From Hymenobacter aquaticus (GTDB lineage Bacteria > Bacteroidota > Bacteroidia > Cytophagales > Hymenobacteraceae), in the NCBI RefSeq assembly GCF_004765605.1, contig NZ_SRLC01000001.1, positions 1,178,001-1,242,000 of the forward strand: DNA of 64,000 bases, read 5' to 3'. Below are positions 1-64,000 of the stretch, one piece after another (positions within the stretch are counted from its first letter, which is position 1; each line of letters opens with the position of its first letter). A program made the position numbers and the translations under genes. Under the pieces are notes generated by a model, which ran no database searches, was not told the origin of the DNA, and saw nothing but the letters and a program-made list of their open reading frames with translations.

Positions 1-1
1 C

Positions 2-433
2 TTCACCGCCCAGAACGGCGCGGGCAAAGCCACCGGCCTGCTCGAATGGACGCCCAACTGCGCCCTGGCCGCTGCCAGCCGGATGGACGTGACGTTCCGG
101 TTGCAGGAAACCACCTGCCGGCCCGTGCCCAAAACCCGCACCCTGCGCTTCGAGGTGGTGCGGCCCGTGGCCCAGCCCTTCCTGCCGCCCAACGTCTTCA
201 CGCCCAACAACGACCAGAACCACGACTTCTTCGAGCTGCCCAGCCTGCCGCCCGACTTCTGCGACTCGCGCCTGGCCAACATCAAAATCTTCAGCCGCTG
301 GGGCAACCTCGTCTACCAGACCACCGACCGGACTTTCAAGTGGGACGGGGGCGGCCTGCCCGCCGGCGTGTACTTCCTGCTCATTGAGTTTACCGACAAA
401 AGCTACAAGGGCACGGTGACCATCGCGCCCTAG
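2..433 (+). CDS. T9SS type-B (gliding-motility-type) C-terminal domain protein, 5' truncated
   Basis: Only the last 143 residues lie in the window; the reading frame is open from the left edge to the TAG at 431-433. The end shows the type-B sorting signature of Bacteroidota type IX secretion: the NVFTPNNDQNHDFF segment, then IKIFSRWGNLVYQT, a WDG, a PAGVYF and a final short beta strand ending in TVTIAP. This domain (CHU_C family) targets large surface proteins for export through the T9SS and stays at the C-terminus. The function of the missing N-terminal part cannot be told. A strong hairpin follows directly, so this is the last gene of its transcript. Confidence 0.9.
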   Translation, partial: FTAQNGAGKATGLLEWTPNCALAAASRMDVTFRLQETTCRPVPKTRTLRFEVVRPVAQPFLPPNVFTPNNDQNHDFFELPSLPPDFCDSRLANIKIFSRWGNLVYQTTDRTFKWDGGGLPAGVYFLLIEFTDKSYKGTVTIAP

Positions 434-440
434 CCGGAGG

Positions 441-504
441 CCTTGCCGCCCACGAAAAAGCCCCGCCTCAGAGTTGAGTCGGGGCTTTTTCGTGGGCGGC
501 AAGG
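441..504. terminator. Bidirectional terminator, 24-bp perfect stem
   Basis: Arms 441-464 and 481-504 are perfect reverse complements (24 bp) around a 16-base loop. The right arm contains GGGGCTTTTT and the left arm the matching A-run, so it can stop transcripts from both sides. It sits between the T9SS cargo gene (+) and the oxidase subunit III-like gene (-). Confidence 0.85.
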
Positions 505-516
505 CCGTTGGGAAGG

Positions 517-1164
517 CTAATACAGGAACAGGAAGATGGCAAACAGCGCCACCCACAGGGCATCAATGAAGTGCCAGTAGATGTTCAGCATGCGCAGCTG
601 CCGGTGGCGGTACGGGTCGCGGATAAACACCAACGAGCGGACCGCGTCGCGGGAGGCGTGCATGCTGCGCAGCATCAGGGCCAGCAGCAGCAGCATGCCG
701 CCCAGCAGGTGCGCCACGTGCAGGGCCGAAATCAGGTAGATGTAGGTACCGCTGGCCTCGCCCACGAAAAAGATGCCCTGGTTCATCAGCTCCCGCCAGC
801 CCAGCACCTGCAGGCCGGAAAAGATGCTTCCCAGCAGCAGCGTAGCTCCCAGGCAGCGCGACAGGTTCCGAATGTCGTCGGAGCGGTAGATGCGCTGGGC
901 CTGGCTGAGCGTGTAGCTGCTGATGAGCAGCACGATGGTACTCAAAGAGAAGTAGCGCGGCAGCGGGTGCGCCCCGGTAGGCATGCCGCTGAGCGTGCGG
1001 GTCTGGATGTAGGCAGCCACCAGAATGACAAACAGCACCGTGATGCCCACCATAGCCAGGTACAGCAGCATGAGCAGCGGCGGCACCCGCTCGATGCGGG
1101 CGAAGGCGGAAGGCGGCCGGCCGGCCCCTACTTTGTCTTTGCGTTCTTTGTCGGAATTCATCAT
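517..1164 (-). CDS. Cytochrome c oxidase subunit III-like membrane protein
   Basis: This 215-residue protein has five clear hydrophobic helices (about residues 29-52, 70-86, 106-124, 142-164 and 192-215). The pair ALHVAHLLGG in helix 4 and YWHFIDALW in helix 5 is the signature of heme-copper oxidase subunit III, so it is probably an inner-membrane subunit of an aa3- or bo3-type terminal oxidase. No subunit I or II gene is adjacent, so it may be a stand-alone paralogue. The reading frame is open further upstream, but Met-Met at 1164/1161 followed by a charged N-terminus is the natural start; upstream residues are not membrane-protein-like. Confidence 0.85.
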   Translation of the reverse strand: MMNSDKERKDKVGAGRPPSAFARIERVPPLLMLLYLAMVGITVLFVILVAAYIQTRTLSGMPTGAHPLPRYFSLSTIVLLISSYTLSQAQRIYRSDDIRNLSRCLGATLLLGSIFSGLQVLGWRELMNQGIFFVGEASGTYIYLISALHVAHLLGGMLLLLALMLRSMHASRDAVRSLVFIRDPYRHRQLRMLNIYWHFIDALWVALFAIFLFLY

Positions 1165-1305
1165 CGGGTGCGAGGAAGCTACGTACGTTCTGGAAACCAA
1201 TCCAAGAGCCATAAGTTCCGTTCTCGACCTGACTGACGGCACCGGTGGCTACAGAGCAAGATACGTAAAATGCCCTTCCTCGGGCACCCTTATTTCCGGG
1301 GATTT

Positions 1306-1635
1306 CTACCGAAAAAAAGACCCGATTTTTCCCAGCACGGCGTTGATGGTAATCTTGGCCGAGCGGCCGGCCCCGAAGGTGACGTGCGTCTTGCCCGCCA
1401 CCCGCAAATCCAGGATCAGCCCCAGCTCCCGGGCCAGGTCGTTGAGCTGCTGCAACGGGTCGGGGGCGTTGGCCGGCTTGGGCTTCTTGGGGCCGGGCGG
1501 ACCGCTGGTGAGCTTGTCGAGCACGCGCTGGCTGGGCAGGTTCACAATCAGATAGGAGCCCGAGCCGGCAATCTGAATGTCGTCCCCATCCATGGTAATG
1601 ACCAGCCGCGCCTCGATGTCGAGGCCACTAGCCAA
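1306..1635 (-). CDS. Hypothetical protein, second of an overlapping pair
   Basis: This is a 109-residue protein of unknown family. The frame begins with a TTG at 1635 that overlaps the stop of the upstream gene (TTGGCTAG), as in translational coupling. The N-terminal third is predicted beta-rich (EARLVITMDGDDIQIAG, SYLIVNLPS), then comes a Pro/Lys linker and a helical segment QQLNDLARELGLILDLRV. An alternative is that this frame and the one upstream are halves of a single roughly 190-residue gene broken by a frameshift, because both are beta-rich and neither is complete as a recognisable domain. I cannot name a function. Confidence 0.5.
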   Translation of the reverse strand: MASGLDIEARLVITMDGDDIQIAGSGSYLIVNLPSQRVLDKLTSGPPGPKKPKPANAPDPLQQLNDLARELGLILDLRVAGKTHVTFGAGRSAKITINAVLGKIGSFFR

Positions 1636-1882
1636 GGGGCTCCGATTTGGGGGCGGGCAGCTGCACCGAAGCCGGAGCGGCGGTATTTTCGCCGCGGGTG
1701 CGGATGCGCAACGAGCCGTTCAGGCGCCAGGTCGCGGGGGCCGCGCCGGGGTTCTGGGCGTTGGGCACTTGCAGCTCCATCTGGTCGAAGGCAAAGCTGA
1801 GCTCGACGCCGCCGGAAAGTTTGGAAAGCAGCGAGGCCGCCGTGTCGGCCCAGGTGCCGGAAGATTGGGAAGAAGTAGCCAT
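1628..1882 (-). CDS. Hypothetical protein, first of an overlapping pair
   Basis: This is an 84-residue protein starting at ATG 1882. The N-terminus is helical and Ser/Ala-rich, followed by two or three beta strands (VELSFAFDQMELQVP, WRLNGSLRIRTRGE). Its stop at 1628-1630 overlaps the TTG start of the next gene by eight bases, so the two form an operon or one frameshifted gene. There is no signal peptide and no family I recognise. The divergent neighbour at 2065 is an exported protein; the intergenic space of 182 bp must hold both promoters. Confidence 0.5.
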   Translation of the reverse strand: MATSSQSSGTWADTAASLLSKLSGGVELSFAFDQMELQVPNAQNPGAAPATWRLNGSLRIRTRGENTAAPASVQLPAPKSEPLG

Positions 1883-2064
1883 AATAGGGAGCGGGAACAG
1901 GGAAAGAAAAGGAAAAGGGATACTACCCGGCAAACGTGCCCGGGCCGCGCAAGTTACGGGCTGGCGCGCAGCTTGGCCGGGTAGTTGCCACGGGGTGCGC
2001 AAATCTAAATAAAGTGGGCTTCGTATGTTGCCCAGGCTTCGCCCCTACTGTCCACCTTCCCGCT

Positions 2065-2871
2065 ATGTCTGCCCTGCCCTCCCTCCCGCTGTTTTCCGCC
2101 CTGCTGCTGACGTGCCTGCCCCTGGCTGCCCTCCGGGCCCAGACCACCGCCCCGCCAGCCCCCGACACCGTGCCGGCCACTGCCGCCGGCCCCGACTGCC
2201 GCCACCCCTTCGGCCTGAACGACAACAACGAGCGGGTCTACCGCCTCAGCGACGCGGGCGGCAAGCCCGCCGGCGAGCTGCGCATGCGCGTGGTGAGCCT
2301 GAGTTCGGAGATGAACAAGAAAAAAACGGTGGAAACGCACAAGGTGCTGCTCAAAAGCGGCCTCTACGACGCCAAAAGCCGCCTGCTCAACATGCAGGAC
2401 CTCACCATCTCCTGCCGCCAGGACACGAGCTTCATCGACGGCATGAGCGAGTTGAAGCCCGAAAGCCTCCGCTCGTTCCGCGACCGGAAGTTTGTGTACG
2501 CCCCCGTGGCCCTGGCCTGGCCCCACCAGCCCCAGATCGGCTCCGTACTGCCCGAGGGCGGCAGCGAGGTGCAGGTCAGCAGCTCGGTGGTCGATATTGC
2601 CAAGGTGCGCAGCTTCGCCCGGCAGCGCAAGGTCGTCAGCGGCCCCACCCCCGTTACGACGCCGGCCGGCACGTTTTCCTGCTACAAAGTGGAGTCGGAG
2701 CACGAAGACGCCACCCAGGCCCGCAAGGATATGGTAATGCGCACCACCTACAAAGTTGTGGACTACTACTCGCCCGCCGTGGGCATCGTCAAAACCGAGG
2801 TCTACGACAAAAAGGGCAAGCTGGCCCAGACACGGGTGCTGGCCAGCATCAACGGGGGCCGCAAGCCGTAG
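2065..2871 (+). CDS. Exported TapB/DUF3108-like protein
   Basis: This is a 268-residue protein starting at ATG 2065 with a Sec signal peptide (hydrophobic stretch to about residue 23, ALRAQ cleavage region). The mature part is beta-rich and carries the segment TPAGTFSCYKVESE followed by VVDYYSPAVGIVKTEVYDKKG. That pattern is typical of the DUF3108/TapB group of periplasmic proteins, where a conversion 'from the stored value to the attribute' repeat ends the fold. The molecular role is unknown. The frame is open upstream to 1936, but only the ATG at 2065 gives a proper signal peptide. A terminator follows 31 bases after the stop. Confidence 0.65.
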   Translation: MSALPSLPLFSALLLTCLPLAALRAQTTAPPAPDTVPATAAGPDCRHPFGLNDNNERVYRLSDAGGKPAGELRMRVVSLSSEMNKKKTVETHKVLLKSGLYDAKSRLLNMQDLTISCRQDTSFIDGMSELKPESLRSFRDRKFVYAPVALAWPHQPQIGSVLPEGGSEVQVSSSVVDIAKVRSFARQRKVVSGPTPVTTPAGTFSCYKVESEHEDATQARKDMVMRTTYKVVDYYSPAVGIVKTEVYDKKGKLAQTRVLASINGGRKP

Positions 2872-2901
2872 GCGTACGGCTTAGCCGAAAACCACTAGTT
2901 T

Positions 2902-2929
2902 AGGGGCCGATTCTTCGGCCCCTTTTTTT
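2902..2929 (+). terminator. Rho-independent terminator after the TapB-like gene
   Basis: A 9-bp stem (2902-2910 with 2914-2922) with a 3-base loop is followed by a run of seven T. It separates the TapB-like gene from the DUF4920 lipoprotein gene. Confidence 0.85.
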
Positions 2930-2940
2930 GTCTTGCGCTT

Positions 2941-3459
2941 ATGAACCTCAAACCTCTGACCCTGGTCGCCGCCCTGGTGGGCCTGGCCGCCTGCCAATCG
3001 TCGCCCGCCACCACCGAAGCTGCCGCTACGGCGGCCGTCACCCCGGCCGCGGCGGCCCCGGCCATTACCGGCAAAACCTACGGCGCGGCCATTACTGCCG
3101 CCGGGGCCCGCCCCATCAGTGAGCTGCGCCAGGTGCTGGGCCAGCAGGATTCGGCCCAGGTGAAGCTGGTGGGCACCGCCGCCGAGGTGTGCCAGGCCAA
3201 GGGCTGCTGGCTCACGATGACCACCGCCGAGGGTCAGCCCATGCGGGTGCGCTTCAAGGACTACGCCTTTTTCGTGCCCAAAGACATCAGCGGCAAAACC
3301 GTCGTCATCAACGGCTGGGCCCACCGCGAGGTAGTGCCCGTCGAGGATTTGCAGCACTACGCCAAGGACGCGGGCAAGTCGGCCAAGGAAGTAGCCGCCA
3401 TTACCCAGCCCGAGGAGCAGCTCAACTTCGAAGCCGACGGCGTGCTGGTGCAGGACTAG
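2941..3459 (+). CDS. DUF4920 lipoprotein
   Basis: This is a 172-residue protein. The N-terminus is a lipoprotein signal with lipobox LAAC (Cys18), so it is membrane-anchored in the periplasm or on the outer membrane. After an Ala/Thr-rich linker comes the DUF4920 domain with its hallmark C-x4-CW segment (CQAKGCWLTM) and MRVRFKDYAFFVPKD. DUF4920 proteins are small OB-like exported proteins of unknown activity, common in Bacteroidota. The two domain cysteines could bind metal or form a disulfide; this is inference. The gene stands alone between two terminators. Confidence 0.8.
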   Translation: MNLKPLTLVAALVGLAACQSSPATTEAAATAAVTPAAAAPAITGKTYGAAITAAGARPISELRQVLGQQDSAQVKLVGTAAEVCQAKGCWLTMTTAEGQPMRVRFKDYAFFVPKDISGKTVVINGWAHREVVPVEDLQHYAKDAGKSAKEVAAITQPEEQLNFEADGVLVQD

Positions 3460-3479
3460 CAGTAGCCTTCCAGTAGCTA

Positions 3480-3562
3480 GTAGCGCGAACTTTGTAGTTC
3501 GCGTCGCCCGCGCCGTTGCAACGAGTATCGTTCGGCCACGCGAACTACAAAGTTCGCGCTAC
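3480..3562. repeat. Palindrome-of-palindromes, 24-bp arms
   Basis: Arms 3480-3503 and 3539-3562 are perfect reverse complements (24 bp). Each arm is itself nearly self-complementary (CGCGAAC-TTTGTA-GTTCGCG), so the DNA can form one long hairpin or two short ones. The 35-base loop contains GCGCCGTTGCAACGA, and a closely related core (GCGCCGCTGCAACGATA) lies in the loop of the element at 6822-6906. It is therefore a dispersed intergenic element. Confidence 0.85.
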
Positions 3563-3565
3563 ATA

Positions 3566-3594
3566 AAGGCGGCCCCCTGCGGGCCGCCTTTTCT
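3566..3594. terminator. Terminator hairpin after the DUF4920 gene
   Basis: A 10-bp stem AAGGCGGCCC / GGGCCGCCTT with a 5-base loop is followed by T-residues. It lies directly after the palindromic element and probably ends the DUF4920 transcript. Confidence 0.75.
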
Positions 3595-3595
3595 A

Positions 3596-3890
3596 TTGTC
3601 ACTTGGTCACATTGCCTTGTCACCTGGTCAGATGTAGTTGTCACAAGGGCAAATGCTCTTGTCACTTGGGAACAGCTCATTGCCACGAGGGCAGATGCCG
3701 TTGTCACCCGCTCACAGGTTATTGACACCTGGTCACAGGTCATTGTCACCCGCTCACAGGTCATTGTCACCCGCTCACAGGGCATTGTCACCCGCTCACA
3801 GGGCATTGCGGGGAAAGCCGGGCCCATCGTGCGCCGGTCAACTGCCGTTGCGAGGAGGACAAAGGCCATTGTGCGCCGGCCAAATCCCCA
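3596..3890. repeat. 21-bp tandem array, about 14 units
   Basis: The trinucleotide TTG (one unit TCG) that opens each unit occurs at 3596, 3617, 3638, 3659, 3680, 3701, 3722, 3743, 3764, 3785, 3806, 3827, 3848 and 3869, so the spacing is exactly 21 bases with no indel. The best units read TTGTCACCCGCTCACAGGNCA; outer units are degenerate but keep the phase. Frames through it are open with a 7-residue period (SLSPAHR-like), but I consider these spurious. The array fills the space upstream of ligA. Confidence 0.9.
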
Positions 3891-3896
3891 TTCTGA

Positions 3897-3932
3897 CAAC
3901 CGACAACGAACAACTGACAACTAAAACTGCGT
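3897..3932. repeat. AAC/GAC-type simple repeat upstream of ligA
   Basis: The segment consists of CTGACAAC, CGACAACG, AACAACTGACAAC and similar words. Related words occur at 37648-37762 and, on the other strand, inside dnaG at 48415-48448. Confidence 0.6.
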
Positions 3933-3939
3933 ACACTGA

Positions 3940-6126
<2,187 letters not shown>

Positions 6127-6159
6127 CGCCTGAAACCACTGTTCCGGTGGTATTGGCCC

Positions 6160-6221
6160 CAACCGTGAGCCGGACCGCGCCTTGCTGCAAGCCGGTCAAT
6201 TCCCACCCCGGCTCACGGTTG
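6160..6221. repeat. Inverted repeat upstream of the rhodanese gene
   Basis: Arms 6160-6173 and 6208-6221 are perfect 14-bp complements around a 34-base loop. There is no T-run on either side, so it is not a standard terminator. It lies between ligA and the rhodanese gene and could be a 5'-leader structure or another dispersed palindrome. Confidence 0.55.
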
Positions 6222-6295
6222 TAGCGCCCCCTGCGGCACGATTCGCGCCCGACGGCTGTTTACCAGCTGCCCCTACCCGCTTTCCCTGCCTGCTT

Positions 6296-6724
6296 ATGCT
6301 CCGCTCCGCCTTTTCGGCCGCCGTATTCTGCGCCGTGCTTAGTGCTACCTCGGCCGTTGCCCAAACCACTCCCGCCGCGGGCCAGCCAGCCGCGCCGGCC
6401 GCCGTCGCGCCCAGCCGCCCCATCACGCCCCCGGCCGAAACCCAAAGGCTGCTCCGGAAGCGGAACGTGGTGGTGCTCGACGTGCGCACGCCCGAGGAAT
6501 TTGCCACCGGCCACCTAGCCGGGGCCCAAAACCTGAACTTCCGCGACCCGAACTTCCCCACCCAGCTCGCCGCCCTCGACACGACCAAAACCTACGTGCT
6601 CTACTGCGCCTCCGGCAACCGCAGCGGCAAAGCCGCGGTGCTGATGCAGGAAAAAGGCTTCCGCAAGCTGGTAAATGCCGGCGCGTTTAAGGATCTGAAA
6701 GCGGCGGGGATGAAGACGGAGTAA
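6296..6724 (+). CDS. Periplasmic rhodanese-like sulfurtransferase
   Basis: This is a 142-residue single-domain rhodanese with a Sec signal peptide (residues 1-22, AVAQ end). The catalytic loop is CASGNRS with the active cysteine Cys104, and the domain shows the normal landmarks VVVLDVRTPEEFATGHLAGAQNL. Single-domain periplasmic rhodaneses (PspE-like) transfer sulfane sulfur to thiols or cyanide; the physiological acceptor is unknown. The start at ATG 6296 gives the signal peptide. An open frame upstream to 6182 covers the inverted repeat and is unlikely to be translated. Confidence 0.88.
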   Translation: MLRSAFSAAVFCAVLSATSAVAQTTPAAGQPAAPAAVAPSRPITPPAETQRLLRKRNVVVLDVRTPEEFATGHLAGAQNLNFRDPNFPTQLAALDTTKTYVLYCASGNRSGKAAVLMQEKGFRKLVNAGAFKDLKAAGMKTE

Positions 6725-6730
6725 ATCCGT

Positions 6731-7006
6731 GTCATTGCGAGGCGGAGTCGAAGCAATCCGTCCTCTGCAATGTGCGGAGCGTGCTTAAGTAGAAAGCCCT
6801 GACGCACGAGCGGACGACTATGTAACGCGAAGTTCCACTTCGCGAGGCGGCCGCGCCGCTGCAACGATACTCGTGCAACGCCTCGCGAAGTGGAACTTCG
6901 CATTACAAGCAAAAGCCCTTTCCCGCACGAGCAGGAAAGGGCTTTCTGGTAAAAGAGCAATAGTTACTTCGCAGAGCACGGATTGCCGCGCTTCGCTCGT
7001 AATGAC
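6731..7006. repeat. Composite intergenic palindromic element, copy 1
   Basis: Outer arms 6731-6770 (GTCATTGCGAGG...GCAATCCGTCCTCTGC) and 6971-7006 (GCAGAGCACGGATTGC...GTAATGAC) are imperfect complements. Nested inside are a 26-bp inverted repeat at 6822-6847/6881-6906 (25 of 26 matching) and a hairpin AAGCCCTTTCCC...AGGAAAGGGCTTT near 6909-6946. The same order of modules recurs at 21494-21715. Confidence 0.75.
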
Positions 7007-7008
7007 GA

Positions 7009-7950
7009 CTAGAAGCTCTGCACGATGCTGTTGTGCAGGGTCCGGGGCTTCCAGTAGCCGCTGGCGATGATGCGGCGGATGGTGAACAAGGGGTCCTGCT
7101 GGTCGCGCTTCTCGGCCAGCACGAAGGCGGCTACCATGCCGCGCTGCTTGAGCTGCGGAATGGCTTCGGGGTTCCAGAGGCCGAAGGGGTAAGCGAAGTA
7201 CTTGATGTCCTTGCCGGTGATTTCCTCCAGGGTTTTGGTCGGCTTCTCAATCTGCGTCACCCAATCCTGGCCCTGGTACTTCTTCACGTTGTGGTGGTCC
7301 CAGGTGTGGGAGCCGATGACGTTGCCCTCGTCGGAGAGCTGCTTTACCTGCGCCTTGCTCATGTAGTTGGGGCGGCCCAGGCTCACGGTCATCACGAAGT
7401 AGACGGCCTTGTAGCCGTACTTATCCAGCGTGGGGCGGGCCACGGTGAACTGGTCAAGGTCGGTGTCGTCGAAGGTGAGCATGATGGGCTTGCTCGGCAG
7501 CTTCGCGCCCGTGGTCAGGTAGGCGTAAAGCTGGTCGGGCAGGATGGTGTGGTAGCCCGAGTCGGCCAGCATCTTGATCTGGTCCTTGAACTGCTGCACC
7601 GGCACGATGTAGTCCTTGGCCCCTTTCGAGTCCTTGGCGCGCCAGTCCCGGATCTGGTGGTAGCACAGAATCGGCACCTGGGGGCGGGCCGTGATGGTGG
7701 CCGCGTCGGCAATCTTGCTGGCCGGAATGCTCGTGGGGTCGGGCGCGGGCGTAGCGTTGGCTTCGTCGGTGGCGGTGGCAGCGGTGCCCGACATAGCGGC
7801 GGCCGTGGCGGCCGAATCGGAGGCTACGGCTTCAGCGGTGGGGCTGCCGGCTTCCGAGGCCGTGGCGGGCTTGGTGTCGCAGGAAGAGAGCAAGGAGCTG
7901 GCGGCCAGGGCGGCGGCGGCCACGAAAAGCGGGGTACGAGACAAAATCAT
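7009..7950 (-). CDS. Polysaccharide deacetylase (NodB-fold) lipoprotein
   Basis: This is a 313-residue protein with lipobox LSSC (Cys24) and an Ala/Thr-rich linker to residue about 88. The catalytic domain follows with CYHQI (97-101), the NodB motif TFDD (Asp161/Asp162) and the metal site SHTWDH with His215 and His219, so the Asp-His-His metal triad of carbohydrate esterase family 4 is complete. It probably removes N-acetyl groups from an envelope or extracellular polysaccharide; the substrate is unknown. ATG 7950 gives the lipoprotein signal. It is divergent from dapA, and the stop abuts the composite palindromic element. Confidence 0.88.
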   Translation of the reverse strand: MILSRTPLFVAAAALAASSLLSSCDTKPATASEAGSPTAEAVASDSAATAAAMSGTAATATDEANATPAPDPTSIPASKIADAATITARPQVPILCYHQIRDWRAKDSKGAKDYIVPVQQFKDQIKMLADSGYHTILPDQLYAYLTTGAKLPSKPIMLTFDDTDLDQFTVARPTLDKYGYKAVYFVMTVSLGRPNYMSKAQVKQLSDEGNVIGSHTWDHHNVKKYQGQDWVTQIEKPTKTLEEITGKDIKYFAYPFGLWNPEAIPQLKQRGMVAAFVLAEKRDQQDPLFTIRRIIASGYWKPRTLHNSIVQSF

Positions 7951-8032
7951 TGGGTGAATGGGGGCGGCACAAGGCCAGACCCGGTACTTTTGAGGAGAAA
8001 ATGCCGGAAGCCAACCTTGACCAAGAGCATTG

Positions 8033-8040
8033 TATCTTCG
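8033..8040 (+). promoter_or_regulatory. Possible -7 box for dapA (TATCTTCG)
   Basis: TATCTTCG differs from the TAnnTTTG consensus at one position and lies 42 bases before the dapA ATG, in the 132-bp divergent space with the deacetylase gene. A TTG at 8017 is too close (13 bases) to serve as a standard -33 box. Confidence 0.35.
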
Positions 8041-8082
8041 CCGCGGACCTTCCAAGTCACAAAACAACAGCTAATTCCCCGC

Positions 8083-8952
8083 ATGGACAAACTTCGCGGC
8101 ACGGGCGTTGCGCTCATCACGCCCTTCACCCCCGCCCCCGACCACGCCGTCGACTACCCCGCCCTGCGTCGCCTGCTCGATTTCTGCATCGACGGCGGCG
8201 TGGAGTACCTCGTCATCAACGGTACCACGGCTGAGTCGCCGACCACGACGGCCGAGGAAAAAGCCGAAATCTTACGCGTCGTGAAAGAGCACGTGGCCGG
8301 CCGCGTGCCGCTCGTCTACGGCATCGGCGGCAACGACACGGCCGGCCTCGAAACCCTGCTGCGCACCACCGCCCTCGATGGTATCGACGCCATTCTGTCG
8401 GCCTCGCCGGCCTACAACAAGCCCAGCCAGCAGGGCATCATCCAGCACTACCTGCGCCTGGCCGACCTCAGCCCGTTGCCCATCCTGCTGTATAACGTGC
8501 CCGGCCGCACCAGCTCCAACCTCACGGCCGACACCACGCTGCGCCTGGCCCAGCACCCCAACATCATCGGCATCAAGGAAGCCAGCGGCAACCTGGAGCA
8601 GTGCATGACCATTGCCGCCCGCCGCCCCCAGGGCTTCCTGCTCATCAGCGGCGACGATATGCTGACCACGCCCATGATTTCCTTCGGGGCCGAGGGCGTT
8701 ATCAGCGTGCTGGGCAACGCCTTCCCGCGGCGCATGAGCGACATGACCCGCCTGGCCCTGGCCGGCAACTACGCCGAGGCCACCAAGCTGCTCTTCGAGT
8801 TCCTGCCCCTGAACCCCTTGATGTACGAGGAAAGCAACCCCGTGGGCGTGAAAGCCGTGCTCGAAGCCCAGGGCCTGTGCTCGGCCGCCGCCCGCCTGCC
8901 CCTGCTCGAAGCCAGTGAAGGCCTGAAGCAGCGGATTCAGAAGCTGCTGTAG
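8083..8952 (+). CDS. dapA: 4-hydroxy-tetrahydrodipicolinate synthase DapA
   Basis: This is a 289-residue TIM-barrel aldolase that condenses pyruvate with aspartate semialdehyde in lysine and meso-diaminopimelate synthesis. The Schiff-base lysine is Lys165 in GIKEASGN and the catalytic tyrosine is Tyr137 in LYNVPGRT; the pyruvate-binding GTT (47-49) is followed by AES where GES is more usual. ATG 8083 is followed immediately by the expected GTGVALITPF. The next 214 bases hold a large inverted repeat and a terminator before the convergent LutA-like gene. Confidence 0.95.
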   Translation: MDKLRGTGVALITPFTPAPDHAVDYPALRRLLDFCIDGGVEYLVINGTTAESPTTTAEEKAEILRVVKEHVAGRVPLVYGIGGNDTAGLETLLRTTALDGIDAILSASPAYNKPSQQGIIQHYLRLADLSPLPILLYNVPGRTSSNLTADTTLRLAQHPNIIGIKEASGNLEQCMTIAARRPQGFLLISGDDMLTTPMISFGAEGVISVLGNAFPRRMSDMTRLALAGNYAEATKLLFEFLPLNPLMYEESNPVGVKAVLEAQGLCSAAARLPLLEASEGLKQRIQKLL

Positions 8953-8954
8953 GG

Positions 8955-9166
8955 CCTCACAGGCCTCACCCCGGCCCTCTCCCGAGGAGAGGGAGCCTAC
9001 CGGCGCAAACGAACGAAAGCCGCAGCTTCTCAGCTGCGGCTTTCGTGTTTCTACGGAGTTCAATAGTAGCGGTAGCAGTTGCGGAGGCGGGAGCCGGAGC
9101 GGCTGTGTGGAACGATGTCGTCAGGCTCCCTCTCCTCGGGAGAGGGCCGGGGTGAGGCCTGTGAGG
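8955..9166. repeat. 44-bp perfect inverted repeat bridging convergent genes
   Basis: Arms 8955-8998 and 9123-9166 are perfect reverse complements over 44 bases. The left arm starts two bases after the dapA stop and the right arm ends one base before the stop of the LutA-like gene, so the element fills the entire convergent junction. Each arm contains its own small palindrome (CCCTCTCCCGAGGAGAGGG). A terminator hairpin sits in the loop. Confidence 0.9.
9016..9048. terminator. Terminator inside the loop of the 44-bp repeat
   Basis: GAAAGCCGCAGCT...AGCTGCGGCTTTC forms a 13-bp stem with a short loop; the T-run is weak. It is placed to serve both dapA and the convergent gene. Confidence 0.6.
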
Positions 9167-9901
9167 TTACCACCCGCTAGCCAGCACGTCGGCCACGTGC
9201 ATGGTTTTGATGGGCTTTTTCTCCCTCCGGATGTAGGCGTCCAGGTGCATCAGGCAGCTCGTGTCGGTGCTGATGAGGTAGTCGGCGCCGGTGGCCAGGG
9301 CGTGCTCTACTTTCTGCTCGGCCATAGCCACCGAAATGGCCTCGAACTTCACGGCGAAGGTGCCGCCGAAGCCGCAGCAGGTTTCGGTTTCGGCCATTTC
9401 CAGGCGCTCCAGGCCCCGCACGGCGTCGAGCAGCTGGCGCGGGGCTTCCCGGATGCCGCACTCCCGCAGGGCCGAGCAGGAGTCGTGGTAGGTGTACTTG
9501 CCCGGCAGCTGCGCCCCCTCAATGGCTCCCACGCCCAGCACGTCGACGATAAACTCGGTCAGCTCGAAGATGCGGCGCTGCACGCTGTGGTACTGCTGCT
9601 GCTCGGGCGTATTCTCGAACAACTCGGCGTAGGTGTTGCGCACCATGCCCACGCAGGAGGCCGACGGACTCACGATGTAGCGGCCCGTGTCGGAGGGGAA
9701 GTCGCGCAGAAACTTGGTGGCCACCGAGCAGCTTTCGGCCTTGTAGCCGGCATTGTAGGCCGGTTGGCCGCAGCAGGTTTGGTTGCCGTTGTAGTGCACC
9801 TCGCAGCCCAGCTTTTCCAGCACCTTCACCATGTTCATGGCGGTGTCGGGAAAAAGCTGATCCACGAAGCAGGGAATGAACAGGTCGACGGCGGTTGGCA
9901 T
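9167..9901 (-). CDS. LutA/YkgE-like (Fe-S)-binding protein with two CCG domains
   Basis: This 244-residue protein has two copies of the cysteine-rich CCG domain: CFVDQLFPD with CCGQPAYNAG (about residues 10-55) and SCSALREC with CCGFGGTF (about 141-183). This is the architecture of LutA/YkgE, a subunit of L-lactate oxidising complexes and a relative of heterodisulfide reductase and glycolate oxidase subunits. LutB and LutC are not adjacent here, so its partners must be elsewhere or it has another electron-transfer role. ATG 9901 begins directly with the domain. Confidence 0.85.
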   Translation of the reverse strand: MPTAVDLFIPCFVDQLFPDTAMNMVKVLEKLGCEVHYNGNQTCCGQPAYNAGYKAESCSVATKFLRDFPSDTGRYIVSPSASCVGMVRNTYAELFENTPEQQQYHSVQRRIFELTEFIVDVLGVGAIEGAQLPGKYTYHDSCSALRECGIREAPRQLLDAVRGLERLEMAETETCCGFGGTFAVKFEAISVAMAEQKVEHALATGADYLISTDTSCLMHLDAYIRREKKPIKTMHVADVLASGW

Positions 9902-9959
9902 GGCGTGGGGTTGGAGGATACTGGAGTGAAGAGCTAGGCAAGCCAGGAGAAGCTCGCAA

Positions 9960-10259
9960 TTATATATCGGAATAGTCTACGAGTAATTCCCAGGCCGGCA
10001 AATTCTGGAAATCCTTGGAATAAGGCCGTGTGAAGACCTTCGGCCCAAGACAGTACGCTAGGTAAAGAACTACCAAGTCCTTCTCCCTGAATTCTATTCG
10101 ATATTCAGTTTCATCGGATTCTACCCGATACTCTGTATCCGGCTCCAAAACAAATTCAATACAGGCCGTCTCTATACACAATATCAGCTTTGTGGCCTGC
10201 TCGTTGTAGAATTCAATACCAATTATGGGCTTTGGGTTGGCAGTATCCGACATAGTCAT
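9960..10259 (-). CDS. Small low-GC hypothetical protein downstream of mvaB
   Basis: This is a 99-residue acidic, beta-rich protein without signal peptide or recognised family. Its ATG at 10259 (or 10253) is four bases after the mvaB stop, so it is probably cotranscribed. Base composition is clearly lower in GC than the neighbours, which suggests recent acquisition. The middle has the pattern IEFVLEPDTEYRVE. The equally small low-GC gene at 55752-56048 has IEIQLEPDALLFKV at a similar place, so they may be distant relatives. Function is unknown. Confidence 0.6.
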   Translation of the reverse strand: MTMSDTANPKPIIGIEFYNEQATKLILCIETACIEFVLEPDTEYRVESDETEYRIEFREKDLVVLYLAYCLGPKVFTRPYSKDFQNLPAWELLVDYSDI

Positions 10260-10263
10260 CTAA

Positions 10264-11112
10264 TCAGAAATGAAACACCGACCCCGCCGCCTGCCAGGCT
10301 TCGGTAAAGGCTTTGGAATCCAGGCCGGTTTTCTCCCCGATTTCGGAGAAGTAGGCCACCAGGTTTTCCGTGGGCATGTTGCCGGTGAGTTGGTCGGCGG
10401 CCATGGGGCAGCCCCCGATGCCGCCCAGGGCCCCGTCGAAGCGGCGGCAGCCGGCCGCGTAGGCCGCCTGCACCTTCTCGCGCCAGGTGCCGGGCGTGGT
10501 GTGCAGGTGGGCCCCAAACTCGATGCCGGGGAAGGCCGGAATCAGCTGGCGAAACAGGGGCTCGATGGTGGCCGCGGTGGAGGCTCCGATGGTGTCGGAG
10601 AGGGCCACCACGCGCACGTCCAGGTCGGCCAGGCGCTGGGTGAACTCGGCCACGGTGTCGGGGCTCCACGGGTCGCCGTAGGGGTTACCGAAGCCCATCG
10701 ACAGGTAGGTTACCAGCGTTTTACCAGTCTTCTGGCACAGCTCCTGCATGGCGGCCAGCTCGGCCAAGGCCTCGGGAATGGTCTTGTTGGTGTTGCGCAG
10801 CTGGAAGGTTTCGGACACCGACAGTGGGAAGCCGATGTACTGAATTTCGGGGTGGGCCGCCGCCGTTTCGGCCCCGCGCAGGTTGGCCACGATGGCCAGC
10901 AGCTTCGTTTTGGTCTGGCTCAGATCGAGGCCGGCCAGCACCTCGGCCGTGTCGCGCAGCTGCGGAATGGCCTTGGGCGACACGAACGAGCCGAAATCCA
11001 GGGTGTCGAAGCCCACGCGCAGCAGGGCGTTGAGGTAGCTAATTTTGGCGGCCGTCGGGATAAACTCGGTCAGGCCCTGCATGGCGTCGCGGGGGCATTC
11101 GATGAGCTTCAT
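10264..11112 (-). CDS. mvaB: Hydroxymethylglutaryl-CoA lyase
   Basis: This is a 282-residue TIM-barrel enzyme of the HMGL-like family that cleaves HMG-CoA to acetoacetate and acetyl-CoA, the last step of leucine degradation. Visible landmarks are ECPRDAMQG near the N-terminus (Arg-Asp pair), GAHLHTT (metal histidines) and GGIGGCPMA with the catalytic cysteine loop. The motif ECPRDAMQG replaces the commoner EVGPRDGLQ, so a related HMGL-like lyase is possible. The frame is open far upstream through the 42-bp repeat array, but ATG 11112 starts right at the family's N-terminus. Confidence 0.85.
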   Translation of the reverse strand: MKLIECPRDAMQGLTEFIPTAAKISYLNALLRVGFDTLDFGSFVSPKAIPQLRDTAEVLAGLDLSQTKTKLLAIVANLRGAETAAAHPEIQYIGFPLSVSETFQLRNTNKTIPEALAELAAMQELCQKTGKTLVTYLSMGFGNPYGDPWSPDTVAEFTQRLADLDVRVVALSDTIGASTAATIEPLFRQLIPAFPGIEFGAHLHTTPGTWREKVQAAYAAGCRRFDGALGGIGGCPMAADQLTGNMPTENLVAYFSEIGEKTGLDSKAFTEAWQAAGSVFHF

Positions 11113-11208
11113 AAGGAATCGGGAGTTGGGTGGAACGGCAAATGTAAACCGTTTTTGGGCGCTTGCGGGTTTCCGGGTGGGCCGCCCGGTTCCTGTTTTG
11201 CCCGCTTG

Positions 11209-11707
11209 GGAAATCCGCAACGGCCGCCCCAGCACCGGGAAGCCCGCTGCGGATTTCCTAAACGACCTGCCCAGCACCGGGAAGCCCGTTGCGGATTCCC
11301 CAAGCAGCCTCCCAAACGCCGGGAAGCCCGCTGCGGATTTCCTAAACGGCCGCCCCAGCACCGGGAAGCCCGTTGCGGATTCCCTAAGCAGCCTCCCCAG
11401 CACCGGGAAGCCTCCTGCGGATTCCCCAAGCGGCCACCGGCTGCCGGGCAGGCCGCGACACGCGCGTACCAAGCCCGCCCCGGCTTCGCGCCGGCCCCGG
11501 GACGTGCGTGCAACGCCCTCCCCGGCGCTGCGGAGGCCTCGGGACGCGCGTGTTACGGGCTTCCGGGCGCTGGGGAGGGCTCGGGACGTACGTCCCGAGC
11601 CCTCCCCGGCACGTTTTACCTCTCGGCACGCACGTACTGCCCCCTTCCCGGCGCTGCGGAGCCCTTAGCACGCGCGTACCACGGGCGTTTTTGGGCCGGG
11701 CGGCCGG
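11209..11707. repeat. 42-bp tandem array in two sub-families
   Basis: In the first half the word CCGGG recurs at 11235, 11277, 11319, 11361 and 11403, an exact 42-base spacing, with alternating variants that give an 84-bp higher-order unit. In the second half the word CGGGACG or CGGCACG recurs at 11498, 11540, 11582 and 11624, with a last partial unit at 11666, again 42 bases apart. Frames are open on both strands with a 14-residue period, but the products are low-complexity Arg/Pro-rich and I do not consider them genes. The array occupies most of the 647-bp gap between mvaB and the M23 peptidase. Confidence 0.9.
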
Positions 11708-11759
11708 GCGAACTACTCCCCCCGGTTCGGGGTTTAGCCTGGTATACTAACCCCGTTCA

Positions 11760-13109
11760 ATGTCCGCTATCCGCCTGTCGCTCCGTTTTCTCTTTTTATT
11801 TTTTCTTACCGCCGCCTGTAGCCAGCAGCAAACCCTCCAGGGCCTCTTCCAGAAAAGCACGCCCCACGAGGCCTACGCCCGCCGCCTGCGCCAGGCCCAC
11901 CTCGACGAAACGGCCCTGGGCCGCGACTGGCTGGCCGCCGCCGACCGCGCCCTGCGCGACTCGCTGGTCGTCACGCTGCCCTTCCAGGAAACCGGCCTGT
12001 TTCGGGCCGACCGGGCCACGGCGGCCGCCTACCGCTACGCCGTGCGGGCCGGGGAGCGAATCAACATCAGCCTGAGCCTGGCCCCCGGCACCGACGCCCA
12101 CGTGTTTCTGGATGCCTACGAGCTGAGCCCCCACCAGCTGCCCAGCCCCGTGGCCTCCGCCGACACCACGGCCCTCTCCTTCAGCTACGACGCCACCGAC
12201 AGCCAGCAGCACCTGCTGCGGGTGCAGCCCGAGCTGCTGCGCGCCGGCCGCTACACCCTGCGCATTCAGCGGGCCCCCTCCCTGGGGTTCCCGGTGAAGG
12301 GCAAGAGCGACGTAGCCGTGGGCAGCTTCTGGGGCGCCGACCGCGACCAGGGCGCCCGCCGCCACGAGGGCATCGACATCTTTGCCCGGCGCGGCACGCC
12401 CGCCGTGGCCGCCGTGCCCGGCCTGATAACCCGGGTGGGTGAAACCAAGCTGGGGGGCAAGGTGGTATGGCTGGCCGACGCCCGCCACGGCCAACACCTC
12501 TACTATGCTCATCTGGATAAACAACTGGTGCAACCCGGCCAAATGGTAAAAGCCGGCGACACGCTGGGCCTGGTGGGCAACACCGGCAACGCCCGCACCA
12601 CCAACCCCCACCTGCACTTCGGCGTGTACCGCGCCGGCCGCGGGGCCGTCGACCCGTTTCCCTTCGTGCGCCAGGCCGATGCCCTGCCGCCCGCCCCGCG
12701 CACCCGGCCCGAGCGCCTGGGCCAGTGGGTGCGCGTCAGTGCCAAGGCCGCGACCCTGCGGCGCAGCCCGGCCGCCAAAGCGGCTGCCGTGGCCGCGCTG
12801 GGCCGCAACACGCCCCTGCTGGTGGTGGGCAGCCAGGCCAGCTGGTACCGCGTCGAGCAGCCCGATGGCCGCCTCGGCTACGTGGCCGCCGAGGCCGTGG
12901 TGCCGGCGGCCGCGCCGGTGCTGCGCCGCGAGGCCCTGGCCGCTTCCGCCGACCTGTATGCCCACCCCACCGCCGTGGCCGTGCCGCTCGATACGCTGCC
13001 GGCCCGGGCGCAGGTGGCCGTGCTGGGTGAGTTTCGCGGGTTCCGGCTGGTGCGCAGCGCCGCAGGCACCATCGGCTGGCTGCCGGCCGCCCCGGCCCCA
13101 CGGGGCTGA
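11760..13109 (+). CDS. M23 metallopeptidase lipoprotein with SH3 domains
   Basis: This is a 449-residue protein with a lipoprotein signal (lipobox TAAC, Cys20). An N-terminal beta-rich region (about 60-175) precedes the peptidase M23/LytM domain, whose zinc ligands are visible as RRHEGIDIF (His202, Asp206) and HLHFG (near 284-286). Two SH3-like segments close the protein (about 320-375 and 380-445). It probably cleaves peptidoglycan cross-bridges or acts as an amidase activator in the periplasm. ATG 11760 gives the signal; upstream lies the repeat array. Confidence 0.9.
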   Translation: MSAIRLSLRFLFLFFLTAACSQQQTLQGLFQKSTPHEAYARRLRQAHLDETALGRDWLAAADRALRDSLVVTLPFQETGLFRADRATAAAYRYAVRAGERINISLSLAPGTDAHVFLDAYELSPHQLPSPVASADTTALSFSYDATDSQQHLLRVQPELLRAGRYTLRIQRAPSLGFPVKGKSDVAVGSFWGADRDQGARRHEGIDIFARRGTPAVAAVPGLITRVGETKLGGKVVWLADARHGQHLYYAHLDKQLVQPGQMVKAGDTLGLVGNTGNARTTNPHLHFGVYRAGRGAVDPFPFVRQADALPPAPRTRPERLGQWVRVSAKAATLRRSPAAKAAAVAALGRNTPLLVVGSQASWYRVEQPDGRLGYVAAEAVVPAAAPVLRREALAASADLYAHPTAVAVPLDTLPARAQVAVLGEFRGFRLVRSAAGTIGWLPAAPAPRG

Positions 13110-13178
13110 TTTTTTGGCGCCTTCACCTAAACCTCATCCAGCCCGCCCCATCTTTCGCCCAGGTGATTGGATTTAGAC

Positions 13179-13218
13179 ATGGCGCGGCTCCTGGTTGGAA
13201 GTCGCGCCATTCTTTTTG
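13179..13218 (+). terminator. Terminator after the M23 peptidase gene
   Basis: An 8-bp stem ATGGCGCG / CGCGCCAT (13179-13186 with 13203-13210) is followed by TCTTTTTG. Confidence 0.6.
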
Positions 13219-13293
13219 CAACGGACCCCGCAGTACTGCGTATTGCCGGGTAAGCTGGTCTTTAATCTTTTTTTAATGTTTCCTATCCCGCCC

Positions 13294-13779
13294 ATGCGCC
13301 TCGCCTCCCTTCTGTTTTGCGCCTCGCTTGCCCTGTCGGCTCCGGCGGCCCTCGCCCAGACTACTCCCGCGCCAGCCACCAGCGCCGCCGCCCCGGCCTG
13401 GACGGCCAGCCTGGCCACCGCCTTGCAACAGGCCAAAGCCACCAACAAGCCCGTGCTGGCCGTTTTCTCCGGCTCCGACTGGTGCAAGCCCTGCATCATG
13501 CTCAAGCAGGAGGTGTTCGACAAGCCCGAGTTTGCGCAGTTTGCCAAAGACCGGCTGGTGCTGGCCCGCTTCGACTTTCCGCGCAGCAAGAAAAACAAGC
13601 TTTCCCCGGAAGCGGTTAAACAAAACGAGGAAGCTGCGGCCAAACTCAACAAGGAAGGCTCGTTTCCGCTGGTCGTCCTGTTGTCGCCGGAGGGCAAGGT
13701 GCTGGCCAAAACCGGCTACCGCCCCGGCGGCGTCGCGGCCTACGACGCCTACCTGGAGTCGTTGCTGGCCAAGAAATAA
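13294..13779 (+). CDS. Periplasmic thioredoxin-fold protein, first gene of flavin/redox operon
   Basis: This is a 161-residue protein with a Sec signal peptide (cleavage near residue 21, ALAQ). It has a thioredoxin fold of the DsbD-gamma / thioredoxin_7 type with active site WCKPC (Cys64, Cys67) and a cis-proline at Pro125 (GSFPLVV). It likely carries reducing equivalents or reduces disulfides outside the cytoplasm. ATG 13294 is chosen; ATG 13276 would add six residues. ApbE starts 12 bases after its stop, followed by DUF4266 and DUF3570 genes, so the four form one operon. Confidence 0.88.
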   Translation: MRLASLLFCASLALSAPAALAQTTPAPATSAAAPAWTASLATALQQAKATNKPVLAVFSGSDWCKPCIMLKQEVFDKPEFAQFAKDRLVLARFDFPRSKKNKLSPEAVKQNEEAAAKLNKEGSFPLVVLLSPEGKVLAKTGYRPGGVAAYDAYLESLLAKK

Positions 13780-13791
13780 GTCGACCACGTG

Positions 13792-14841
13792 ATGCGCTTC
13801 CCGACCCTTTTCCTGCTGCTGCTGTTGCCCGGTCTGCTGGCAGCAGGCCCCGGGCGCCCGCGCAACTTCACCAAGAGCGCCCACCTGATGGGCTCCCACT
13901 TCGAGTTTACCGTAGTGTCGGACCGCGACACGCTGGCCTGGCAGGCCCTGGAAGCCGCCGTGACCGAAGTGCGCCGCATCGACCACCTCATGTCGTTCTG
14001 GGACTCAACCTCCCAGATTACCCAGATCAACCGCCAGGCCGGCCGCCAGCCGGTGGTTGTCGACCAGGAGGTGTACGACCTGATTCAGCGCACCCTGCGC
14101 GTTTCGGAGCTCAGCGGCGGGGCCTTCGACATCACCTTCGCCAGCGCCGACAAGATCTACAAGTTTGACCGCCAGGACCACACCGCCCTGCCCGACCCGG
14201 CCGTGGTGAAAGCCTCGGTGGCCCGCATCAACTACAAGGACGTGGTGCTCGACCCGGCCAAGCGCACCGTGCTGCTGCGCCGTGCGGGCATGCGCCTGAA
14301 CCTGGCCGGCGTGCTGCAGGGCTACGGGGTGCGGCGGGCTAAAGCGTTGCTCGACGCCTGGGGCCTCAAAGGCGGGCTGCTCAACGGCTCGGGCGACGTG
14401 CTGTGCTGGGGCCGGCAAGCCGACGGCTCGCTGTGGCGCGTGGCCATCGGCGACCCGAAGCACCCCGGCAGCGTGGCCTCCTGGGTGTCGCTGACCGACA
14501 TGGCCGTGGTGACGGCCGGCAACTACGAGCAGTTTTTCACGGTGCAGGGCAAAACCTACGGTCACATCATCAACCCCCACACCGGCTACCCGGCCACGGG
14601 GCTGCGCTCCGTCACCATTCTCTGCCCCGACGTGGAGCTGGCCGACTGCCTCGACGAGGTGGTGTTCGTGCTGGGTCCCGAGGCCGGGCTGGCGTTTATC
14701 AACCGCCTGCAAGGCGTCTCGTGCGTGCTGATTACGGACGATAACCGCACGCTGGCTTCCAAGGGCATGCAACTCAATTACTACCGCAACAACGACCCCA
14801 GCCAGCCGGTAGCGGCTCCGGCTTCAACTCCCAAACCATGA
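13792..14841 (+). CDS. apbE: FAD:protein FMN transferase ApbE
   Basis: This is a 349-residue exported enzyme (signal peptide 1-19) that transfers FMN from FAD to Thr/Ser of target proteins. Family landmarks present are GAFDITFAS (110-118), LLNGSGDV (196-203) and HIINPHTGYPATG (258-270). Three positions deviate: the usual lysine of the Gly-rich KGY motif is Gln176 (NLAGVLQGYG), the metal-site segment AD-x3-T reads Asp285...Glu289, and HIIDP is HIINP. Some Bacteroidota ApbE proteins carry similar changes, so it may still be active. The stop overlaps the next start (ATGA). Confidence 0.9.
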   Translation: MRFPTLFLLLLLPGLLAAGPGRPRNFTKSAHLMGSHFEFTVVSDRDTLAWQALEAAVTEVRRIDHLMSFWDSTSQITQINRQAGRQPVVVDQEVYDLIQRTLRVSELSGGAFDITFASADKIYKFDRQDHTALPDPAVVKASVARINYKDVVLDPAKRTVLLRRAGMRLNLAGVLQGYGVRRAKALLDAWGLKGGLLNGSGDVLCWGRQADGSLWRVAIGDPKHPGSVASWVSLTDMAVVTAGNYEQFFTVQGKTYGHIINPHTGYPATGLRSVTILCPDVELADCLDEVVFVLGPEAGLAFINRLQGVSCVLITDDNRTLASKGMQLNYYRNNDPSQPVAAPASTPKP

Positions 14842-15083
14842 CGCGCGTCTTCCCTTTTTCTACTTTTTCCCGCCTGCTGCGGGGGCTGGTGCTGGTCGTT
14901 GCGGCGGCGGCGCTGCCCGGCTGCGTATCGGTGGCGGCCTACCAGAAAGTGTACCTCAACGACGAGGACATGAAGCTGGCCAACAAGCGCGTGGAAGTCT
15001 ACGAAACCAACTTTGAGTCGTACCGCGAAGGGGCCGGCGGCGCCAACGGCGGCAAGGTCGGGGGAGGCTGCGGCTGCAACTAG
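14838..15083 (+). CDS. DUF4266 small lipoprotein
   Basis: This is an 81-residue lipoprotein with lipobox LPGC (Cys29). The mature 53 residues carry AYQKVYLNDEDM, YETNFESYREGAGGANGGK and the terminal GGGCGCN, the hallmark of DUF4266. Proteins of this family are found next to ApbE, a thioredoxin-like protein and a DUF3570 beta-barrel. The C-terminal CGC could bind a metal or receive electrons. The canonical FMN acceptor motif with Ser/Thr followed by Gly-Ala-Thr is not present (EGAGGANGG instead). It overlaps apbE by four bases. Confidence 0.88.
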   Translation: MTRVFPFSTFSRLLRGLVLVVAAAALPGCVSVAAYQKVYLNDEDMKLANKRVEVYETNFESYREGAGGANGGKVGGGCGCN

Positions 15084-15132
15084 CCCGCCGTTTTTCTTGC
15101 ACGTAATACTTTACCTGAACAACCTTTCAGCT

Positions 15133-16386
15133 TTGAAAAACAAGTACTTGTTTCTCCTGCCCGGCCTCGGCCTGCTGCTGCCGCTAAATTCGTTAGCACA
15201 GGGCGGCAACACCCAAAACCGGGTGGACGGCTACGGCGCGCCCACCACGACGGAGGCCGCCCGCGGCGCGGCCGGGGAAGCCGAGCTCAACATCCTGATG
15301 AGCTACTACCAGCAGGATGGCACACACGGCGCGGTGGAGGGCGGCCGGGGTACCGAACACCTCACCGACCTGACGCCGACCATCATCTTGAACGTGCCCC
15401 TCGACACGGTCAGCCGGCTCTCGGCCAACCTGGGCATGGACGTGTACGCCTCGGCCTCCACCGACCGGATCGACCAGGTGCTTTCGTCGCCGTCGTCGCA
15501 GGATACGCGCTTCCACGCCGACTTCGGCTACACCCGGCAGCTGGCGGACCGGCGCACCATCGTGGGCCTGGGCGCGGGCTTCTCTACCGAGTACGACTAC
15601 CGCTCGTTCAACGTGGCGGCCTCCTGGGCCAAGGCCTCGCGCGACGGTAACCGGGAGCTGAGTTTGGCCGGGCAGGTCTTTTTCGACCAGGCCACCATCA
15701 TTCGGCCCGCGGAGCTGCGCGTGAACGGCAGCCGGGAAGACGGCACCTCGCCCCGGCAGAGCTACAACCTCTCGGCGGTATTGTCGCAGGTGCTCACCCA
15801 GCGGCTGCAAATCAGCGTCAGCACCGAGCTGGTGTACCAGAAGGGGCTGCTTTCCACGCCGTTTCACCGGGTGTACTTCCAGGGCAGCACCGGGGCGCTG
15901 GGCGAGGCCAAGGTGGAAGCCCTGCCCGGCTCCCGCTTCAAGTACCCCGTGGGCCTGCGCCTGAGCTACTACGCCTCCGACCTGCTGCTGGTGCGCGGCT
16001 TCTACCGCTTCTACAACGACGATTTTGGCATTCAGGCCCACACCCTGGAGGTCGAAACCCCGGTGAAGCTCACGCCGTTTTTCGTGCTCTACCCCTTCTA
16101 CCGCTACCACACCCAGACCGCCGCCAACTACTTTGCCCCCTACCTGCAGCACCGCCCCAGCGAGCAGTACTACACCTCCGACTACGACCTGTCGGGCTTC
16201 TCGGCCAACAAGGTGGGCCTGGGGCTGCGCTACTCGCCGGTATACGGCATTGGCCGCTTCAAAACGCCGTTCAAGGGCCGCATTGCCCAGTTCAAAGCCC
16301 TGGACCTGCGCTACGCCTACTACCGCCGCAGCACCGATCTGACGGCCAACATCTTCAGCGCCGACTTCTCCTTTATCTTGCCCTAG
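15133..16386 (+). CDS. DUF3570 outer-membrane beta-barrel protein
   Basis: This is a 417-residue protein with a Sec signal peptide (LLPLNSLAQ end) and long alternating beta strands rich in Tyr/Arg, ending in Phe-Ile-Leu-Pro like an outer-membrane barrel. It belongs to DUF3570, the partner family of DUF4266. There is no ATG between the DUF4266 stop and the signal sequence: TTG at 15133 gives the best signal peptide (KNKYLFLLPG), and TTG at 15097 is the alternative. It is the last gene of the thioredoxin-apbE-DUF4266 operon, followed by a strong terminator. Confidence 0.85.
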   Translation: MKNKYLFLLPGLGLLLPLNSLAQGGNTQNRVDGYGAPTTTEAARGAAGEAELNILMSYYQQDGTHGAVEGGRGTEHLTDLTPTIILNVPLDTVSRLSANLGMDVYASASTDRIDQVLSSPSSQDTRFHADFGYTRQLADRRTIVGLGAGFSTEYDYRSFNVAASWAKASRDGNRELSLAGQVFFDQATIIRPAELRVNGSREDGTSPRQSYNLSAVLSQVLTQRLQISVSTELVYQKGLLSTPFHRVYFQGSTGALGEAKVEALPGSRFKYPVGLRLSYYASDLLLVRGFYRFYNDDFGIQAHTLEVETPVKLTPFFVLYPFYRYHTQTAANYFAPYLQHRPSEQYYTSDYDLSGFSANKVGLGLRYSPVYGIGRFKTPFKGRIAQFKALDLRYAYYRRSTDLTANIFSADFSFILP

Positions 16387-16418
16387 CGCCAGGGTATAAA
16401 TCGGAAGCAGGCTACAAC

Positions 16419-16453
16419 AAAAAGCCCCGCTACGGATGCAGCGGGGCTTTTTT
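16419..16453. terminator. Bidirectional terminator after the DUF3570 gene
   Basis: AAAAAGCCCCGCT and AGCGGGGCTTTTTT form a 13-bp stem with an 8-base loop. It lies between two convergent genes and has T-runs for both directions. Confidence 0.85.
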
Positions 16454-16474
16454 AGTAAACAAGTAAGCCGGAGT

Positions 16475-17071
16475 TTACTCGGCAATAACCACCGCTTTCT
16501 GGAGCTTTTTGGCGTAGGCAATGCGGCGTTCCTTGCCGCCCACGGTGATGTAGTCGAAACCGACGGCGCGGGCGTCTTCCTTCACGGCCGACCAGCTCTG
16601 GGCATCCACCTCGGCGGGCTGCGCGGCGGTTTTGGCCACGGCCGGCTGCGTAAACCGGTCTTCGCGGAAGAAGTTGTTCATGCCCTTGAGAATGGCAATT
16701 TCCTTGTCGCGCACGGTGGCGGCCTGCGGATCTTCCAACTCCCGCTCATCGAGCAGGGCCGTGGCGGGCATCACTTCCTTGCGCAGCGTGTCGCCGGTGC
16801 TGCTCACGATGATGAAGCGGGCCTGGGCATTCAGGATTTTGGGGCCCTGCAACTGCAGAATGAAGTTATCCTTGGTCTTGGGGTTGGAGAAGTAGTGCGA
16901 GGCCCGCACCGTGTTCAGCACCGTGCGGCTATTGAGGCGGTTGGTGGCCGTGGGCGGCGTGTACACTTTGTCCGCGTTCTGCGACGTTCCGACTTCCCGC
17001 TCCGTATTAATACACGAGGTTGTTTGCAGCAAAAGGGCCGCGAAAGCAGCGGGGAGAACTAGTTTTTTCAT
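16475..17071 (-). CDS. Hypothetical lipoprotein
   Basis: This is a 198-residue protein with a lipoprotein signal ending in TTSC (Cys20). The mature part begins with a flexible Thr/Asn stretch and then a mixed alpha/beta domain (ILQLQGPKILNAQARFIIVSS, KEVMPATALLDERELED). I recognise no family. It converges on the DUF3570 operon across a terminator. ATG 17071 is preferred because it starts the signal sequence with MKKLVLP; six extra upstream residues are possible. Confidence 0.7.
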   Translation of the reverse strand: MKKLVLPAAFAALLLQTTSCINTEREVGTSQNADKVYTPPTATNRLNSRTVLNTVRASHYFSNPKTKDNFILQLQGPKILNAQARFIIVSSTGDTLRKEVMPATALLDERELEDPQAATVRDKEIAILKGMNNFFREDRFTQPAVAKTAAQPAEVDAQSWSAVKEDARAVGFDYITVGGKERRIAYAKKLQKAVVIAE

Positions 17072-17243
17072 TGTGGGGTAATCAACCATCTTCTATTCAG
17101 TTCGGCAAAATACAAAAGTCCCGAACAGCCTTGCTAACTGGACAGGTATTCGGTGCCAATTTTATACCAAAGCAGGGTTGTTGGAAGCATGTACCCCAAA
17201 TCCGGACTGAAGGTTGCCTTTTATCAGCCGGGTATTTTACAAA

Positions 17244-17957
17244 TTACAGCCAGCCCAATTCCAGCCCCAGCACCCAGCGCGGCAGCTCCGGAAACGCGGC
17301 TCCGGCCGAAGCCCGGAACACGTCGGAGAGCCGGTAGCGGGCATTCAGGGCGTAGCGGCTGGAGCCCAGGCGCAAACCCGCCCCGTAGCTCCAGCGGCGC
17401 AGGTAGCCCAGGCCGTGCTCGGTCACGCTTACGCGCTTGGCCCCGTTGGCCGGCTCGTCTTCGTAGAAATGCGTGGTCCCGATAACCCAGCCGCCCCAGC
17501 CGCCCACGTCCACGTAGCGCCCGATGACGTTGCCCCGGCGGCCGTAGTTGAGCCGCACGAACCCTTCGAGCTGGGCTTGAGGCAGGGCCAGGTATTCGCG
17601 CTGGTGCTGAGTGGTATTGGGCACCGTTTTTTGCGCTTCCTGGGCCAAATGATACACCACGCGGGCGTAGCGCACATCTAGCCCCAGGGCCAGGTGCTGC
17701 GACACCCGAAGCTTGTTGCGCAGCCCCAGCACCAATTCCCCGGAGCTGCCGTAGCGCAGCGCGGCCCCGCTGCCCGCCGCCGGCCCGGCTACCAGGCCGT
17801 AGCCCAGGTAAAAGTGGTTGTAGTACGTCCGGTTGGGGCCGAATACGCTCCGCACCGTGTCGGTAGCCAGCCGCTCCTGTAGCAGAATCCGCTGGGCCCG
17901 CGCGGCCGGCCCGATGCCCAGCGCGGCCCCCAGCAGCAGTATGCCTAGTCGATTCAT
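17244..17957 (-). CDS. Outer-membrane beta-barrel-like protein
   Basis: This is a 237-residue protein with a Sec signal (AARAQ, residues 18-22). The rest is a series of amphipathic beta strands rich in Tyr, Gly and Arg (YYNHFYLGYGLVAG, YALNARYRLSDVF, WVLGLELGWL at the C-terminus), as expected for a small outer-membrane barrel. Its ATG overlaps the stop of the upstream S8 protease gene (ATGA), so it is translationally coupled to it. Function is unknown; a role in anchoring or in export of the protease is possible but unproven. Confidence 0.75.
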   Translation of the reverse strand: MNRLGILLLGAALGIGPAARAQRILLQERLATDTVRSVFGPNRTYYNHFYLGYGLVAGPAAGSGAALRYGSSGELVLGLRNKLRVSQHLALGLDVRYARVVYHLAQEAQKTVPNTTQHQREYLALPQAQLEGFVRLNYGRRGNVIGRYVDVGGWGGWVIGTTHFYEDEPANGAKRVSVTEHGLGYLRRWSYGAGLRLGSSRYALNARYRLSDVFRASAGAAFPELPRWVLGLELGWL

Positions 17958-19756
17958 GGCTGGGGGTAGCTTTGCGTGATGCCCCGGTAGCACACCCGCA
18001 CCGTGTCGCCGGGCTGAAGAGTGCGGAGCGGAATCTGCAGCACGGCCCGCTGCGTGACTTCGCGCACCTCGTAGGAGCGCAGCACGCCGCGCCGGTCGGC
18101 CACGTGCCAGTAGAGGTAACCGGGGCGCACCAGCGGTACCAGCGGCGCGGGCTCCGGCCCGGCCGGGGCCGTTTGGCGTTCGGGCTGCCGGCCCGGCGGC
18201 GGGGCCAGCTCCTCCCGGCCCACGGCCGGCACTTTCTGCGGCGCGGTGTTTACCAGCCGCACCGAGTCGGAGTAGAGCGGCAGCACCTGGGCCGGAATAA
18301 CGGCGGCTTCGGGCCGGATGACGACGGCCAGCACGGTATCCTGGCGGATGAAATCCACGGTTTGCTGCCCGGCGGGGGTGGTGCTGCCGGGGCGCAGAAA
18401 CGCGCTGGCGTGGGGCAGGCCGTAGCCGTGGGCGTAGTCGAAATACGGGTAGAGGTCGGCGCTGGCCTGCAGCTGGGTAAAGAGCTGCATGGCCGTCAGC
18501 TGGCGGTTGCGTTGCCACACGCAGGCCGCGAAGCCCGCCATCAGGGGGCTGGAAAAGGACGTGCCCTGGGTGCGCACGTAGCCGCCCGGCGCGGCGGCCA
18601 GCACCGTGCCGAAGGCAACGACGTTGGGCTTGAGCCGCCGGTCGGCGCTGGGGCCGTAGCTGCTGAAGTCGATGTGCAGGTAGGTATCAGGGTCGAGGCC
18701 GCCCACGGCCAGCACCGAATCGGCGTCGGCGGGCGTCCCGATGGTGTGCCAGTCGGGGTCCTCGCCGTCGTTACCGGCCGCGTTGACCACCAGGATTCCC
18801 TTGCGCACGGCCAGCGCGGCGGCCCGGGCCACGAGGCTGGTGCGGCCGTTCATCTGCTCGGGAAAGTAGCGCCGGTCGGTGTAGCCCAGCGAGGAGTTGA
18901 TGATGTCGGCCCCGTTGCGGTCGGCCCACTCGGCGGCGGCCAGCCAGGCTTCTTCCTCGGCGTAGATTTCCCGGGTGAGCCGCTCGGTGCGGGCCAGCAG
19001 AAACTCGGCCTGGGGCGCCAAGCCCAGCGGCGTACCGTCGGGCAGCAAGCCGGCAAGGCAGGAAAACACCTCCGTGCCGTGGGTGCCACCCACGAATACG
19101 TTGGGGCCGCGGCGCACGAAATCGTAGGTGGCCACCACGCGCTTGTCCTGGTGCACCTGCTGAAAGGCCGGGTGGCGCACCGCGCCCACGAAGCCCACGT
19201 CGAAAATGGCGATGCACAGGCCCTGCCCATTCAGGCCCGCCTGCCGCAGCAGGGGCCCGCCGAGGCTGGCCGTCTGGCGGCGGGCCAGCTGCCGGTCGTC
19301 GGCGGAGATGCGCGGGGTGCCCCGCTCGGTGGCGCTCCGCTGCCCGGCTACCAGGGCCGCGCTTCCCTCCCACGGCTCCACGCTGGCTACGCCCGGCAGC
19401 TGGCGCAGGCGGGCGGCCTGGGCGGGCGTGGCCCGGCAGCTCACGGCGTTGAACCAGCGGCTGACCAGCGTCACGGAATCGGCCACGGCCCGGATCTGGC
19501 GCAGAAAGTCGGCCCGCACGGGAAAGTCGGTGCTGTCGGCGGCGGGCAGGTGCTGGCGCTGGCGGCGGGCCTGGGCCGGGGGCGAAAAGTAGGTGGCCGG
19601 GTCGAACCGGACGCCGCCTTTGTGGCGCAGCCGCACCCAGTAGCGGGCCACGGGCTCGGGCGGCGGCGCGGCACCCTGGGCCGGGCCGGCCAGCAGCAGG
19701 CAGCAGGCAGCAAGGGGCGCCCAGCGGGCAGCAGACCAACGGATTGCCGTCAACAA
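17954..19756 (-). CDS. S8 family serine protease (subtilisin-like), exported
   Basis: This is a roughly 600-residue protein. The catalytic triad is visible: Asp in IAIFDVGFVG, His in GGTHGTEVFS and Ser in GTSFSSPLMAGFA, with the oxyanion Asn in VVNAAGNDG. A signal-like stretch (ACCLLLAGPAQGAA) is followed by a propeptide-like region. After the protease domain a beta-rich C-terminal region of about 170 residues ends the protein. No ATG precedes the signal sequence in this frame without running into the divergent ompA gene, so I choose TTG 19756 (TTG 19753 is equivalent). The start is uncertain by a few codons. Confidence 0.85.
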   Translation of the reverse strand: MLTAIRWSAARWAPLAACCLLLAGPAQGAAPPPEPVARYWVRLRHKGGVRFDPATYFSPPAQARRQRQHLPAADSTDFPVRADFLRQIRAVADSVTLVSRWFNAVSCRATPAQAARLRQLPGVASVEPWEGSAALVAGQRSATERGTPRISADDRQLARRQTASLGGPLLRQAGLNGQGLCIAIFDVGFVGAVRHPAFQQVHQDKRVVATYDFVRRGPNVFVGGTHGTEVFSCLAGLLPDGTPLGLAPQAEFLLARTERLTREIYAEEEAWLAAAEWADRNGADIINSSLGYTDRRYFPEQMNGRTSLVARAAALAVRKGILVVNAAGNDGEDPDWHTIGTPADADSVLAVGGLDPDTYLHIDFSSYGPSADRRLKPNVVAFGTVLAAAPGGYVRTQGTSFSSPLMAGFAACVWQRNRQLTAMQLFTQLQASADLYPYFDYAHGYGLPHASAFLRPGSTTPAGQQTVDFIRQDTVLAVVIRPEAAVIPAQVLPLYSDSVRLVNTAPQKVPAVGREELAPPPGRQPERQTAPAGPEPAPLVPLVRPGYLYWHVADRRGVLRSYEVREVTQRAVLQIPLRTLQPGDTVRVCYRGITQSYPQP

Positions 19757-19961
19757 AGCAGTGCGGAGTGGAATGGTAGAAGCGGAAGGTACGAGGCGGA
19801 CGCGAAAATGGGGCTTCCGGAGCGAAAAATCGGTGTTTTGGGCGCGCCTTTTTCCCCTGGCTTTGCAGCCGGGGACGCCGTAGCGGGGCGCAAGCTCGGC
19901 AACTCGCGGCCAAAACCGGCCGTTTGAGGGCCCAAACCACCTAGTCATCTTCCTCCGCGCT

Positions 19962-20795
19962 ATGATCCGCCACTTCCTTCGCCCCGCCCTTGCCCTCGCC
20001 CTCAGCACCAGCCTCCTGACTTTGGGTACGAGCTGCGTCTCCCAGAAAAAATTCACCGCCCTGCAAAGCCAGTACGACGAGCTGAGCAAGTCGCGGGAGC
20101 AGCTGCAGGCCCAGAAAACCGCCCTGGAACAGGAAAAAGCCCGCAGCGAAGACGCGCTGCGCACCAACCTGCTCAACAAGAACCAGCAGGTCAATCAGCT
20201 CAACGACAACCTCAGCGGCGCCCAGCAGGCCAACTCCCGCCTCTCGGCCGATTTGCGCTCCAAGGAAGAGCGGATTGCCGAAATGCAGCGCATCCTCGAC
20301 CAGAAAGATGCGGCCGTGAAGGCCCTGCGCCAGAAAGTAGGCGACGCCCTGCTCGGCTTCAACGCCAACGACCTGACCGTAAACGTGAAAAACGGCAAGG
20401 TGTACGTGTCGTTGTCGGAGCAGCTGCTGTTCAAGTCGGGCTCAACGAAGGTCGACCCCAAAGGCCAGGAAGCCCTGAAAAAGCTGGCCACGGCCCTGCA
20501 AGGCAACCAGGACGTGAACGTGCTGGTGGAAGGCCACACCGACAACGTACCGCTGAAAGGCGTGGTCAGTGGGGCCAAGGATAACTGGGATTTGAGCGTG
20601 CTGCGCGCCACCGAAATTACCCGCCTCCTGACCGAAGCGGGGCTGAACCCGGCCCAGGTGACGCCCTCGGGCCGCTCGCAGTACGTGCCGGTGGCGGCCA
20701 ACACCACGCCCGCCGAAAAAGCCCTGAACCGCCGCACCGAAATCATCCTGACGCCCAAGCTCGACGAACTGTTCCAGATTCTGGAAGCCAACTAG
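19962..20795 (+). CDS. OmpA-family lipoprotein with coiled coil
   Basis: This is a 277-residue protein. The signal ends in LGTSC (Cys25), a lipobox variant. Residues 28-125 form a long Gln/Lys/Glu-rich coiled coil, and residues 140-270 form the OmpA peptidoglycan-binding domain (LLFKSGSTKVD, VEGHTDNVPL, NWDLSVLRATEI, NRRTEIIL). It tethers the outer membrane to peptidoglycan. It is divergent from the S8 protease gene, and a strong hairpin follows. Confidence 0.9.
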   Translation: MIRHFLRPALALALSTSLLTLGTSCVSQKKFTALQSQYDELSKSREQLQAQKTALEQEKARSEDALRTNLLNKNQQVNQLNDNLSGAQQANSRLSADLRSKEERIAEMQRILDQKDAAVKALRQKVGDALLGFNANDLTVNVKNGKVYVSLSEQLLFKSGSTKVDPKGQEALKKLATALQGNQDVNVLVEGHTDNVPLKGVVSGAKDNWDLSVLRATEITRLLTEAGLNPAQVTPSGRSQYVPVAANTTPAEKALNRRTEIILTPKLDELFQILEAN

Positions 20796-20863
20796 CACCA
20801 CGGATTCCGGCGAATTTCCCGGATGGGCCGGAGGTTGTAGCCGCCCCGGCCGACGTTCGACGT

Positions 20864-20900
20864 AACACGCCGCTGTTTCACCTGGAAGCAGCGGCGTGTT
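20864..20900. terminator. Hairpin between ompA and the convergent 2H phosphoesterase
   Basis: A 12-bp perfect stem (20864-20875 with 20889-20900) and a 13-base loop lie between the convergent genes. The T-run is short, so termination is inferred from position. Confidence 0.6.
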
Positions 20901-20903
20901 GCG

Positions 20904-21434
20904 TTAGGTGCCCAGCTCAAACTCGGCCACGTTTTGCCACTGCTGTCCGTCGTGGCGAAACAGCACCAGGCGGCGCACCTCGAACGTGGCCTGGTAGTGG
21001 CGGCGGGCAAAATCGGCCTTCAAGCCCGGTACGGCGCTGGCGGGCAGGTCGCGGGTGGCCAGGGTCATGTGGGGCGTGAAGGGGCGGTTTTCGCGGGGCA
21101 CTTCGGGTAGGTGCTCAGCGCACCACGCCGTCAGGGCTGCGTGGAAGGCCCGCACGGCCTCGGCCGGGGCCACGTGCACGAACAAGGTGCGGCTGTCGAA
21201 CCAGCGGAAGTCCCGGAGGCCAATGGTAAAGGGCGCCTGAGTTCGGGCAAACTCGCCCAGGGCGGTCCGCAGCTCGGCCTCGAAAGCCTCGGGGCGGCGC
21301 AGGGGCGGAATCAGGGTGATGTGCGGGGGCAGCTTCACGGCATTGCGGCTGCCGGTGAGCCGGTGCACCTCCTGCTTCAGGGCCCACACCTCCGAGAAAA
21401 CCGGCTCGGGCGGTAACAGCGCGACGAGAAACAT
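20904..21434 (-). CDS. 2'-5' RNA ligase / 2H phosphoesterase family protein
   Basis: This is a 176-residue protein with the two HxT/S motifs that define the 2H phosphoesterases: PPHITLIPP (about 37-45) and FTPHMTLATRD (about 119-129). Bacterial members (ThpR-like) open or form 2',5'- or 2',3'-cyclic phosphodiester bonds on RNA or nucleotides in the cytoplasm. No signal peptide. ATG 21434 starts directly with FLVALLPPEP, the usual beginning. It is flanked upstream by a palindromic element. Confidence 0.88.
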   Translation of the reverse strand: MFLVALLPPEPVFSEVWALKQEVHRLTGSRNAVKLPPHITLIPPLRRPEAFEAELRTALGEFARTQAPFTIGLRDFRWFDSRTLFVHVAPAEAVRAFHAALTAWCAEHLPEVPRENRPFTPHMTLATRDLPASAVPGLKADFARRHYQATFEVRRLVLFRHDGQQWQNVAEFELGT

Positions 21435-21493
21435 ATCCTTATTTAATGTGGGGAATGCGGTTGAATGTGGGGAATGAGGGGAATGCGGTTGAA

Positions 21494-21715
21494 TGTGAGA
21501 AATGTGAAGAATGAAAAGAGTGTCATTGCGAGGACGAAGGACAAAGCAATCCGTCCTCGGCGAAGGCAGTTACGTCCTTTTACCGGAAAGCCCTTTCCCA
21601 CATGCAGTAGGAAAGGGCTTTTCACAGAAGAAAACTCAGCACATTTCAGAGGGCGGATTGCCTCACAAGCTCGCGCCTCGCAACAACACCCTTTTCATTC
21701 TTCACATTTCTCACA
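21494..21715. repeat. Composite intergenic palindromic element, copy 2
   Basis: Outer arms 21494-21518 and 21691-21715 are perfect 25-bp complements made of GAATGTG/GAAATGTG-type words, which also continue as degenerate direct repeats on both flanks (21445-21740). Inside are the same modules as at 6731-7006: TGTCATTGCGAGG...CAATCCGTCCTC, then AAAGCCCTTTCCC...GGAAAGGGCTTTT, then GCGGATTGCC. It fills the gap between two genes. Confidence 0.75.
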
Positions 21716-21739
21716 TTTTTCACATTCAACCACATTAAC

Positions 21740-23134
21740 CTAGAGCCCGTACTTGCTGAGCAGGTAAATCAGAGAGGCCATGCTGGCGCCGCCCAGCTCC
21801 AGCTCGCGGCGGTTGACTTTGTCGAAGGTGTCGGCGGCGGTGTGGTGAAGGTCGAAGTAGCGCTGCGAGTCGCAGTCGTAGCCGATCAGGGCCTTCACCT
21901 GGTCTTTCAGCGGCTCGATGTCGGTGCCGGAGTGGCCGGCCACGAACTCGGTGCTGCCGTAGGGTCGGAACAGCGGCTGCCACTGCTGGATCTTCCGGAC
22001 CGTGGCGGCCGGGGCTTCGATGTTGAAGCCGCGGGGCGTAAACCCGCCCCCGTCCGACTCCATAGCGGCCAGGTGCTTTTCGCCGGCGGCCTTGGCCAGC
22101 TCGGCGTACTTGTTGCCCCCGCGCACCCCGTTTTCCTCGTTCATAAACAGCACCGCCCGCACCGTGCGCTCGGGCTTCAGGCCCGAGGCCTTGAGCAGGC
22201 GCAGGGCCTCGATGCTTTGCACGCAGCCCGTGCCATCGTCGTGCGCGCCCTGGGCCAGGTCCCAGGAGTCGAGGTGGCCACCGACGACGATAACCTCATT
22301 GGGGTATTTCGAGCCCTTGATTTCGCCCACCACGTTGTAGCTTTTCACTTCGGGCAGGGTTTCGCAGGCCATTTCCAGCTCCACGGTGAGGCCGGGGTCG
22401 GCCTTGAGCAGCTGGCTGAGCTGGTCGGCCCCGTTGGTGCTCAGGGCGGCGGCCGGAATCTTGCTCACCTTCTCGTCGTAGCGCATGGTGCCGGTGTGCG
22501 GAAAGTCGTCGTGGGCCAGCGTGAGGGAGCGGACCAAAGCCCCGACGGCCCCGCGCTTGGCGGCTTCCACGGCCCCGCTGCGGCGCTGGTCGCCGGCCTC
22601 GCCGTAGGCCCGGCCGGTTTCGATGTAGGCCGGGTTCATGGGCCGGTTGAAGAACACGAGCTTGCCGCGCACCTGGTCGTCGGGCAGGGCGGCCAGCTCG
22701 GCCCAGGTTTTCACCTCCACTACCTGCGCCTTCAGCTTGCCGTTGGTGCCCACCGAGCCGCCCAGGGCGCAGACGTTCAACTCCAGGCCCTTGCCTTTGG
22801 CACCTTTGATTTCGGCCTTTTCCCGGGCCCCGCGCACCCAGTGGGGCACCATCACCTCCTGTAGATACACCCGGTCGAAGCCCAGCTTTTCCATGGCCGT
22901 TTTGCCCCACTGCACGGCCTGCTCGGCCTGGGGCGAGCCGCTGAGGCGGCCCCCGATGGTGCCGGTGAGGTAGCGCAGATTGTCGTAGCTCTGCCCGCGC
23001 AGCAGGGCCTCGTCATAGATTTTGCGCAGGTTCAAGGAGTCGGCTTTCAGGCTGGCAGCCGTTTGGGCCTGAGCCGATACCGTGAAAAAACCCAGGCCGG
23101 CAAGCAACAGCGCACGGCGAAAAGAAAAGCGCAT
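21740..23134 (-). CDS. M28 family zinc aminopeptidase/carboxypeptidase, exported
   Basis: This is a 464-residue protein with a Sec signal peptide (TVSAQAQ). A protease-associated (PA) domain is inserted in the first half. The M28 metal site is visible in order: GGHLDSWD (His287), GAHDDGTG, NEENG with the catalytic Glu-Glu, ESD, and the late DLHHTAADT. The substrate is probably peptides at the cell surface or in the periplasm. ATG 23134 is used; an in-frame TTG two codons upstream is less likely. It resembles plasma glutamate carboxypeptidase-like members. Confidence 0.9.
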   Translation of the reverse strand: MRFSFRRALLLAGLGFFTVSAQAQTAASLKADSLNLRKIYDEALLRGQSYDNLRYLTGTIGGRLSGSPQAEQAVQWGKTAMEKLGFDRVYLQEVMVPHWVRGAREKAEIKGAKGKGLELNVCALGGSVGTNGKLKAQVVEVKTWAELAALPDDQVRGKLVFFNRPMNPAYIETGRAYGEAGDQRRSGAVEAAKRGAVGALVRSLTLAHDDFPHTGTMRYDEKVSKIPAAALSTNGADQLSQLLKADPGLTVELEMACETLPEVKSYNVVGEIKGSKYPNEVIVVGGHLDSWDLAQGAHDDGTGCVQSIEALRLLKASGLKPERTVRAVLFMNEENGVRGGNKYAELAKAAGEKHLAAMESDGGGFTPRGFNIEAPAATVRKIQQWQPLFRPYGSTEFVAGHSGTDIEPLKDQVKALIGYDCDSQRYFDLHHTAADTFDKVNRRELELGGASMASLIYLLSKYGL

Positions 23135-23248
23135 AAGCAACGGGATTCAGCGAAGAGAAAAACGGTAAAATCAGCCCCAGTGGGCCCGCAAAGGCCCCGG
23201 GCGACGGACTAAGGTAACAGGAAAGCCGGGCGGGCTGCGCAAAGGAGC

Positions 23249-24439
23249 CTACTTTTTTGGCAGCAGGCCCCGCTCCCGCAGCACCGGCACCAGCGGCCCG
23301 GTGCGCCGGATCAGCGGCAGCAGCTCCTCGTAGGTCAGCACGATTTCCAGGGCCCGGTCGGGGTGGCCGGGGCCGGGCTGGGCCAGCGCGGCATCGTCCC
23401 GGTCGTCGTAGGTCAGCACCAAGCCCCTGGGCGTCAGGGCAAAGCCCCCGGTCGGCAGCTTGGGCGCGGCCCCACCTATGGGGCCGTAGGCGGGCTGGTC
23501 GGCCAGGTAGCGGCGCAGGGCCTGCTGAAACAGGAGCGGCAGCCGCTTCTGGTAGCCGGGCAGCAGCAGATCCGGCAGGCGCAGGCGCCGGCCGGTGCGC
23601 AAATCGTAGGCGCGGCCTTCATACCACTCGTGGGGCTGGTAGTCGGGGCCCTGCTGCACGGTGGTTACCTGCACCACCGACAGCACGTTGTTGGCATTGT
23701 AGACCACGTCGCTAAAGGCGTGAAACTGGTAGCCGTTGTGCTCTTCCTGCCGGGCGCGCAGCACCGAGTCGAGGTAGGCGGGCATGCGGGCCGGGGCTAC
23801 GGGAGCGGCCAAAGCCCGGCGCAGGCGCTGCTCGGCCACGGGGCGCTGCGGCAGCTGCACCACGAGGTATTGCTGGTGGAAAAACGCGGAATCGAGCGGT
23901 ATAATCTGGCCCTGGCGGCGGGTGCTGTAGCGCCACCCTTCCCACTGGTCGTGCTGGTAGCGGGCGGCATCGGCGTAGGTTTCGCGCAGCTTCACCGGCA
24001 GCCGCAAGCGGCCCTCGGCGCTTTCCCAGCTGCCCTTGAATGGCGTGGCCACCCGGGCGGGCAGCCCGAGCTGCCCGGTCAGGTCGCCGGTCGGGGTTTC
24101 GCACAGCAGCGCGGGCCCGGCCGGCCGGGTAGCCGCCAGCCGCACCTCCAGCCACCGCCCCTGCCGGTCGTAGTAGTAGCCGCCCACGTAGCCCTCGCCC
24201 ACCGAGTCCAGCTCCAAGCTGATGCCCTGGGTGCCCACGGTACCCCGCAGCCGCCGCGGCCCCGCGAAGACTTCGTGGTACAGGCGGCTGGGCGGATCCT
24301 GGGTTACCACGGTATCGGCCGGAGCGGTGGCCGCCAGGGTATCGGTGGCCAGCGAATCAGCGGCGGGGACGGCCAGGGTCTGGGCCCGCGCGCCGCCGCC
24401 GGTCAGCACCAGCAGCAGGGCCAGACGCCGCCAGCTCAT
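23249..24439 (-). CDS. Exported protein with possible DUF3298/RsiV-like domain
   Basis: This is a 396-residue protein with a Sec signal peptide (residues 1-20). Its C-terminal third has the arrangement typical of DUF3298: a segment LPDLLLPGY...LPLLFQQALRRY, then FALTPRGLVLTYDD and EIVLTYEELLPLI. The N-terminal half is a beta-rich domain I do not recognise. The role is unknown; DUF3298 is found in anti-sigma factor RsiV and in lysozyme-binding proteins. The ATG overlaps the stop of the histidine phosphatase gene (ATGA), so it is in an operon with it. Confidence 0.65.
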   Translation of the reverse strand: MSWRRLALLLVLTGGGARAQTLAVPAADSLATDTLAATAPADTVVTQDPPSRLYHEVFAGPRRLRGTVGTQGISLELDSVGEGYVGGYYYDRQGRWLEVRLAATRPAGPALLCETPTGDLTGQLGLPARVATPFKGSWESAEGRLRLPVKLRETYADAARYQHDQWEGWRYSTRRQGQIIPLDSAFFHQQYLVVQLPQRPVAEQRLRRALAAPVAPARMPAYLDSVLRARQEEHNGYQFHAFSDVVYNANNVLSVVQVTTVQQGPDYQPHEWYEGRAYDLRTGRRLRLPDLLLPGYQKRLPLLFQQALRRYLADQPAYGPIGGAAPKLPTGGFALTPRGLVLTYDDRDDAALAQPGPGHPDRALEIVLTYEELLPLIRRTGPLVPVLRERGLLPKK

Positions 24440-25017
24440 TTAGCGACCGGCGCCGCCGAGGCCGCGCCGTACTGCCCGGCCGTGGCCGTGGCCGCTCCGG
24501 TAGCCGGCAAACGCACTTCCAGCAGGTAGCTGAACTCGTTGTCGGCCACGGCGGGCACGGGGCGGGCGGCCCCCAGGGCCTCGGCCGTTTCCAGAATCGT
24601 GTTGGAATGACCCACGACCAGCACCTTTTTGCCCGCGTACCCGCTCTTGATCTGCTCGACCAGGGCACCTTGCTGGCGGGCGTCGTACACCTGGGGCGTC
24701 AGGTGTAGGGCGGCGGCCAGGGGTGCCGCGGTAGCCCGGGTGCGGGTGGTGTTGGTGGTGAAAATGGCCGCAATGGGCTCCTTGCCCAGCTTCTCGCGCA
24801 GGGCCAGGGCGCGCTGCTCCCCGGCAGCCGTCAGGGCCGGGTCGGCCAGGCCGGGCGTGGGGTCCTTCTCGGCGTGGCGCACGATGTAGATGGTGGTGGC
24901 ATTCGAAGCCGCGGGCTTGCCGGCGGCGCAGCCCAGCAGCAGGCCCAGGGCCGCCACGTTCAGCACGGTTAGCAGCAGCAGGCGCCGGGTCAGGGGCAGC
25001 AGAAAGGTCGGGGTCAT
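24436..25017 (-). CDS. Histidine phosphatase-family lipoprotein
   Basis: This is a 193-residue protein with lipobox LLGC (Cys30). The phosphoglycerate mutase-like motif VRHAEKD carries the catalytic histidine (about residue 47), and the second histidine is in VVGHSNTI. It is an SixA/Ais-like periplasmic phosphatase of unknown substrate. The gene follows the DUF1028 gene by 9 bases and overlaps the next by four, so the three are one operon. Confidence 0.85.
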   Translation of the reverse strand: MTPTFLLPLTRRLLLLTVLNVAALGLLLGCAAGKPAASNATTIYIVRHAEKDPTPGLADPALTAAGEQRALALREKLGKEPIAAIFTTNTTRTRATAAPLAAALHLTPQVYDARQQGALVEQIKSGYAGKKVLVVGHSNTILETAEALGAARPVPAVADNEFSYLLEVRLPATGAATATAGQYGAASAAPVAK

Positions 25018-25026
25018 GGCAGCGGG

Positions 25027-26028
25027 TTATTTCAAGCTCAGAATCTGTTGCAGCTCGGCCGCCGACACGGTCAGCAGCCCGACTTTGGGCAGCCGCTCGG
25101 TGAGGGTGCGCCAGTTGGGGTCCTGCCGGAAAATGGGCTTCAGCAAGGCCAGCGCGGCCGGTACCTGCTGCTTGTTGGCCAGGGTAATGGCGTGCCAGTA
25201 CTTCATTTCCAGGTTGTCGGGAAACATCTTCTCGGCCGCCTGGTACTCGGCAATGGCGGTGGGCATGTCGTTCTTTTCCACGGCCAGGTCGCCGGCATTC
25301 ATGTGGTCGTAGGCGCGGGTGAGGCGCAGCAGGCGGGCCAGCTCGGGCAAGGGAGCGGCATGGTCTTCCACCCGCAGGTCGATGAGCCGGTCGTCCCAGG
25401 GCGCGGCGGTGGCTTTGCCGCGCACCACCAGCAGGGCCGCCGACTGCTTGCCGCGAATGTCGCCGCCGGCGGCCTGGGCCGCTTCCAGCGCCGACAGCAC
25501 CCGCTCGGCGAAGGGCAGCCGGGCGTTCTGCTCGTAGGCTTTGGCCATAGCCGGCCATACCTTATCGGTCAGCATCATGTTGGCCTGCACCGAAAACTGG
25601 TTGCCCTGCTGGTGCCCGGCCATGTCCACGCACTTCTTGCCGGTGTGGGTGGCCACGTTGCCCCGGGCATCCACGATGGCCACCTGACGCACGTCGCGGC
25701 CTTCGTCGGTGGCCAATAGCTCGTCGAGGGCCTGCTGGGCAGTTTTGCCGCTTTTCAGCAAGGCCAGTCCGCGCGTGCCAAACGACTTGTTGGTAAACGA
25801 CTGCGTCGCCACCACGCCCACCCCGGCCTCGCCCCAGCTCACGGCCGTGCCCACCGAAAACCAGTGGCTCTGCACGGCCACGGCCAGGTCGCCGGTGGCC
25901 GGGTCGCGGGCCACGATGGAAAACGTGTGCGCCAGCGGGTCGGAGGCCGAATACACCTGGGCGGCGGCCGGCCGGCTCAGGCCCAGCGCCAGCAGCGCCA
26001 CCGCGAGAAATCGGGATTGTAACAGCAT
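25027..26028 (-). CDS. DUF1028 protein with C-terminal TPR-like region, exported
   Basis: This is a 333-residue protein with a Sec signal (SRPAAAQ, residues 18-24). Residues about 33-230 form the DUF1028 domain (THTFSIVARDPATGDLAVAVQSHWFSVG-type start, DARGNVATHTG, HQQGNQFSVQANMM), an Ntn-hydrolase-like fold of unknown activity. The last 80 residues look like tetratricopeptide helices (AYDHMNAGDLAVEKNDMPTA...). It is the first gene of a three-gene operon with a histidine phosphatase and a DUF3298-like protein. Confidence 0.85.
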   Translation of the reverse strand: MLLQSRFLAVALLALGLSRPAAAQVYSASDPLAHTFSIVARDPATGDLAVAVQSHWFSVGTAVSWGEAGVGVVATQSFTNKSFGTRGLALLKSGKTAQQALDELLATDEGRDVRQVAIVDARGNVATHTGKKCVDMAGHQQGNQFSVQANMMLTDKVWPAMAKAYEQNARLPFAERVLSALEAAQAAGGDIRGKQSAALLVVRGKATAAPWDDRLIDLRVEDHAAPLPELARLLRLTRAYDHMNAGDLAVEKNDMPTAIAEYQAAEKMFPDNLEMKYWHAITLANKQQVPAALALLKPIFRQDPNWRTLTERLPKVGLLTVSAAELQQILSLK

Positions 26029-26133
26029 CGGAAAAGAATAGCAGGGTGAATCAGGCGGGGAAGATAAAGCACAAACGCGGTTAGCCGCCCCAAAGCGGCT
26101 TGGTACAAGCGAACCAACAGCACCCGTAGACTG

Positions 26134-26190
26134 GCTGTACCAAAACCGGCCGTACCAAAATGTTTTTGGTACGGCCGGTTTTGGTACAGC
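26134..26190. repeat. 27-bp perfect hairpin
   Basis: Arms 26134-26160 and 26164-26190 are perfect complements of 27 bases with a 3-base loop. Each arm contains the word TTTTGGTAC twice around CCGGCC, so the arm is internally repetitive. It lies in the 253-bp space between the DUF1028 operon and surE, both on the minus strand; A/T-runs could let it terminate transcription. Confidence 0.85.
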
Positions 26191-26281
26191 GAAAATGCTG
26201 GCGTTGGCCTAACGCGCATTTAACCAGCACGCGCCCCGAAACATGGTTCCGGGGCGCGTAGCAATAGGTTGCGGACAGGAC

Positions 26282-27172
26282 TTACTTCTTCGCGGCTTTT
26301 TTCGCGGCCGGCGCGGCTTTGGCCTTCTGGGCGGGCTGGGGCGAGGCCGGCTTTTTCGGGGCCGATTTGGCGGCGGGCTGCTCGTCCAGCGTCAGCTGCC
26401 ACTGCTCGTTCATCTGGGTCACGCCGTAGAGGGCCGTCAGATCGAACTGGCAGGGCACGATGGAAATGTAGTTGTGGGCCAGGGCAAACTCGTCGGTGTC
26501 TTCGCCGTGGTCCTCATTCTCAAACTTGCCGATCAGCCAGTAGTAGGGCCGGTTGTGCGGGTCGTAGCGCAGATCAAACTCCTCGTTCCACTTGGCCCGC
26601 GCCTGCCGGCAAAGCCGGGCCCCGGCCAGCGGCTGGTCCGACTTTTTGGGAATGTTCACATTCAGGGCCGTGCCCACCGGAATGCCGTTGGCCAGCGCCT
26701 GGCGGGCAATGTGCTCAATCCACGGCTCGACGTGGGAAAAATCGGCCTGGTGACCGTAGTCACACAGCGAAAAGCCGATGGCGGGCAGCCCTTCAATAGC
26801 CGCCTCAATGGCCGCCGACATCGTGCCCGAGTACAGCACGTTCACCGAGGAGTTGGAGCCGTGGTTGATGCCCGACACCACCAGGTCGGGCCGCCGCTCT
26901 TTCAGCACCACGTTTTTGGCCAGCTTCACGCAGTCGGCGGGCGTGCCGCTGCACTCGTAGGCCTCGATGCCCTCGAAAATGGTGCTCGGGTCGAGGCGCA
27001 GGGAGGTACCGATGGTAATGGCGTGCCCCATGCCCGACTGCGGCGAGTCGGGCGCGACGACCACCACTTCGCCGATGCGCCGCATCACCCGCACCAGCAC
27101 GGCAATGCCGGGGGCCGTGATGCCGTCGTCGTTGGAAATCAGAATCAGCGGTTTGCGAACTTTAGCACTCAC
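26282..27172 (-). CDS. surE: 5'/3'-nucleotidase SurE
   Basis: This is a 296-residue cytoplasmic phosphatase acting on nucleoside monophosphates. The metal-binding motif ISNDDG (Asn14, Asp15, Asp16) comes right after the start, and SGINHGSNSS and YSGTMSAAIEA are typical of SurE. The last 40 residues are an Ala/Lys/Pro-rich tail that other SurE proteins lack. GTG 27172 is chosen because a TTG upstream (27217) would extend into a promoter-like TACCTTTG and because SurE usually begins a few residues before NDDG. Confidence 0.93.
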   Translation of the reverse strand: MSAKVRKPLILISNDDGITAPGIAVLVRVMRRIGEVVVVAPDSPQSGMGHAITIGTSLRLDPSTIFEGIEAYECSGTPADCVKLAKNVVLKERRPDLVVSGINHGSNSSVNVLYSGTMSAAIEAAIEGLPAIGFSLCDYGHQADFSHVEPWIEHIARQALANGIPVGTALNVNIPKKSDQPLAGARLCRQARAKWNEEFDLRYDPHNRPYYWLIGKFENEDHGEDTDEFALAHNYISIVPCQFDLTALYGVTQMNEQWQLTLDEQPAAKSAPKKPASPQPAQKAKAAPAAKKAAKK

Positions 27173-27204
27173 GGGCAGCTTGGGTTTAGTGGCAGAACAG
27201 GTGG

Positions 27205-27212
27205 CAAAGGTA
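27205..27212 (-). promoter_or_regulatory. -7 box for surE (TACCTTTG)
   Basis: The minus strand reads TACCTTTG, an exact match to TAnnTTTG, ending 32 bases before the GTG at 27172. It supports the GTG start over the upstream TTG. Confidence 0.5.
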
Positions 27213-27300
27213 CGCAAGGCGGCGGGTTGGGCCGCTGCGAAGCAGGAAAGCGGCCCCTACGCCAACGCGCGGGCGGTTACGGCCGTATTTTCCTCTACCT

Positions 27301-27954
27301 ATGACCAACTCCCCTCTTTTCGGCGCCGCCCTGCTGCTCGTCGCGCTCAGCGCCTGCGACTCGCCCTCGGGCCGCACCCCGGCTTCTTCTCCGGGCACGC
27401 AAGCGCCTTTCGCGGGCTCCACCGCCGCCGCCACCGACCCGGCCGCCCTGGAGCCGTCCTCCGCCGCCCGCCTCCCCGACTCGCTCCACCTGATCAGTCC
27501 CAGCCAGGTGGGCCGCCTGCGCCTGAACATGAAGGAGCGCGAGCTGCTGGCCGTGGTGCCCGCCGCCCAGCTCACCAAGACCACCTATCACTATAAAGGC
27601 GCGACCTACCCGGCCTACCGCCTGCGCGACGCCCAGCAGCCCACGGCCCCCGAAACCGTGCTGGAGTTTATCGGCGGCCCCGATTCGGTGTTCACCCTGC
27701 GCCGCATCCGCGTCTACGACCCGCAGTACCGCACGGCCGAAGGCATCGGGGTGGGCTCCCCGTTCGGGGCGGCCCGGCAGGTGTACGGCCTCACCCGCAT
27801 CCGCCAGGATGAAGACGACTTCGTGGCCATCTCCGGGCAGATGCGCATCGGCTGGATCCTGGACGAGAAGTCTTTACCCACCAACCACGGCGCCGACATG
27901 AGCACGGCCGACATTCCGCCGGCCACCCGCATTATCGGGGTGCGCGTGCGGTAG
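27301..27954 (+). CDS. Hypothetical lipoprotein
   Basis: This is a 217-residue lipoprotein with lipobox LSAC (Cys19) and a Ser/Pro/Ala-rich linker to about residue 60. The globular part is beta-rich (VGRLRLNMKERELLAVVP, TVLEFIGGPDSVFTLRRIRVYDPQYRTAEGIGVGSPFGAARQVYG). The phrase GIGVGSPFGAAR resembles domains in which a small lipoprotein senses or stabilises envelope complexes, but I cannot assign a family. It is divergent from surE. Confidence 0.7.
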   Translation: MTNSPLFGAALLLVALSACDSPSGRTPASSPGTQAPFAGSTAAATDPAALEPSSAARLPDSLHLISPSQVGRLRLNMKERELLAVVPAAQLTKTTYHYKGATYPAYRLRDAQQPTAPETVLEFIGGPDSVFTLRRIRVYDPQYRTAEGIGVGSPFGAARQVYGLTRIRQDEDDFVAISGQMRIGWILDEKSLPTNHGADMSTADIPPATRIIGVRVR

Positions 27955-28072
27955 CCCGACCGGGGCAGTATGGTATTCCATCATAATTCTTGTACTTTGG
28001 CAACGATGGTGGTACTCCTATATACCGGTTTGCACTCCCGCCCAGCCTTCCCGACTAGCCTCTTCTTTCCCT

Positions 28073-28507
28073 ATGGTCTTGTTTGAAAACCGCTACCGCT
28101 ACCACGATTTGGGCCTTTTGCTGCTCCGCGTCGGGATTGGGGTGATGTTCACCATTCACGGCTACCCCAAGCTGATGGGCGGGCCCGCAATGTGGACGCA
28201 AGTGGGAGGCGTGATGAAAATGGTGGGCCTCGACTTTGCCCCCGCCGCCTGGGGCCTGGTCGCGGCCCTGGCCGAAGCCGTGGGTGGGCAGCTGCTGGCC
28301 CTGGGCCTGTTTTTCCGGGTGGCCTGCGCCTTTCTGCTGGGCACCATGCTGATGGCCACGCTCATGCACGTGCTCAGCGGCGACGATTTCAACGCCTACT
28401 CCCACGCCCTGGAATCGACCTTCCTGTTTCTGGGCCTGCTGTTCGTGGGCCCCGGCAAGTACAGCCTCGACCAAACCCTGTTTCCGGCCCGGCGGCGCCT
28501 CTACTAA
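28073..28507 (+). CDS. DoxX family membrane protein
   Basis: This is a 144-residue protein with four transmembrane helices (about 13-32, 55-78, 82-103 and 112-128) and the DoxX hallmarks LLLRVGIGVMFTIHGYPKLMG and a Pro-Gly-Lys-Tyr-Ser-Leu-Asp end. Bacterial DoxX proteins are inner-membrane proteins linked to redox stress or quinone metabolism; the reaction is not established. It ends 23 bases before the convergent lanC stop, with no terminator that I can see. Confidence 0.88.
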   Translation: MVLFENRYRYHDLGLLLLRVGIGVMFTIHGYPKLMGGPAMWTQVGGVMKMVGLDFAPAAWGLVAALAEAVGGQLLALGLFFRVACAFLLGTMLMATLMHVLSGDDFNAYSHALESTFLFLGLLFVGPGKYSLDQTLFPARRRLY

Positions 28508-28530
28508 GGGTTGGCGCGCAATGGCCGGCC

Positions 28531-29754
28531 TCAGCTAAAGTTTAGCAGGAACACGGCGTCCCAGGCCAGGGCCTCCGGGGTGGTGGCCAGGCAGCTTTGC
28601 AACACCAGACTGGTGCCCATCAACCCTTCCAGCAGGAAACTGCCGGGGCTCGGCGCGCTGCCAGGCGGGGCCGGGCTGGGTTCGGCCGGCGGGGCCGGCC
28701 AGCTGGTGTGTTCCAGCGTCTGCTCCAGCCAGTAGTCGCGGGCCTTGCGGAAATCGTCGTGCCGGCTTTCCAGGTAGAGCCGGTTGAAGATGTGCGCGAC
28801 GCCCGCCGTGCCGTGGCAAAAACCCGCGTCACTTATTGCCGTTCTTTCCGGCGTAGTGCGCTCCGCCGCCCCCCGGGCCAGGTGGTAGGCCTGCCGCACC
28901 CAGTCAGCATTCGCCAGCGCTTTGCCGGCAAACAGCAAGGCCGTGCACACGCACAAGTCGCCGTAGCACCAGGCCAGCCGGCTGGTGCGGCGCGCGCTGC
29001 CGGCGGCCGGGATAATGGAAGGATAGATATTGCCCGGCCCCCCGGCCCCGGCCTGCCGCAGCAGGTAGTGAATGCCGCCGGTGAGCAGCCGCGTGCAGTC
29101 CTCGACCCGCACGCCGGCCCCGATGCAGCGGGCCAGAAACACGAGCTTGCTGCTCAGGCCGTGCGCCAGCCCCAGATCGACGGCCCCGGCCGCGAAATTA
29201 TTCAGCCCCGACGCCTGGTCGTGCCAGCGGATTCCGGCCGCATCCCGCACGGCGGTGTCGCGCAGGCAGGAAATCAGCCCGTACAGGCAGTGGTCGGTGG
29301 CCGGGGTTCCGAGGCGGCTGAGCAGATAAAACCCGTTGCCGATGGCTCCGTGCAGAAAGTCGAGGTTGCCGGCTTGCAGCTGGGCCACCGTATAGGCCAC
29401 GATCAGCTCGTCGAGGGCCAGCAGCACGTCGTCCGCCTCAGCGTCGATCAGGCCTTCCGTTGCCAGCAGCTGAAACAGCACGCCAAAGCCGACTATGCCG
29501 TCGCAGTACGTCAGCGAATCGGCGGCCGTGTGCTCCATCGTATCCAGGGCCTGCTCCAGCAACGCGAAGGCGTGGTCGTAGAGCTCCCCCGAATCCTGCA
29601 TTTTGGCCATGTAGAAATAGTAGAGGATGCTCCCCCCCGGGCCGGCCATCAACGACAGGGCCTGGCCCGGGGGCGGGGGCGTCGTCGTCAGGGCCGCCTG
29701 GATTTCCTGGATTTTAGCCCGTACGCGCCGGGCCAGGCCGGTTTGCTCTATCAT
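28531..29754 (-). CDS. lanC: Lanthionine synthetase C-like cyclase
   Basis: This is a 407-residue LanC-type cyclase that adds Cys thiols to dehydrated Ser/Thr to close lanthionine rings. The zinc ligands are all present: Cys263 in WCYGD and Cys313-His314 in FCHGTAG, with His199 in LAHG as the likely acid/base. The alpha/alpha barrel repeats LDFLHGAIGNGFYLL and AVDLGLAHGLSSKL are clear. It is on the minus strand, divergent from lanB with 237 bp between. Together with lanB and the two lanA genes it forms a class I lanthipeptide locus. Confidence 0.93.
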   Translation of the reverse strand: MIEQTGLARRVRAKIQEIQAALTTTPPPPGQALSLMAGPGGSILYYFYMAKMQDSGELYDHAFALLEQALDTMEHTAADSLTYCDGIVGFGVLFQLLATEGLIDAEADDVLLALDELIVAYTVAQLQAGNLDFLHGAIGNGFYLLSRLGTPATDHCLYGLISCLRDTAVRDAAGIRWHDQASGLNNFAAGAVDLGLAHGLSSKLVFLARCIGAGVRVEDCTRLLTGGIHYLLRQAGAGGPGNIYPSIIPAAGSARRTSRLAWCYGDLCVCTALLFAGKALANADWVRQAYHLARGAAERTTPERTAISDAGFCHGTAGVAHIFNRLYLESRHDDFRKARDYWLEQTLEHTSWPAPPAEPSPAPPGSAPSPGSFLLEGLMGTSLVLQSCLATTPEALAWDAVFLLNFS

Positions 29755-29991
29755 TGCTCGTATGCTATGCTGCTCCCGGGCAGAAAACCCGCCCGACGGG
29801 CTTGAAGGTAGGAGTTTCGGGGAATATGCCGCCCAGGCAGGCGGCGGCCCAGATAACGCGGCCCGGGTTTGGCCGCTGGCTATCTTTTAGGCAGCTTTGT
29901 GCCTCTCAGCCCTGCGGGCCACGCCGGGCCATTCTCTCAATACTGCCCGCTTGCGGGCGTTGCTGTCCATCCTACCTATTCGTTAGCATCC

Positions 29992-32900
29992 ATGAGCTAT
30001 AGCATTTCCTTTCCGGAATTTATCGTCTTACGCACGCCCCTGCTACCCTTTACCGCTACCCACGACTTATCCGAAGAAACGCTGCGCGGTCTTTTCCAGA
30101 ATCCCCTGCTGACGGAAGCGCTGTTTATCGCCTCGCCCGATTTTTCGGGGGCGGTGCAGCAGTGGCTGGCCCACGAGCCCCTGGCCCCCAAGGATCGGGA
30201 CAAGCTGCTGCTGAGCCTGCGCAAATACCTGCTGCGCATGGCCTACCGCTGCACGCCGTACGGGCTGTTTGCCGGCATCTCGCGGGCGGCATGGGGGCCC
30301 GCTACCACGCTGCGGCTGGAGCCCCAGCGCAACTACGTGCGCCACACCCGCGTCGATATGGACTACTTATGCTCGCTGGCCACTACGCTGGGGCAGGACG
30401 AGGGAATCCGGGGCGCACTGCTGTACTATCCCAACAACACGCTCTACCGCGTGGGCAACCAGTACCGGTACGTTGAGTACCGCTTCCTGAAAAAAACGCG
30501 CCAGCACGAGCTGGTTACGGTCGACCATTCCGAGTTTCTCGACACGGTGCTGCAACTGGCCCGGCCCGGCCAGCCAGCGGCCGTGCTGGCCCAGGCGCTG
30601 GTCGGCCCGGATATCTCGCTGGAGGAAGCGGAGGAGTTTATAGCGGAAATCATTGCGGCCCAGGTGCTGGTGAGCGAGCTGGAGCCCGCCGTGACGGGCA
30701 CCGGCTACCTGCAACAGCTGCTGCGGGTGCTGCACCAGGCCGACAAGACGCACCCGGCCCTGCTTCACCTCACCCAGCTCGACCAGCAGCTCGCGGCCCT
30801 CGACCACTCGTTTCTGGGCAACACCCTGGGCCAGTACCAGGCCATCGTGCGGGGCATCGAGCAGCAGGGGCCAGAGGTTGAGGCCAACCATCTGCTGCAG
30901 GTAGACATGCTCAAGCCGACCAGTAGCCACACGCTCGGGGAAGCCGTGCAGGCGGAGCTTCGCCGCACCGTGGAGCTGCTGCACGGCCTGGGTAAGCACC
31001 ACGAAAACGAGGTACTGCACAAGTTCCGCCTGGCGTTTCTGGAGCAGTACGAGCAGCAGGAAGTGCCGCTGTTGCAGGTGCTGGACATGGAAATGGGCAT
31101 TGGCTACCCCGCCGACCAGCAGGCTAACACCGACCCGGCTCCCCTGCTGCACGACCTGCCCCTGGGTTCGAGCGTGCCCAGTGAAACCCTGCTCAAGTGG
31201 AATGCCTGGCAGGAGTTCCTGTTTGAAAAATACCTGCGCGTAACCAGCGGCCAGGATACGCACATCGTGCTGGAAGCCGCCGACGTGCAGCCCTTTCTGA
31301 CCCCGGCCACCACGCCCCTGCCTGCCTCGCTCTACTGCATGGGCGCGGTGCTGGCCGCGTCGACGCAGGCCCTGGACGCGGGCGAGTTTCAGGTGGTGTA
31401 CCAGGCGGCCGCCGGCCCGTCGGCCGCCAACCTGCTGGGCCGGTTCTGCCACCTGGACCCGGCCCTGACGGCCGACGTGCAGGCGGCCCTCCGGGCCGAG
31501 GAAGCCCAGCAGCCGGAAGCCGTTTTCGCCGAGATTGTGCACCTGAACCAATCCCGCATCGGCAACATTTCGACGCGCCCGGTGCTGCGGGCGTACGAAA
31601 TTCCGATTCTGGTGCAGGCCGGCGTCGACGAGGAGCATACCATTACGCTCGACGATTTGCGGCTGTCCGTTCGGGGCGAGCAGCTGGTGCTGCGCTCGGC
31701 CCGCCTGAACCGGCAGGTGATTCCCCGGCTTAGCTCCGCGCACAATTATTCCCTGCACGCGCTGCCGGCCTATCATTTTCTGTGCGCGCTGCAGGCCCAG
31801 CACGTAACCCCGGGGCTGAGCTGGAACTGGGGGGTGCTGCAGCAGGCCAAATTCCTGCCCCGGGTCAGCTACGGCAATACCATTCTGTCGGGGGCGAAAT
31901 GGCGGCTGAGCAAGGCCGAAACCGAGCCGTTCTGCCAGGCACCGGAAGCCGGACTGCTGGCCGCCGCCCACCAGCTGCGCCACAGCCGGAACCTGCCCGC
32001 CTGGATCGTGCTGACGGAAGGCGACAACAAGCTACCGATTCAGCTCGACTCCGTGCCGCACTTGCAGGTGCTGCAGGCCGTCTTGAAACAGCGCGGCGGC
32101 CTGCTGGTCGAAGAGTGCCTGTTTCAGCCCGATAACCTGCTGGTGACCGGCCCCGAGGGCGCATTTACCAACGAGTTCATCTTTCCCCTCAGCACCCAGC
32201 CCGTTGTCCCGGCGCCCCCCCGGGCCGCGCCCGCGCCACCAGCCGCCGCAGAGCATGCGCCCCGGCCGGCCCGCACTTTTTTCCTGGGCTCCGAGTGGCT
32301 GTACGTGAAGCTGTACTGTGGGCTCCAAACGGCCGACACCCTGCTCACGGAGGTTGTTCTGCCCCTGGCCGAGCAGCTGAAGGAGCAGGGAATCATCGAC
32401 AACTGGTTTTTTATTCGCTACCGCGACACCCAGCATCACCTGCGGGTCCGGTTCCACGGCGCCGGTGCCTTCTATGGTCCGGTTATCGAGGCCCTGCACG
32501 CGGCCCTGCGGCCGTACGCGGAAGCCAACCTGCTGTTCAGCCTCCGTACCGACACCTACCAGCGGGAAGCCGAGCGCTACGGCGCGCACAACGTCGTGCG
32601 GAGTGAAGTGCTGTTTGGCCACGACAGCGAGGCCACGCTCCGCATCCTGGACCTGCTGGGTGGCCAGGAAAGCGACCAGATCCGCTGGCTGCTGGCCCTG
32701 CGCAGCGTCGATTCCCTGCTCACCGACTTTGGCCGCAGCCTCGAGCAAAAGCGGCAGCTGCTGCACCGGCTGCAGCACAACTTCAAGGAAGAGCTGGCCA
32801 GCACCTCGGCGGCGGCAAAAAAGGCGTTTGGCAACAAATACCGGCAGGTCCGGCCCCAAATTGAGCACGTCCTGACGCCGGACCTCGCCCCGGATGACGA

Positions 32901-33150
32901 ACTGGCTCCGGCGCTGGCGGTTTTTGCCGAGCGCAGCCGCCAGTGGGCCCCCACCATCGAGGCTATTCTGCGCCAGGAGGCGGCCGGCACGCTGGAGGTT
33001 AAGCTGGACAGCCTGCTGGCCAGCTACGTGCACATGACCCTCAACCGCTTTTTCCGGTCGAAGCAGCGGCTGCAGGAAGCCGTCATTTACGATTTTCTGC
33101 ACCAGCACTACGCCTCGCTGGCCGCGCGTACGGCGCGGCAGCTTCAGTAA
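29992..33150 (+). CDS. lanB: Full-length class I lanthipeptide dehydratase LanB
   Basis: This is a 1052-residue protein. Residues 1-650 form the Lant_dehydr_N (glutamylation) domain, starting with FPEFIVLRTPLLPF and with LLRMAYRCTPYGLFAG near 80-95. Residues about 763-1035 form the SpaB_C/thiopeptide-type elimination domain with WLYVKLYCG and RYRDTQHHLRVRFHG. It uses glutamyl-tRNA to dehydrate Ser/Thr of the precursor peptides. ATG 29992 is the natural start; upstream codons to 29869 are not domain-like. The first gene on the plus strand, it converges on the lanA genes across a 27-bp terminator. Confidence 0.95.
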   Translation: MSYSISFPEFIVLRTPLLPFTATHDLSEETLRGLFQNPLLTEALFIASPDFSGAVQQWLAHEPLAPKDRDKLLLSLRKYLLRMAYRCTPYGLFAGISRAAWGPATTLRLEPQRNYVRHTRVDMDYLCSLATTLGQDEGIRGALLYYPNNTLYRVGNQYRYVEYRFLKKTRQHELVTVDHSEFLDTVLQLARPGQPAAVLAQALVGPDISLEEAEEFIAEIIAAQVLVSELEPAVTGTGYLQQLLRVLHQADKTHPALLHLTQLDQQLAALDHSFLGNTLGQYQAIVRGIEQQGPEVEANHLLQVDMLKPTSSHTLGEAVQAELRRTVELLHGLGKHHENEVLHKFRLAFLEQYEQQEVPLLQVLDMEMGIGYPADQQANTDPAPLLHDLPLGSSVPSETLLKWNAWQEFLFEKYLRVTSGQDTHIVLEAADVQPFLTPATTPLPASLYCMGAVLAASTQALDAGEFQVVYQAAAGPSAANLLGRFCHLDPALTADVQAALRAEEAQQPEAVFAEIVHLNQSRIGNISTRPVLRAYEIPILVQAGVDEEHTITLDDLRLSVRGEQLVLRSARLNRQVIPRLSSAHNYSLHALPAYHFLCALQAQHVTPGLSWNWGVLQQAKFLPRVSYGNTILSGAKWRLSKAETEPFCQAPEAGLLAAAHQLRHSRNLPAWIVLTEGDNKLPIQLDSVPHLQVLQAVLKQRGGLLVEECLFQPDNLLVTGPEGAFTNEFIFPLSTQPVVPAPPRAAPAPPAAAEHAPRPARTFFLGSEWLYVKLYCGLQTADTLLTEVVLPLAEQLKEQGIIDNWFFIRYRDTQHHLRVRFHGAGAFYGPVIEALHAALRPYAEANLLFSLRTDTYQREAERYGAHNVVRSEVLFGHDSEATLRILDLLGGQESDQIRWLLALRSVDSLLTDFGRSLEQKRQLLHRLQHNFKEELASTSAAAKKAFGNKYRQVRPQIEHVLTPDLAPDDELAPALAVFAERSRQWAPTIEAILRQEAAGTLEVKLDSLLASYVHMTLNRFFRSKQRLQEAVIYDFLHQHYASLAARTARQLQ

Positions 33151-33170
33151 GCTGGCCTGCGGACCGACCG

Positions 33171-33227
33171 CCGGCCAACAAAAAGGCCGAGACATTCTGG
33201 GAATGTCTCGGCCTTTTTGTTGGCCGG
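33171..33227. terminator. Bidirectional terminator between lanB and lanA
   Basis: Arms 33171-33197 and 33201-33227 are perfect 27-bp complements with a 3-base loop and A5/T5 runs placed for both strands. It starts 21 bases after the lanB stop and ends 27 bases before the lanA1 stop. Confidence 0.9.
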
Positions 33228-33253
33228 GCAGCTGCCTGGCGCTTAGCGCTTGC

Positions 33254-33412
33254 TTAGCAGCAACCGCAGGAAAGCTCAACTTTGGAAGTAGGCTTGTCGG
33301 GCAGCGATACTTCCACCAGGCCGCCTTTTACGGCGCTCATAGCCCGGGGGTCCAGCAGGCTCAGGGTTTGCTTGTTCAGGGACAATTTGCGGGTAATCTG
33401 CTTCTTTTTCAT
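33254..33412 (-). CDS. lanA: Class I lanthipeptide precursor peptide 1
   Basis: This is a 52-residue peptide. The leader (1-31) has a basic start MKKKQITRK, the LSLNKQTLSLLD recognition segment (11-21, equivalent to the FNLD-type box bound by LanB) and a Gly30-Gly31 cleavage site. The 21-residue core contains Ser36, Thr42, Ser43 and Ser48 as dehydration sites and Cys49, Cys51 and Cys52 as ring donors, ending in CGCC. Up to three lanthionine rings are possible. It follows precursor 2 by 57 bases, and both starts are preceded by the word ATTCCTAC. The gene is too short for usual gene finders. Confidence 0.9.
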   Translation of the reverse strand: MKKKQITRKLSLNKQTLSLLDPRAMSAVKGGLVEVSLPDKPTSKVELSCGCC

Positions 33413-33469
33413 ACTAGTAGGAATTGAACTTAGTGGAATTGGTAAACGTGAAAAACGGTAATGATTAAA

Positions 33470-33625
33470 CTAGCAGCAGGTGTAGGTCCGCTGGGTTTCC
33501 TGGGGTGGATCAGTACCCGAAATATCGACCATTCCGCCCTTGATGGCATTCATGCTCTTCGGATCCAGCAGACTCAGGGTCTGCTTGTTGAGGGAAAGTT
33601 TACGCGTAATCTGCTTCTTTTTCAT
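33470..33625 (-). CDS. lanA: Class I lanthipeptide precursor peptide 2
   Basis: This is a 51-residue peptide. Residues 1-22 are identical to precursor 1, and the leader again ends in Gly30-Gly31 with only four conservative changes (positions 23, 24, 26 and 28). The 20-residue core differs: Ser36, Thr38, Thr44, Thr47 and Thr49 are dehydratable and the only cysteines are Cys50-Cys51 at the very end. That allows two rings that must close from the C-terminus backwards. It is the promoter-proximal copy of a two-gene operon arising from tandem duplication. Confidence 0.9.
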   Translation of the reverse strand: MKKKQITRKLSLNKQTLSLLDPKSMNAIKGGMVDISGTDPPQETQRTYTCC

Positions 33626-33672
33626 AGGTAGGAATTAATGTGGGTAAGAAAATCTATTCACTATTTGAGCGC

Positions 33673-33704
33673 GGCAAAATACCTCCCCGGATAGCTTGAC
33701 CAAA
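33673..33704 (-). promoter_or_regulatory. Promoter of the lanA operon
   Basis: On the minus strand TTTG (33704-33701) is followed after exactly 19 bases by TATTTTGC (33681-33674), matching the Bacteroidota pattern TTTG-N19-TAnnTTTG at all but one or two positions. The likely start of transcription is about 45 bases upstream of the precursor 2 ATG. The surrounding 33650-33760 is markedly AT-rich for this genome. Confidence 0.55.
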
Positions 33705-33882
33705 TATAGATCTATATTATTTACTATACCTACTCCTATTGTACAGTTTTTTATTGCTTATTTTTTGTTTGCCCGCGGGGAAATCCAGTTTGCCCGGCTT
33801 CTTCCTGTGCCATCCACGTAATTTCCGGGATTGGCTCTATATTTTGACGCTAATGGCCTGGCGGCCGCTGCCGGCGTGACAG

Positions 33883-33890
33883 TATCTTTC
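33883..33890 (+). promoter_or_regulatory. -7-like box for the S41 peptidase gene (TATCTTTC)
   Basis: TATCTTTC differs from TAnnTTTG only in the last base and ends eight bases before ATG 33899, so the leader would be very short. Confidence 0.35.
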
Positions 33891-33898
33891 CTCCTTAT

Positions 33899-35638
33899 AT
33901 GTATACGTTCCGTTTTGCGTCCTATCTGCTGGCCCTGGGGCTGAGTTGCGCCGTCCTACCCGCGCGCGGGCAGGCGAGTGGCGCGGCACCCGCTGGGGCG
34001 GCGGCGCTGGCCCGTGCCCAGCCCGACATACCCACCCTGACGCCCCGGCAGGCCGACAACCTGGCGGCTTTGGTGCAGGTATGGGGAATGCTCAAGTATT
34101 TTCATCCGGCCGTGGCCGCCGGGCAGCGCGACTGGGATGCGGAGCTGGTGCGCCAGCTGCCTCCCCTGCTGGCCTGCCGTTCGGTAGCCGAGCGCAGCCG
34201 CCTGCTCAGCGCCTGGATTACCAGTCTGGGACCGGTGCCGGCCTGCCTAACCTGTGCCGCGCCCCCCGATAAACCGGTGCGCCTGTCCACCGACCTGGGC
34301 TGGGCCCGTAATAAGAAGCGCTTCAGCGCCCCGCTGCGCCAGCAGCTGGCTTTTATTGAAGCCAACCGCTACCAGGGACCAGCCTACTACGTGACAGCGC
34401 GCGGGTCTACGACGGTCTTTCCCCACGAGGAAGCCTACGCCGACCAGGCCTGCCCCGCCCAGGCCCTGCGCCTGCTGGCGCTGGGCCGCTATTGGAACAT
34501 GCTGCAGTATTATTACCCCTATTCCTACCTGCTGGAAGCGGACTGGGCCACGGTGCTGCCCGATTTACTGCCTCGCTTCGCGGCCGCCTCAACTCCGCTG
34601 GCCTACCGGCATGCCGCGCTGGCCCTGTTTGCCCGCGTGCACGATGGCCACGCCCGCTTTTACCCGCCTGACCCGCTGCTGGAGGCCGAGCGGGGAACGT
34701 ACCAGGTGGCGGCCGACCTGCAGTTTCTCGACAACGAAGCGGTGGTGGTGCGCGTGCGCCAGGATGGCCTCGTGCCCGCGTCGCCCCTGGCCCCGGGCGA
34801 CATTCTGACGTCCTTCGACGGCCGGCCCGTAGCCGATATAGTGCAGCAGCGCCTGCCCGAAACCGGCGGCTCCAACCGGGCGGCCCAGCTGCACACCATT
34901 GCCCAGAACCTGCTCTATTGCGCTACGCCGCAGGTGGAGGCGCAGGTGGTGCGGGCCGGCCAGCCGTTGCGCTTGGCCGTGCCAGCCGTAAAGGTGGGCT
35001 CGGTGCCGGCGGCCCAGCCGGCACCGGCCGACAGCATGTACCGGTTTCTGACGCCCGAGGTTGGCTACATCGATATGGCCCGTATTACCCGGGCGAAGGT
35101 GCCGGCCATCATGCGGGCCTTTGCCCGTACCAAAGGCATCGTGGTGGATCAGCGCAACTACCCCGGCGAGTTTGTGGCCACGCTGCTGCCGGCGTATCTG
35201 CTGGCGCGACCCGCGGCTTATGCCCGGGCCGTCGAGCGGGATCCTACCTACCCCGGCCGCTTCCTGTGGCAGGCCCCCGACACGGTGCGCCCCGCCGGCC
35301 CGGCCCCCTACCCCGGCCGCGTGGTGGTGCTGGTCAATGAAGTAAGCCGCAGTCAGGCTGAGTTTACGGCTATGGCCCTGCAAGCCACCCCGCACTGCAC
35401 CCTGCTGGGAAGCCAGACGGCCGGCGCGGATGGTAACGCCACCTTTATTACGCTACCCGGCGACCTGAAAACGCTGATGACGGGCATTGGCATTTACTAT
35501 CCCGACAACCGCGAAACCCAGCGCGTGGGCCTGGTGCCCGACGTGCCGGTGCGCCCCACGGTGACGGGCCTGCGCCAGGGACGCGACGAGCTGCGCGAGC
35601 GGGCCGTGGAGCTGATTACCCAGGCGCCGGGCAGGTAG
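33899..35638 (+). CDS. S41 family peptidase (C-terminal processing protease-like), exported
   Basis: This is a 579-residue protein with a Sec signal (PARGQ, residues about 20-24). A helical N-terminal region is followed by a PDZ-like segment (LVPASPLAPGDILTSFDGRPV, about 295-315) and the S41 protease core with the serine motif VSRSQAEFTAM, then QTAGADGNAT. S41 enzymes cleave near protein C-termini. It is the next gene after the lanA operon, in divergent orientation, so it is a candidate for the missing leader or core processing step; this link is inference only. Confidence 0.85.
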   Translation: MYTFRFASYLLALGLSCAVLPARGQASGAAPAGAAALARAQPDIPTLTPRQADNLAALVQVWGMLKYFHPAVAAGQRDWDAELVRQLPPLLACRSVAERSRLLSAWITSLGPVPACLTCAAPPDKPVRLSTDLGWARNKKRFSAPLRQQLAFIEANRYQGPAYYVTARGSTTVFPHEEAYADQACPAQALRLLALGRYWNMLQYYYPYSYLLEADWATVLPDLLPRFAAASTPLAYRHAALALFARVHDGHARFYPPDPLLEAERGTYQVAADLQFLDNEAVVVRVRQDGLVPASPLAPGDILTSFDGRPVADIVQQRLPETGGSNRAAQLHTIAQNLLYCATPQVEAQVVRAGQPLRLAVPAVKVGSVPAAQPAPADSMYRFLTPEVGYIDMARITRAKVPAIMRAFARTKGIVVDQRNYPGEFVATLLPAYLLARPAAYARAVERDPTYPGRFLWQAPDTVRPAGPAPYPGRVVVLVNEVSRSQAEFTAMALQATPHCTLLGSQTAGADGNATFITLPGDLKTLMTGIGIYYPDNRETQRVGLVPDVPVRPTVTGLRQGRDELRERAVELITQAPGR

Positions 35639-35890
35639 CCGGCAGTGCCTGGGGCGGGGAAATTTACGCCCGAAAGCCCCCTTCCCGTAAGGAGCGGCGG
35701 GAGAGGATGCGGACGGCCTTCCACGGGGCCAAACGCCTGGCACGCACGCCAGGGCACCCTGATTGGTCTCCCGGCTGGGGCAAGAGGAATCTGCTGCCGC
35801 GGCCGGCCCTGGTTCGGGCGGGCGGACCGGGGGCCGGAAGAAACCCGCCGTTTAGCTCTAGCTTCGCGGCTCTTTGCTACTTTCGCCCGC
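35639..35890. other. Intergenic, no gene; possible -7 box before the M14 gene
   Basis: I see no credible gene in this 252-bp space. TACTTTCG at 35878-35885, five bases before the ATG at 35891, resembles a -7 box. There is a weak Gly/Pro-rich open frame which I regard as spurious. Confidence 0.4.
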
Positions 35891-37648
35891 ATGCTTGCTT
35901 TCCTGCTGACCACGCTTTTAGCCGTTTCCGGCCCCGCTGCTCCGGCGGCCGACTGGCGCACGCCCTTTGAAAAAGGCAACGGCAACACCACCACGACCCA
36001 CGCCGAGTGCATTGCCTACTACCAGCGCCTCGACGCGGCCTACCCCGAAATAACCCTGCGCGAGGCCGGCACCACCGATATTGGCCAGCCGTTGCATGAA
36101 GTAGTAGTGTCGCTCGACGGGGACGCCGACCCGGTTTCGGTGCGCCGGAAAAACCGGCGGGTGGTCTTTATTCAGAACGGCATTCACCCCGGCGAGCCGG
36201 AGGGCATCGACGCGGCCATGATGCTGGCCCGCGACTACGTGCAGAAGAAAGAGCTGCGCCGGCAGCTGGCCGACGTGACGCTGGTCATCATCCCGATTTA
36301 TAACGTGGATGGCGCGCTGGTGCGCAACTCCACCACCCGGGCCAACCAGAACGGGCCCGAGAGCTACGGCTTCCGCGGCAACGCCCGCAACCTGGATCTG
36401 AACCGCGACTACATCAAGCAGGACTCGCGCAACGCCCGCGCCTTTGCCCAGCTGTTTCAGCGCTGGCAGCCCGACGTGTACGTGGACACCCACACCTCCG
36501 ACGGGGCCGACTACCAGTACACGATGACGCTGATTGCCACCCAGAAGGACAAGCTGCATCCGGTGCTCGGCCAGTACCTGACGGGTCGCCTGCTGCCGGC
36601 GCTGTACGGCGGCATGGACAAGCGCAAGTCGCCGATGACGCCCTACGTCGACTTCGAGGGCCGCACGCCCGACGCCCGGGGGTTGCAGGGCTTTCTGGAA
36701 ACGCCGCGCTACTCGACCGGCTACACCACCCTGTTCAACACCATCGGCTTCGTGACCGAAACCCACATGCTGAAGGCCTACACGCCCCGGGTGCGGGCCC
36801 AGTACGACTTCCTGGACCTGCTGATCCGGGCGGTGCACCAGGATGCGCCGGCCCTGGCCCAGGCCCGCACCCAGGCCGCCCAGCAGCTTGCGGTCCAGAC
36901 GCAGTTTCCCTTGGCCTGGCGGCTGGATACCACGGCGGTGGAGAAAATCAGCTTCCGGGGCTACGAGGGCAAAACCAAGCCCAGCGCGGTGAGCGGGCAG
37001 CCCCGCCTGTGGTACGACCGGCAGGCGCCCTACACCCGCACGATTAACTACTACAACACCTTCCGGCCCACCGTGAGCGTAACGCGGCCCCAGGCTTATC
37101 TTATTCCGCAGGCCTGGGGCGAGGTAGTGGAGCGCCTGCGCCTGAATGGCGTGCAGCTGCGCCGCCTCACCCGCGACACGACTTTGACCACGGAGGTCTA
37201 CTACATTGCCGACTACAAAACCGGGCCCCGGCCCTACGAGAGTCACTACCTGCACAGCCAGGTAGAGCTGCGCGCCGAGCAGCAGCCCCTCACCTTCCGC
37301 CGCGGCGACTACGTGGCCTCCCTCGACCAGCCCGCCGCCCGCTACCTCGTCGAAACCCTGGAGCCGCAGGCCACCGACTCGTTTTTCGCCTGGGGCTTCT
37401 TCGACGGGATTCTGCAGCAAAAGGAATATTTTTCCGACTACGTGTTCGAAGACGTGGCCGCCGAGCTGCTCCAGCGCGACCCGGCCCTGCGGCAGCGCCT
37501 GGACAAGCTGCGGGCCGCCAACCCGGCCTTTGCCGCCAGCGGTGCCGCCCAGCTCGGCTTCGTCTACCGCCAGTCGCCCAACTACGAAAAGTCGCACCTG
37601 CGCTACCCGGTGGTGCGCTGGCAGGGCGGCGCTTTGCCTCTGGAGTGA
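35891..37648 (+). CDS. M14 family zinc carboxypeptidase, exported
   Basis: This is a 585-residue protein with a short signal peptide. The M14 zinc site is present: GIHPGEPEG (His-x2-Glu, near residue 98) and DTHTSDG (second His), with the substrate Arg in LDLNRDY. A C-terminal region of about 250 residues beyond the carboxypeptidase domain is predicted beta-rich. It probably trims peptides or proteins outside the cytoplasm. ATG 35891 gives the signal peptide; an open frame upstream (from 35645) is not convincing. Confidence 0.9.
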   Translation: MLAFLLTTLLAVSGPAAPAADWRTPFEKGNGNTTTTHAECIAYYQRLDAAYPEITLREAGTTDIGQPLHEVVVSLDGDADPVSVRRKNRRVVFIQNGIHPGEPEGIDAAMMLARDYVQKKELRRQLADVTLVIIPIYNVDGALVRNSTTRANQNGPESYGFRGNARNLDLNRDYIKQDSRNARAFAQLFQRWQPDVYVDTHTSDGADYQYTMTLIATQKDKLHPVLGQYLTGRLLPALYGGMDKRKSPMTPYVDFEGRTPDARGLQGFLETPRYSTGYTTLFNTIGFVTETHMLKAYTPRVRAQYDFLDLLIRAVHQDAPALAQARTQAAQQLAVQTQFPLAWRLDTTAVEKISFRGYEGKTKPSAVSGQPRLWYDRQAPYTRTINYYNTFRPTVSVTRPQAYLIPQAWGEVVERLRLNGVQLRRLTRDTTLTTEVYYIADYKTGPRPYESHYLHSQVELRAEQQPLTFRRGDYVASLDQPAARYLVETLEPQATDSFFAWGFFDGILQQKEYFSDYVFEDVAAELLQRDPALRQRLDKLRAANPAFAASGAAQLGFVYRQSPNYEKSHLRYPVVRWQGGALPLE

Positions 37649-37762
37649 GTTGTCAGTTGCTCGTTGTTAGTGGTCAGGTCGTTCTTGAGACTTTTTAACC
37701 TACGCCGAGCAACTGCCATCAGCCTGACCTGACAACTGACAACCAACACCTAACAACTACAG
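37648..37762. repeat. Inverted AAC/GAC simple repeats before the ABC transporter
   Basis: The left part (37648-37685) reads GTTGTCAG, GTTGTTAG and similar; the right part (37722-37760) reads CTGACAAC, CAACACC and CTAACAAC. These are complementary words of the family seen at 3897-3932 and in dnaG. Confidence 0.65.
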
Positions 37763-37763
37763 A

Positions 37764-38660
37764 ATGGCTGTTCTCAAGCTCGACAATCTTTCCAAGCGCT
37801 ACGGCGGCACTACCGCCCTGAAGGGCCTGAGCCTGCAGGTGGAGGAAGGCAGCGTGTACGGTTTGCTGGGACCCAATGGCAGCGGCAAAACCACCACCCT
37901 GGGCCTGGCCCTGGGCGTGCTGCGGGCCGATGCCGGCTCGGTCAGCTGGTTTGGCCAGCCTTTGTCGGGCCAGACCAAGCGCCGCGTGGGCGCGTTGCTC
38001 GAAACGCCCAACTTCTTTCCCTACCTCTCGGCCCGCCAGAACCTGCTGCTGGCCGCCGACGTGAAGCACGCCGACCCCGGCACCGTGGCCACCGCCCTGG
38101 ACCTGGCCGGCCTCACCGCCCGCCAGCACGACCCATTCCGCAGCTTTTCGCTGGGCATGAAGCAGCGCCTGGCCCTGGCCTCCACCCTGCTCGGCACCCC
38201 CGACGTGCTGGTGCTCGACGAGCCCACCAACGGCCTCGACCCCCAGGGCATTGCCGAAGTCCGGGAGCTGATTCAGCGCCTGGCCGGGCAGGGCAAAACC
38301 ATCCTTATTGCCAGCCACCTGCTCGACGAAATCGAGAAGGTGTGCACCCACGTGGCCGTGCTGCAGCGCGGCGAGCTGCGCGCGGCCGGCCCGGTCAGCA
38401 GCATCCTGGCTTCTTCCGACCGGGTGGTGCTGCGCGTGGAGCCCGATCTGAGCCCGGCCTCCTTGCTGCACGCCCTGAGCCAGCTGCCCTGGGTGAGCGA
38501 CGTGCGCCCCGAAACCGGGGGCGGCCACAGCGCCGCCCTGGCCCCCGGCCACTCGGCCGCCGAGCTAAACCGGGCCCTGTTCGCCAGCGGCGTGGTGCTG
38601 GCCGGCCTCGAAGTGCGCCACCGCAGCCTCGAAGCCCAATTCCTGGAACTCACGAAGTGA
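37764..38660 (+). CDS. ABC transporter ATP-binding protein
   Basis: This is a 298-residue ATPase with Walker A GPNGSGKTTT (about 36-45), Q-loop, signature SLGMKQRLALA (about 129-139), Walker B VLVLDEPTNGLDP (about 149-161) and an H-loop in ASHLLDE. A C-terminal extension of about 80 residues is typical of the DrrA/CcmA-like ATPases that pair with ABC-2 permeases. The permease gene follows 89 bases downstream. The substrate is unknown; antibiotic or lipid export is common in this type. It could serve the lanthipeptide locus 4 kb upstream, but nothing in the sequence ties them. Confidence 0.95.
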   Translation: MAVLKLDNLSKRYGGTTALKGLSLQVEEGSVYGLLGPNGSGKTTTLGLALGVLRADAGSVSWFGQPLSGQTKRRVGALLETPNFFPYLSARQNLLLAADVKHADPGTVATALDLAGLTARQHDPFRSFSLGMKQRLALASTLLGTPDVLVLDEPTNGLDPQGIAEVRELIQRLAGQGKTILIASHLLDEIEKVCTHVAVLQRGELRAAGPVSSILASSDRVVLRVEPDLSPASLLHALSQLPWVSDVRPETGGGHSAALAPGHSAAELNRALFASGVVLAGLEVRHRSLEAQFLELTK

Positions 38661-38749
38661 ATTAGTGACTAAGCGACTTAGTGAGTTGTCGCTTAAGCAG
38701 CTCCTCCCGAATATAAAACTCACTAAATCACTAACTCACTAACTCACAC
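38661..38749. repeat. Inverted TAGTGA/TCACTA simple repeats between ABC genes
   Basis: The left half contains TTAGTGACTAAG and TTAGTGAGTTG, the right half ACTCACTAAATCACTAACTC, so the junction between the ATPase and permease genes is a degenerate inverted repeat. It is of the same low-complexity style as 37648-37762. Confidence 0.6.
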
Positions 38750-39514
38750 ATGTTATTTCGCGCTGAACTACGTAAGATTTTGCCCTACCGCACCGTGTGG
38801 GTTATTCTGGGGCTGTACGTGCTGCTGCTGGCGGGCTTCGTATCGGTGGGCGGCAGCGTGACGGTCAACGGGCAGCAGCTGGGCAACACGCTCTACGCCT
38901 TTCCCGCGCTCTGGCCCCGCCTGACCTACATGGCCAGCTACTTCAACCTGCTGCTGGGCATCACGCTCATTATTCTGATTACCGACGAGTTTCAGTTCCG
39001 CACTTTCCGCCAGCAGGTCATTGACGGCAGCTCGGTGGCGGGCCTGGTGCAGGGCAAGCTGGCCGTGTCGGGTTTGCTGGCCCTTTTCGGCATGCTGGGC
39101 GTGCTGGGCGTGGGGCTGTTTTTTGGCCTCACCCGCTCGCCCGAAACCGTGGGCCGCGCCGCCGAAACCCTGGGCACGGTGCTGCTCTACGGCCTGCAGG
39201 CCCTGGGCTACCTGTCGGTGGCGGCGCTGGTGGGCTTTCTGCTGCGCAAGGGCGGGCCGGCCTTCCTGGGCTTTCTGCTCTACTGCTGGATTGTGGAGCC
39301 CCTGCTGCGCCTGACCACCCCCGACGAGGTGGACCGCTACTTCCCGGTCAAGATTTTCGACAGCCTCACGCCTACCCCGGGTCAGGAGCTGCTCAGCACC
39401 CTCACCGGACCTTCCAGCGCCCTGCTGCCCACCCAGGCCGCCCCGCTGGCCGTGGTCTACATCGGGCTGTGCTGGCTGCTGACCTACCTGCTGCTGCGCA
39501 GCCGGGACCTGTAG
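38750..39514 (+). CDS. ABC-2 type transporter permease
   Basis: This is a 254-residue membrane protein with six hydrophobic segments (about 18-38, 58-82, 104-128, 145-166, 170-190 and 225-245). It is the partner of the ABC ATPase just upstream. The sequence DEFQFRTFRQQVIDGSSVAGLVQGKL is the usual cytoplasmic loop of ABC-2 permeases such as those in the ABC-2.A4 group. The substrate is unknown. A strong terminator follows. Confidence 0.85.
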   Translation: MLFRAELRKILPYRTVWVILGLYVLLLAGFVSVGGSVTVNGQQLGNTLYAFPALWPRLTYMASYFNLLLGITLIILITDEFQFRTFRQQVIDGSSVAGLVQGKLAVSGLLALFGMLGVLGVGLFFGLTRSPETVGRAAETLGTVLLYGLQALGYLSVAALVGFLLRKGGPAFLGFLLYCWIVEPLLRLTTPDEVDRYFPVKIFDSLTPTPGQELLSTLTGPSSALLPTQAAPLAVVYIGLCWLLTYLLLRSRDL

Positions 39515-39536
39515 CCGCCAGGCATTTTTCCGGCAC

Positions 39537-39574
39537 AAAAAAGAGCCTTCATGCGGCATGAAGGCTCTTTTTTT
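39537..39574. terminator. Terminator after the ABC permease gene
   Basis: A 17-bp perfect stem (39537-39553 with 39557-39573) with a CGG loop and T-run. It also serves the convergent gene at 39612. Confidence 0.9.
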
Positions 39575-39611
39575 ATTGGGGTTCATTAGGTGTCGGGCCT
39601 GGCGGCCCGGG

Positions 39612-40400
39612 CTACGGCTTGGGCTCTTTCTGCAGGGAGTTGGCGTAGTTCACGATAAAGGCCAGGTCGCGGGCTTCGGTGAAGGTGAGGCGGTTGTCTT
39701 TGGCATACTGCTCGATCTGCTTGGCATGCTGGCGGAAGGCGGCCAGCAAATCCTTCTTCGGATTGCGCAACGACAGCACGTTGCCGCTGGGCAGCCCCAG
39801 GTAAAAGGCGTCCCTGATTTCGTTGTAGTACATGGTGCGGGGCATGCCGTAGCCATAGCCGCCGTACATGGGATTGTTGTACACCGGCCGCTCAATCAGC
39901 GACTCGCGGCGCAGCAGGAGGTTGGGGCCGCCGCTGAGCTGCTCAAAAAACGCGGGCGACTTGAAGTCGCTGTAGTCGTTGTCGTGGTTCCAGCGGAAAG
40001 TGCGGAACACGCGCACCAGGCTGGTGTCGCGCCGCTCGCGGCGGGGGCGCGGGGGCATGTTGTAGTACGGGTTGCCGTAGTAGTAGCCCGAGCGGCTGTC
40101 GAAAAAGTCGTCGTAGTAGTTGCGGCGGTCATCCTGCTGGCCTTTCACGGCAAAGCTCTGCACGGCGACGGCCGAGAAGGTATTCACGGTGTTGTCCGGC
40201 ATCGTGAGCAGAATCACGTCCTCGTTGCGGTGCAGCAGCAAGGGGCCCTGGAGCGTGTCGCCGGAGGTCAGCAGCACGGTGCTGCCCGCAAACTGCTGCG
40301 TGAACGTCTGGCGCTGCTGGGCTGCCGCCGGGCCGCCCAAGCCGAGCGCCAGCGCCAGGGTCAGCAGGCCCGCCCGGCAAGAGTGAAGCAATGTTTTCAT
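39612..40400 (-). CDS. Hypothetical exported protein
   Basis: This is a 262-residue protein with a Sec signal (GPAAAQQ, residues 23-29). The first 70 mature residues look like a small beta domain (STVLLTSGDTLQGPLLLHRNEDVILLTM), followed by a Tyr/Asn/Arg-rich low-complexity middle (YYGNPYYNMPPRPRRERRD) and a helical end with KDLLAAFRQHAKQIEQYAKD. I recognise no family. It is convergent with the ABC permease gene. Confidence 0.7.
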   Translation of the reverse strand: MKTLLHSCRAGLLTLALALGLGGPAAAQQRQTFTQQFAGSTVLLTSGDTLQGPLLLHRNEDVILLTMPDNTVNTFSAVAVQSFAVKGQQDDRRNYYDDFFDSRSGYYYGNPYYNMPPRPRRERRDTSLVRVFRTFRWNHDNDYSDFKSPAFFEQLSGGPNLLLRRESLIERPVYNNPMYGGYGYGMPRTMYYNEIRDAFYLGLPSGNVLSLRNPKKDLLAAFRQHAKQIEQYAKDNRLTFTEARDLAFIVNYANSLQKEPKP

Positions 40401-40546
40401 AGCGGAAGAAAGATACCCTAAAATTCACGTTTTCAACCGGCCGGGCGGCTGTTTCTGCGGTTCTTTCGCCTACGCAGTAAACCATGCGCACGGCCACTTT
40501 CCTGCACAAACCGCGCCCGTCCGCCCGGGGTTCAGCCGCGGTATTA

Positions 40547-41188
40547 TTACGCCGTAGCGGCCGGGCTGCGGCTACTCTGGTCAGGGCTTTTCCCTGGCTC
40601 CGGCGCGCTACCGGCGGGGGCCGGCGGGGGCGGCAGCAGTAGCGCCAGCGCCGCCGCTTCAGCCTCCAGGGCTTCGGCCCGCACCCGCAGCAGGTGCCAC
40701 TTGGCCGCCCGGCCCGGACCAAACTGCCGGCCCCGGCCCCTTAGCCAGTTCCGGAGCGGAGTCTGGTCGTCTTCTTCGCCGAAACTCGTGGATGCAGGCA
40801 GCTCGGCCAATATGGCCGCTATGGCCGCTTGCCAGCGGCTGGCATACACGGCCCGCGCCGTGAGGGGCCGCATCTGGTAGCGCAGCTGGCCGGCCTGAAG
40901 CAGGCAGATGCGGTGGCGCTGCCGCAACGGCTCGGGGTCGGGCGCGGCGGCGGCGGCGGGCAGCGGCTCGTCCTCGGCATACGGCCCAAAAGGCTGGGGC
41001 ACGTGCCGCAGCAACGGCAAGAGCCGCTGCTGCAAGCTCATACTCAGTCCGCGGCGGCCCGATTCGATATGCCCGATAATCGCCTTGCCCACGTCTAAAA
41101 TCAGGGCCAGCTCTTCCTGCTTCAGGTTGAAATAGTGCCGCACGGCCCCTATGGGCGTGGTCGGCAATACGCGGCGACGAGAAGCCAT
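40547..41188 (-). CDS. Xre-type helix-turn-helix regulator
   Basis: This is a 213-residue protein whose N-terminus is a Cro/CI-type HTH (QEELALILDVGKAIIGHIESGRRGLS, about 24-49, with the recognition helix near 33-44). The remainder is Ala/Pro/Arg-rich with a helix AAKWHLLRVRAEALEAEAAALALLL and no ligand-binding domain I recognise. It probably controls nearby or its own expression. The 450 bp upstream are otherwise gene-free. Confidence 0.8.
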   Translation of the reverse strand: MASRRRVLPTTPIGAVRHYFNLKQEELALILDVGKAIIGHIESGRRGLSMSLQQRLLPLLRHVPQPFGPYAEDEPLPAAAAAPDPEPLRQRHRICLLQAGQLRYQMRPLTARAVYASRWQAAIAAILAELPASTSFGEEDDQTPLRNWLRGRGRQFGPGRAAKWHLLRVRAEALEAEAAALALLLPPPPAPAGSAPEPGKSPDQSSRSPAATA

Positions 41189-41483
41189 ACGCTGAAAAAG
41201 TAAAACGTAGAGTTATTGCTAATACTAAGAAATAAGTCTACCTAACTGTTTGTGTAGTCTTACCTATGCCCTCCGAACTGGCTACTGGTACTCCCGGCAC
41301 ATAAAAGCCCATCGGGCAGCGCACGACAGGCTACCTCTTTCCTCGAAGTGCACGAAACTCATCTCCCATCTGGGTTTCGTGAACGTTGCAAGGTGAACCA
41401 GTTTCTTGAACTCAGTCTGGGCCGTAGAGCCCCTTTGCCACGCCGGTAGACAGGCATGGGCGGTAGTTCAGGAAAGGGAGGGT
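41189..41483. other. Gene-free AT-richer intergenic segment
   Basis: I see no gene or clear structure here apart from the putative promoter region of the HTH gene. Two near-complementary words GAACCAG...CTGAACTACC and TCACGAAA/TTTCGTG suggest weak hairpins only. Confidence 0.5.
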
Positions 41484-41629
41484 GGCTGTTGCAGTACTCG
41501 GCGTTAACTCGGCTGACAGGCAGTCTAGAGCTTAAAGTAAGCCCACAATGCGCTGAAACGCTCCTTTTACCTCTTCACATCGCCTGACGTAAGCCCCTTT
41601 TGAGTTGTTTGCCGACTTCTGCAACAGCC
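41484..41629. mobile_element. MITE-like element with 19-bp terminal inverted repeats
   Basis: The left end GGCTGTTGCAGTACTCGGC (41484-41502) matches the complement of the right end (41611-41629) at 16 of 19 positions, and the match extends outwards by GT/AC. The 146-bp interior has no open frame. This fits a miniature, non-autonomous transposable element, or the two ends of an insertion sequence with the transposase deleted. Target duplications are not obvious. Confidence 0.6.
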
Positions 41630-41637
41630 ACGGGGGA

Positions 41638-42141
41638 TTACTGACGATGGTGAGCCAACTCTTCTACCAGTAGGACATAGTCGTCCAACTCCCCAGCAGT
41701 GTAGCCGGTGTCAAGAAGGGCTTGGTTCGCGAAGCGCAACAAGGCAAGCCACTGCGCCATAAAGCCGACTTGGTCTGCTTCCACTACCGGGGAGGCATTC
41801 AACGCATCTACCGGTGCGTACACACTCTCCCATAAAGCGGTGACCTGTACGCGGCCAGCTGCTACTGCCACCTGCCAGTCTACCCGAAACGAATTAGAAG
41901 GCCAGCAAATGGTAAAGCTTCCCATTGAACAAGTTCGTAGTTGCTGAACGAGGAAGATGATGTCATGAATGATGATGCCCAGGTCGAACTTGTAGGAGAG
42001 TGGCACCGATACGCCATTCCAGAGTAGAACGGCGCCATCGTTCATCTGGGGGAAACACGATTCTAACGCTTCTGCTAGGCTCGTATCATTCATGTCTTTT
42101 ACTCCCGGTTGGGTCGATGGAAATAACTTCAGGTCAACCAT
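41638..42141 (-). CDS. Hypothetical protein next to the MITE-like element
   Basis: This is a 167-residue protein without signal peptide or recognised domain. It is mostly helical with some beta (GAVLLWNGVSVPLSYKFDLGIIIHDIIFLVQQL; FMAQWLALLRFANQALLDTGY). GC content is lower than in the neighbours, and the stop codon lies nine bases from the MITE end, so it may have arrived by transfer. ATG 42141 is used. Function is unknown. Confidence 0.6.
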   Translation of the reverse strand: MVDLKLFPSTQPGVKDMNDTSLAEALESCFPQMNDGAVLLWNGVSVPLSYKFDLGIIIHDIIFLVQQLRTCSMGSFTICWPSNSFRVDWQVAVAAGRVQVTALWESVYAPVDALNASPVVEADQVGFMAQWLALLRFANQALLDTGYTAGELDDYVLLVEELAHHRQ

Positions 42142-42284
42142 GGACTAAGTGAAAGCGAGGATAGCACCACTCAATGAAAGAAAAGTTTGCGTTCAGCAAA
42201 ACGGTGGTTTACGTTAGAAAGAGTGGGGTGTGCCACTCTATGTGCCCCACCAGCCATTATTTGAGGAGCTGCCAACAATACAAA

Positions 42285-42361
42285 AAAAGCGTTCCAGCCA
42301 TAAGCTGAAACGCTTTAAGAAGTTGAGTAAGCCCCCGTTCATCACCGAACGGGGGCTTTTT
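42285..42361. terminator. Tandem terminators before ribBA
   Basis: Two hairpins lie in a row: an imperfect AAAGCGTTCCAGC / GCTGAAACGCTTT, then a 10-bp perfect GCCCCCGTTC / GAACGGGGGC (42331-42340 with 42347-42356) followed by five T. The second probably ends the ribBA transcript on the opposite strand as well. Confidence 0.75.
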
Positions 42362-42400
42362 GCTGCAATGCAATAAGCTGGCAGATTCTCCTTCGCGGGG

Positions 42401-43648
42401 CTATCCTACCGGCACCACCGAGTCGGGGTCGGCGTGGGGGGTGCGGTCCTTGGTCAGGATGGTGTGGCCCAGCTTGTCGCGCTTGGTGGTCAGGTACCGT
42501 TCGTTGTGGGCGTTGGCGGCAATTTCAATCGGCACCGTATCCACGATTTCGAGGCCGTAGCCGACCAGGCCGGTGCGCTTGCGGGGGTTGTTGGTGAGCA
42601 GGCGCATCTTGCTGATGCCCAGGTCGCGCAGGATCTGGGCGCCCACGCCGTAGTCGCGCTCATCCATGCCGAAGCCCAGCTCCAGGTTGGCTTCCACCGT
42701 GTCGCGGCCCTGCTCCTGCAGCTTGTAGGCGCGCAGCTTGTTGAGCAGGCCGATGCCGCGGCCCTCCTGGTTCATGTACACAATCACGCCGCGGCCTTCC
42801 TGCTCGATGCGCTCCATGGCCCGGTGCAGCTGGGGGCCGCAGTCGCAGCGGCAGGAGCCGAAGATGTCGCCGGTCACGCAGCTGCTGTGCACGCGCACCA
42901 GCACGGGCTCGTCGCCGCTGATGTCGCCTTTCACCAGGGCCAAGTGCTGGGCGTTGGTGGAGCGCTGGGTGAAGGCAATCAGCTCGAAGTCGCCGTGCTC
43001 GGTGGGCAGCTGCACCTCGATGTCGCGGGTGATGAGGCTTTCCTTCTGCAGGCGGTATTTGATCAGGTCCTGCACCGAAATCAGCTTCAGGTCCCAGCGC
43101 TTGGCTACTTCCTGCAAGTCGGGCAGGCGGGCCATTTCGCCGTCTTCCTTCAGAATCTCGACCAGCACGCCGGCCGGCTCGAAGCCCGCCAGGCGCGAGA
43201 GGTCGATGGCGGCCTCGGTGTGGCCGGCGCGGCGCAGCACGCCTTCCTTGCGGGCCTTGAGCGGGAAGATGTGGCCGGGCTTGCCCAGCTCCTCGGGCTT
43301 GGTATCGGGGTCAATCAGGGCCAGGATGGTCTTCGAGCGGTCGGAAGCCGAAATGCCGGTCGTCACGCCGTTCTTGAGCAGGTCGATGCTCACCGTGAAG
43401 GGCGTGGCGTGCAGGGCCGTGTTGCGGCCCACCATCAGCTCCAGGCCCAGCTCCTCGCAGCGCTGCTCGATGAGCGGGGCGCACACCAGGCCGCGGCCGT
43501 GGGTGGCCATAAAGTTGATGACCTCGGGCGTGGCGCAGCGGGCCGCGCAGATAAAGTCGCCCTCGTTTTCGCGGTCTTCGTCGTCCACTACAATTACCAC
43601 TTTGCCGGCGCGGATATCGGCAATGGCGTCTTCAATCGAGTCAAGCAT
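42401..43648 (-). CDS. ribBA: Bifunctional riboflavin enzyme RibBA
   Basis: This is a 415-residue protein. Residues 1-205 are 3,4-dihydroxy-2-butanone-4-phosphate synthase (DRENEGDF and [10 protein letters not shown]), and residues 210-400 are GTP cyclohydrolase II with the zinc site [16 protein letters not shown] and the motif NQEGRGIGL. Both are entry reactions of riboflavin synthesis. I see no FMN riboswitch upstream. ATG 43648 is the only good start. A palindromic repeat lies just upstream. Confidence 0.95.
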
Positions 43649-43767
43649 GAGATTGGGGGAGCAGGAGAGTAATGCCCCGGCAGCATAACCACCGGCGGCG
43701 GCGCGAAGTTACGAGGCTTCGGCGGGCTTTTCGGCGGCGGGGCCGGAAATGGGCCGCGCGGATCCAC

Positions 43768-43860
43768 GTGTAGAGACGCATAGTTGCGCCTCAATCATTG
43801 CTGACATTGCAACGAGTCCTGTTCAACAACGAGACGCAAGGGTGCGTCTCGACGTCGTTG
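43768..43860. repeat. GAGACGCA-type inverted repeat, copy 1
   Basis: GTGTAGAGACGCA...TTGCGCCTCAATC at the left and CAACGAGACGCAAGGGTGCGTCTCGAC at the right form an interrupted palindrome that lies between ribBA and the glycosyltransferase gene. The same words recur at 60456-60569. Confidence 0.7.
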
Positions 43861-43867
43861 CCTCGCC

Positions 43868-45037
43868 CTACTCCCCAAACAGCGCCTCCAGCTTGCCGGT
43901 GGCGGCGGCCCAGTTGTAGTGGGCGCGCACAAACTCCAGGCCCCGGCCGGCCAGCGCATCGGCGGCCCCAGGCTCGGCCAGCAGCCGACTGATGCCGGCG
44001 GCCAGCTCCGGGGCCGACTCCCCCACCAGCAGATCCTGGCCGGGTACGCCGCGCAGGGCGTTGTTGGCCAGGGGCGTGGTGAGGCAGGGCAGGCGCATGG
44101 CCATAGCTTCGAGCAGCTTGTTTTGCAGGCCCGTGCCCACCCGCATGGGGGCCACGAATACCCGCGCCGAGGCGTAAGCCTCCCGAATATCGGGCAGCCA
44201 GCCGCTGATAACTACGGCCTCCGAGGCCAGGGCCAGCACCCGGGCGGCGGGCGTGGTGCCGGCAATGAGCAGGCGGGCCTGGGGGTGCGTTTGCCGCACC
44301 AGGGGCAGAATTTCCAGGGCCAGAAACTCGGCCGCGTCCACGTTGGGGTGGTAGCTCATGTTGCCGCAGAACACCAGCTCGTAGGTTTTGGCCGTGTCGG
44401 TGGGCTGGAAGAAGTCGGTGTCGATGCCGTTGAGCACCACGTGAATCTGCTGGCGCCGGGGGTGGTTGATGAGCTGCCGGTCCTGGTCGGAAATGATGGT
44501 GTGGTGCCGAAACCAGCCGAACACGTCGGCTTCGTAGCGCAGCAGGCGGCGGGCTTCCAGGCTGATGACGGGCCGCTGCCAGGCCGGCGCCTGGGTCGCG
44601 CGGCGCTGCATCCCGGCCGAAAACACGTCCATATAGTCCAGGGTCATGGCATATTTGCCGACGTGGGGGCGCAGATACTCGGCCATCCGGATCAGCTGGC
44701 AGTACACGTGCTGGGGCTGAAAGTCGCGCAGCAGCTGGTCGAGGCGGCGCTGGGCGGCCCCGTCGTAGAAGTAGCCCACCTGAAACGGCAGCCCGGTAGC
44801 CAGGGCCCGGGTCATGTTGGCCACAATACCGGGCTTGCGTAGCGGGTGCACGTGCAGGCCGCCCCGGCATAGGGGGCGCACGGCGGCGTAGGCGGCCTCG
44901 TCCACGGGCTCGTCGGTGAGGGCCAGCAGGCAGATGTCGTGGTGGCGGGCCAGGTAGCGGAGCTGGTGAAAAGCGCGGAGCTTGTCGCCTTTATCGAGCG
45001 GGTACGGAAACCGGGACAGCAGAACGAGCAGCTTCAT
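43868..45037 (-). CDS. Glycosyltransferase, GT4 family
   Basis: This is a 389-residue GT-B fold enzyme. The N-terminal domain begins with LLVLLSRFPYPLDKGDKLR, and the C-terminal domain has ELVFCGNMSYHPNVDAAEF, VISGWLPDIREAYASARVFVAPMRVGTGLQNKLLEAMAMRLPCLTT with the conserved Glu of retaining GT4 enzymes. It resembles TIGR03087-type sugar transferases of exopolysaccharide or glycan loci. It follows the next glycosyltransferase by 21 bases, so the two are cotranscribed. Confidence 0.88.
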   Translation of the reverse strand: MKLLVLLSRFPYPLDKGDKLRAFHQLRYLARHHDICLLALTDEPVDEAAYAAVRPLCRGGLHVHPLRKPGIVANMTRALATGLPFQVGYFYDGAAQRRLDQLLRDFQPQHVYCQLIRMAEYLRPHVGKYAMTLDYMDVFSAGMQRRATQAPAWQRPVISLEARRLLRYEADVFGWFRHHTIISDQDRQLINHPRRQQIHVVLNGIDTDFFQPTDTAKTYELVFCGNMSYHPNVDAAEFLALEILPLVRQTHPQARLLIAGTTPAARVLALASEAVVISGWLPDIREAYASARVFVAPMRVGTGLQNKLLEAMAMRLPCLTTPLANNALRGVPGQDLLVGESAPELAAGISRLLAEPGAADALAGRGLEFVRAHYNWAAATGKLEALFGE

Positions 45038-45058
45038 CGTGGGGGGGGCGGGGCAAAC

Positions 45059-46285
45059 TTACGCGCGCTGGGGCCGCTGGCTGCGGCTTTGGGCGATGCT
45101 GTACAAATCCAGGAAGCTTTCCACCACCCGGCGGTTGTCGTAGAGGCGGGCAATGGTGCGGCCGGCTTCCTGGCCGATGGCCGCGTGGTCCAGCTCGCCA
45201 TGGTAGTAGCGGCGCAGCAACTCCAGCCAGGCCGAGGGCTCGTCGCCGAGCACGATGTCGAAGCCGTTGCGCACGAAAATGCCCTCCGAGCCCAGCCCGG
45301 TGCTGATGATGCACTTGCCCAGGGCCATACCCTCAATGATTTTGATGCGCATGCCGCCGCCCGAGAGCAGGGGCACGATCATCACGTCGTACTGCTGCAT
45401 GAACTCGGCCGCCGACTCCACGAAGCCGTGCACGATGACGTTTTTCTTGGCCAGGCTCTGCAACCGGGCGGGCGTGTTTTTGCCGGCAATGTGCAGTTCC
45501 AGCTCCGGCAGCTGCTGGTGGGCATGGGGCCACACCTGGGTCAGAAACCAGTCGAGCCCCTCCAGATTCGGCAGCCAGTCGAGCGAGCCGATCAGGAACA
45601 GAGTCCGGGGCTTGGCCTTCAGCCGCGGGTTGATCTGGAACCGGTTCAAATCGACGCCGGCGGGCACGAACACTACCGGCTCGGGGCAGCCCATGGCCCG
45701 CAGGCGGCGCTGGTCGGGCTCGGTAATGGCCGCCACGGCATCGAAGCGGGGCAGGTAGGCTTCCTCAAACTTTTTCAGCTCCTTGGCCAGGTGCTTCAGG
45801 TAGAGCCGCTTGAGCGGATTGACGGCCCCGGCCGCCAGCATCTGCCAGATGGTGTACTCCACGTTGTGGGCGCGCAGCACCACCGGCAGCCGGGGCGCCT
45901 CGCGCTTGATTACGTCCACGTACCAGGCCACAAACGTGCCTTCCACCTGCACCACGTCGAACTGCTCGGTGCGCAGCAGCTCCACCAGCTGCGCCTCCAC
46001 GGCCGCGCTGATAAAGCGCTCCACGTTGTAGGGCACCGTGCCGGTCAGCAGATTTTTCAGGGCTTTCACCGGCGAGAGGCGGGTATCGACGGGCACCGTG
46101 ATGAGGCGCACGCCGGACAGGTGGCTGAGCACGGTGTCGGGCTGCTGGTGCTTGGGCGTGTTGATGGCCAGCACCGTGACGCGGTGCCCCTGCGCGGCCA
46201 GGCCGGCCGCCACGTCGTACATGGCAATGGCCCCGCCATCGTGGGGCGGAAACGGCACGCGCGGACAGAGTTGGAGAAGATGCAC
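45059..46285 (-). CDS. Glycosyltransferase, GT4 family
   Basis: This is a 408-residue GT-B enzyme with LLQLCPRVPFPPHDGGAIAMYD at the start, LRAHNVEYTIW, FLIGSLDWLPNLEGLDWFL, and the C-terminal donor site MIVPLLSGGGMRIKIIEGMALGKCIIST. The start is not ATG: GTG 46285 puts the first beta strand (HLLQLCP) at the right place; a GTG at 46363 would add 26 residues of repeat-derived sequence. It is the first gene of a two-gene glycosyltransferase operon; the sugar and acceptor are unknown. Confidence 0.88.
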   Translation of the reverse strand: MHLLQLCPRVPFPPHDGGAIAMYDVAAGLAAQGHRVTVLAINTPKHQQPDTVLSHLSGVRLITVPVDTRLSPVKALKNLLTGTVPYNVERFISAAVEAQLVELLRTEQFDVVQVEGTFVAWYVDVIKREAPRLPVVLRAHNVEYTIWQMLAAGAVNPLKRLYLKHLAKELKKFEEAYLPRFDAVAAITEPDQRRLRAMGCPEPVVFVPAGVDLNRFQINPRLKAKPRTLFLIGSLDWLPNLEGLDWFLTQVWPHAHQQLPELELHIAGKNTPARLQSLAKKNVIVHGFVESAAEFMQQYDVMIVPLLSGGGMRIKIIEGMALGKCIISTGLGSEGIFVRNGFDIVLGDEPSAWLELLRRYYHGELDHAAIGQEAGRTIARLYDNRRVVESFLDLYSIAQSRSQRPQRA

Positions 46286-46360
46286 TGAAGAAATACGAAC
46301 GGTAGAGAGCAGCGCCGGAGCGGAAGGCAAAGCTACGCAGAAGCCGCTGGATGGACACCC

Positions 46361-46579
46361 CACCCCAACCCCTCCCCACGGGGAGAGGGGCTTATTTTAC
46401 TTTGGCAGTAGTGTTGTTCTCCTTAAGCGGTAGATAAACGGCTTGGCTATAAGGCCGGTTTATGGTGGGATTTCATAAATAGGACTAGCAAATTTTAGCG
46501 CAGCAAGACGTTGTACTAGTAAAAGAAGCCCCTTCCCCGGCGGATTCCGCGCATCAAGCGGGAAGGGGTTGGGCTGGGG
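46361..46579. repeat. Inverted repeat of the CCCCAACCCC type
   Basis: The left part (46361-46393) has ACCCCAACCCCTCCCC and GGGGAGAGGGG, the right part (46527-46579) has CCCCTTCCCCGG and GGGAAGGGGTTGGGCTGGGG. The right end touches the stop of the K+ channel gene at 46580. It resembles the 44-bp repeat at 8955-9166 in placement and style. Confidence 0.7.
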
Positions 46580-47599
46580 TCAGACCCGAAACTGGCCCAC
46601 CAGGGCGTTGATCTGCTCCTCGGTGCCCAGCACCAGCAGCACGTCGCCGGGCGAGGGGCGGGTGTCGGCGCTGGGGCTCACGGTAAACTCGCCGGTGTAC
46701 TGCTTCAGGCCGATGACGGTGGCCCCGGTGCGGGAACGGATGTCCAGCTCCCGGATGCTGAGGCCCTGAAACTCGCGGCGGATTTCGCGGTAGCTCAGCT
46801 CCTCCAGGCGCAGCTTGTTGGGGCCCAGGCCGTTCATCATTTCCAGAAAGCGGATTACCTCGGGCCGCATCACCAGGTTGGCCATGTGGGAGCCCCCGAT
46901 TTCGTCGGGCATCACCACCGAGTCGGCGCCGGCGCGCAGCAGCTTGCTTTCCGAAGTCTTGAGGCTGGCCCGGGCAATGATTTTCAGGTTCGGGTTCAGC
47001 TCCCGGGCCGTGAGGGCCACAAACACGTTGTCGGCGTCCTTGGGCAGGGCCGTAATCAGGGCGCGGGCCCGCTGAATGCCGGCCGCCAGCAGGGTTTCGT
47101 CGGTGGTGGCGTCGCCGATGACGGTGGGAATCGTGGCCCCGTTGTCGTCGGCCGCGTCGCGCAGCAGCTCCTGGTTTTGCTCGACTACTACCACCCGGGC
47201 CCCGCTGGCGCGCAGCTCGTGGTAGGCCTTGCTGCCGTTGCGCCCGAAGCCGCAGACGATGACGTGGTCGTGGTAGCCCCGGATTTCCTGGTCGGTTTTG
47301 AACATCTTGAAAATAGTACGCAGCTCGCCGTCAAAGATATAGGTCGTGAGCACCGACACGAGGTAGGCAATGACCAGCAGGTTAAAGAAAATGTAGCCCG
47401 ACACGAACAGCCGCCCGGCCACCGACAGCGGGTGCAACTCCCCGAAGCCCACGGTGGAGATGGTAATCATCGTCATGTACACCGCGTCGAGGAAGTTGTA
47501 GTCCTCGATGGTCATGAAGCCGATGATGCCCGTGGCAAACCCCAGCACCGTGAGCAGCACGGCCCCCACAAAGCGGCTCAGGTTAGCGCGTTTCCACAT
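46580..47599 (-). CDS. Potassium channel protein with RCK domains
   Basis: This is a 339-residue protein with two transmembrane helices around a pore loop containing TISTVGFGE (about 47-55), the K+ selectivity filter. The cytoplasmic part has a Rossmann-fold RCK_N domain (VIVCGFGRNG, about 113-122, binding NAD(H) or another nucleotide) and an RCK_C domain to the end (LSIRELDIRSRTGATVIGLK). It is a two-TM potassium channel of the Kch/MthK type. Confidence 0.92.
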   Translation of the reverse strand: MWKRANLSRFVGAVLLTVLGFATGIIGFMTIEDYNFLDAVYMTMITISTVGFGELHPLSVAGRLFVSGYIFFNLLVIAYLVSVLTTYIFDGELRTIFKMFKTDQEIRGYHDHVIVCGFGRNGSKAYHELRASGARVVVVEQNQELLRDAADDNGATIPTVIGDATTDETLLAAGIQRARALITALPKDADNVFVALTARELNPNLKIIARASLKTSESKLLRAGADSVVMPDEIGGSHMANLVMRPEVIRFLEMMNGLGPNKLRLEELSYREIRREFQGLSIRELDIRSRTGATVIGLKQYTGEFTVSPSADTRPSPGDVLLVLGTEEQINALVGQFRV

Positions 47600-47630
47600 G
47601 CAGGTTGGTTTGGATTAAAAGGTTCTCGTT

Positions 47631-47757
47631 GAACGTCATTCCGGGCGCAGCCGAGGAATCTCGCCAGCAATGGTAAGTATATGGCATTGCAACGTCAGCC
47701 CGCGAGATTCCTCGGACGCTGCTTGATGCGCAGAATGCTCGGAATGACGCTCTATTG
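47631..47757. repeat. GTCATTCCGGGCGC-type hairpin element
   Basis: Left GAACGTCATTCCGGGCGCAG...GAGGAATCTCG and right CGAGATTCCTCGGACGCTGC...GGAATGACG are complementary with small mismatches. The style (GTCAT...ATGAC ends) is shared by 53722-53819 and 62740-62843. Confidence 0.75.
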
Positions 47758-47775
47758 TCAAAACCCCGACACAAT

Positions 47776-49863
47776 CTACCCGTTGACGCGCGGAATGACG
47801 GTGCCGAGCATGTTGCCCAAATCGTCGTCCATCTTCTTGAGCAGCTTAATGGTGTGCAGGGTTTCGAGCAAAGCCAGCTCGTCCATGGGGTGGCGCAGGG
47901 CTTCGAGGCGGACGGACAGCTCCCGCTGCACGTTCACCTTGTTGAGGCGCAGAATGGCGTTGTCGCAGGCCTGCTGGAGCTGGTCTACTTCCCGGGGCAC
48001 GTAGATCTGGTGGGTGCTCCAGTTGGGGCTGAGCTCGTACTTCTCGGTAGCCAAGTCACTGACCAGCAAGCGAATATCCGCGCGGCCGTGCTGGATGAAG
48101 GTGCGCACCTCGGGCCAGCGGCCCTGCTCCATTTCCTGACGGCAGAGGTGCAGCAGATCGGCGTAAATCGGGGTCTGGATGGGCGTTTCTTCCAGCTGCC
48201 CGAAGATGTACTGGGCCACGGCCATGTCCTCGGTGAGCGGCTGGGCGGCGTAGAGCAGCAGCAGGCGCACCACTTCCCGCTCGCAGGCCTGCAACACGTC
48301 GGGCACGGGCTCCACGTCGGTATCGGCCTCGGGGGTGCCGCCGCTGGCCGCCGCCAGCTCGTCGGGCGAGGCCCCGTACATGGCCATTTCGGCCTCTTCC
48401 TCGGGACTGAGGGCTTTAGTTGTTGGTTGTTGGTTGTTAGTTGTTGGGGCAGACGAATACGGGCGGTTGCCCGACTGCGAATAACTGCCACCCCCGCTCC
48501 CACCGCCGCCCTGGCTTCCGTTGCTGCTGGGCGCGGCACGCTGGGAATCCTTCTTAACCAGCTTGTTGTACTCGGTGATGAGCACCTGCTCGTCGATGCC
48601 GAAGGTGGTGCTGGTTTGCTGCAAAAACACCTGCCGCTTGATCGGGTCGGGCACTTTGGCAATGCTCTGGAGCACTTCCCGGATGGCCTCGGCCTTCTTC
48701 ACCGGGTCGTGGGCCGCCTCCTGCGACACCAGGCGGGTCTTGAAGGAAATAAAGTCCTGGCTGTTCTTTTCCAGGTAGTCCTTGAAGCGCTGGTCGCCGA
48801 CTTTGCGGATGTAGCTGTCCGGGTCGTCGCCGTCGGGGAAGAGCACCACGCGCACGTTCAGGGCCCCTTCGAGCAGCATGTCGATGCCGCGCAGCGAGGC
48901 CCGGATGCCGGCCGCGTCGCCATCGTAGAGCACCGTCACGTTGTCGGTGTAGCGCCCGATCAGGCGAATCTGGCTTTCGGTGAGCGAGGTACCCGACGAG
49001 GCTACCACGTTCTTAATACCGCCCTGGTGCAGGCTCAGCACGTCGAGGTAGCCTTCCACCAGGTAGCACACTTCCTCGGTCCGGATGGCCTGCCGGGCCT
49101 GAAACAGCCCGTAGAGCACGTCCGACTTGTGGTAGATGTCGGACTCGGGCGAGTTGAGGTACTTGGCCGTCTTGTCGTTGGCCTTGAGCGTGCGGGCCCC
49201 GAAGCCGATAACCCGGCCCGAAACGTTGTGAATCGGGAACATCACCCGGCCCCGGAACCGGTCGTAGCGCCGGTTCGGGTCGTCCTCGCGCACGATGGTC
49301 AGGCCGGTCTTCTCCAGGTACTTGGCCTCGAACCCCTGCTTCTGAGCGGCCTTGAGCAAATCGTCCCACTGGTCGAGCGAGTAGCCCAGCTCGAAGGTCT
49401 TGATGGTGGTCTGGTTCAGGCCGCGCTGCATCAGGTAGCTCAGCCCGATGCTCTCCCCTTCCTCGGTTTCGTGGAGCAGCTTCTGGTAGTGGTCCTTGGC
49501 CCAGTTGGAGACGATAAACTGGGAGTCCTTCTCGTTCTGGACGAGCTGCTCCTCGGGCGTCTTTTCCTCTTCCTGGATGTCAATGGCGTACTTTTTCGCC
49601 AGATACTTCAGGGCCTCCACGTAGCTGGTGCCCTCGATGTCCATGATGAACTGCACCACCCCGCCGGCCTTGCCGCAGCCAAAGCACTTGTAGAGGCCCT
49701 TGGCCGGGGCCACCGAGAAGCTCGGCGACTTCTCGTGGTGAAACGGGCAGCAGGCCCACATATTATTACCCTTGCGCTTCAGGGTCACGAAGTCACCCAC
49801 CACCTCGACGATGTCGGCGTGGTGAATGATCTGGTCAACGGTTTCTTTCGGGATACGGGCCAA
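47776..49863 (-). CDS. dnaG: DNA primase DnaG
   Basis: This is a 695-residue primase that lays RNA primers at the replication fork. The CHC2 zinc finger is CPFHHEKSPSF with Cys39, His42, Cys60, Cys63; the catalytic TOPRIM domain shows VEGYLDVL and YDGDAAG; the C-terminal helicase-binding part ends the protein. No ATG fits: TTG 49863 begins MARIPKETVDQII, the family's usual N-terminus. The Ser/Gly/Asn-rich linker (about 445-485) contains a segment that is an AAC/GAC-type simple repeat like those in intergenic DNA. Confidence 0.94.
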   Translation of the reverse strand: MARIPKETVDQIIHHADIVEVVGDFVTLKRKGNNMWACCPFHHEKSPSFSVAPAKGLYKCFGCGKAGGVVQFIMDIEGTSYVEALKYLAKKYAIDIQEEEKTPEEQLVQNEKDSQFIVSNWAKDHYQKLLHETEEGESIGLSYLMQRGLNQTTIKTFELGYSLDQWDDLLKAAQKQGFEAKYLEKTGLTIVREDDPNRRYDRFRGRVMFPIHNVSGRVIGFGARTLKANDKTAKYLNSPESDIYHKSDVLYGLFQARQAIRTEEVCYLVEGYLDVLSLHQGGIKNVVASSGTSLTESQIRLIGRYTDNVTVLYDGDAAGIRASLRGIDMLLEGALNVRVVLFPDGDDPDSYIRKVGDQRFKDYLEKNSQDFISFKTRLVSQEAAHDPVKKAEAIREVLQSIAKVPDPIKRQVFLQQTSTTFGIDEQVLITEYNKLVKKDSQRAAPSSNGSQGGGGSGGGSYSQSGNRPYSSAPTTNNQQPTTKALSPEEEAEMAMYGASPDELAAASGGTPEADTDVEPVPDVLQACEREVVRLLLLYAAQPLTEDMAVAQYIFGQLEETPIQTPIYADLLHLCRQEMEQGRWPEVRTFIQHGRADIRLLVSDLATEKYELSPNWSTHQIYVPREVDQLQQACDNAILRLNKVNVQRELSVRLEALRHPMDELALLETLHTIKLLKKMDDDLGNMLGTVIPRVNG
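48415..48448. repeat. Simple AAC-type repeat inside the dnaG linker
   Basis: The plus strand reads TTGTTGGTTGTTGGTTGTTA and further GTTGTT words, which on the coding strand become TAACAACCAACAACC-type words and encode APTTNNQQPTTKA. The same words are intergenic at 3897-3932 and 37648-37762. Confidence 0.7.
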
Positions 49864-50465
49864 GGGTACTGGGGGGGCAACAGGGTTCGGAGGAAGCGGA
49901 ACAGGACGACGAAGGTACGAGGTTCCCGGGCCGAAACGGCAGTGTTCATTGGCGAGTGCAACCTTCCGTCCATGGGTTTCCCCCAGCCGCGTAGCGGCAG
50001 CACGTCTATAGCTATCCAGAAAATCCCGGCCGTAAGAGCCGCGTGGCGGCACCGTAGACCTGGTGCGCCGTATGCCGCCGCTACGCGGCTCAACCCGGTG
50101 ACGATTTCCGTTGCTGCTATACCCATGCCGCCGCGCCGCGGCTCTTTTCCGCGGCTTCCCCGAACTCAAGTTATTTCCTGTCGCCCCGACACCCCGACCA
50201 AAACAGGGAAAGGCGGCCCCTGCTCCATGCAGAGGCCGCCTTTCGAAGAGTTGTCAGCCGCCATTCGCCCAGCTGCGACTGACGTTTTCTGCCGGATTGC
50301 GGGCCCGTCACTCACCGGCGGGCCCCCAAAACGCGCGGGGCCGTTGCAGCGGCGCCCACAGCGTAGCAGATTGCTGGAGTTCTTACAGTTCATACCGGAA
50401 ATGAGGGCCGGAAGGTTGCGCAAATTTCAAGCGAACCAGAAAATCTCAAGCTCCTCAGCCCCACC
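49864..50465. other. Gene-free 600-bp junction with repeats and a terminator
   Basis: No credible gene is present. 49985-50130 contains complementary words AGCCGCGTAGCGGC, AGAGCCGCGTGGCGGCACCGT, CCGCCGCTACGCGGCT and CCGCGGCTCTT, a cluster of inverted repeats. A stem GAAAGGCGGCC / GGCCGCCTTTC (50208-50218 with 50234-50244) looks like a terminator for the convergent or upstream transcript. The minus-strand open frame extending upstream of dnaG across this region is repeat-derived. Confidence 0.6.
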
Positions 50466-51305
50466 CTACTTAGCCCGCCGGATAAAGATGTCGCCCATCA
50501 GGGACTTCATCATAATCTCGGCCCCGCCGCCGTTGAGCTTGCCGTAGGTCCAGCCGTCGGCGTTGAGGCGGTAGACGCCGTTCTGCACGGTGCGCTTCAC
50601 CGGCGCGGGGGCCTTTTCGGCGGTCAGGTCGAAGTCGCTGTAGACGTCGCCCTGGTCGGATTTGAGCTTGAGGGCCGCTTTGGTCGAGGCCGGCAGCGTC
50701 ACGTCGACCTGGCCGTTGACGGTGGAAAACGCCATGGGCGCGCCCCCCGTTACGGTTTTGAACGTGGCCTTGATGGCGCCGTTCACGGTGTTGGCCACGG
50801 CCGAGCCGCCCACCTGCCGCAGCACCACGTCGCCGTTCACGTTGCTGACTTCCAGCTCCCCGCTCACGTTTTCGACCACGATGTCGCCGTCGTTGACGGT
50901 GCTGAGCTGCAGGGCAAAGCGCTGGGGCACCTTGATGGTCAGGTTCACGGGCTGCTGCCAGGAGCTGGATTTGACGGTCACGCGGTTGTCGTTTTCCTCG
51001 GCCGTTACGTCGAAGTTGGCGTTGCCCGACACCCGCTTCAGGCCGTTGCGGGGGCGGTCCTGGTCGTCGTCGTCGTCGTCGTCGTTGCGCCCCTTGGCCG
51101 AGGCGTCGATGAGCACGTCTTTGCCCGCGTAGCCCACCACGGTAATGGAGCCGTTCACGGTCTTGACTTTTAGCAGGCCGGGCTTGCCGGGGGCGCTGAG
51201 GGGCACCACCAGCTGCTCCTTGCTTTGGGCCGCCACTCCGAGCGTGGTCAGCAACAGGAGGAGGCTCAGGAAAGCGCGCGTCGGGCGGTATACTGGAGTT
51301 TTCAT
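50466..51305 (-). CDS. DUF4097 beta-strand-repeat protein, second copy
   Basis: This is a 279-residue exported protein (Sec signal, LGVAAQ). It consists of repeated parallel beta strands with the period of the DUF4097 family (SITVVGYAGKDVLIDA, GDIVVENVSGELEVSNVNGDVVLRQV, GQVDVTLP, GDIFIRRAK). A poly-Asp stretch (DDDDDDD) lies near residue 76. It overlaps the preceding DUF4097 gene by four bases (ATGA). These proteins are often downstream of ECF sigma/anti-sigma pairs and probably act at the envelope; exact function unknown. Confidence 0.88.
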   Translation of the reverse strand: MKTPVYRPTRAFLSLLLLLTTLGVAAQSKEQLVVPLSAPGKPGLLKVKTVNGSITVVGYAGKDVLIDASAKGRNDDDDDDDQDRPRNGLKRVSGNANFDVTAEENDNRVTVKSSSWQQPVNLTIKVPQRFALQLSTVNDGDIVVENVSGELEVSNVNGDVVLRQVGGSAVANTVNGAIKATFKTVTGGAPMAFSTVNGQVDVTLPASTKAALKLKSDQGDVYSDFDLTAEKAPAPVKRTVQNGVYRLNADGWTYGKLNGGGAEIMMKSLMGDIFIRRAK

Positions 51306-52177
51306 TCGGGTCGGCGTTTGATGGTCACGTCGCCGTTGAGGGTTTCGAAGCGGAAGTCGTTGCCGCCCTTGCCCAGGCGCACGGCCGTGCCCTTGGAGAG
51401 TTTGTACGTGGTGCCGGCGGTGGTGCTCGTCTTATTTTGCACCACCTGCACCGGCAGGTTTTCCACGTTGGGAAAGTCGGTGAGCAGCTCGCCGTGCATG
51501 CTTTTAAAGTGCACGTCGGCCGCCACATCGGCCGGGTACGTCACTAGGATGTCGCCGTTGATGGTGCTGTAGGAGCACTTGCCGGTGGGGCTGCTCCCAT
51601 ACTCCGCCACCACGTTGCCGTTGATGGTGCCGACTTCGGTGGCTCCCTTCACGTTGCGCAGCGTCACGGCCCCGTTGATGTTGCGGGCCTTGAGCGGGCC
51701 GCTCACGTCCTGCACCAGCACGGCCCCGTTGTTGATGGTCGATACGGTCAGATGCATCCGGGCGGGCACTTTCACCACGTATTCGAAGGTGAAGTGGTAG
51801 TCGATGTCGCGCCGGCTTGAGTTGCGGTTCCGGTTGAAGCCCGGCCGCGAGTCGTAGGGGCCGGCCAGGTAGGCCACCACGCTGTCGTTGCGCTGGTAGG
51901 CGCCCAGCACGGCTTCCTGCTTGCCCAGCGCCAGGTCGGCCTCGGTGTCGGCCCGGATGATGCGGGTGACTTCTAGCACGACTTTGTTGCCCGTGGTGCC
52001 CTGCACGCGCACCGGCCCGTCGATGTTGTAGATGGCCAGCGTGCTGCGGCCCGGGTCGGCCGTCAGGGTAAATTCGCGGCGGATTTCCTCCTTGAACTCG
52101 CGCTTTTGGGCCTGGGCCTGGCAGCTAGACAGCAGTACCAGCAGCGTTATCAGGCTGGGGAGAATAGTAGGTTTCAT
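51302..52177 (-). CDS. DUF4097 beta-strand-repeat lipoprotein, first copy
   Basis: This is a 291-residue protein with a lipobox LLSSC (Cys19) and the same DUF4097 beta repeat (STLAIYNIDGPVRVQG, VLVQDVSGPLKARNINGAVTLRNVKGATEVGTINGNVVAEY). Repeats of NG/DG turns every 10-12 residues point to a right-handed beta structure. Its start overlaps the end of the anti-sigma gene by 53 bases and its stop overlaps the next DUF4097 start, so all four genes of this operon are physically interlocked. Confidence 0.88.
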   Translation of the reverse strand: MKPTILPSLITLLVLLSSCQAQAQKREFKEEIRREFTLTADPGRSTLAIYNIDGPVRVQGTTGNKVVLEVTRIIRADTEADLALGKQEAVLGAYQRNDSVVAYLAGPYDSRPGFNRNRNSSRRDIDYHFTFEYVVKVPARMHLTVSTINNGAVLVQDVSGPLKARNINGAVTLRNVKGATEVGTINGNVVAEYGSSPTGKCSYSTINGDILVTYPADVAADVHFKSMHGELLTDFPNVENLPVQVVQNKTSTTAGTTYKLSKGTAVRLGKGGNDFRFETLNGDVTIKRRPE

Positions 52178-53048
52178 GGTAGGGTTCGGGGGTTGAAGGC
52201 GCGGCGGGCCGGCCGTTGGAGAGGGTTTTGAGGCTTGCCTCGATTTTGCTTTTCACTGCCTGGTTCAGGCCCGGCTGCCGCAGCAGGCGGCGCAGGGGCT
52301 GAACCGAGCGTTTTTCCTGGAGCTGCACCATCACGTCGGCCAGGGCCGACTGCACCAGGGGCGAATCCTGGTGCCGCAGGGCCTGCACCAGGCCCAGGCG
52401 CACGTTGGGCTCGTGGGCCAGCTGGGCCAGGGCTTCGAGGGTGGCCAGGCGCACATTCACGTTTTCGTCGTGGTTGAGCGTGCTCAGCAGGGCTTCCACC
52501 ACCTTGTCGTTGGCCCCGCTCAGCTCCTTGGTGTAGCTCACGGCCCGCAGCCGCTCGGTGGCCGAGGGGTTTTCAATCAGGGAAAGCAGCATCACCTGGC
52601 GCATCTGCTCCACCTGGGTGGTCAGGGCGGCCAGCTGCTGCTGGTCGGTGGTGGCCGGCGCGGTTTTGGGGCCGCGGCCCAGCCAGTAGCCGGCGGCCAG
52701 CCCCACCACGAGCAGGCCCAGGCCGTAGGCCAGGCGCAGGGCCGGGCCCGGCACCAGCAGGGCCCGCAGTTTCGACCAGAAGCCGCCCAGGCTGAAGCGG
52801 GGCTGGGCCTCCACTTCCTCCTTATAGGCCGCCAGCATCGAGTAGAAAGCCGGCCGCAGGTTTTCGCTCGGTTCCGGCTCCGGCACGGCCCCCAGCGTCT
52901 GCCACACCCGGCGCAGGGCCCGCAGCTCTTCCTGGCAGTCGGGGCAATGGGCCAGGTGGGCGGCCACGCGGGCCTGCTCCGCCGCGGGCAGCTGGTGACT
53001 TATATACTCTGGCAGCTCTGGTTGAGCCTGTTCGCAATGCATGTCCAT
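52125..53048 (-). CDS. Anti-sigma factor with zinc finger and HEAT repeats
   Basis: This is a 307-residue protein. The N-terminal putative zinc finger (His31-x3-Cys35-x2-Cys38, HLAHCPDC) is the zf-HC2 anti-sigma domain that binds the ECF sigma factor. A single transmembrane helix follows (about 92-113), then HEAT-like helical repeats in the periplasm (about 140-285: ENVNVRLATLEALAQLAHEPNVRLGLVQALRHQDSPLVQSALADV). ATG 53048 begins four bases after the sigma stop. The unusual HEAT domain may sense a periplasmic signal. Confidence 0.88.
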   Translation of the reverse strand: MDMHCEQAQPELPEYISHQLPAAEQARVAAHLAHCPDCQEELRALRRVWQTLGAVPEPEPSENLRPAFYSMLAAYKEEVEAQPRFSLGGFWSKLRALLVPGPALRLAYGLGLLVVGLAAGYWLGRGPKTAPATTDQQQLAALTTQVEQMRQVMLLSLIENPSATERLRAVSYTKELSGANDKVVEALLSTLNHDENVNVRLATLEALAQLAHEPNVRLGLVQALRHQDSPLVQSALADVMVQLQEKRSVQPLRRLLRQPGLNQAVKSKIEASLKTLSNGRPAAPSTPEPYHETYYSPQPDNAAGTAV

Positions 53049-53052
53049 CCCG

Positions 53053-53604
53053 TCAGTTTTCAATGCGCAGGTAAATTGTTTTCAGCTCGTTCATGGCCCG
53101 GTGCACCCGCACTTTCACCGCGCCTTCGGTCGTATTCAATACCCGGGCTATTTCCTCGTATTTGAGCTCCTGAAACCGGCTCAGGATCAGCACTTCGCGG
53201 TTTTCGGCGCTCAGCCGCCCCAGGGCCCGGTGCAGGGTGGCTACTTCCTGCTCGCGCTGCAGCGCGTCGTCGGCCCGGGGCCCACCGCCTATTTTCTCGG
53301 CGAAGTCCTGCACGTCGGCGTGGTGGCTGGCGTGGCGGTTCTTCTTGACGTGGTCGGCCAGCACGTTGCGGGCCAAATGGTACATCCAGGTCCGAAACTC
53401 GCCCTCGCCGGTGTAGGTGTGGCGGTACTTGAGCATGCGGTAAAACACGTTCTGCACCAGATCCTCGCTGGTATCCGCGCGGCCCAGCATGTGGTACAGA
53501 AAGGAGAACAGCTTGCGGTGGTGGCGTTCGAAGAGCAGGCCCATTCGGTCCACGTCGCCGGCCTTCACCCGGAGCATTAGCGCATTGTCAGTAAGCGAGT
53601 CCAA
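53053..53604 (-). CDS. ECF RNA polymerase sigma factor
   Basis: This is a 183-residue sigma-70 family ECF factor. Region 2 (about 15-85) contains LFSFLYHMLGRADTSEDLVQNVFYRML and FRTWMYHLARNVLADH; region 4 (about 125-175) has LSAENREVLILSRFQELKYEEIARVLNTTEGAVKVRVHRA, the -35 binding HTH. The start is TTG 53604, because the DNALMLRVKAGD segment belongs to region 1.2/2 as in other Bacteroidota ECF factors; ATG 53577 would cut it. It heads an operon with its anti-sigma factor and two DUF4097 genes. Confidence 0.93.
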   Translation of the reverse strand: MDSLTDNALMLRVKAGDVDRMGLLFERHHRKLFSFLYHMLGRADTSEDLVQNVFYRMLKYRHTYTGEGEFRTWMYHLARNVLADHVKKNRHASHHADVQDFAEKIGGGPRADDALQREQEVATLHRALGRLSAENREVLILSRFQELKYEEIARVLNTTEGAVKVRVHRAMNELKTIYLRIEN

Positions 53605-53721
53605 CCGGCGAAAGGTGGTAGGTGGTGGGGTATTTGGTTGTGGACACCGCCCCAGGAAAGGAAGGTTACAGCAAAGCAGAAATTATTTTTTGACTTGGTA
53701 GTTGTAGGGATTTCTACGGCT

Positions 53722-53819
53722 GTCATCCTGAGCCTGCGAAGGACCTTGTGGGATAGGAACGACTAAAGTAACAACGACTTGTTCTGGCGTGATAAGGTCC
53801 TTCGCAAGCTCAGGATGAC
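53722..53819. repeat. GTCATCCTGAGC-type hairpin element, full copy
   Basis: Arms 53722-53747 and 53794-53819 are complementary at 25 of 26 positions. It is followed by a solitary arm-like copy at 62876-62902 (AAGGTCCTTCGCGGGGCTCAGGATGACGG), so this is a dispersed element. Confidence 0.85.
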
Positions 53820-53892
53820 GGGCGGAAAAGGATATAGCTGGGTTTAACACTAACTCTACCTAGCCCGGTAACTTCCGCCCGCAATTCCGGGT

Positions 53893-53900
53893 TATCTTTG
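53893..53900 (+). promoter_or_regulatory. -7 box for mrp (TATCTTTG)
   Basis: TATCTTTG is an exact TAnnTTTG match and ends 26 bases before the ATG at 53927. No TTG box is visible at the right distance upstream. Confidence 0.45.
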
Positions 53901-53926
53901 CAGTCCGCATTCTGCATTTCTGACCT

Positions 53927-55030
53927 ATGGCTATTACCAAAGAAGACGTCCTCCGGGCCCTGAGCTACGTGGAAGAGCCCGACCTGGGCAAAGACCTCGT
54001 GACCCTCAACATGATTGAGGACGTGCATATCGACGGCAAAACCGTCTCGTTTTCCGTCATCCTGACCACGCCCGCCTGCCCGCTCAAGGAGCTGATTCAC
54101 AACGCCTGCGTGCGCGCCATTCACACGATGGTCGACAAGGACGCCGACGTGAAAGTAAATCTGACCTCGCGCGTGACTACCGCCCGGGCCGCCAACTCGG
54201 CCGTGCTCAGCGGGGTTAAAAACATCATTGCCATTGCCTCGGGCAAGGGCGGCGTGGGCAAAAGCACCGTGACGGCCAACCTGGCCATTGCCCTGGCCCG
54301 CACCGGCGCCAAGGTCGGCCTGGTCGACGCCGACATTTCCGGACCCAGCATGCCGGTCATGTTCGGGGTGGAAGATGCCCGCCCCCACGTCTTCCAGGGC
54401 CCCGACGGCCGCAACCTGATTCAGCCCATCGAGAAGTTCGGCGTTAAGCTCATCAGCATCGGCTTTCTGGCTCCGTCCGACAGCGCCATCGTGTGGCGCG
54501 GCCCGATGGCCTCCTCGGCCCTGAAGCAGTTCATTACCGAAGTGGATTGGGGCGAGCTGGACTACCTGCTGCTCGACATGCCCCCCGGAACCTCCGACAT
54601 TCACCTCACGCTGGTGCAGACCGTGCCCGTAACCGGCGCCCTCATCGTGACCACGCCCCAGAAAGTGGCCCTGGCCGACGCCCAGAAGGGGTTGCAGATG
54701 TTCCGCCAGCCCCAGATCAACGTGCCGGTGCTGGGCATCGTGGAAAACATGGCCTGGTTTACGCCCGCCGAGCTGCCCGACAACCGCTACTTCATCTTCG
54801 GCGAAGGGGGAGGAAAGGCTCTGGCCGACAAGCACGAGGTGCCGCTGCTGGGCCAGCTGCCGCTGGTGCAGAGCATCCGCGAAAACGGCGACCTGGGCAC
54901 GCCCGCCATTACCCAGCCCGGCACGCCGGCCGCCGCTCTGTTCGAGCATTTGGCCGAGGAATTGGCCCGGCAGGTGTCCATCCGCAACGCCGTGGCTCCC
55001 CGCACCCAGGTGGTCGAAATGAAGTCGTAA
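53927..55030 (+). CDS. mrp: Mrp/NBP35-family iron-sulfur cluster carrier ATPase
   Basis: This is a 367-residue P-loop protein. Residues 1-90 form a MIP18/DUF59 domain; the ATPase domain follows with the deviant Walker A GKGGVGKST (about 105-113), VDADISGPSM, LDYLLLDMPPGTSD and VLGIVENMAWF. Mrp/ApbC proteins carry and transfer Fe-S clusters in the cytoplasm. The next gene, 132 bases downstream, encodes a NifU-like scaffold, which fits an Fe-S role. Confidence 0.94.
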   Translation: MAITKEDVLRALSYVEEPDLGKDLVTLNMIEDVHIDGKTVSFSVILTTPACPLKELIHNACVRAIHTMVDKDADVKVNLTSRVTTARAANSAVLSGVKNIIAIASGKGGVGKSTVTANLAIALARTGAKVGLVDADISGPSMPVMFGVEDARPHVFQGPDGRNLIQPIEKFGVKLISIGFLAPSDSAIVWRGPMASSALKQFITEVDWGELDYLLLDMPPGTSDIHLTLVQTVPVTGALIVTTPQKVALADAQKGLQMFRQPQINVPVLGIVENMAWFTPAELPDNRYFIFGEGGGKALADKHEVPLLGQLPLVQSIRENGDLGTPAITQPGTPAAALFEHLAEELARQVSIRNAVAPRTQVVEMKS

Positions 55031-55162
55031 GCTGAAGCGTAACGGCCCCGGCAGCGGGGCCGGCAACTTTGCAACCGGCCCCGGTGTTATGCTTTGACCG
55101 GCCAAAAGCCCTACCTTTACCCTTATTCCGCTGCGTGCGGCGTCAGTACCAATCCGTTTTTC

Positions 55163-55495
55163 ATGAATTCTTCCGCTGTTCTTGAGCATCCTTTGTTGTC
55201 CCGCGTCGAGCAGGCCCTGGACACGATTCGCCCCTACCTGGCGGCCGACGGCGGCAACGTGCGCGTGCTGAACATCACCGACGAGCTGGTGCTGCAGCTG
55301 GAGCTGCTGGGTGCCTGCGGCACCTGCCCCATGTCGCCGATGACGCTCAAAGCCGGCGTGGAAGAGTCGGTGAAAAAGGCCGTGCCCGAAATCGTGCGGG
55401 TGGAGGCCATCAACGGCACCGCCATGAGCGAGCAGCCCGCCGGCCAAACCGGCCACCCCGTGTCGCCGGCCCCGGTGCCCACGCCCGGGTTTTAG
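55163..55495 (+). CDS. NifU-like scaffold protein
   Basis: This is a 110-residue protein with the NifU C-terminal domain (NFU): IRPYLAADGGNVRVLNI and the cluster-binding CxxC in LGACGTCPMSPMTLKAGVE (Cys52, Cys55). It holds [4Fe-4S] clusters for transfer. The last 20 residues are Pro/Gly-rich. It follows mrp in the same direction and probably in the same operon. ATG 55163 is favoured over TTG/ATG positions further upstream. Confidence 0.92.
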   Translation: MNSSAVLEHPLLSRVEQALDTIRPYLAADGGNVRVLNITDELVLQLELLGACGTCPMSPMTLKAGVEESVKKAVPEIVRVEAINGTAMSEQPAGQTGHPVSPAPVPTPGF

Positions 55496-55512
55496 AGTTG
55501 TTTCTTATTTGT

Positions 55513-55550
55513 AAAAGGCCAGCTTTCCTTGCGGGGAGCTGGCCTTTTTT
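55513..55550 (+). terminator. Terminator after the NifU-like gene
   Basis: A 12-bp stem AAAAGGCCAGCT / AGCTGGCCTTTT (55513-55524 with 55537-55548) with a 12-base loop and T-run. Confidence 0.85.
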
Positions 55551-55557
55551 GTTTGAG

Positions 55558-55685
55558 GTCTGGCGCGAGTTTAGCGCAGCGTAACTCGTGTCTACCCATA
55601 ATGTGGAGATTGTATCTCCACTGCCGCACAGCGGCAAACCGGTGCTGGCGCCGGCTGCTTCGTTCGTTACTGCTGTTCTAATCTA
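55558..55685. repeat. GCGCAGCGTAACTCG-type repeat region
   Basis: The segment has GCGCGAGTTTAGCGCAGCGTAACTCG (a near palindrome around GCG CAGCG) and TGGAGATTGTATCTCCA, followed by GCCGCACAGCGGC and TGGCGCC. It is a cluster of small palindromes between the NifU-like gene and a low-GC gene, with no credible open frame. Confidence 0.5.
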
Positions 55686-55751
55686 ATACGAGGCACAATC
55701 TTGCCCGGAATTTGGCATTTCCTTACCATCAAAATATACAATATCCTTGAC

Positions 55752-56048
55752 TCACATATACTTATACCTGTTTTCTAACAGCACATCATTCTCGTAAATT
55801 TCTATTTCATGCTCTGCTGTTATAGCTGGCATCAATTGAATACCGTTGTTCTTATGCTCAACTCTCAAGGCCCACTTAAATTCCTGGTGAGCACAAATAC
55901 CTACAAACCTTATTGCGTTTCCAGGCATCACCTTAAACAGTAAAGCATCTGGCTCTAATTGGATTTCAATTGGTTCATCCATTTCCCAGCACACAAATTC
56001 AATAGAATTTCCCATTGCTTTAGCAGGCGTTTTAAAAATAGTCCACAT
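55752..56048 (-). CDS. Small low-GC hypothetical protein
   Basis: This is a 98-residue acidic, beta-rich protein of clearly lower GC content than its neighbours. No signal peptide and no recognised family. The middle reads IEIQLEPDALLFKVMPGN, similar in layout to the small protein at 9960-10259. ATG 56048 is the start. It is divergent from fahA and probably acquired by transfer. Function is unknown. Confidence 0.6.
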   Translation of the reverse strand: MWTIFKTPAKAMGNSIEFVCWEMDEPIEIQLEPDALLFKVMPGNAIRFVGICAHQEFKWALRVEHKNNGIQLMPAITAEHEIEIYENDVLLENRYKYM

Positions 56049-56160
56049 TGCGACTCTGCGGCTGCAGGAAAGCCCAGCAGCCGGCAGTTACCCAAACTGC
56101 TGCCAAGGTAGCAGCTTCCCCATATTCTGCCCAACAGCCCCGCCGTTCAGCGCCCTCCCC

Positions 56161-56168
56161 TATCTTTG
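56161..56168 (+). promoter_or_regulatory. -7 box for fahA (TATCTTTG)
   Basis: TATCTTTG is an exact TAnnTTTG match, ending 28 bases before ATG 56197. Confidence 0.45.
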
Positions 56169-56196
56169 CCCATCACCCTACGCTATCCTTCTTCCG

Positions 56197-57480
56197 ATGC
56201 CCAACCCGAACAACCCCGCCCTGCACTCCTGGATTGACATTGCCCCGACCAGCGACTTTCCGATTCAGAACCTGCCCTTCGGCATCTTCGAAACCCCGGA
56301 GCGCGGCCCGCGGGTGGGCGTGGCCATCGGCGAGTACGTGCTGGATCTGTACGCCGTCAGCCAGTTCGGCTTTTTCGAGGACCTCGATATTCCCTCCCAG
56401 CCCAAGGTGTTTCGCCGCCGCTCCCTGAACCAGTTTATTGCCCTGGGGCGGCCGGTGTGGCGGGCCGTGCGCCAGCGCGTGTCGGAGCTGCTGCGCCACG
56501 ACAACGGCGAGCTGCGCGACCATGAGGAAGCCATGCGCACCTGCCTGGTGCGGCAGCGCGAGGTGCAGATGCTGCGCCCGGTGAAGCCCCACAACTACAC
56601 CGATTTCTACTCCAGCATCGAGCACGCCACCAACGTGGGCATCATGTTCCGCGACCCGGCCAACGCCCTGCTGCCCAACTGGCGCCACATTCCCATCGGC
56701 TACCACGGCCGGGCCAGCAGCATCGTGGTCAGCGGCACCGACGTGCGCCGGCCCAACGGGCAGCGCAAGGCCCCCGACGCGGCGGCCCCCACGTTTGGCC
56801 CGAGTCAGCAGCTGGACTTTGAGCTGGAAGTCGCCTTCGTGTGCGGCAAGAGCACCGAGCTGGGCCATTCCATTCCGTTGCAGCACGCCGAGGAGCACAT
56901 TTTCGGGCTGGTGCTGTTCAACGACTGGAGCGCGCGCGACATTCAGAGCTGGGAGTACGTGCCGCTGGGGCCGTTTCTGGGCAAGAGCTTCGGCAGCAGC
57001 GTTTCGCCCTGGGTCGTGACGCTCGACGCGCTGGAGCCCTTCCGGGTGGCCGGGCCGGTGCAGGAGCCCGAGCCCCTGCTCTACCTGCGCCAGCCCGACG
57101 CGCACAACTTCGACCTGAACCTGGCAGTAACCATTCAGCCCGCCGGCGGCCCCGAAACTACCGTGTGCCGCTCCAACTTCCGGTACATGTACTGGAGCAT
57201 GGCCCAGCAGCTGACCCACCAGGCCAGCAACGGCTGCAACCTGCAAGTCGGCGACCTGTACGCCAGCGGCACCATCAGCGGCCACACCCCCGATTCGTTT
57301 GGCTCGATGCTGGAGCTGGCCTGGAAAGGCTCCAAGCCCCTGCCCCTGGCCGACGGCTCGGAGCGCAAGTTCCTGCTCGACGGCGACACGGTAACCATGC
57401 GCGGCTTCGCCGAAAAAGACGGGGTCCGCATTGGCTTTGGGGAAGTGCGCGGCACGGTGCTGCCGGCCAACCCGCTGTAG
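56197..57480 (+). CDS. fahA: Fumarylacetoacetase
   Basis: This is a 427-residue enzyme of the FAH family that splits fumarylacetoacetate to fumarate and acetoacetate in tyrosine catabolism. The N-terminal domain has WIDIAPTSDFPIQNLPFGIF. In the C-terminal domain TDFYSSIEHATNVG, FELEVAFVCGK (metal Glu), FNDWSARDIQ (metal Asp) and SFGSSVSPWVV are present. Length matches the family. ATG 56197 is the natural start. A terminator follows within 30 bases. Confidence 0.95.
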   Translation: MPNPNNPALHSWIDIAPTSDFPIQNLPFGIFETPERGPRVGVAIGEYVLDLYAVSQFGFFEDLDIPSQPKVFRRRSLNQFIALGRPVWRAVRQRVSELLRHDNGELRDHEEAMRTCLVRQREVQMLRPVKPHNYTDFYSSIEHATNVGIMFRDPANALLPNWRHIPIGYHGRASSIVVSGTDVRRPNGQRKAPDAAAPTFGPSQQLDFELEVAFVCGKSTELGHSIPLQHAEEHIFGLVLFNDWSARDIQSWEYVPLGPFLGKSFGSSVSPWVVTLDALEPFRVAGPVQEPEPLLYLRQPDAHNFDLNLAVTIQPAGGPETTVCRSNFRYMYWSMAQQLTHQASNGCNLQVGDLYASGTISGHTPDSFGSMLELAWKGSKPLPLADGSERKFLLDGDTVTMRGFAEKDGVRIGFGEVRGTVLPANPL

Positions 57481-57502
57481 GCCCGCTGGCGGCCCTCACC
57501 AC

Positions 57503-57539
57503 AAAAAAGCCCCTGCTGATTGTCAGCAGGGGCTTTTTT
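57503..57539. terminator. Terminator after fahA
   Basis: AAAAAAGCCCCTGCTGA / TCAGCAGGGGCTTTTTT forms a 17-bp stem with a 3-base loop and T-run. It also serves the convergent small gene at 57547. Confidence 0.9.
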
Positions 57540-57546
57540 GTAGCCT

Positions 57547-57741
57547 TTACGAAATGCCGGGCTTGGTTTCGAAGGGCGCGGGCGGCGCGTTGGCCGGCAG
57601 GTCGTTGTCTTCGTCGAGCCGCTCCAGCTCGTAGAGGGCCGTGGCCGGGTCCAGCTGGTTGAGGGCGCCCAGCACCGATTCCACCAGGCTTTCCGGTGGA
57701 TTTTCGGCGGGCAGCAGGGGTTCGTTGGGTTCAGGATTCAT
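57547..57741 (-). CDS. Small acidic hypothetical protein
   Basis: This is a 64-residue protein rich in Pro, Glu and Leu (LLPAENPPESLVESVLGALNQLDPATALYELERLDEDNDL). The middle is predicted helical. It is convergent with fahA. The frame is open upstream to 57897, but that part lacks coding character. No family recognised, and an expressed product is uncertain. Confidence 0.45.
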   Translation of the reverse strand: MNPEPNEPLLPAENPPESLVESVLGALNQLDPATALYELERLDEDNDLPANAPPAPFETKPGIS

Positions 57742-58057
57742 GCGGGTAGTGGGTAAAGCGTGGAAGGAACTCTCTATACTCTCTTTTACGCCGGCAGTTT
57801 CTGCCAATAGCTGCGCCGCCGCCGGTTCGGCTGCAACAAGCATAATCCGCGCGATTTTCCCAATAACCGCGTGCTTATACGGAAGACCAAGGCGCATAAA
57901 TACGTATTTACCCCCTATTGTACTGAATTACGAAACTTTAGAAATATGAAGCAGTAACAACTACCTCACCGGCCGAAGCGCCAGTGTGGGTCTTCCCTGC
58001 TCTACTGTTTCGGTTGGCACTGAGTCCTATTCTCTCGTACCACCAACCAAGATTCCG
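57742..58057. other. Gene-free 316-bp intergenic segment
   Basis: I see no gene, palindrome or terminator. It separates the small gene (-) from the alcohol dehydrogenase (+) and must carry their promoters. Confidence 0.5.
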
Positions 58058-59212
58058 ATGTTAGCAATGGAATACCGGGGCCCGAAGCGGGTCCGGGCTG
58101 TGCAAAAGCCCATGCCCGAAATTAAGCACCCCCAGGACGCTATTGTCCGGGTGCTGCGCACCTGCATCTGCGGCTCCGACCTGCACCTCTACAACGGCAA
58201 CGTGCCCGACACCCGCGTGGGCTCTACCTTCGGCCACGAGTTCGTGGGCGAAATCGTGGAAATCGGCGCCGACGTCACCAAGGTAAAAGTGGGCGACCGG
58301 GTCATCGTACCCTTCAACATTGCCTGCGGCGAGTGCCACTTCTGCCGCCAGGGCATGTTTGGCAACTGCCACGAGTCGAACACCGAGGCTACGGCCGTGG
58401 GCGCCATTTTCGGCTACTCCCACACCGCCGGCGGCTTCGACGGCGGCCAGGCCGAGTACTGCCGCGTGCCCTACGCCAACGTGGGCCCCACCATCATTCC
58501 GGCCGACATGGACCTGGATGATGCCGTGATGCTGACCGACGTGACGCCCACTGGCTACCAGGCCGCCGAAATGGCCGGTATTCAGACCGGCGACACGGTA
58601 GTCGTATTCGGGGCCGGGCCCATCGGCATCATGGCCGCCCGCTGCGCCTGGCTGTTCGGCGCCGGCCGCGTCATCATCATCGACCAGGAAGACTACCGCC
58701 TCGATTTTGCCCGCAACTATTCCTACTGCGAGGCCTACAACTTCAAGGAGATGAACGACCCGGTGGTCTTTATCAAGAAGATAACCGACTGGATGGGCGC
58801 CGACGTGGTCATTGACGCCGTGGGCGCCGAGGCCGCCGGCAACACCATGCAGACCATTACCGGCCGCAAGCTGCTGCTACAGGCCGGCTCGGCCACGGCC
58901 CTGCACTGGGCTATCAACTCGGTGAAGAAAGGCGGCGTGGTGTCCATTGTGGGCGTCTACGGGCCGACCGACAACCTGATTCCGATTGGCAACGTGCTGA
59001 ACAAGGGCCTCACCATCCGGGGCAACCAGGCCTCGGTGAAACGCCTGCTGCCCCGCCTGATTGAGCACGTGCAAAACGGCGTGCTCAACCCCAAGGGCCT
59101 GATTACCCACCGCATTCCGCTGGAAGAAGTGGCCGACGGCTACCGCATGTTCTCCGCCAAGCTGGACAACTGCATCAAAACCGTAATGCTGCCCCCCACC
59201 GCCAACCAGTAA
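58058..59212 (+). CDS. Zinc-dependent alcohol dehydrogenase (MDR family)
   Basis: This is a 384-residue medium-chain dehydrogenase. Catalytic zinc ligands are in CICGSDLHLYNG (Cys38) and GHE (His60-Glu61); the structural zinc cysteines are Cys90, Cys93, Cys96 and Cys104. The nucleotide-binding site is VVVFGAGPIG (about 188-197). The substrate is probably a short alcohol or aldehyde; formaldehyde or sorbitol-type enzymes are close relatives. ATG 58058 (MLAMEYRGP) is favoured. The next gene, 12 bases downstream, is a membrane protein probably cotranscribed. Confidence 0.93.
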   Translation: MLAMEYRGPKRVRAVQKPMPEIKHPQDAIVRVLRTCICGSDLHLYNGNVPDTRVGSTFGHEFVGEIVEIGADVTKVKVGDRVIVPFNIACGECHFCRQGMFGNCHESNTEATAVGAIFGYSHTAGGFDGGQAEYCRVPYANVGPTIIPADMDLDDAVMLTDVTPTGYQAAEMAGIQTGDTVVVFGAGPIGIMAARCAWLFGAGRVIIIDQEDYRLDFARNYSYCEAYNFKEMNDPVVFIKKITDWMGADVVIDAVGAEAAGNTMQTITGRKLLLQAGSATALHWAINSVKKGGVVSIVGVYGPTDNLIPIGNVLNKGLTIRGNQASVKRLLPRLIEHVQNGVLNPKGLITHRIPLEEVADGYRMFSAKLDNCIKTVMLPPTANQ

Positions 59213-59224
59213 CGCCGCCCGACC

Positions 59225-59764
59225 ATGGAAAACAACGTAGTAAACACCCCCATCGACCCCAAGCAGATTCCGGGCTGGGGCATCGACGCCGACCCGAAGA
59301 ACGACCCGACCTACCCCATGCGCACCCGCATGAACGTGGGCCAGGACCCCGACAGCAAGCACCGGCCGGAACACCTGCAACCCAAGGACACGGAGTTGCT
59401 GCGCTCTATTGAACGCCCCAACGTCTCGGCCGTGTTTGGCACCACCGTGCCACCCATGGGCCTGAGCGGCGCGATTCGGCGGCTGGCCTTCCACTACAGC
59501 GAAAACCGCTACCGCCACTGGCTGCCCCTGATTGTGGCCGACCGGGTGCAGGTGGTCGAAGGCATCTTGGAAGACCTGGTGCACGGCAAAGTGCCCAACA
59601 TCTTCGCCGAGAAAGGCTACGCGGTAGAGTGGAAATACAACCGCACGGCTTTCGTCACGAAAATGGCGACTATTGCCGCCGTCACGGCCGGCACGATCAT
59701 CTGGCTGAGCTCCGGCTCGAAGGACAAGCGCCATGACTCGCGCCGGCAGCGCCGCGAATACTAA
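59225..59764 (+). CDS. Hypothetical protein with one transmembrane helix, paired with the dehydrogenase
   Basis: This is a 179-residue protein. The N-terminus carries a Pro/Asp-rich segment (GWGIDADPKNDPTYPMRTR), the middle has RPNVSAVFGTTVPPMGLSGAIRRLAF and an amphipathic part, and residues about 146-163 form a single helix (MATIAAVTAGTIIWLSSG). I recognise no family name. It starts 13 bases after the dehydrogenase stop and is probably functionally linked to it, perhaps as a membrane anchor. Confidence 0.7.
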   Translation: MENNVVNTPIDPKQIPGWGIDADPKNDPTYPMRTRMNVGQDPDSKHRPEHLQPKDTELLRSIERPNVSAVFGTTVPPMGLSGAIRRLAFHYSENRYRHWLPLIVADRVQVVEGILEDLVHGKVPNIFAEKGYAVEWKYNRTAFVTKMATIAAVTAGTIIWLSSGSKDKRHDSRRQRREY

Positions 59765-59778
59765 ACGATTCGGCACAC

Positions 59779-59814
59779 AAAAAGCCCGGCTGGTAGCTAC
59801 CAGCCGGGCTTTTT
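59779..59814. terminator. Perfect 36-bp palindrome terminator
   Basis: The sequence from 59779 to 59814 is a perfect palindrome (18 bp each side, no loop) with A5 and T5 at its ends. It lies between the convergent dehydrogenase operon and the histidine phosphatase gene. Confidence 0.85.
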
Positions 59815-59842
59815 GCGTGTAACGGGCCGGCGGGGCCCGATG

Positions 59843-60442
59843 CTACCGATTCACGTAGTCGAGCAGGAACTGCCCGCGCTGGTAGCGGATTTTGGTCACC
59901 GAGCCGTAGTCCACGTTGAGCCGGAAGGCGTTGGCCAGGGGCAGGTCGAGGCAGTGGCAGAGCAGGGTCCGGATCAGGGCCGCGTGGGCAAACACCAGCA
60001 CGTCGGCCGCTGTGGGCTCCGCCCCGGCCGGCTCGGCCGAGGCGGGGAGAATGTCGGTGAGGAAGGCTACGGCCCGCTGCTGCACTTCGGTGAAGGTTTC
60101 GCCCTCGGGGGCGCGCTGGGTCACGAAATCGGCTTTCCAGGGCGCCAGCTCGTGGGGCGGCAGCTCGGCCCAGGCCTGCATTTCCCAGCGGCCGAAGTGA
60201 TATTCCTTCAGGCGCTCATCCAGACACACGGGCCCCGCCACCACGTCTTCGGCCAGGCGGCGGCAGCGCGACAAAGGGCTGGCGTAGGCCCGCACGGCCC
60301 CCGCGCCCAGCCCGGCGGCCAGCACCCGGCAGAGGCGGGCCTTTTCCTGCTCGTAGCGGTGGCTCAGGCCCACGTCGGTCTGCCCGTAGCAGATGCCGGC
60401 CGCCGTGGCTACGCTCGTATGTCGGATCAGGTAGATGTCCAT
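59843..60442 (-). CDS. Histidine phosphatase family protein (alpha-ribazole phosphatase-like)
   Basis: This is a 199-residue phosphoglycerate mutase-like enzyme with the RHG-type motif LIRHTSVA (about 5-12) and the second histidine in VFAHAALIRTLL. The pattern ICYGQTDVGLS is typical of CobC, the alpha-ribazole-5'-phosphatase of cobalamin synthesis. No cobalamin genes are nearby, so the assignment to CobC is tentative. ATG 60442 is preferred. Confidence 0.75.
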   Translation of the reverse strand: MDIYLIRHTSVATAAGICYGQTDVGLSHRYEQEKARLCRVLAAGLGAGAVRAYASPLSRCRRLAEDVVAGPVCLDERLKEYHFGRWEMQAWAELPPHELAPWKADFVTQRAPEGETFTEVQQRAVAFLTDILPASAEPAGAEPTAADVLVFAHAALIRTLLCHCLDLPLANAFRLNVDYGSVTKIRYQRGQFLLDYVNR

Positions 60443-60455
60443 AGTTTGTGCCCTC

Positions 60456-60569
60456 GTGTAGAGACGCAACCTTGTGTCTCGTCGTTGAACGATGTTATCC
60501 GACTGACTCCCAATTACCCCACAGCAAACAACGTCAGCAACGATTGAGACGCAAATATGCGTCTCTACA
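60456..60569. repeat. GAGACGCA-type inverted repeat, copy 2
   Basis: GTGTAGAGACGCAAC at the left and GAGACGCAAATATGCGTCTCTACAG at the right form an inverted repeat of the same family as 43768-43860. Confidence 0.7.
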
Positions 60570-60576
60570 GTTCACG

Positions 60577-60614
60577 AAAAAGCCCGGCTGGCAGACCTAC
60601 CAGCCGGGCTTTTA
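60577..60614. terminator. Terminator before acs
   Basis: AAAAAGCCCGGCTGG / CCAGCCGGGCTTTT with an 8-base loop. It is closely related in sequence to the palindrome at 59779-59814. Confidence 0.8.
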
Positions 60615-60626
60615 GTTAACGCGGCT

Positions 60627-62543
60627 TTATTTCCGGCCGTTGATAATCTCCTCCACCACGGCCGGGTCGAGCAGGGTGGTCACGTCGCCGATGTTGCCGG
60701 TTTCGCCCTCGGCCACCTTGCGCAGGATGCGGCGCATGATTTTGCCGGAGCGGGTTTTGGGCAGGCCCGAGACCAGCTGAATCTTGTCGGGCTTGGCAAT
60801 CTTGCCGATTTCGGCCACCACGGTTTCGATGATGCTGGCCTCGACGTGGGGCTTGTCGGCGGCCGTGTTGCAGGCGCCCTCCCGGCAAATGACGAAGGCA
60901 TAGATGCCCTGGCCCTTCACGTCGTGGGGGTAGCCCACCACGGCGCTTTCCACCACGTTGGCGTTCTGGTTGATGGCGTTTTCAATTTCGGCCGTGCCGA
61001 AGCGGTGCCCGCTCACGTTGATGACGTCATCCACCCGCCCGATGATGCGGTAGAGCCCGTTCTCGTCGCGCCGGGCCCCGTCGCCGGTGAAGTAGTAGCC
61101 CGGATACGGCCCGAAGTAGGTTTGGCGGGTCCGCTCATGGTCGCCGTAGGTGGTGCGGATGATGCCGGGCCAGGGCGCCTTGATGGCCAGGTAGCCTTCC
61201 TGGTCGTTGCCCTCGATTTCCTGGCCTTCCTGGGTGAGCAGCACCGGCTGCACGCCCGGCAGCGGCTGCCCCGCGTGGGCCGGCCGGGTGGGCGACACCC
61301 CGGCCAGGGCCGAAATCATCACGCCGCCGGTTTCGGTCTGCCACCAGGTGTCGATAACCGGGCAGCGCTCCTTGCCCACGTGGGTGTGGTACCAGTGCCA
61401 GGCTTCCTCGTTGATGGGCTCCCCCACCGAGCCCAGGATGCGCAGCGAGTCGAGGGAGTAGCTGAGCACGTTATCCAGGGGCGTGGCCATCAGGCTGCGA
61501 ATGGCGGTGGGCGCGGTGTAGAACACCGTCACGCCGTGCTTGTCGATGACTTCCCAGAAGCGGCCGGCGTCGGGGTAGGTCGGCACGCCCTCGAACATGA
61601 GGGTAGTGGCCCCGTTGAGCAGCGGGCCGTAGAGCAGATACGTGTGGCCCGTGACCCAGCCCACGTCGGCGGTGCACCAGTAGATGTCGTTTTCCTCGAC
61701 CTGGAACACGTTGCGGAAGGTGTAGTCGGCCCAGACCATGTAGCCGGCCGTGGTGTGGACCACGCCCTTGGGCTTGCCGGTGCTGCCCGAGGTGTAGAGA
61801 ATGAAGAGCATGTCTTCGGCGTCCATTTCCTCAGCGGGGCAGGTTTTGGCCGCTTCCAGGGCTTCCTCGTGGTACCAGACGTCGCGGCCTTCCTGCATGT
61901 GCACGGGCCAGCCCAGGTGCTCGACCACAATCACGCGGCGCACCGAGGGGCAATGCTCCAGGGCCTCATCCACCACGCGCTTCACCGGAATCTGCTTGGG
62001 GCCGCGGTTCAGGCCGTCGGAAGTCAGCACTACCGAGGCCTGGGCGTCGTTGACCCGGTCGGCAATGGCAGTGCTGCTGAAGCCGGCGAAAATGACCGAG
62101 TGTACGGCCCCGATGCGGGCGCAGGCCAGCACGGCAATGGCCAGCTGCGGAATCATGGGCATGTAGAGGCAGACCCGGTCGCCCTTCTCCACGCCGTTGT
62201 TGAGCAGCACGTTGGCAAACTGGCAGACCTGCTGGTGCAGCTCCCGGTAGGTGTAGCGAATCTGCCGGGTTTTGGGGTCGTTGGGCTCCCAGATCAGGGC
62301 CAGCTTGTTGCCGCGGGCCGCCAGGTGGCGGTCCAGGCAGTTTTCGGTGATGTTGAGCTTGGCCCCACCGTACCATTCGTTATGGCCGCCGACGAGGTCG
62401 GCTTTCATAACCGAAGTCCACTTGCGGCGCCAGGTGAAGGGCTCGGCCACGTCGGCCCAGAACTGCTCGGGGTTTTCGACGCTGCGGCGGTAGGCATCCT
62501 GGTAATCTTCGAAAGTGCGGATGCGGGAGTGTTCGAGGGGCAT
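60627..62543 (-). CDS. acs: Acetyl-CoA synthetase
   Basis: This is a 638-residue AMP-forming enzyme that activates acetate. Visible motifs are YTSGSTGKPKGVVHTTAGY (P-loop), VGWVTGHTYLLYGPL, TWWQTETGG, YYFTGDGARRDENGLYRIIGRVDDVINVSGHR and the C-terminal acetylatable lysine in TRSGKIMRR. Length and motifs match the family. ATG 62543 is chosen; the frame is open upstream into a palindromic repeat. Confidence 0.96.
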   Translation of the reverse strand: MPLEHSRIRTFEDYQDAYRRSVENPEQFWADVAEPFTWRRKWTSVMKADLVGGHNEWYGGAKLNITENCLDRHLAARGNKLALIWEPNDPKTRQIRYTYRELHQQVCQFANVLLNNGVEKGDRVCLYMPMIPQLAIAVLACARIGAVHSVIFAGFSSTAIADRVNDAQASVVLTSDGLNRGPKQIPVKRVVDEALEHCPSVRRVIVVEHLGWPVHMQEGRDVWYHEEALEAAKTCPAEEMDAEDMLFILYTSGSTGKPKGVVHTTAGYMVWADYTFRNVFQVEENDIYWCTADVGWVTGHTYLLYGPLLNGATTLMFEGVPTYPDAGRFWEVIDKHGVTVFYTAPTAIRSLMATPLDNVLSYSLDSLRILGSVGEPINEEAWHWYHTHVGKERCPVIDTWWQTETGGVMISALAGVSPTRPAHAGQPLPGVQPVLLTQEGQEIEGNDQEGYLAIKAPWPGIIRTTYGDHERTRQTYFGPYPGYYFTGDGARRDENGLYRIIGRVDDVINVSGHRFGTAEIENAINQNANVVESAVVGYPHDVKGQGIYAFVICREGACNTAADKPHVEASIIETVVAEIGKIAKPDKIQLVSGLPKTRSGKIMRRILRKVAEGETGNIGDVTTLLDPAVVEEIINGRK

Positions 62544-62739
62544 AATTCGGGGCTTGGTCGGTGCTTGAAGGTCTGGGTGGCAGTTTACGAAAAAGTTGGG
62601 CCCCATCCCTCCCGTATTGTCGCAGTTTAGTCCTCAAAAATGGCAAAGGGAGACGGGGCGCAAGAGCGGTTTTTTGTTTGGCACCAGCTGTCTTCCTGCG
62701 CAAAGCGAAGGCCCGGGCATGTGAACCGTACTGCTGGTA

Positions 62740-62843
62740 GAACGTCATGCAGAGCGCAGCGAAGCATCTCGCGTGCTGACGTTGGAATAGCAATCCAACG
62801 ACGCCACGCGAGATGCTTCGGCTTCGCCTCTGCATGACGTTCT
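62740..62843. repeat. GTCATGCAGAGCGC-type hairpin element
   Basis: Left AACGTCATGCAGAGCGCAGCG and GAAGCATCTCGCG, right CGCGAGATGCTTCGG and CTCTGCATGACGTT, are complementary with one small bulge. Confidence 0.8.
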
Positions 62844-62875
62844 ATTGACTTGCTGTTCACACAGCCTAGGTGAGG

Positions 62876-62902
62876 AAGGTCCTTCGCGGGGCTCAGGATG
62901 AC
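62876..62902. repeat. Solitary repeat arm related to 53722-53819
   Basis: GGTCCTTCGCGGGGCTCAGG followed by ATGACGG equals one arm of the hairpin at 53722-53819 with a few changes; the opposing arm is missing. Confidence 0.7.
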
Positions 62903-62926
62903 GGACGAAAACCACGACGCGCCGGC

Positions 62927-64000
62927 TTACTCCATAATCCGCACGTTGCGCACGTCCCTCATATACTTCATGCCCACGACGAAGCACACCAGGGCAATGA
63001 GCACCGGGTACAGCAGGCCCGAGAGGCTGCTGTGCTCCTTCCAGAACGTGCCCGCCGGCTGGGTGGAGGCCCACACCGAAATCCAGGTGGCCACCAGCGG
63101 CACGAAGCCCCCGAACACGCCGTTGCCGATGTGGTAGGGCACCGACAGGGACGTGTAGCGCACTTTGGTCGGAAACAGCTCCACCAAGTAGGCGGCAATG
63201 GGCCCGTAGACCATCGTCACGAACAACACCAGGCAGAAGGTGAGGGCAATAATAGCTGGCAAATTGGGATTCAGGGCCTTCAGTACGGCCGGCACGGCCT
63301 TGCCGGCGGCATCCACGGTGGCCGGCGTTACTTCCGTAATCGGGCCGGCAAAGGCCTGAATGCCGTGGAAAAGCGGGATGGTGAACAGCGCCCCGCAGAG
63401 CATACCAGTCATGATGATGCGCTTGCGCCCAATCCGGTCGGAGAGGCTGCCGAAGTACACGAACAGCGGCGTAGCCAGCAGCATGGCCGTGACCAGCACG
63501 ATGCTGGCGTCGACGAGGTCCATTTTCAGGGTGTTCTGCATAAAGGAGTAGGCCTGAAACTGGCTGGTGTAGAAAATCACGCCCTGCCCCATCGTGACGC
63601 CAAACAAGGCAACGAGCACCAGGCGGCGGTTCACCGGGTTCAGGAAGGAGTCGCGCAGGGGGCTCTGGCTGGTCTTGCCCTCGGCCTTAGCCTTGGCAAA
63701 CAGCGGCGACTCGTGCAGCTTGAGCCGGATGTAGTAGGAAGCCACCACCAGCAGGGCCGAGAGCAGGAAAGGCACCCGCCAGCCCCATTCTTTAAACGCC
63801 GCCTCGCCCGTCAGCTTGCGGGTGACGACGATGACCAGAATGCTCAGAATCAGCCCGCCGGTGGCCGTAATCTGGATAAAGCTGGTGAAATAGCCCCGGC
63901 GCTTATCGGGGGCGTGCTCGGCCACGTAGGTGGCGGCCCCGCCGTACTCCCCGCCCAGGGCCAACCCCTGCAACAGGCGCAGCACCAGCACGATGAGCGG
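62927..64000 (-). CDS. MFS transporter (metabolite:H+ symporter type), 5' truncated
   Basis: The reading frame continues to the right edge, so the N-terminus (first helices) is missing; 357 residues are visible. The MFS signature between helices 4 and 5 is present as LRLLQGLALGGEYGGAATYVAEHAP, and the loop motif GSLSDRIGRKR identifies a sugar/metabolite:H+ symporter-type member (ProP/KgtP/ShiA group). About eight membrane segments remain. The substrate is unknown; acs lies downstream, but this does not prove an acetate role. Confidence 0.88.
   Translation of the reverse strand, partial: PLIVLVLRLLQGLALGGEYGGAATYVAEHAPDKRRGYFTSFIQITATGGLILSILVIVVTRKLTGEAAFKEWGWRVPFLLSALLVVASYYIRLKLHESPLFAKAKAEGKTSQSPLRDSFLNPVNRRLVLVALFGVTMGQGVIFYTSQFQAYSFMQNTLKMDLVDASIVLVTAMLLATPLFVYFGSLSDRIGRKRIIMTGMLCGALFTIPLFHGIQAFAGPITEVTPATVDAAGKAVPAVLKALNPNLPAIIALTFCLVLFVTMVYGPIAAYLVELFPTKVRYTSLSVPYHIGNGVFGGFVPLVATWISVWASTQPAGTFWKEHSSLSGLLYPVLIALVCFVVGMKYMRDVRNVRIME

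Follow-up and report, generated by a model that had tools for sequence, protein, structure and literature searches.

Class I lanthipeptide precursors of Bacteroidetes have been described as carrying an LxLxKx5L motif and a Gly-Gly end in their leaders (PMC7268733), and production has been described for few Bacteroidota lanthipeptides, among them the pinensins and the peptides from Chryseobacterium and Runella, which were co-expressed in E. coli with tRNA-Glu and GluRS from the producing organism (PMC9993889). An ending in two adjacent cysteines is already known from other lanthipeptides: gallidermin has the C-terminus NSYCC (PMC6588697), and paraplantaricin TC318, which has four cysteines with the last two adjacent and for which four thioether rings have been proposed, ends in NSFCC (PMC7372301). 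In the epidermin group, the last cysteine is decarboxylated by LanD (PMC7372301). On the resistance side, the S41 protease NSR (nisin-resistance protein) has a Ser-His dyad and recognises the most C-terminal lanthionine ring of nisin (PMC4698656), and nisinase-related S41 proteases occur in many species, with functions given as unknown (PMC11251773).

Here, we analysed a 64,000-nucleotide stretch of the Hymenobacter aquaticus genome (the window), in which genes for a LanC cyclase, a LanB dehydratase, two precursors and an S41-family peptidase lie together as one island (Table 1). It is this combination that is new here. The locus consists of ordinary class I lanthipeptide genes with a core ending that is uncommon and has precedents, and the compact S41-bearing island is a more useful part of the finding than the core ending. 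No report of the locus was found among the matches listed for the literature on Hymenobacter or on Bacteroidetes/Bacteroidota lanthipeptides, the latter covering genome mining and the Chryseobacterium and Runella products.

Table 1 Features of the lanthipeptide island, its flanks and the second cluster of the same genome; positions are those of the window unless a contig or locus is named.
Feature	Position	Strand	Details
DoxX gene	28073-28507		left flank
Inserted island	28508-35828		~7.3 kb; right edge about 35828-35851
LanC cyclase	28531-29754	-	407 aa; PF05147, 101.8 bits
LanB, full-length dehydratase	29992-33150	+	1052 aa; glutamylation and elimination domains
Perfect inverted repeat	33171-33227		27-bp arms, 3-nt loop; between convergent lanB and precursor 1
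Precursor 1	33254-33412	-	52 aa; MKKKQITRKLSLNKQTLSLLDPRAMSAVKGG + core LVEVSLPDKPTSKVELSCGCC; ends ELSCGCC
Predicted core 1	33257-33319	-	21 aa, after Gly-Gly; Cys at 18, 20 and 21
Precursor 2	33470-33625	-	51 aa; MKKKQITRKLSLNKQTLSLLDPKSMNAIKGG + core MVDISGTDPPQETQRTYTCC; ends RTYTCC
Predicted core 2	33473-33532	-	20 aa, after Gly-Gly; Cys at 19 and 20 only
S41-family peptidase	33899-35638	+	579 aa; PF03572, 59.3 bits; inside the island
M14 peptidase gene	35891-37648		right flank
Second cluster	L008 6560-19092, and L212		five precursors, two LanC, LanB, S41, C39 transporter, HlyD-like protein
Second-cluster C39 transporter	C1:2435011-2437239		beside HlyD-like gene

Both precursors matched the class I lanthipeptide leader model NF038153 (39.1 bits for precursor 1 and 39.3 bits for precursor 2; cut-off 22), and a control search of 14 named genomes with this model returned no match. 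The LxLxKx5L motif is present in both leaders as LSLNKQTLSLL ... KGG, and the Gly-Gly boundary of the two predicted cores follows that of the leader family. The first-pass annotation had described nearly identical leaders and diverged cores served by one enzyme set. Indeed, 27 of 31 leader residues are identical between the two precursors, compared with six of 21 aligned core columns (including the two terminal cysteines), and one LanB and one LanC gene lie alongside. At the codon level, the leaders differ by 10 silent and four residue-changing substitutions, a ratio that fits a constrained leader and a core apparently free to vary, with n = 2 genes only. An rSAM-modified RiPP was considered as an alternative class and rejected, as the precursors scored 17.0 and 15.3 bits with TIGR04149, below its curated cut-off of 25. 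The search of precursor 2 against plasmids gave no match. GC content is 49% in the precursor stretch (33254-33625), against 64% for the window.

Domain and structural comparisons identified LanB as complete (PF04738, 1-649 of 649; PF14028, 1-255 of 255), and it aligned with a lantibiotic dehydratase (PDB 5ehk) and with NisB (4wd9). A thiopeptide assignment was rejected: the TIGR03891 match covers the LanB C-terminal domain only, and the locus also has a complete N domain and a LanC. In LanC, residues R259, C263, C313 and H314 align with the metal-site region of NisC (PDB 8byk, NisC 2g02), as do the motifs WCYG and FCHG with NisC; the aligned NisC residues are presumably the metal ligands. In a quick-method tree, the window LanB grouped with LanBs of three other genomes (G150, G114 and G188; five rows, support 99), and this clade then joined the LanB of the second cluster (seven rows, support 96), with the fork uniting the window, L074 and L077 poorly supported. 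The nearest named LanB among the matches listed is from Chitinophaga, and a LanB-pair scan of genome contigs found a match in at least five relatives. Elsewhere in this genome, another LanB match (C1:3029614-3032670) contains one TAG codon.

The inverted repeat downstream of lanB has 100% complementary arms and a fold of -52.7 kcal/mol (z -11.4), and is possibly a two-way terminator for lanB and the precursors. The consensus terminator scan of the region gave two sites versus 1.4 in shuffles and, with no excess, adds no support for this role. A consensus promoter scan gave one site versus 0.6 in shuffles.

Comparison with related genomes delimited the insertion. In all eight relatives examined, DoxX adjoins the M14 peptidase gene and nothing between the two genes matches LanB, LanC or S41; similarity to these empty sites stops at ~28507 and restarts at ~35828-35851 (edges from six of the eight relatives). 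These edges indicate that the island content is lanC, lanB, both precursors and the S41 gene. The M14 peptidase gene is found in 119 of 120 genus genomes. In a repeat search of 28300-36100, the edges of the island proved free of direct repeats. The island holds no peptidase other than S41 and no LanD, and the window gave no match to a C39 protease or transporter.

Seven NF038153 matches were found in the whole genome, the two in the window and five in a second cluster (C1:2.417-2.426 Mb). There, a separate 146-aa C39-like protein follows LanB, and the S41 gene and a lanC are co-oriented, 41 bp apart. One of the four C39 matches in the genome falls in the transporter beside this cluster, which is 66% identical to the transporter after a LanB of genome G150; along the tree, no other row lies closer to the window LanB than that transporter-linked LanB. 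A C39 transporter from elsewhere in the genome probably exports the window peptides and cleaves off their leaders at Gly-Gly in the process, and this exporter in trans would most likely be that of the second cluster. In G150, a precursor with an NF038153-type leader and LanC lie on one contig (L176), and LanB, a C39 transporter, an HlyD-like gene and S41 on another (L074). LanB and S41 are separated there by the transporter, the HlyD-like gene and a gene resembling a transposase (the latter two assigned by inspection); the two loci are perhaps one cluster split by assembly.

The cysteine pattern first noted in the two cores was confirmed. Precursor 2 has exactly two cysteines, which are its last two residues (TYTCC), precursor 1 ends in CGCC with three cysteines at -4, -2 and -1 (SCGCC), and all core Ser/Thr residues (five in core 2, four in core 1) lie upstream of the first cysteine. 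In random residue order, the chance of this placement is 1/190 for core 2 (both cysteines in the last two positions) and 4/1330 for core 1 (three cysteines in the last four), two post hoc values that are not independent because the genes are paralogues.

The first-pass annotation had proposed aligning more precursors to see whether terminal cysteine pairs are a family rule. This was not the case: only two of 93 distinct cores end in CC, both from this locus, and the same two are the only ones in which at least two cysteines are present and all lie within the last four residues. Four of the 93 cores end in C and four have no cysteine; among the 89 Cys-containing cores, three have no Ser/Thr after the first cysteine. 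Shuffling of 79 distinct cores over 5000 trials gave a mean of 0.58 CC ends, with two or more in 10.8% of trials. With two CC ends in 93 cores and 11% in shuffles, the ending is therefore a local feature and no family rule; it is real and rare, yet family-wide not statistically striking.

The cores were collected from sets that each include the window's own genome: family (leader match in 20 of 200 genomes), phylum (8 of 395), order (8 of 390, with a profile from this genome's own precursors) and genus LanB loci (LanB in 32 of 120 genomes), the sets of 200, 395 and 390 genomes being draws from larger groups. Leader matches were counted up to E 1e-4, and the 93-core set took in 14 of 18 rows new in a later search. 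Outside the counts were 17 distinct weaker rows, two of which have a single terminal C and none a CC end, and a precursor-like frame in locus L077 (E 3) that ends in TRQA. One genome (G404) carries an array of 19 precursors with NF038153-type leaders (L180 7004-10422), many nearly identical and several with one or no cysteine in the core.

The pattern [ST]xxCx-stop occurs in five of the 93 distinct cores, four of which are from this genome (RTCNCV, RTCDCV, RTYTCC and LSCGCC), and Ser/Thr at -5 together with Cys at -2 is thus common to the window cores and two second-cluster cores. The other three of the five second-cluster cores lack it, and two of these three carry a leader of the same type. 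From these endings, we infer that the [ST]xxC ring was probably inherited and that the last cysteine would be a local addition.

Lanthionine rings usually form between a dehydrated residue (Dha or Dhb) upstream and a cysteine downstream. Closure onto the C-terminal cysteines, which the first-pass annotation had regarded as backwards and constrained, is therefore the ordinary direction, and gallidermin and paraplantaricin TC318 already end in CC. Our main reading, to which we assign a probability of about 0.6, is that the inserted cassette makes two class I lanthipeptides with a bicyclic tail that are exported by a C39 transporter in trans, and that the S41 peptidase acts on the exported peptide. 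Judging from family membership, LanB would dehydrate core Ser/Thr residues and LanC would add the C-terminal cysteines to them. One ring, from Ser/Thr at -5 to Cys at -2, would be the inherited one, possible also in two second-cluster cores, and the extra last cysteine, present at this locus only, would form a further ring with a Ser/Thr upstream of it. The predicted product has an open N-terminal part and a compact tail of two crossing or nested rings, somewhat epidermin-like. Several topologies fit because both cores have more Ser/Thr than Cys; for core 2, the possible pairs include nested T13-C20/T16-C19 and crossing T13-C19/T16-C20. Formation of AviCys was rejected, and the product is expected to lack it, because no LanD is nearby: PF02441 had no match in the window or in the second-cluster stretch read, and the one PF02441 flavoprotein of the genome (C1:2501124) lies ~64 kb from the second-cluster transporter.

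Two other accounts of the product were weighed against the bicyclic tail. Only a single C-terminal ring might form, leaving the other terminal cysteine free, conjugated or in a disulfide within or between peptides. Adjacent cysteines are generally known to be sterically demanding, and the last cysteine is missing from both second-cluster cores with the ring motif, so that no adaptation of the cyclase to this residue is required. However, the extra cysteine is kept in both paralogous cores despite their divergence elsewhere, and for paraplantaricin TC318, with its adjacent last pair, four thioether rings have been proposed (PMC7372301), and we therefore consider the single ring unlikely. That both cores are decaying copies, which lost upstream cysteines and yield no active product, would agree with four of five second-cluster cores having cysteines further upstream than in either window core, but appears very improbable given the open frames without stops in both precursors, the mostly silent leader differences (10 of 14 codons) and the retention of Cys -2 and -1 in both cores.

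The S41 peptidase is probably exported, as suggested by inspection of its hydrophobic N-terminus. S485 and the D-x-H251 motif are invariant in 22 of 22 aligned S41 sequences, and Ala510 is likewise found in 22 of 22 at the position where CtpA aligns a Lys; H251 would belong to a putative Ser-His site. In sequence searches, the solved S41 structures closest to it were those of carboxyl-terminal proteases (E 2e-9), whereas the match to NSR is weak (E 1.1) and a two-sequence S41 profile search did not retrieve NSR. The predicted structure of the protein alone was unusable (pLDDT 37). Homologues of S41 were found in 55 of the 120 genomes of the genus; among the loci fetched away from lanthipeptide genes, ten of ten gave no match to the leader, LanB or LanC. 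Conversely, an S41 homologue is present at three of 47 LanB-bearing loci examined (those of the window, the second cluster and G150), all three in the seven-row LanB clade of the window (of 51 LanB matches, 45 lay whole in the window, L008 or 40 regions, two were cut and four lay outside).

The preferred role, with the peptidase most likely acting on the exported peptide and self-immunity as a first guess, has to be set against these distributions. As NSR is also an S41 protease and recognises the last ring of nisin, self-immunity is a testable idea; as the NSR match is weak and carboxyl-terminal proteases are closer, we treat it as a hypothesis only. A more specific version, in which LanB, LanC and two precursors make up a minimal mobile cassette whose S41 reads the C-terminal ring pair for self-immunity and coevolved with the cysteine pattern, and the orphan homologues in other species of the genus are resistance genes, is doubtful and offered tentatively. 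The enzyme could also mature the peptide rather than protect the cell, trimming the leader or the N-terminus after export. The window has no C39 match and S41 is the sole peptidase inside the island, but the leaders end in Gly-Gly, a C39 site, C39 proteases are often found in such clusters, and C39 transporters are present elsewhere in the genome, all of which makes this role unlikely. Finally, the gene may be a bystander carried along by chance, as many genomes of the genus carry homologues (55 of 120) and, of those fetched away from lanthipeptide loci, ten of ten lack lanthipeptide genes in their vicinity. We place this reading somewhat on the unlikely side, since S41 is missing from eight of eight empty sites, a homologue lies 41 bp from LanC in the second cluster, the G150 S41 lies about 5 kb from the G150 LanB, and the three LanB loci with S41 (of 47) all belong to the seven-row clade.

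The locus supplies one LanB/LanC pair together with two of its natural substrates, and as the cysteines of these are confined to one end, rings can be assigned simply. Within the cassette, S41 is a candidate for an immunity gene. The locus also corrects the idea that terminal cysteine pairs are a rule of the NF038153 leader family.

Compared with known systems, the locus resembles other NF038153 class I lanthipeptides of Bacteroidota in leader model, motif, Gly-Gly end and the presence of LanB and LanC. It differs in that only its two cores (2 of 93) have all cysteines in the last four residues, and in that the window cassette holds none of the C39 proteases often found in clusters of this family. 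The pinensins of Chitinophaga are likewise class I lanthipeptides of Bacteroidota, but are described with a split LanB (PMC7268733), in contrast to the full-length LanB of the window. With the epidermin/gallidermin group, the locus shares cores that end in adjacent cysteines with Ser/Thr upstream; that group differs by having LanD, which serves AviCys formation, and an S8 protease for its leader, both seen in the paraplantaricin cluster (PMC7372301), and its lipid II motif SxxxCTP(G/S)C is absent from the window cores. NSR and the window S41 peptidase appear to be alike in an S-x-A-E serine, a conserved His and the lack of a Lys at the CtpA Lys position, whereas their sequence match is weak (E 1.1) and NSR has been described as a resistance gene in other species and is not known from a producer's cassette. 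The second cluster of the same genome differs by cysteines further upstream in four of five cores, none of which ends in CC, and by its own C39 transporter with an HlyD-like partner. It is alike in its same-type leader in four of five precursors, in the [ST]xxC end of two cores, and in its homologues of LanB (37-40%), LanC (53%) and S41 (55-59%; 59% by tblastn).
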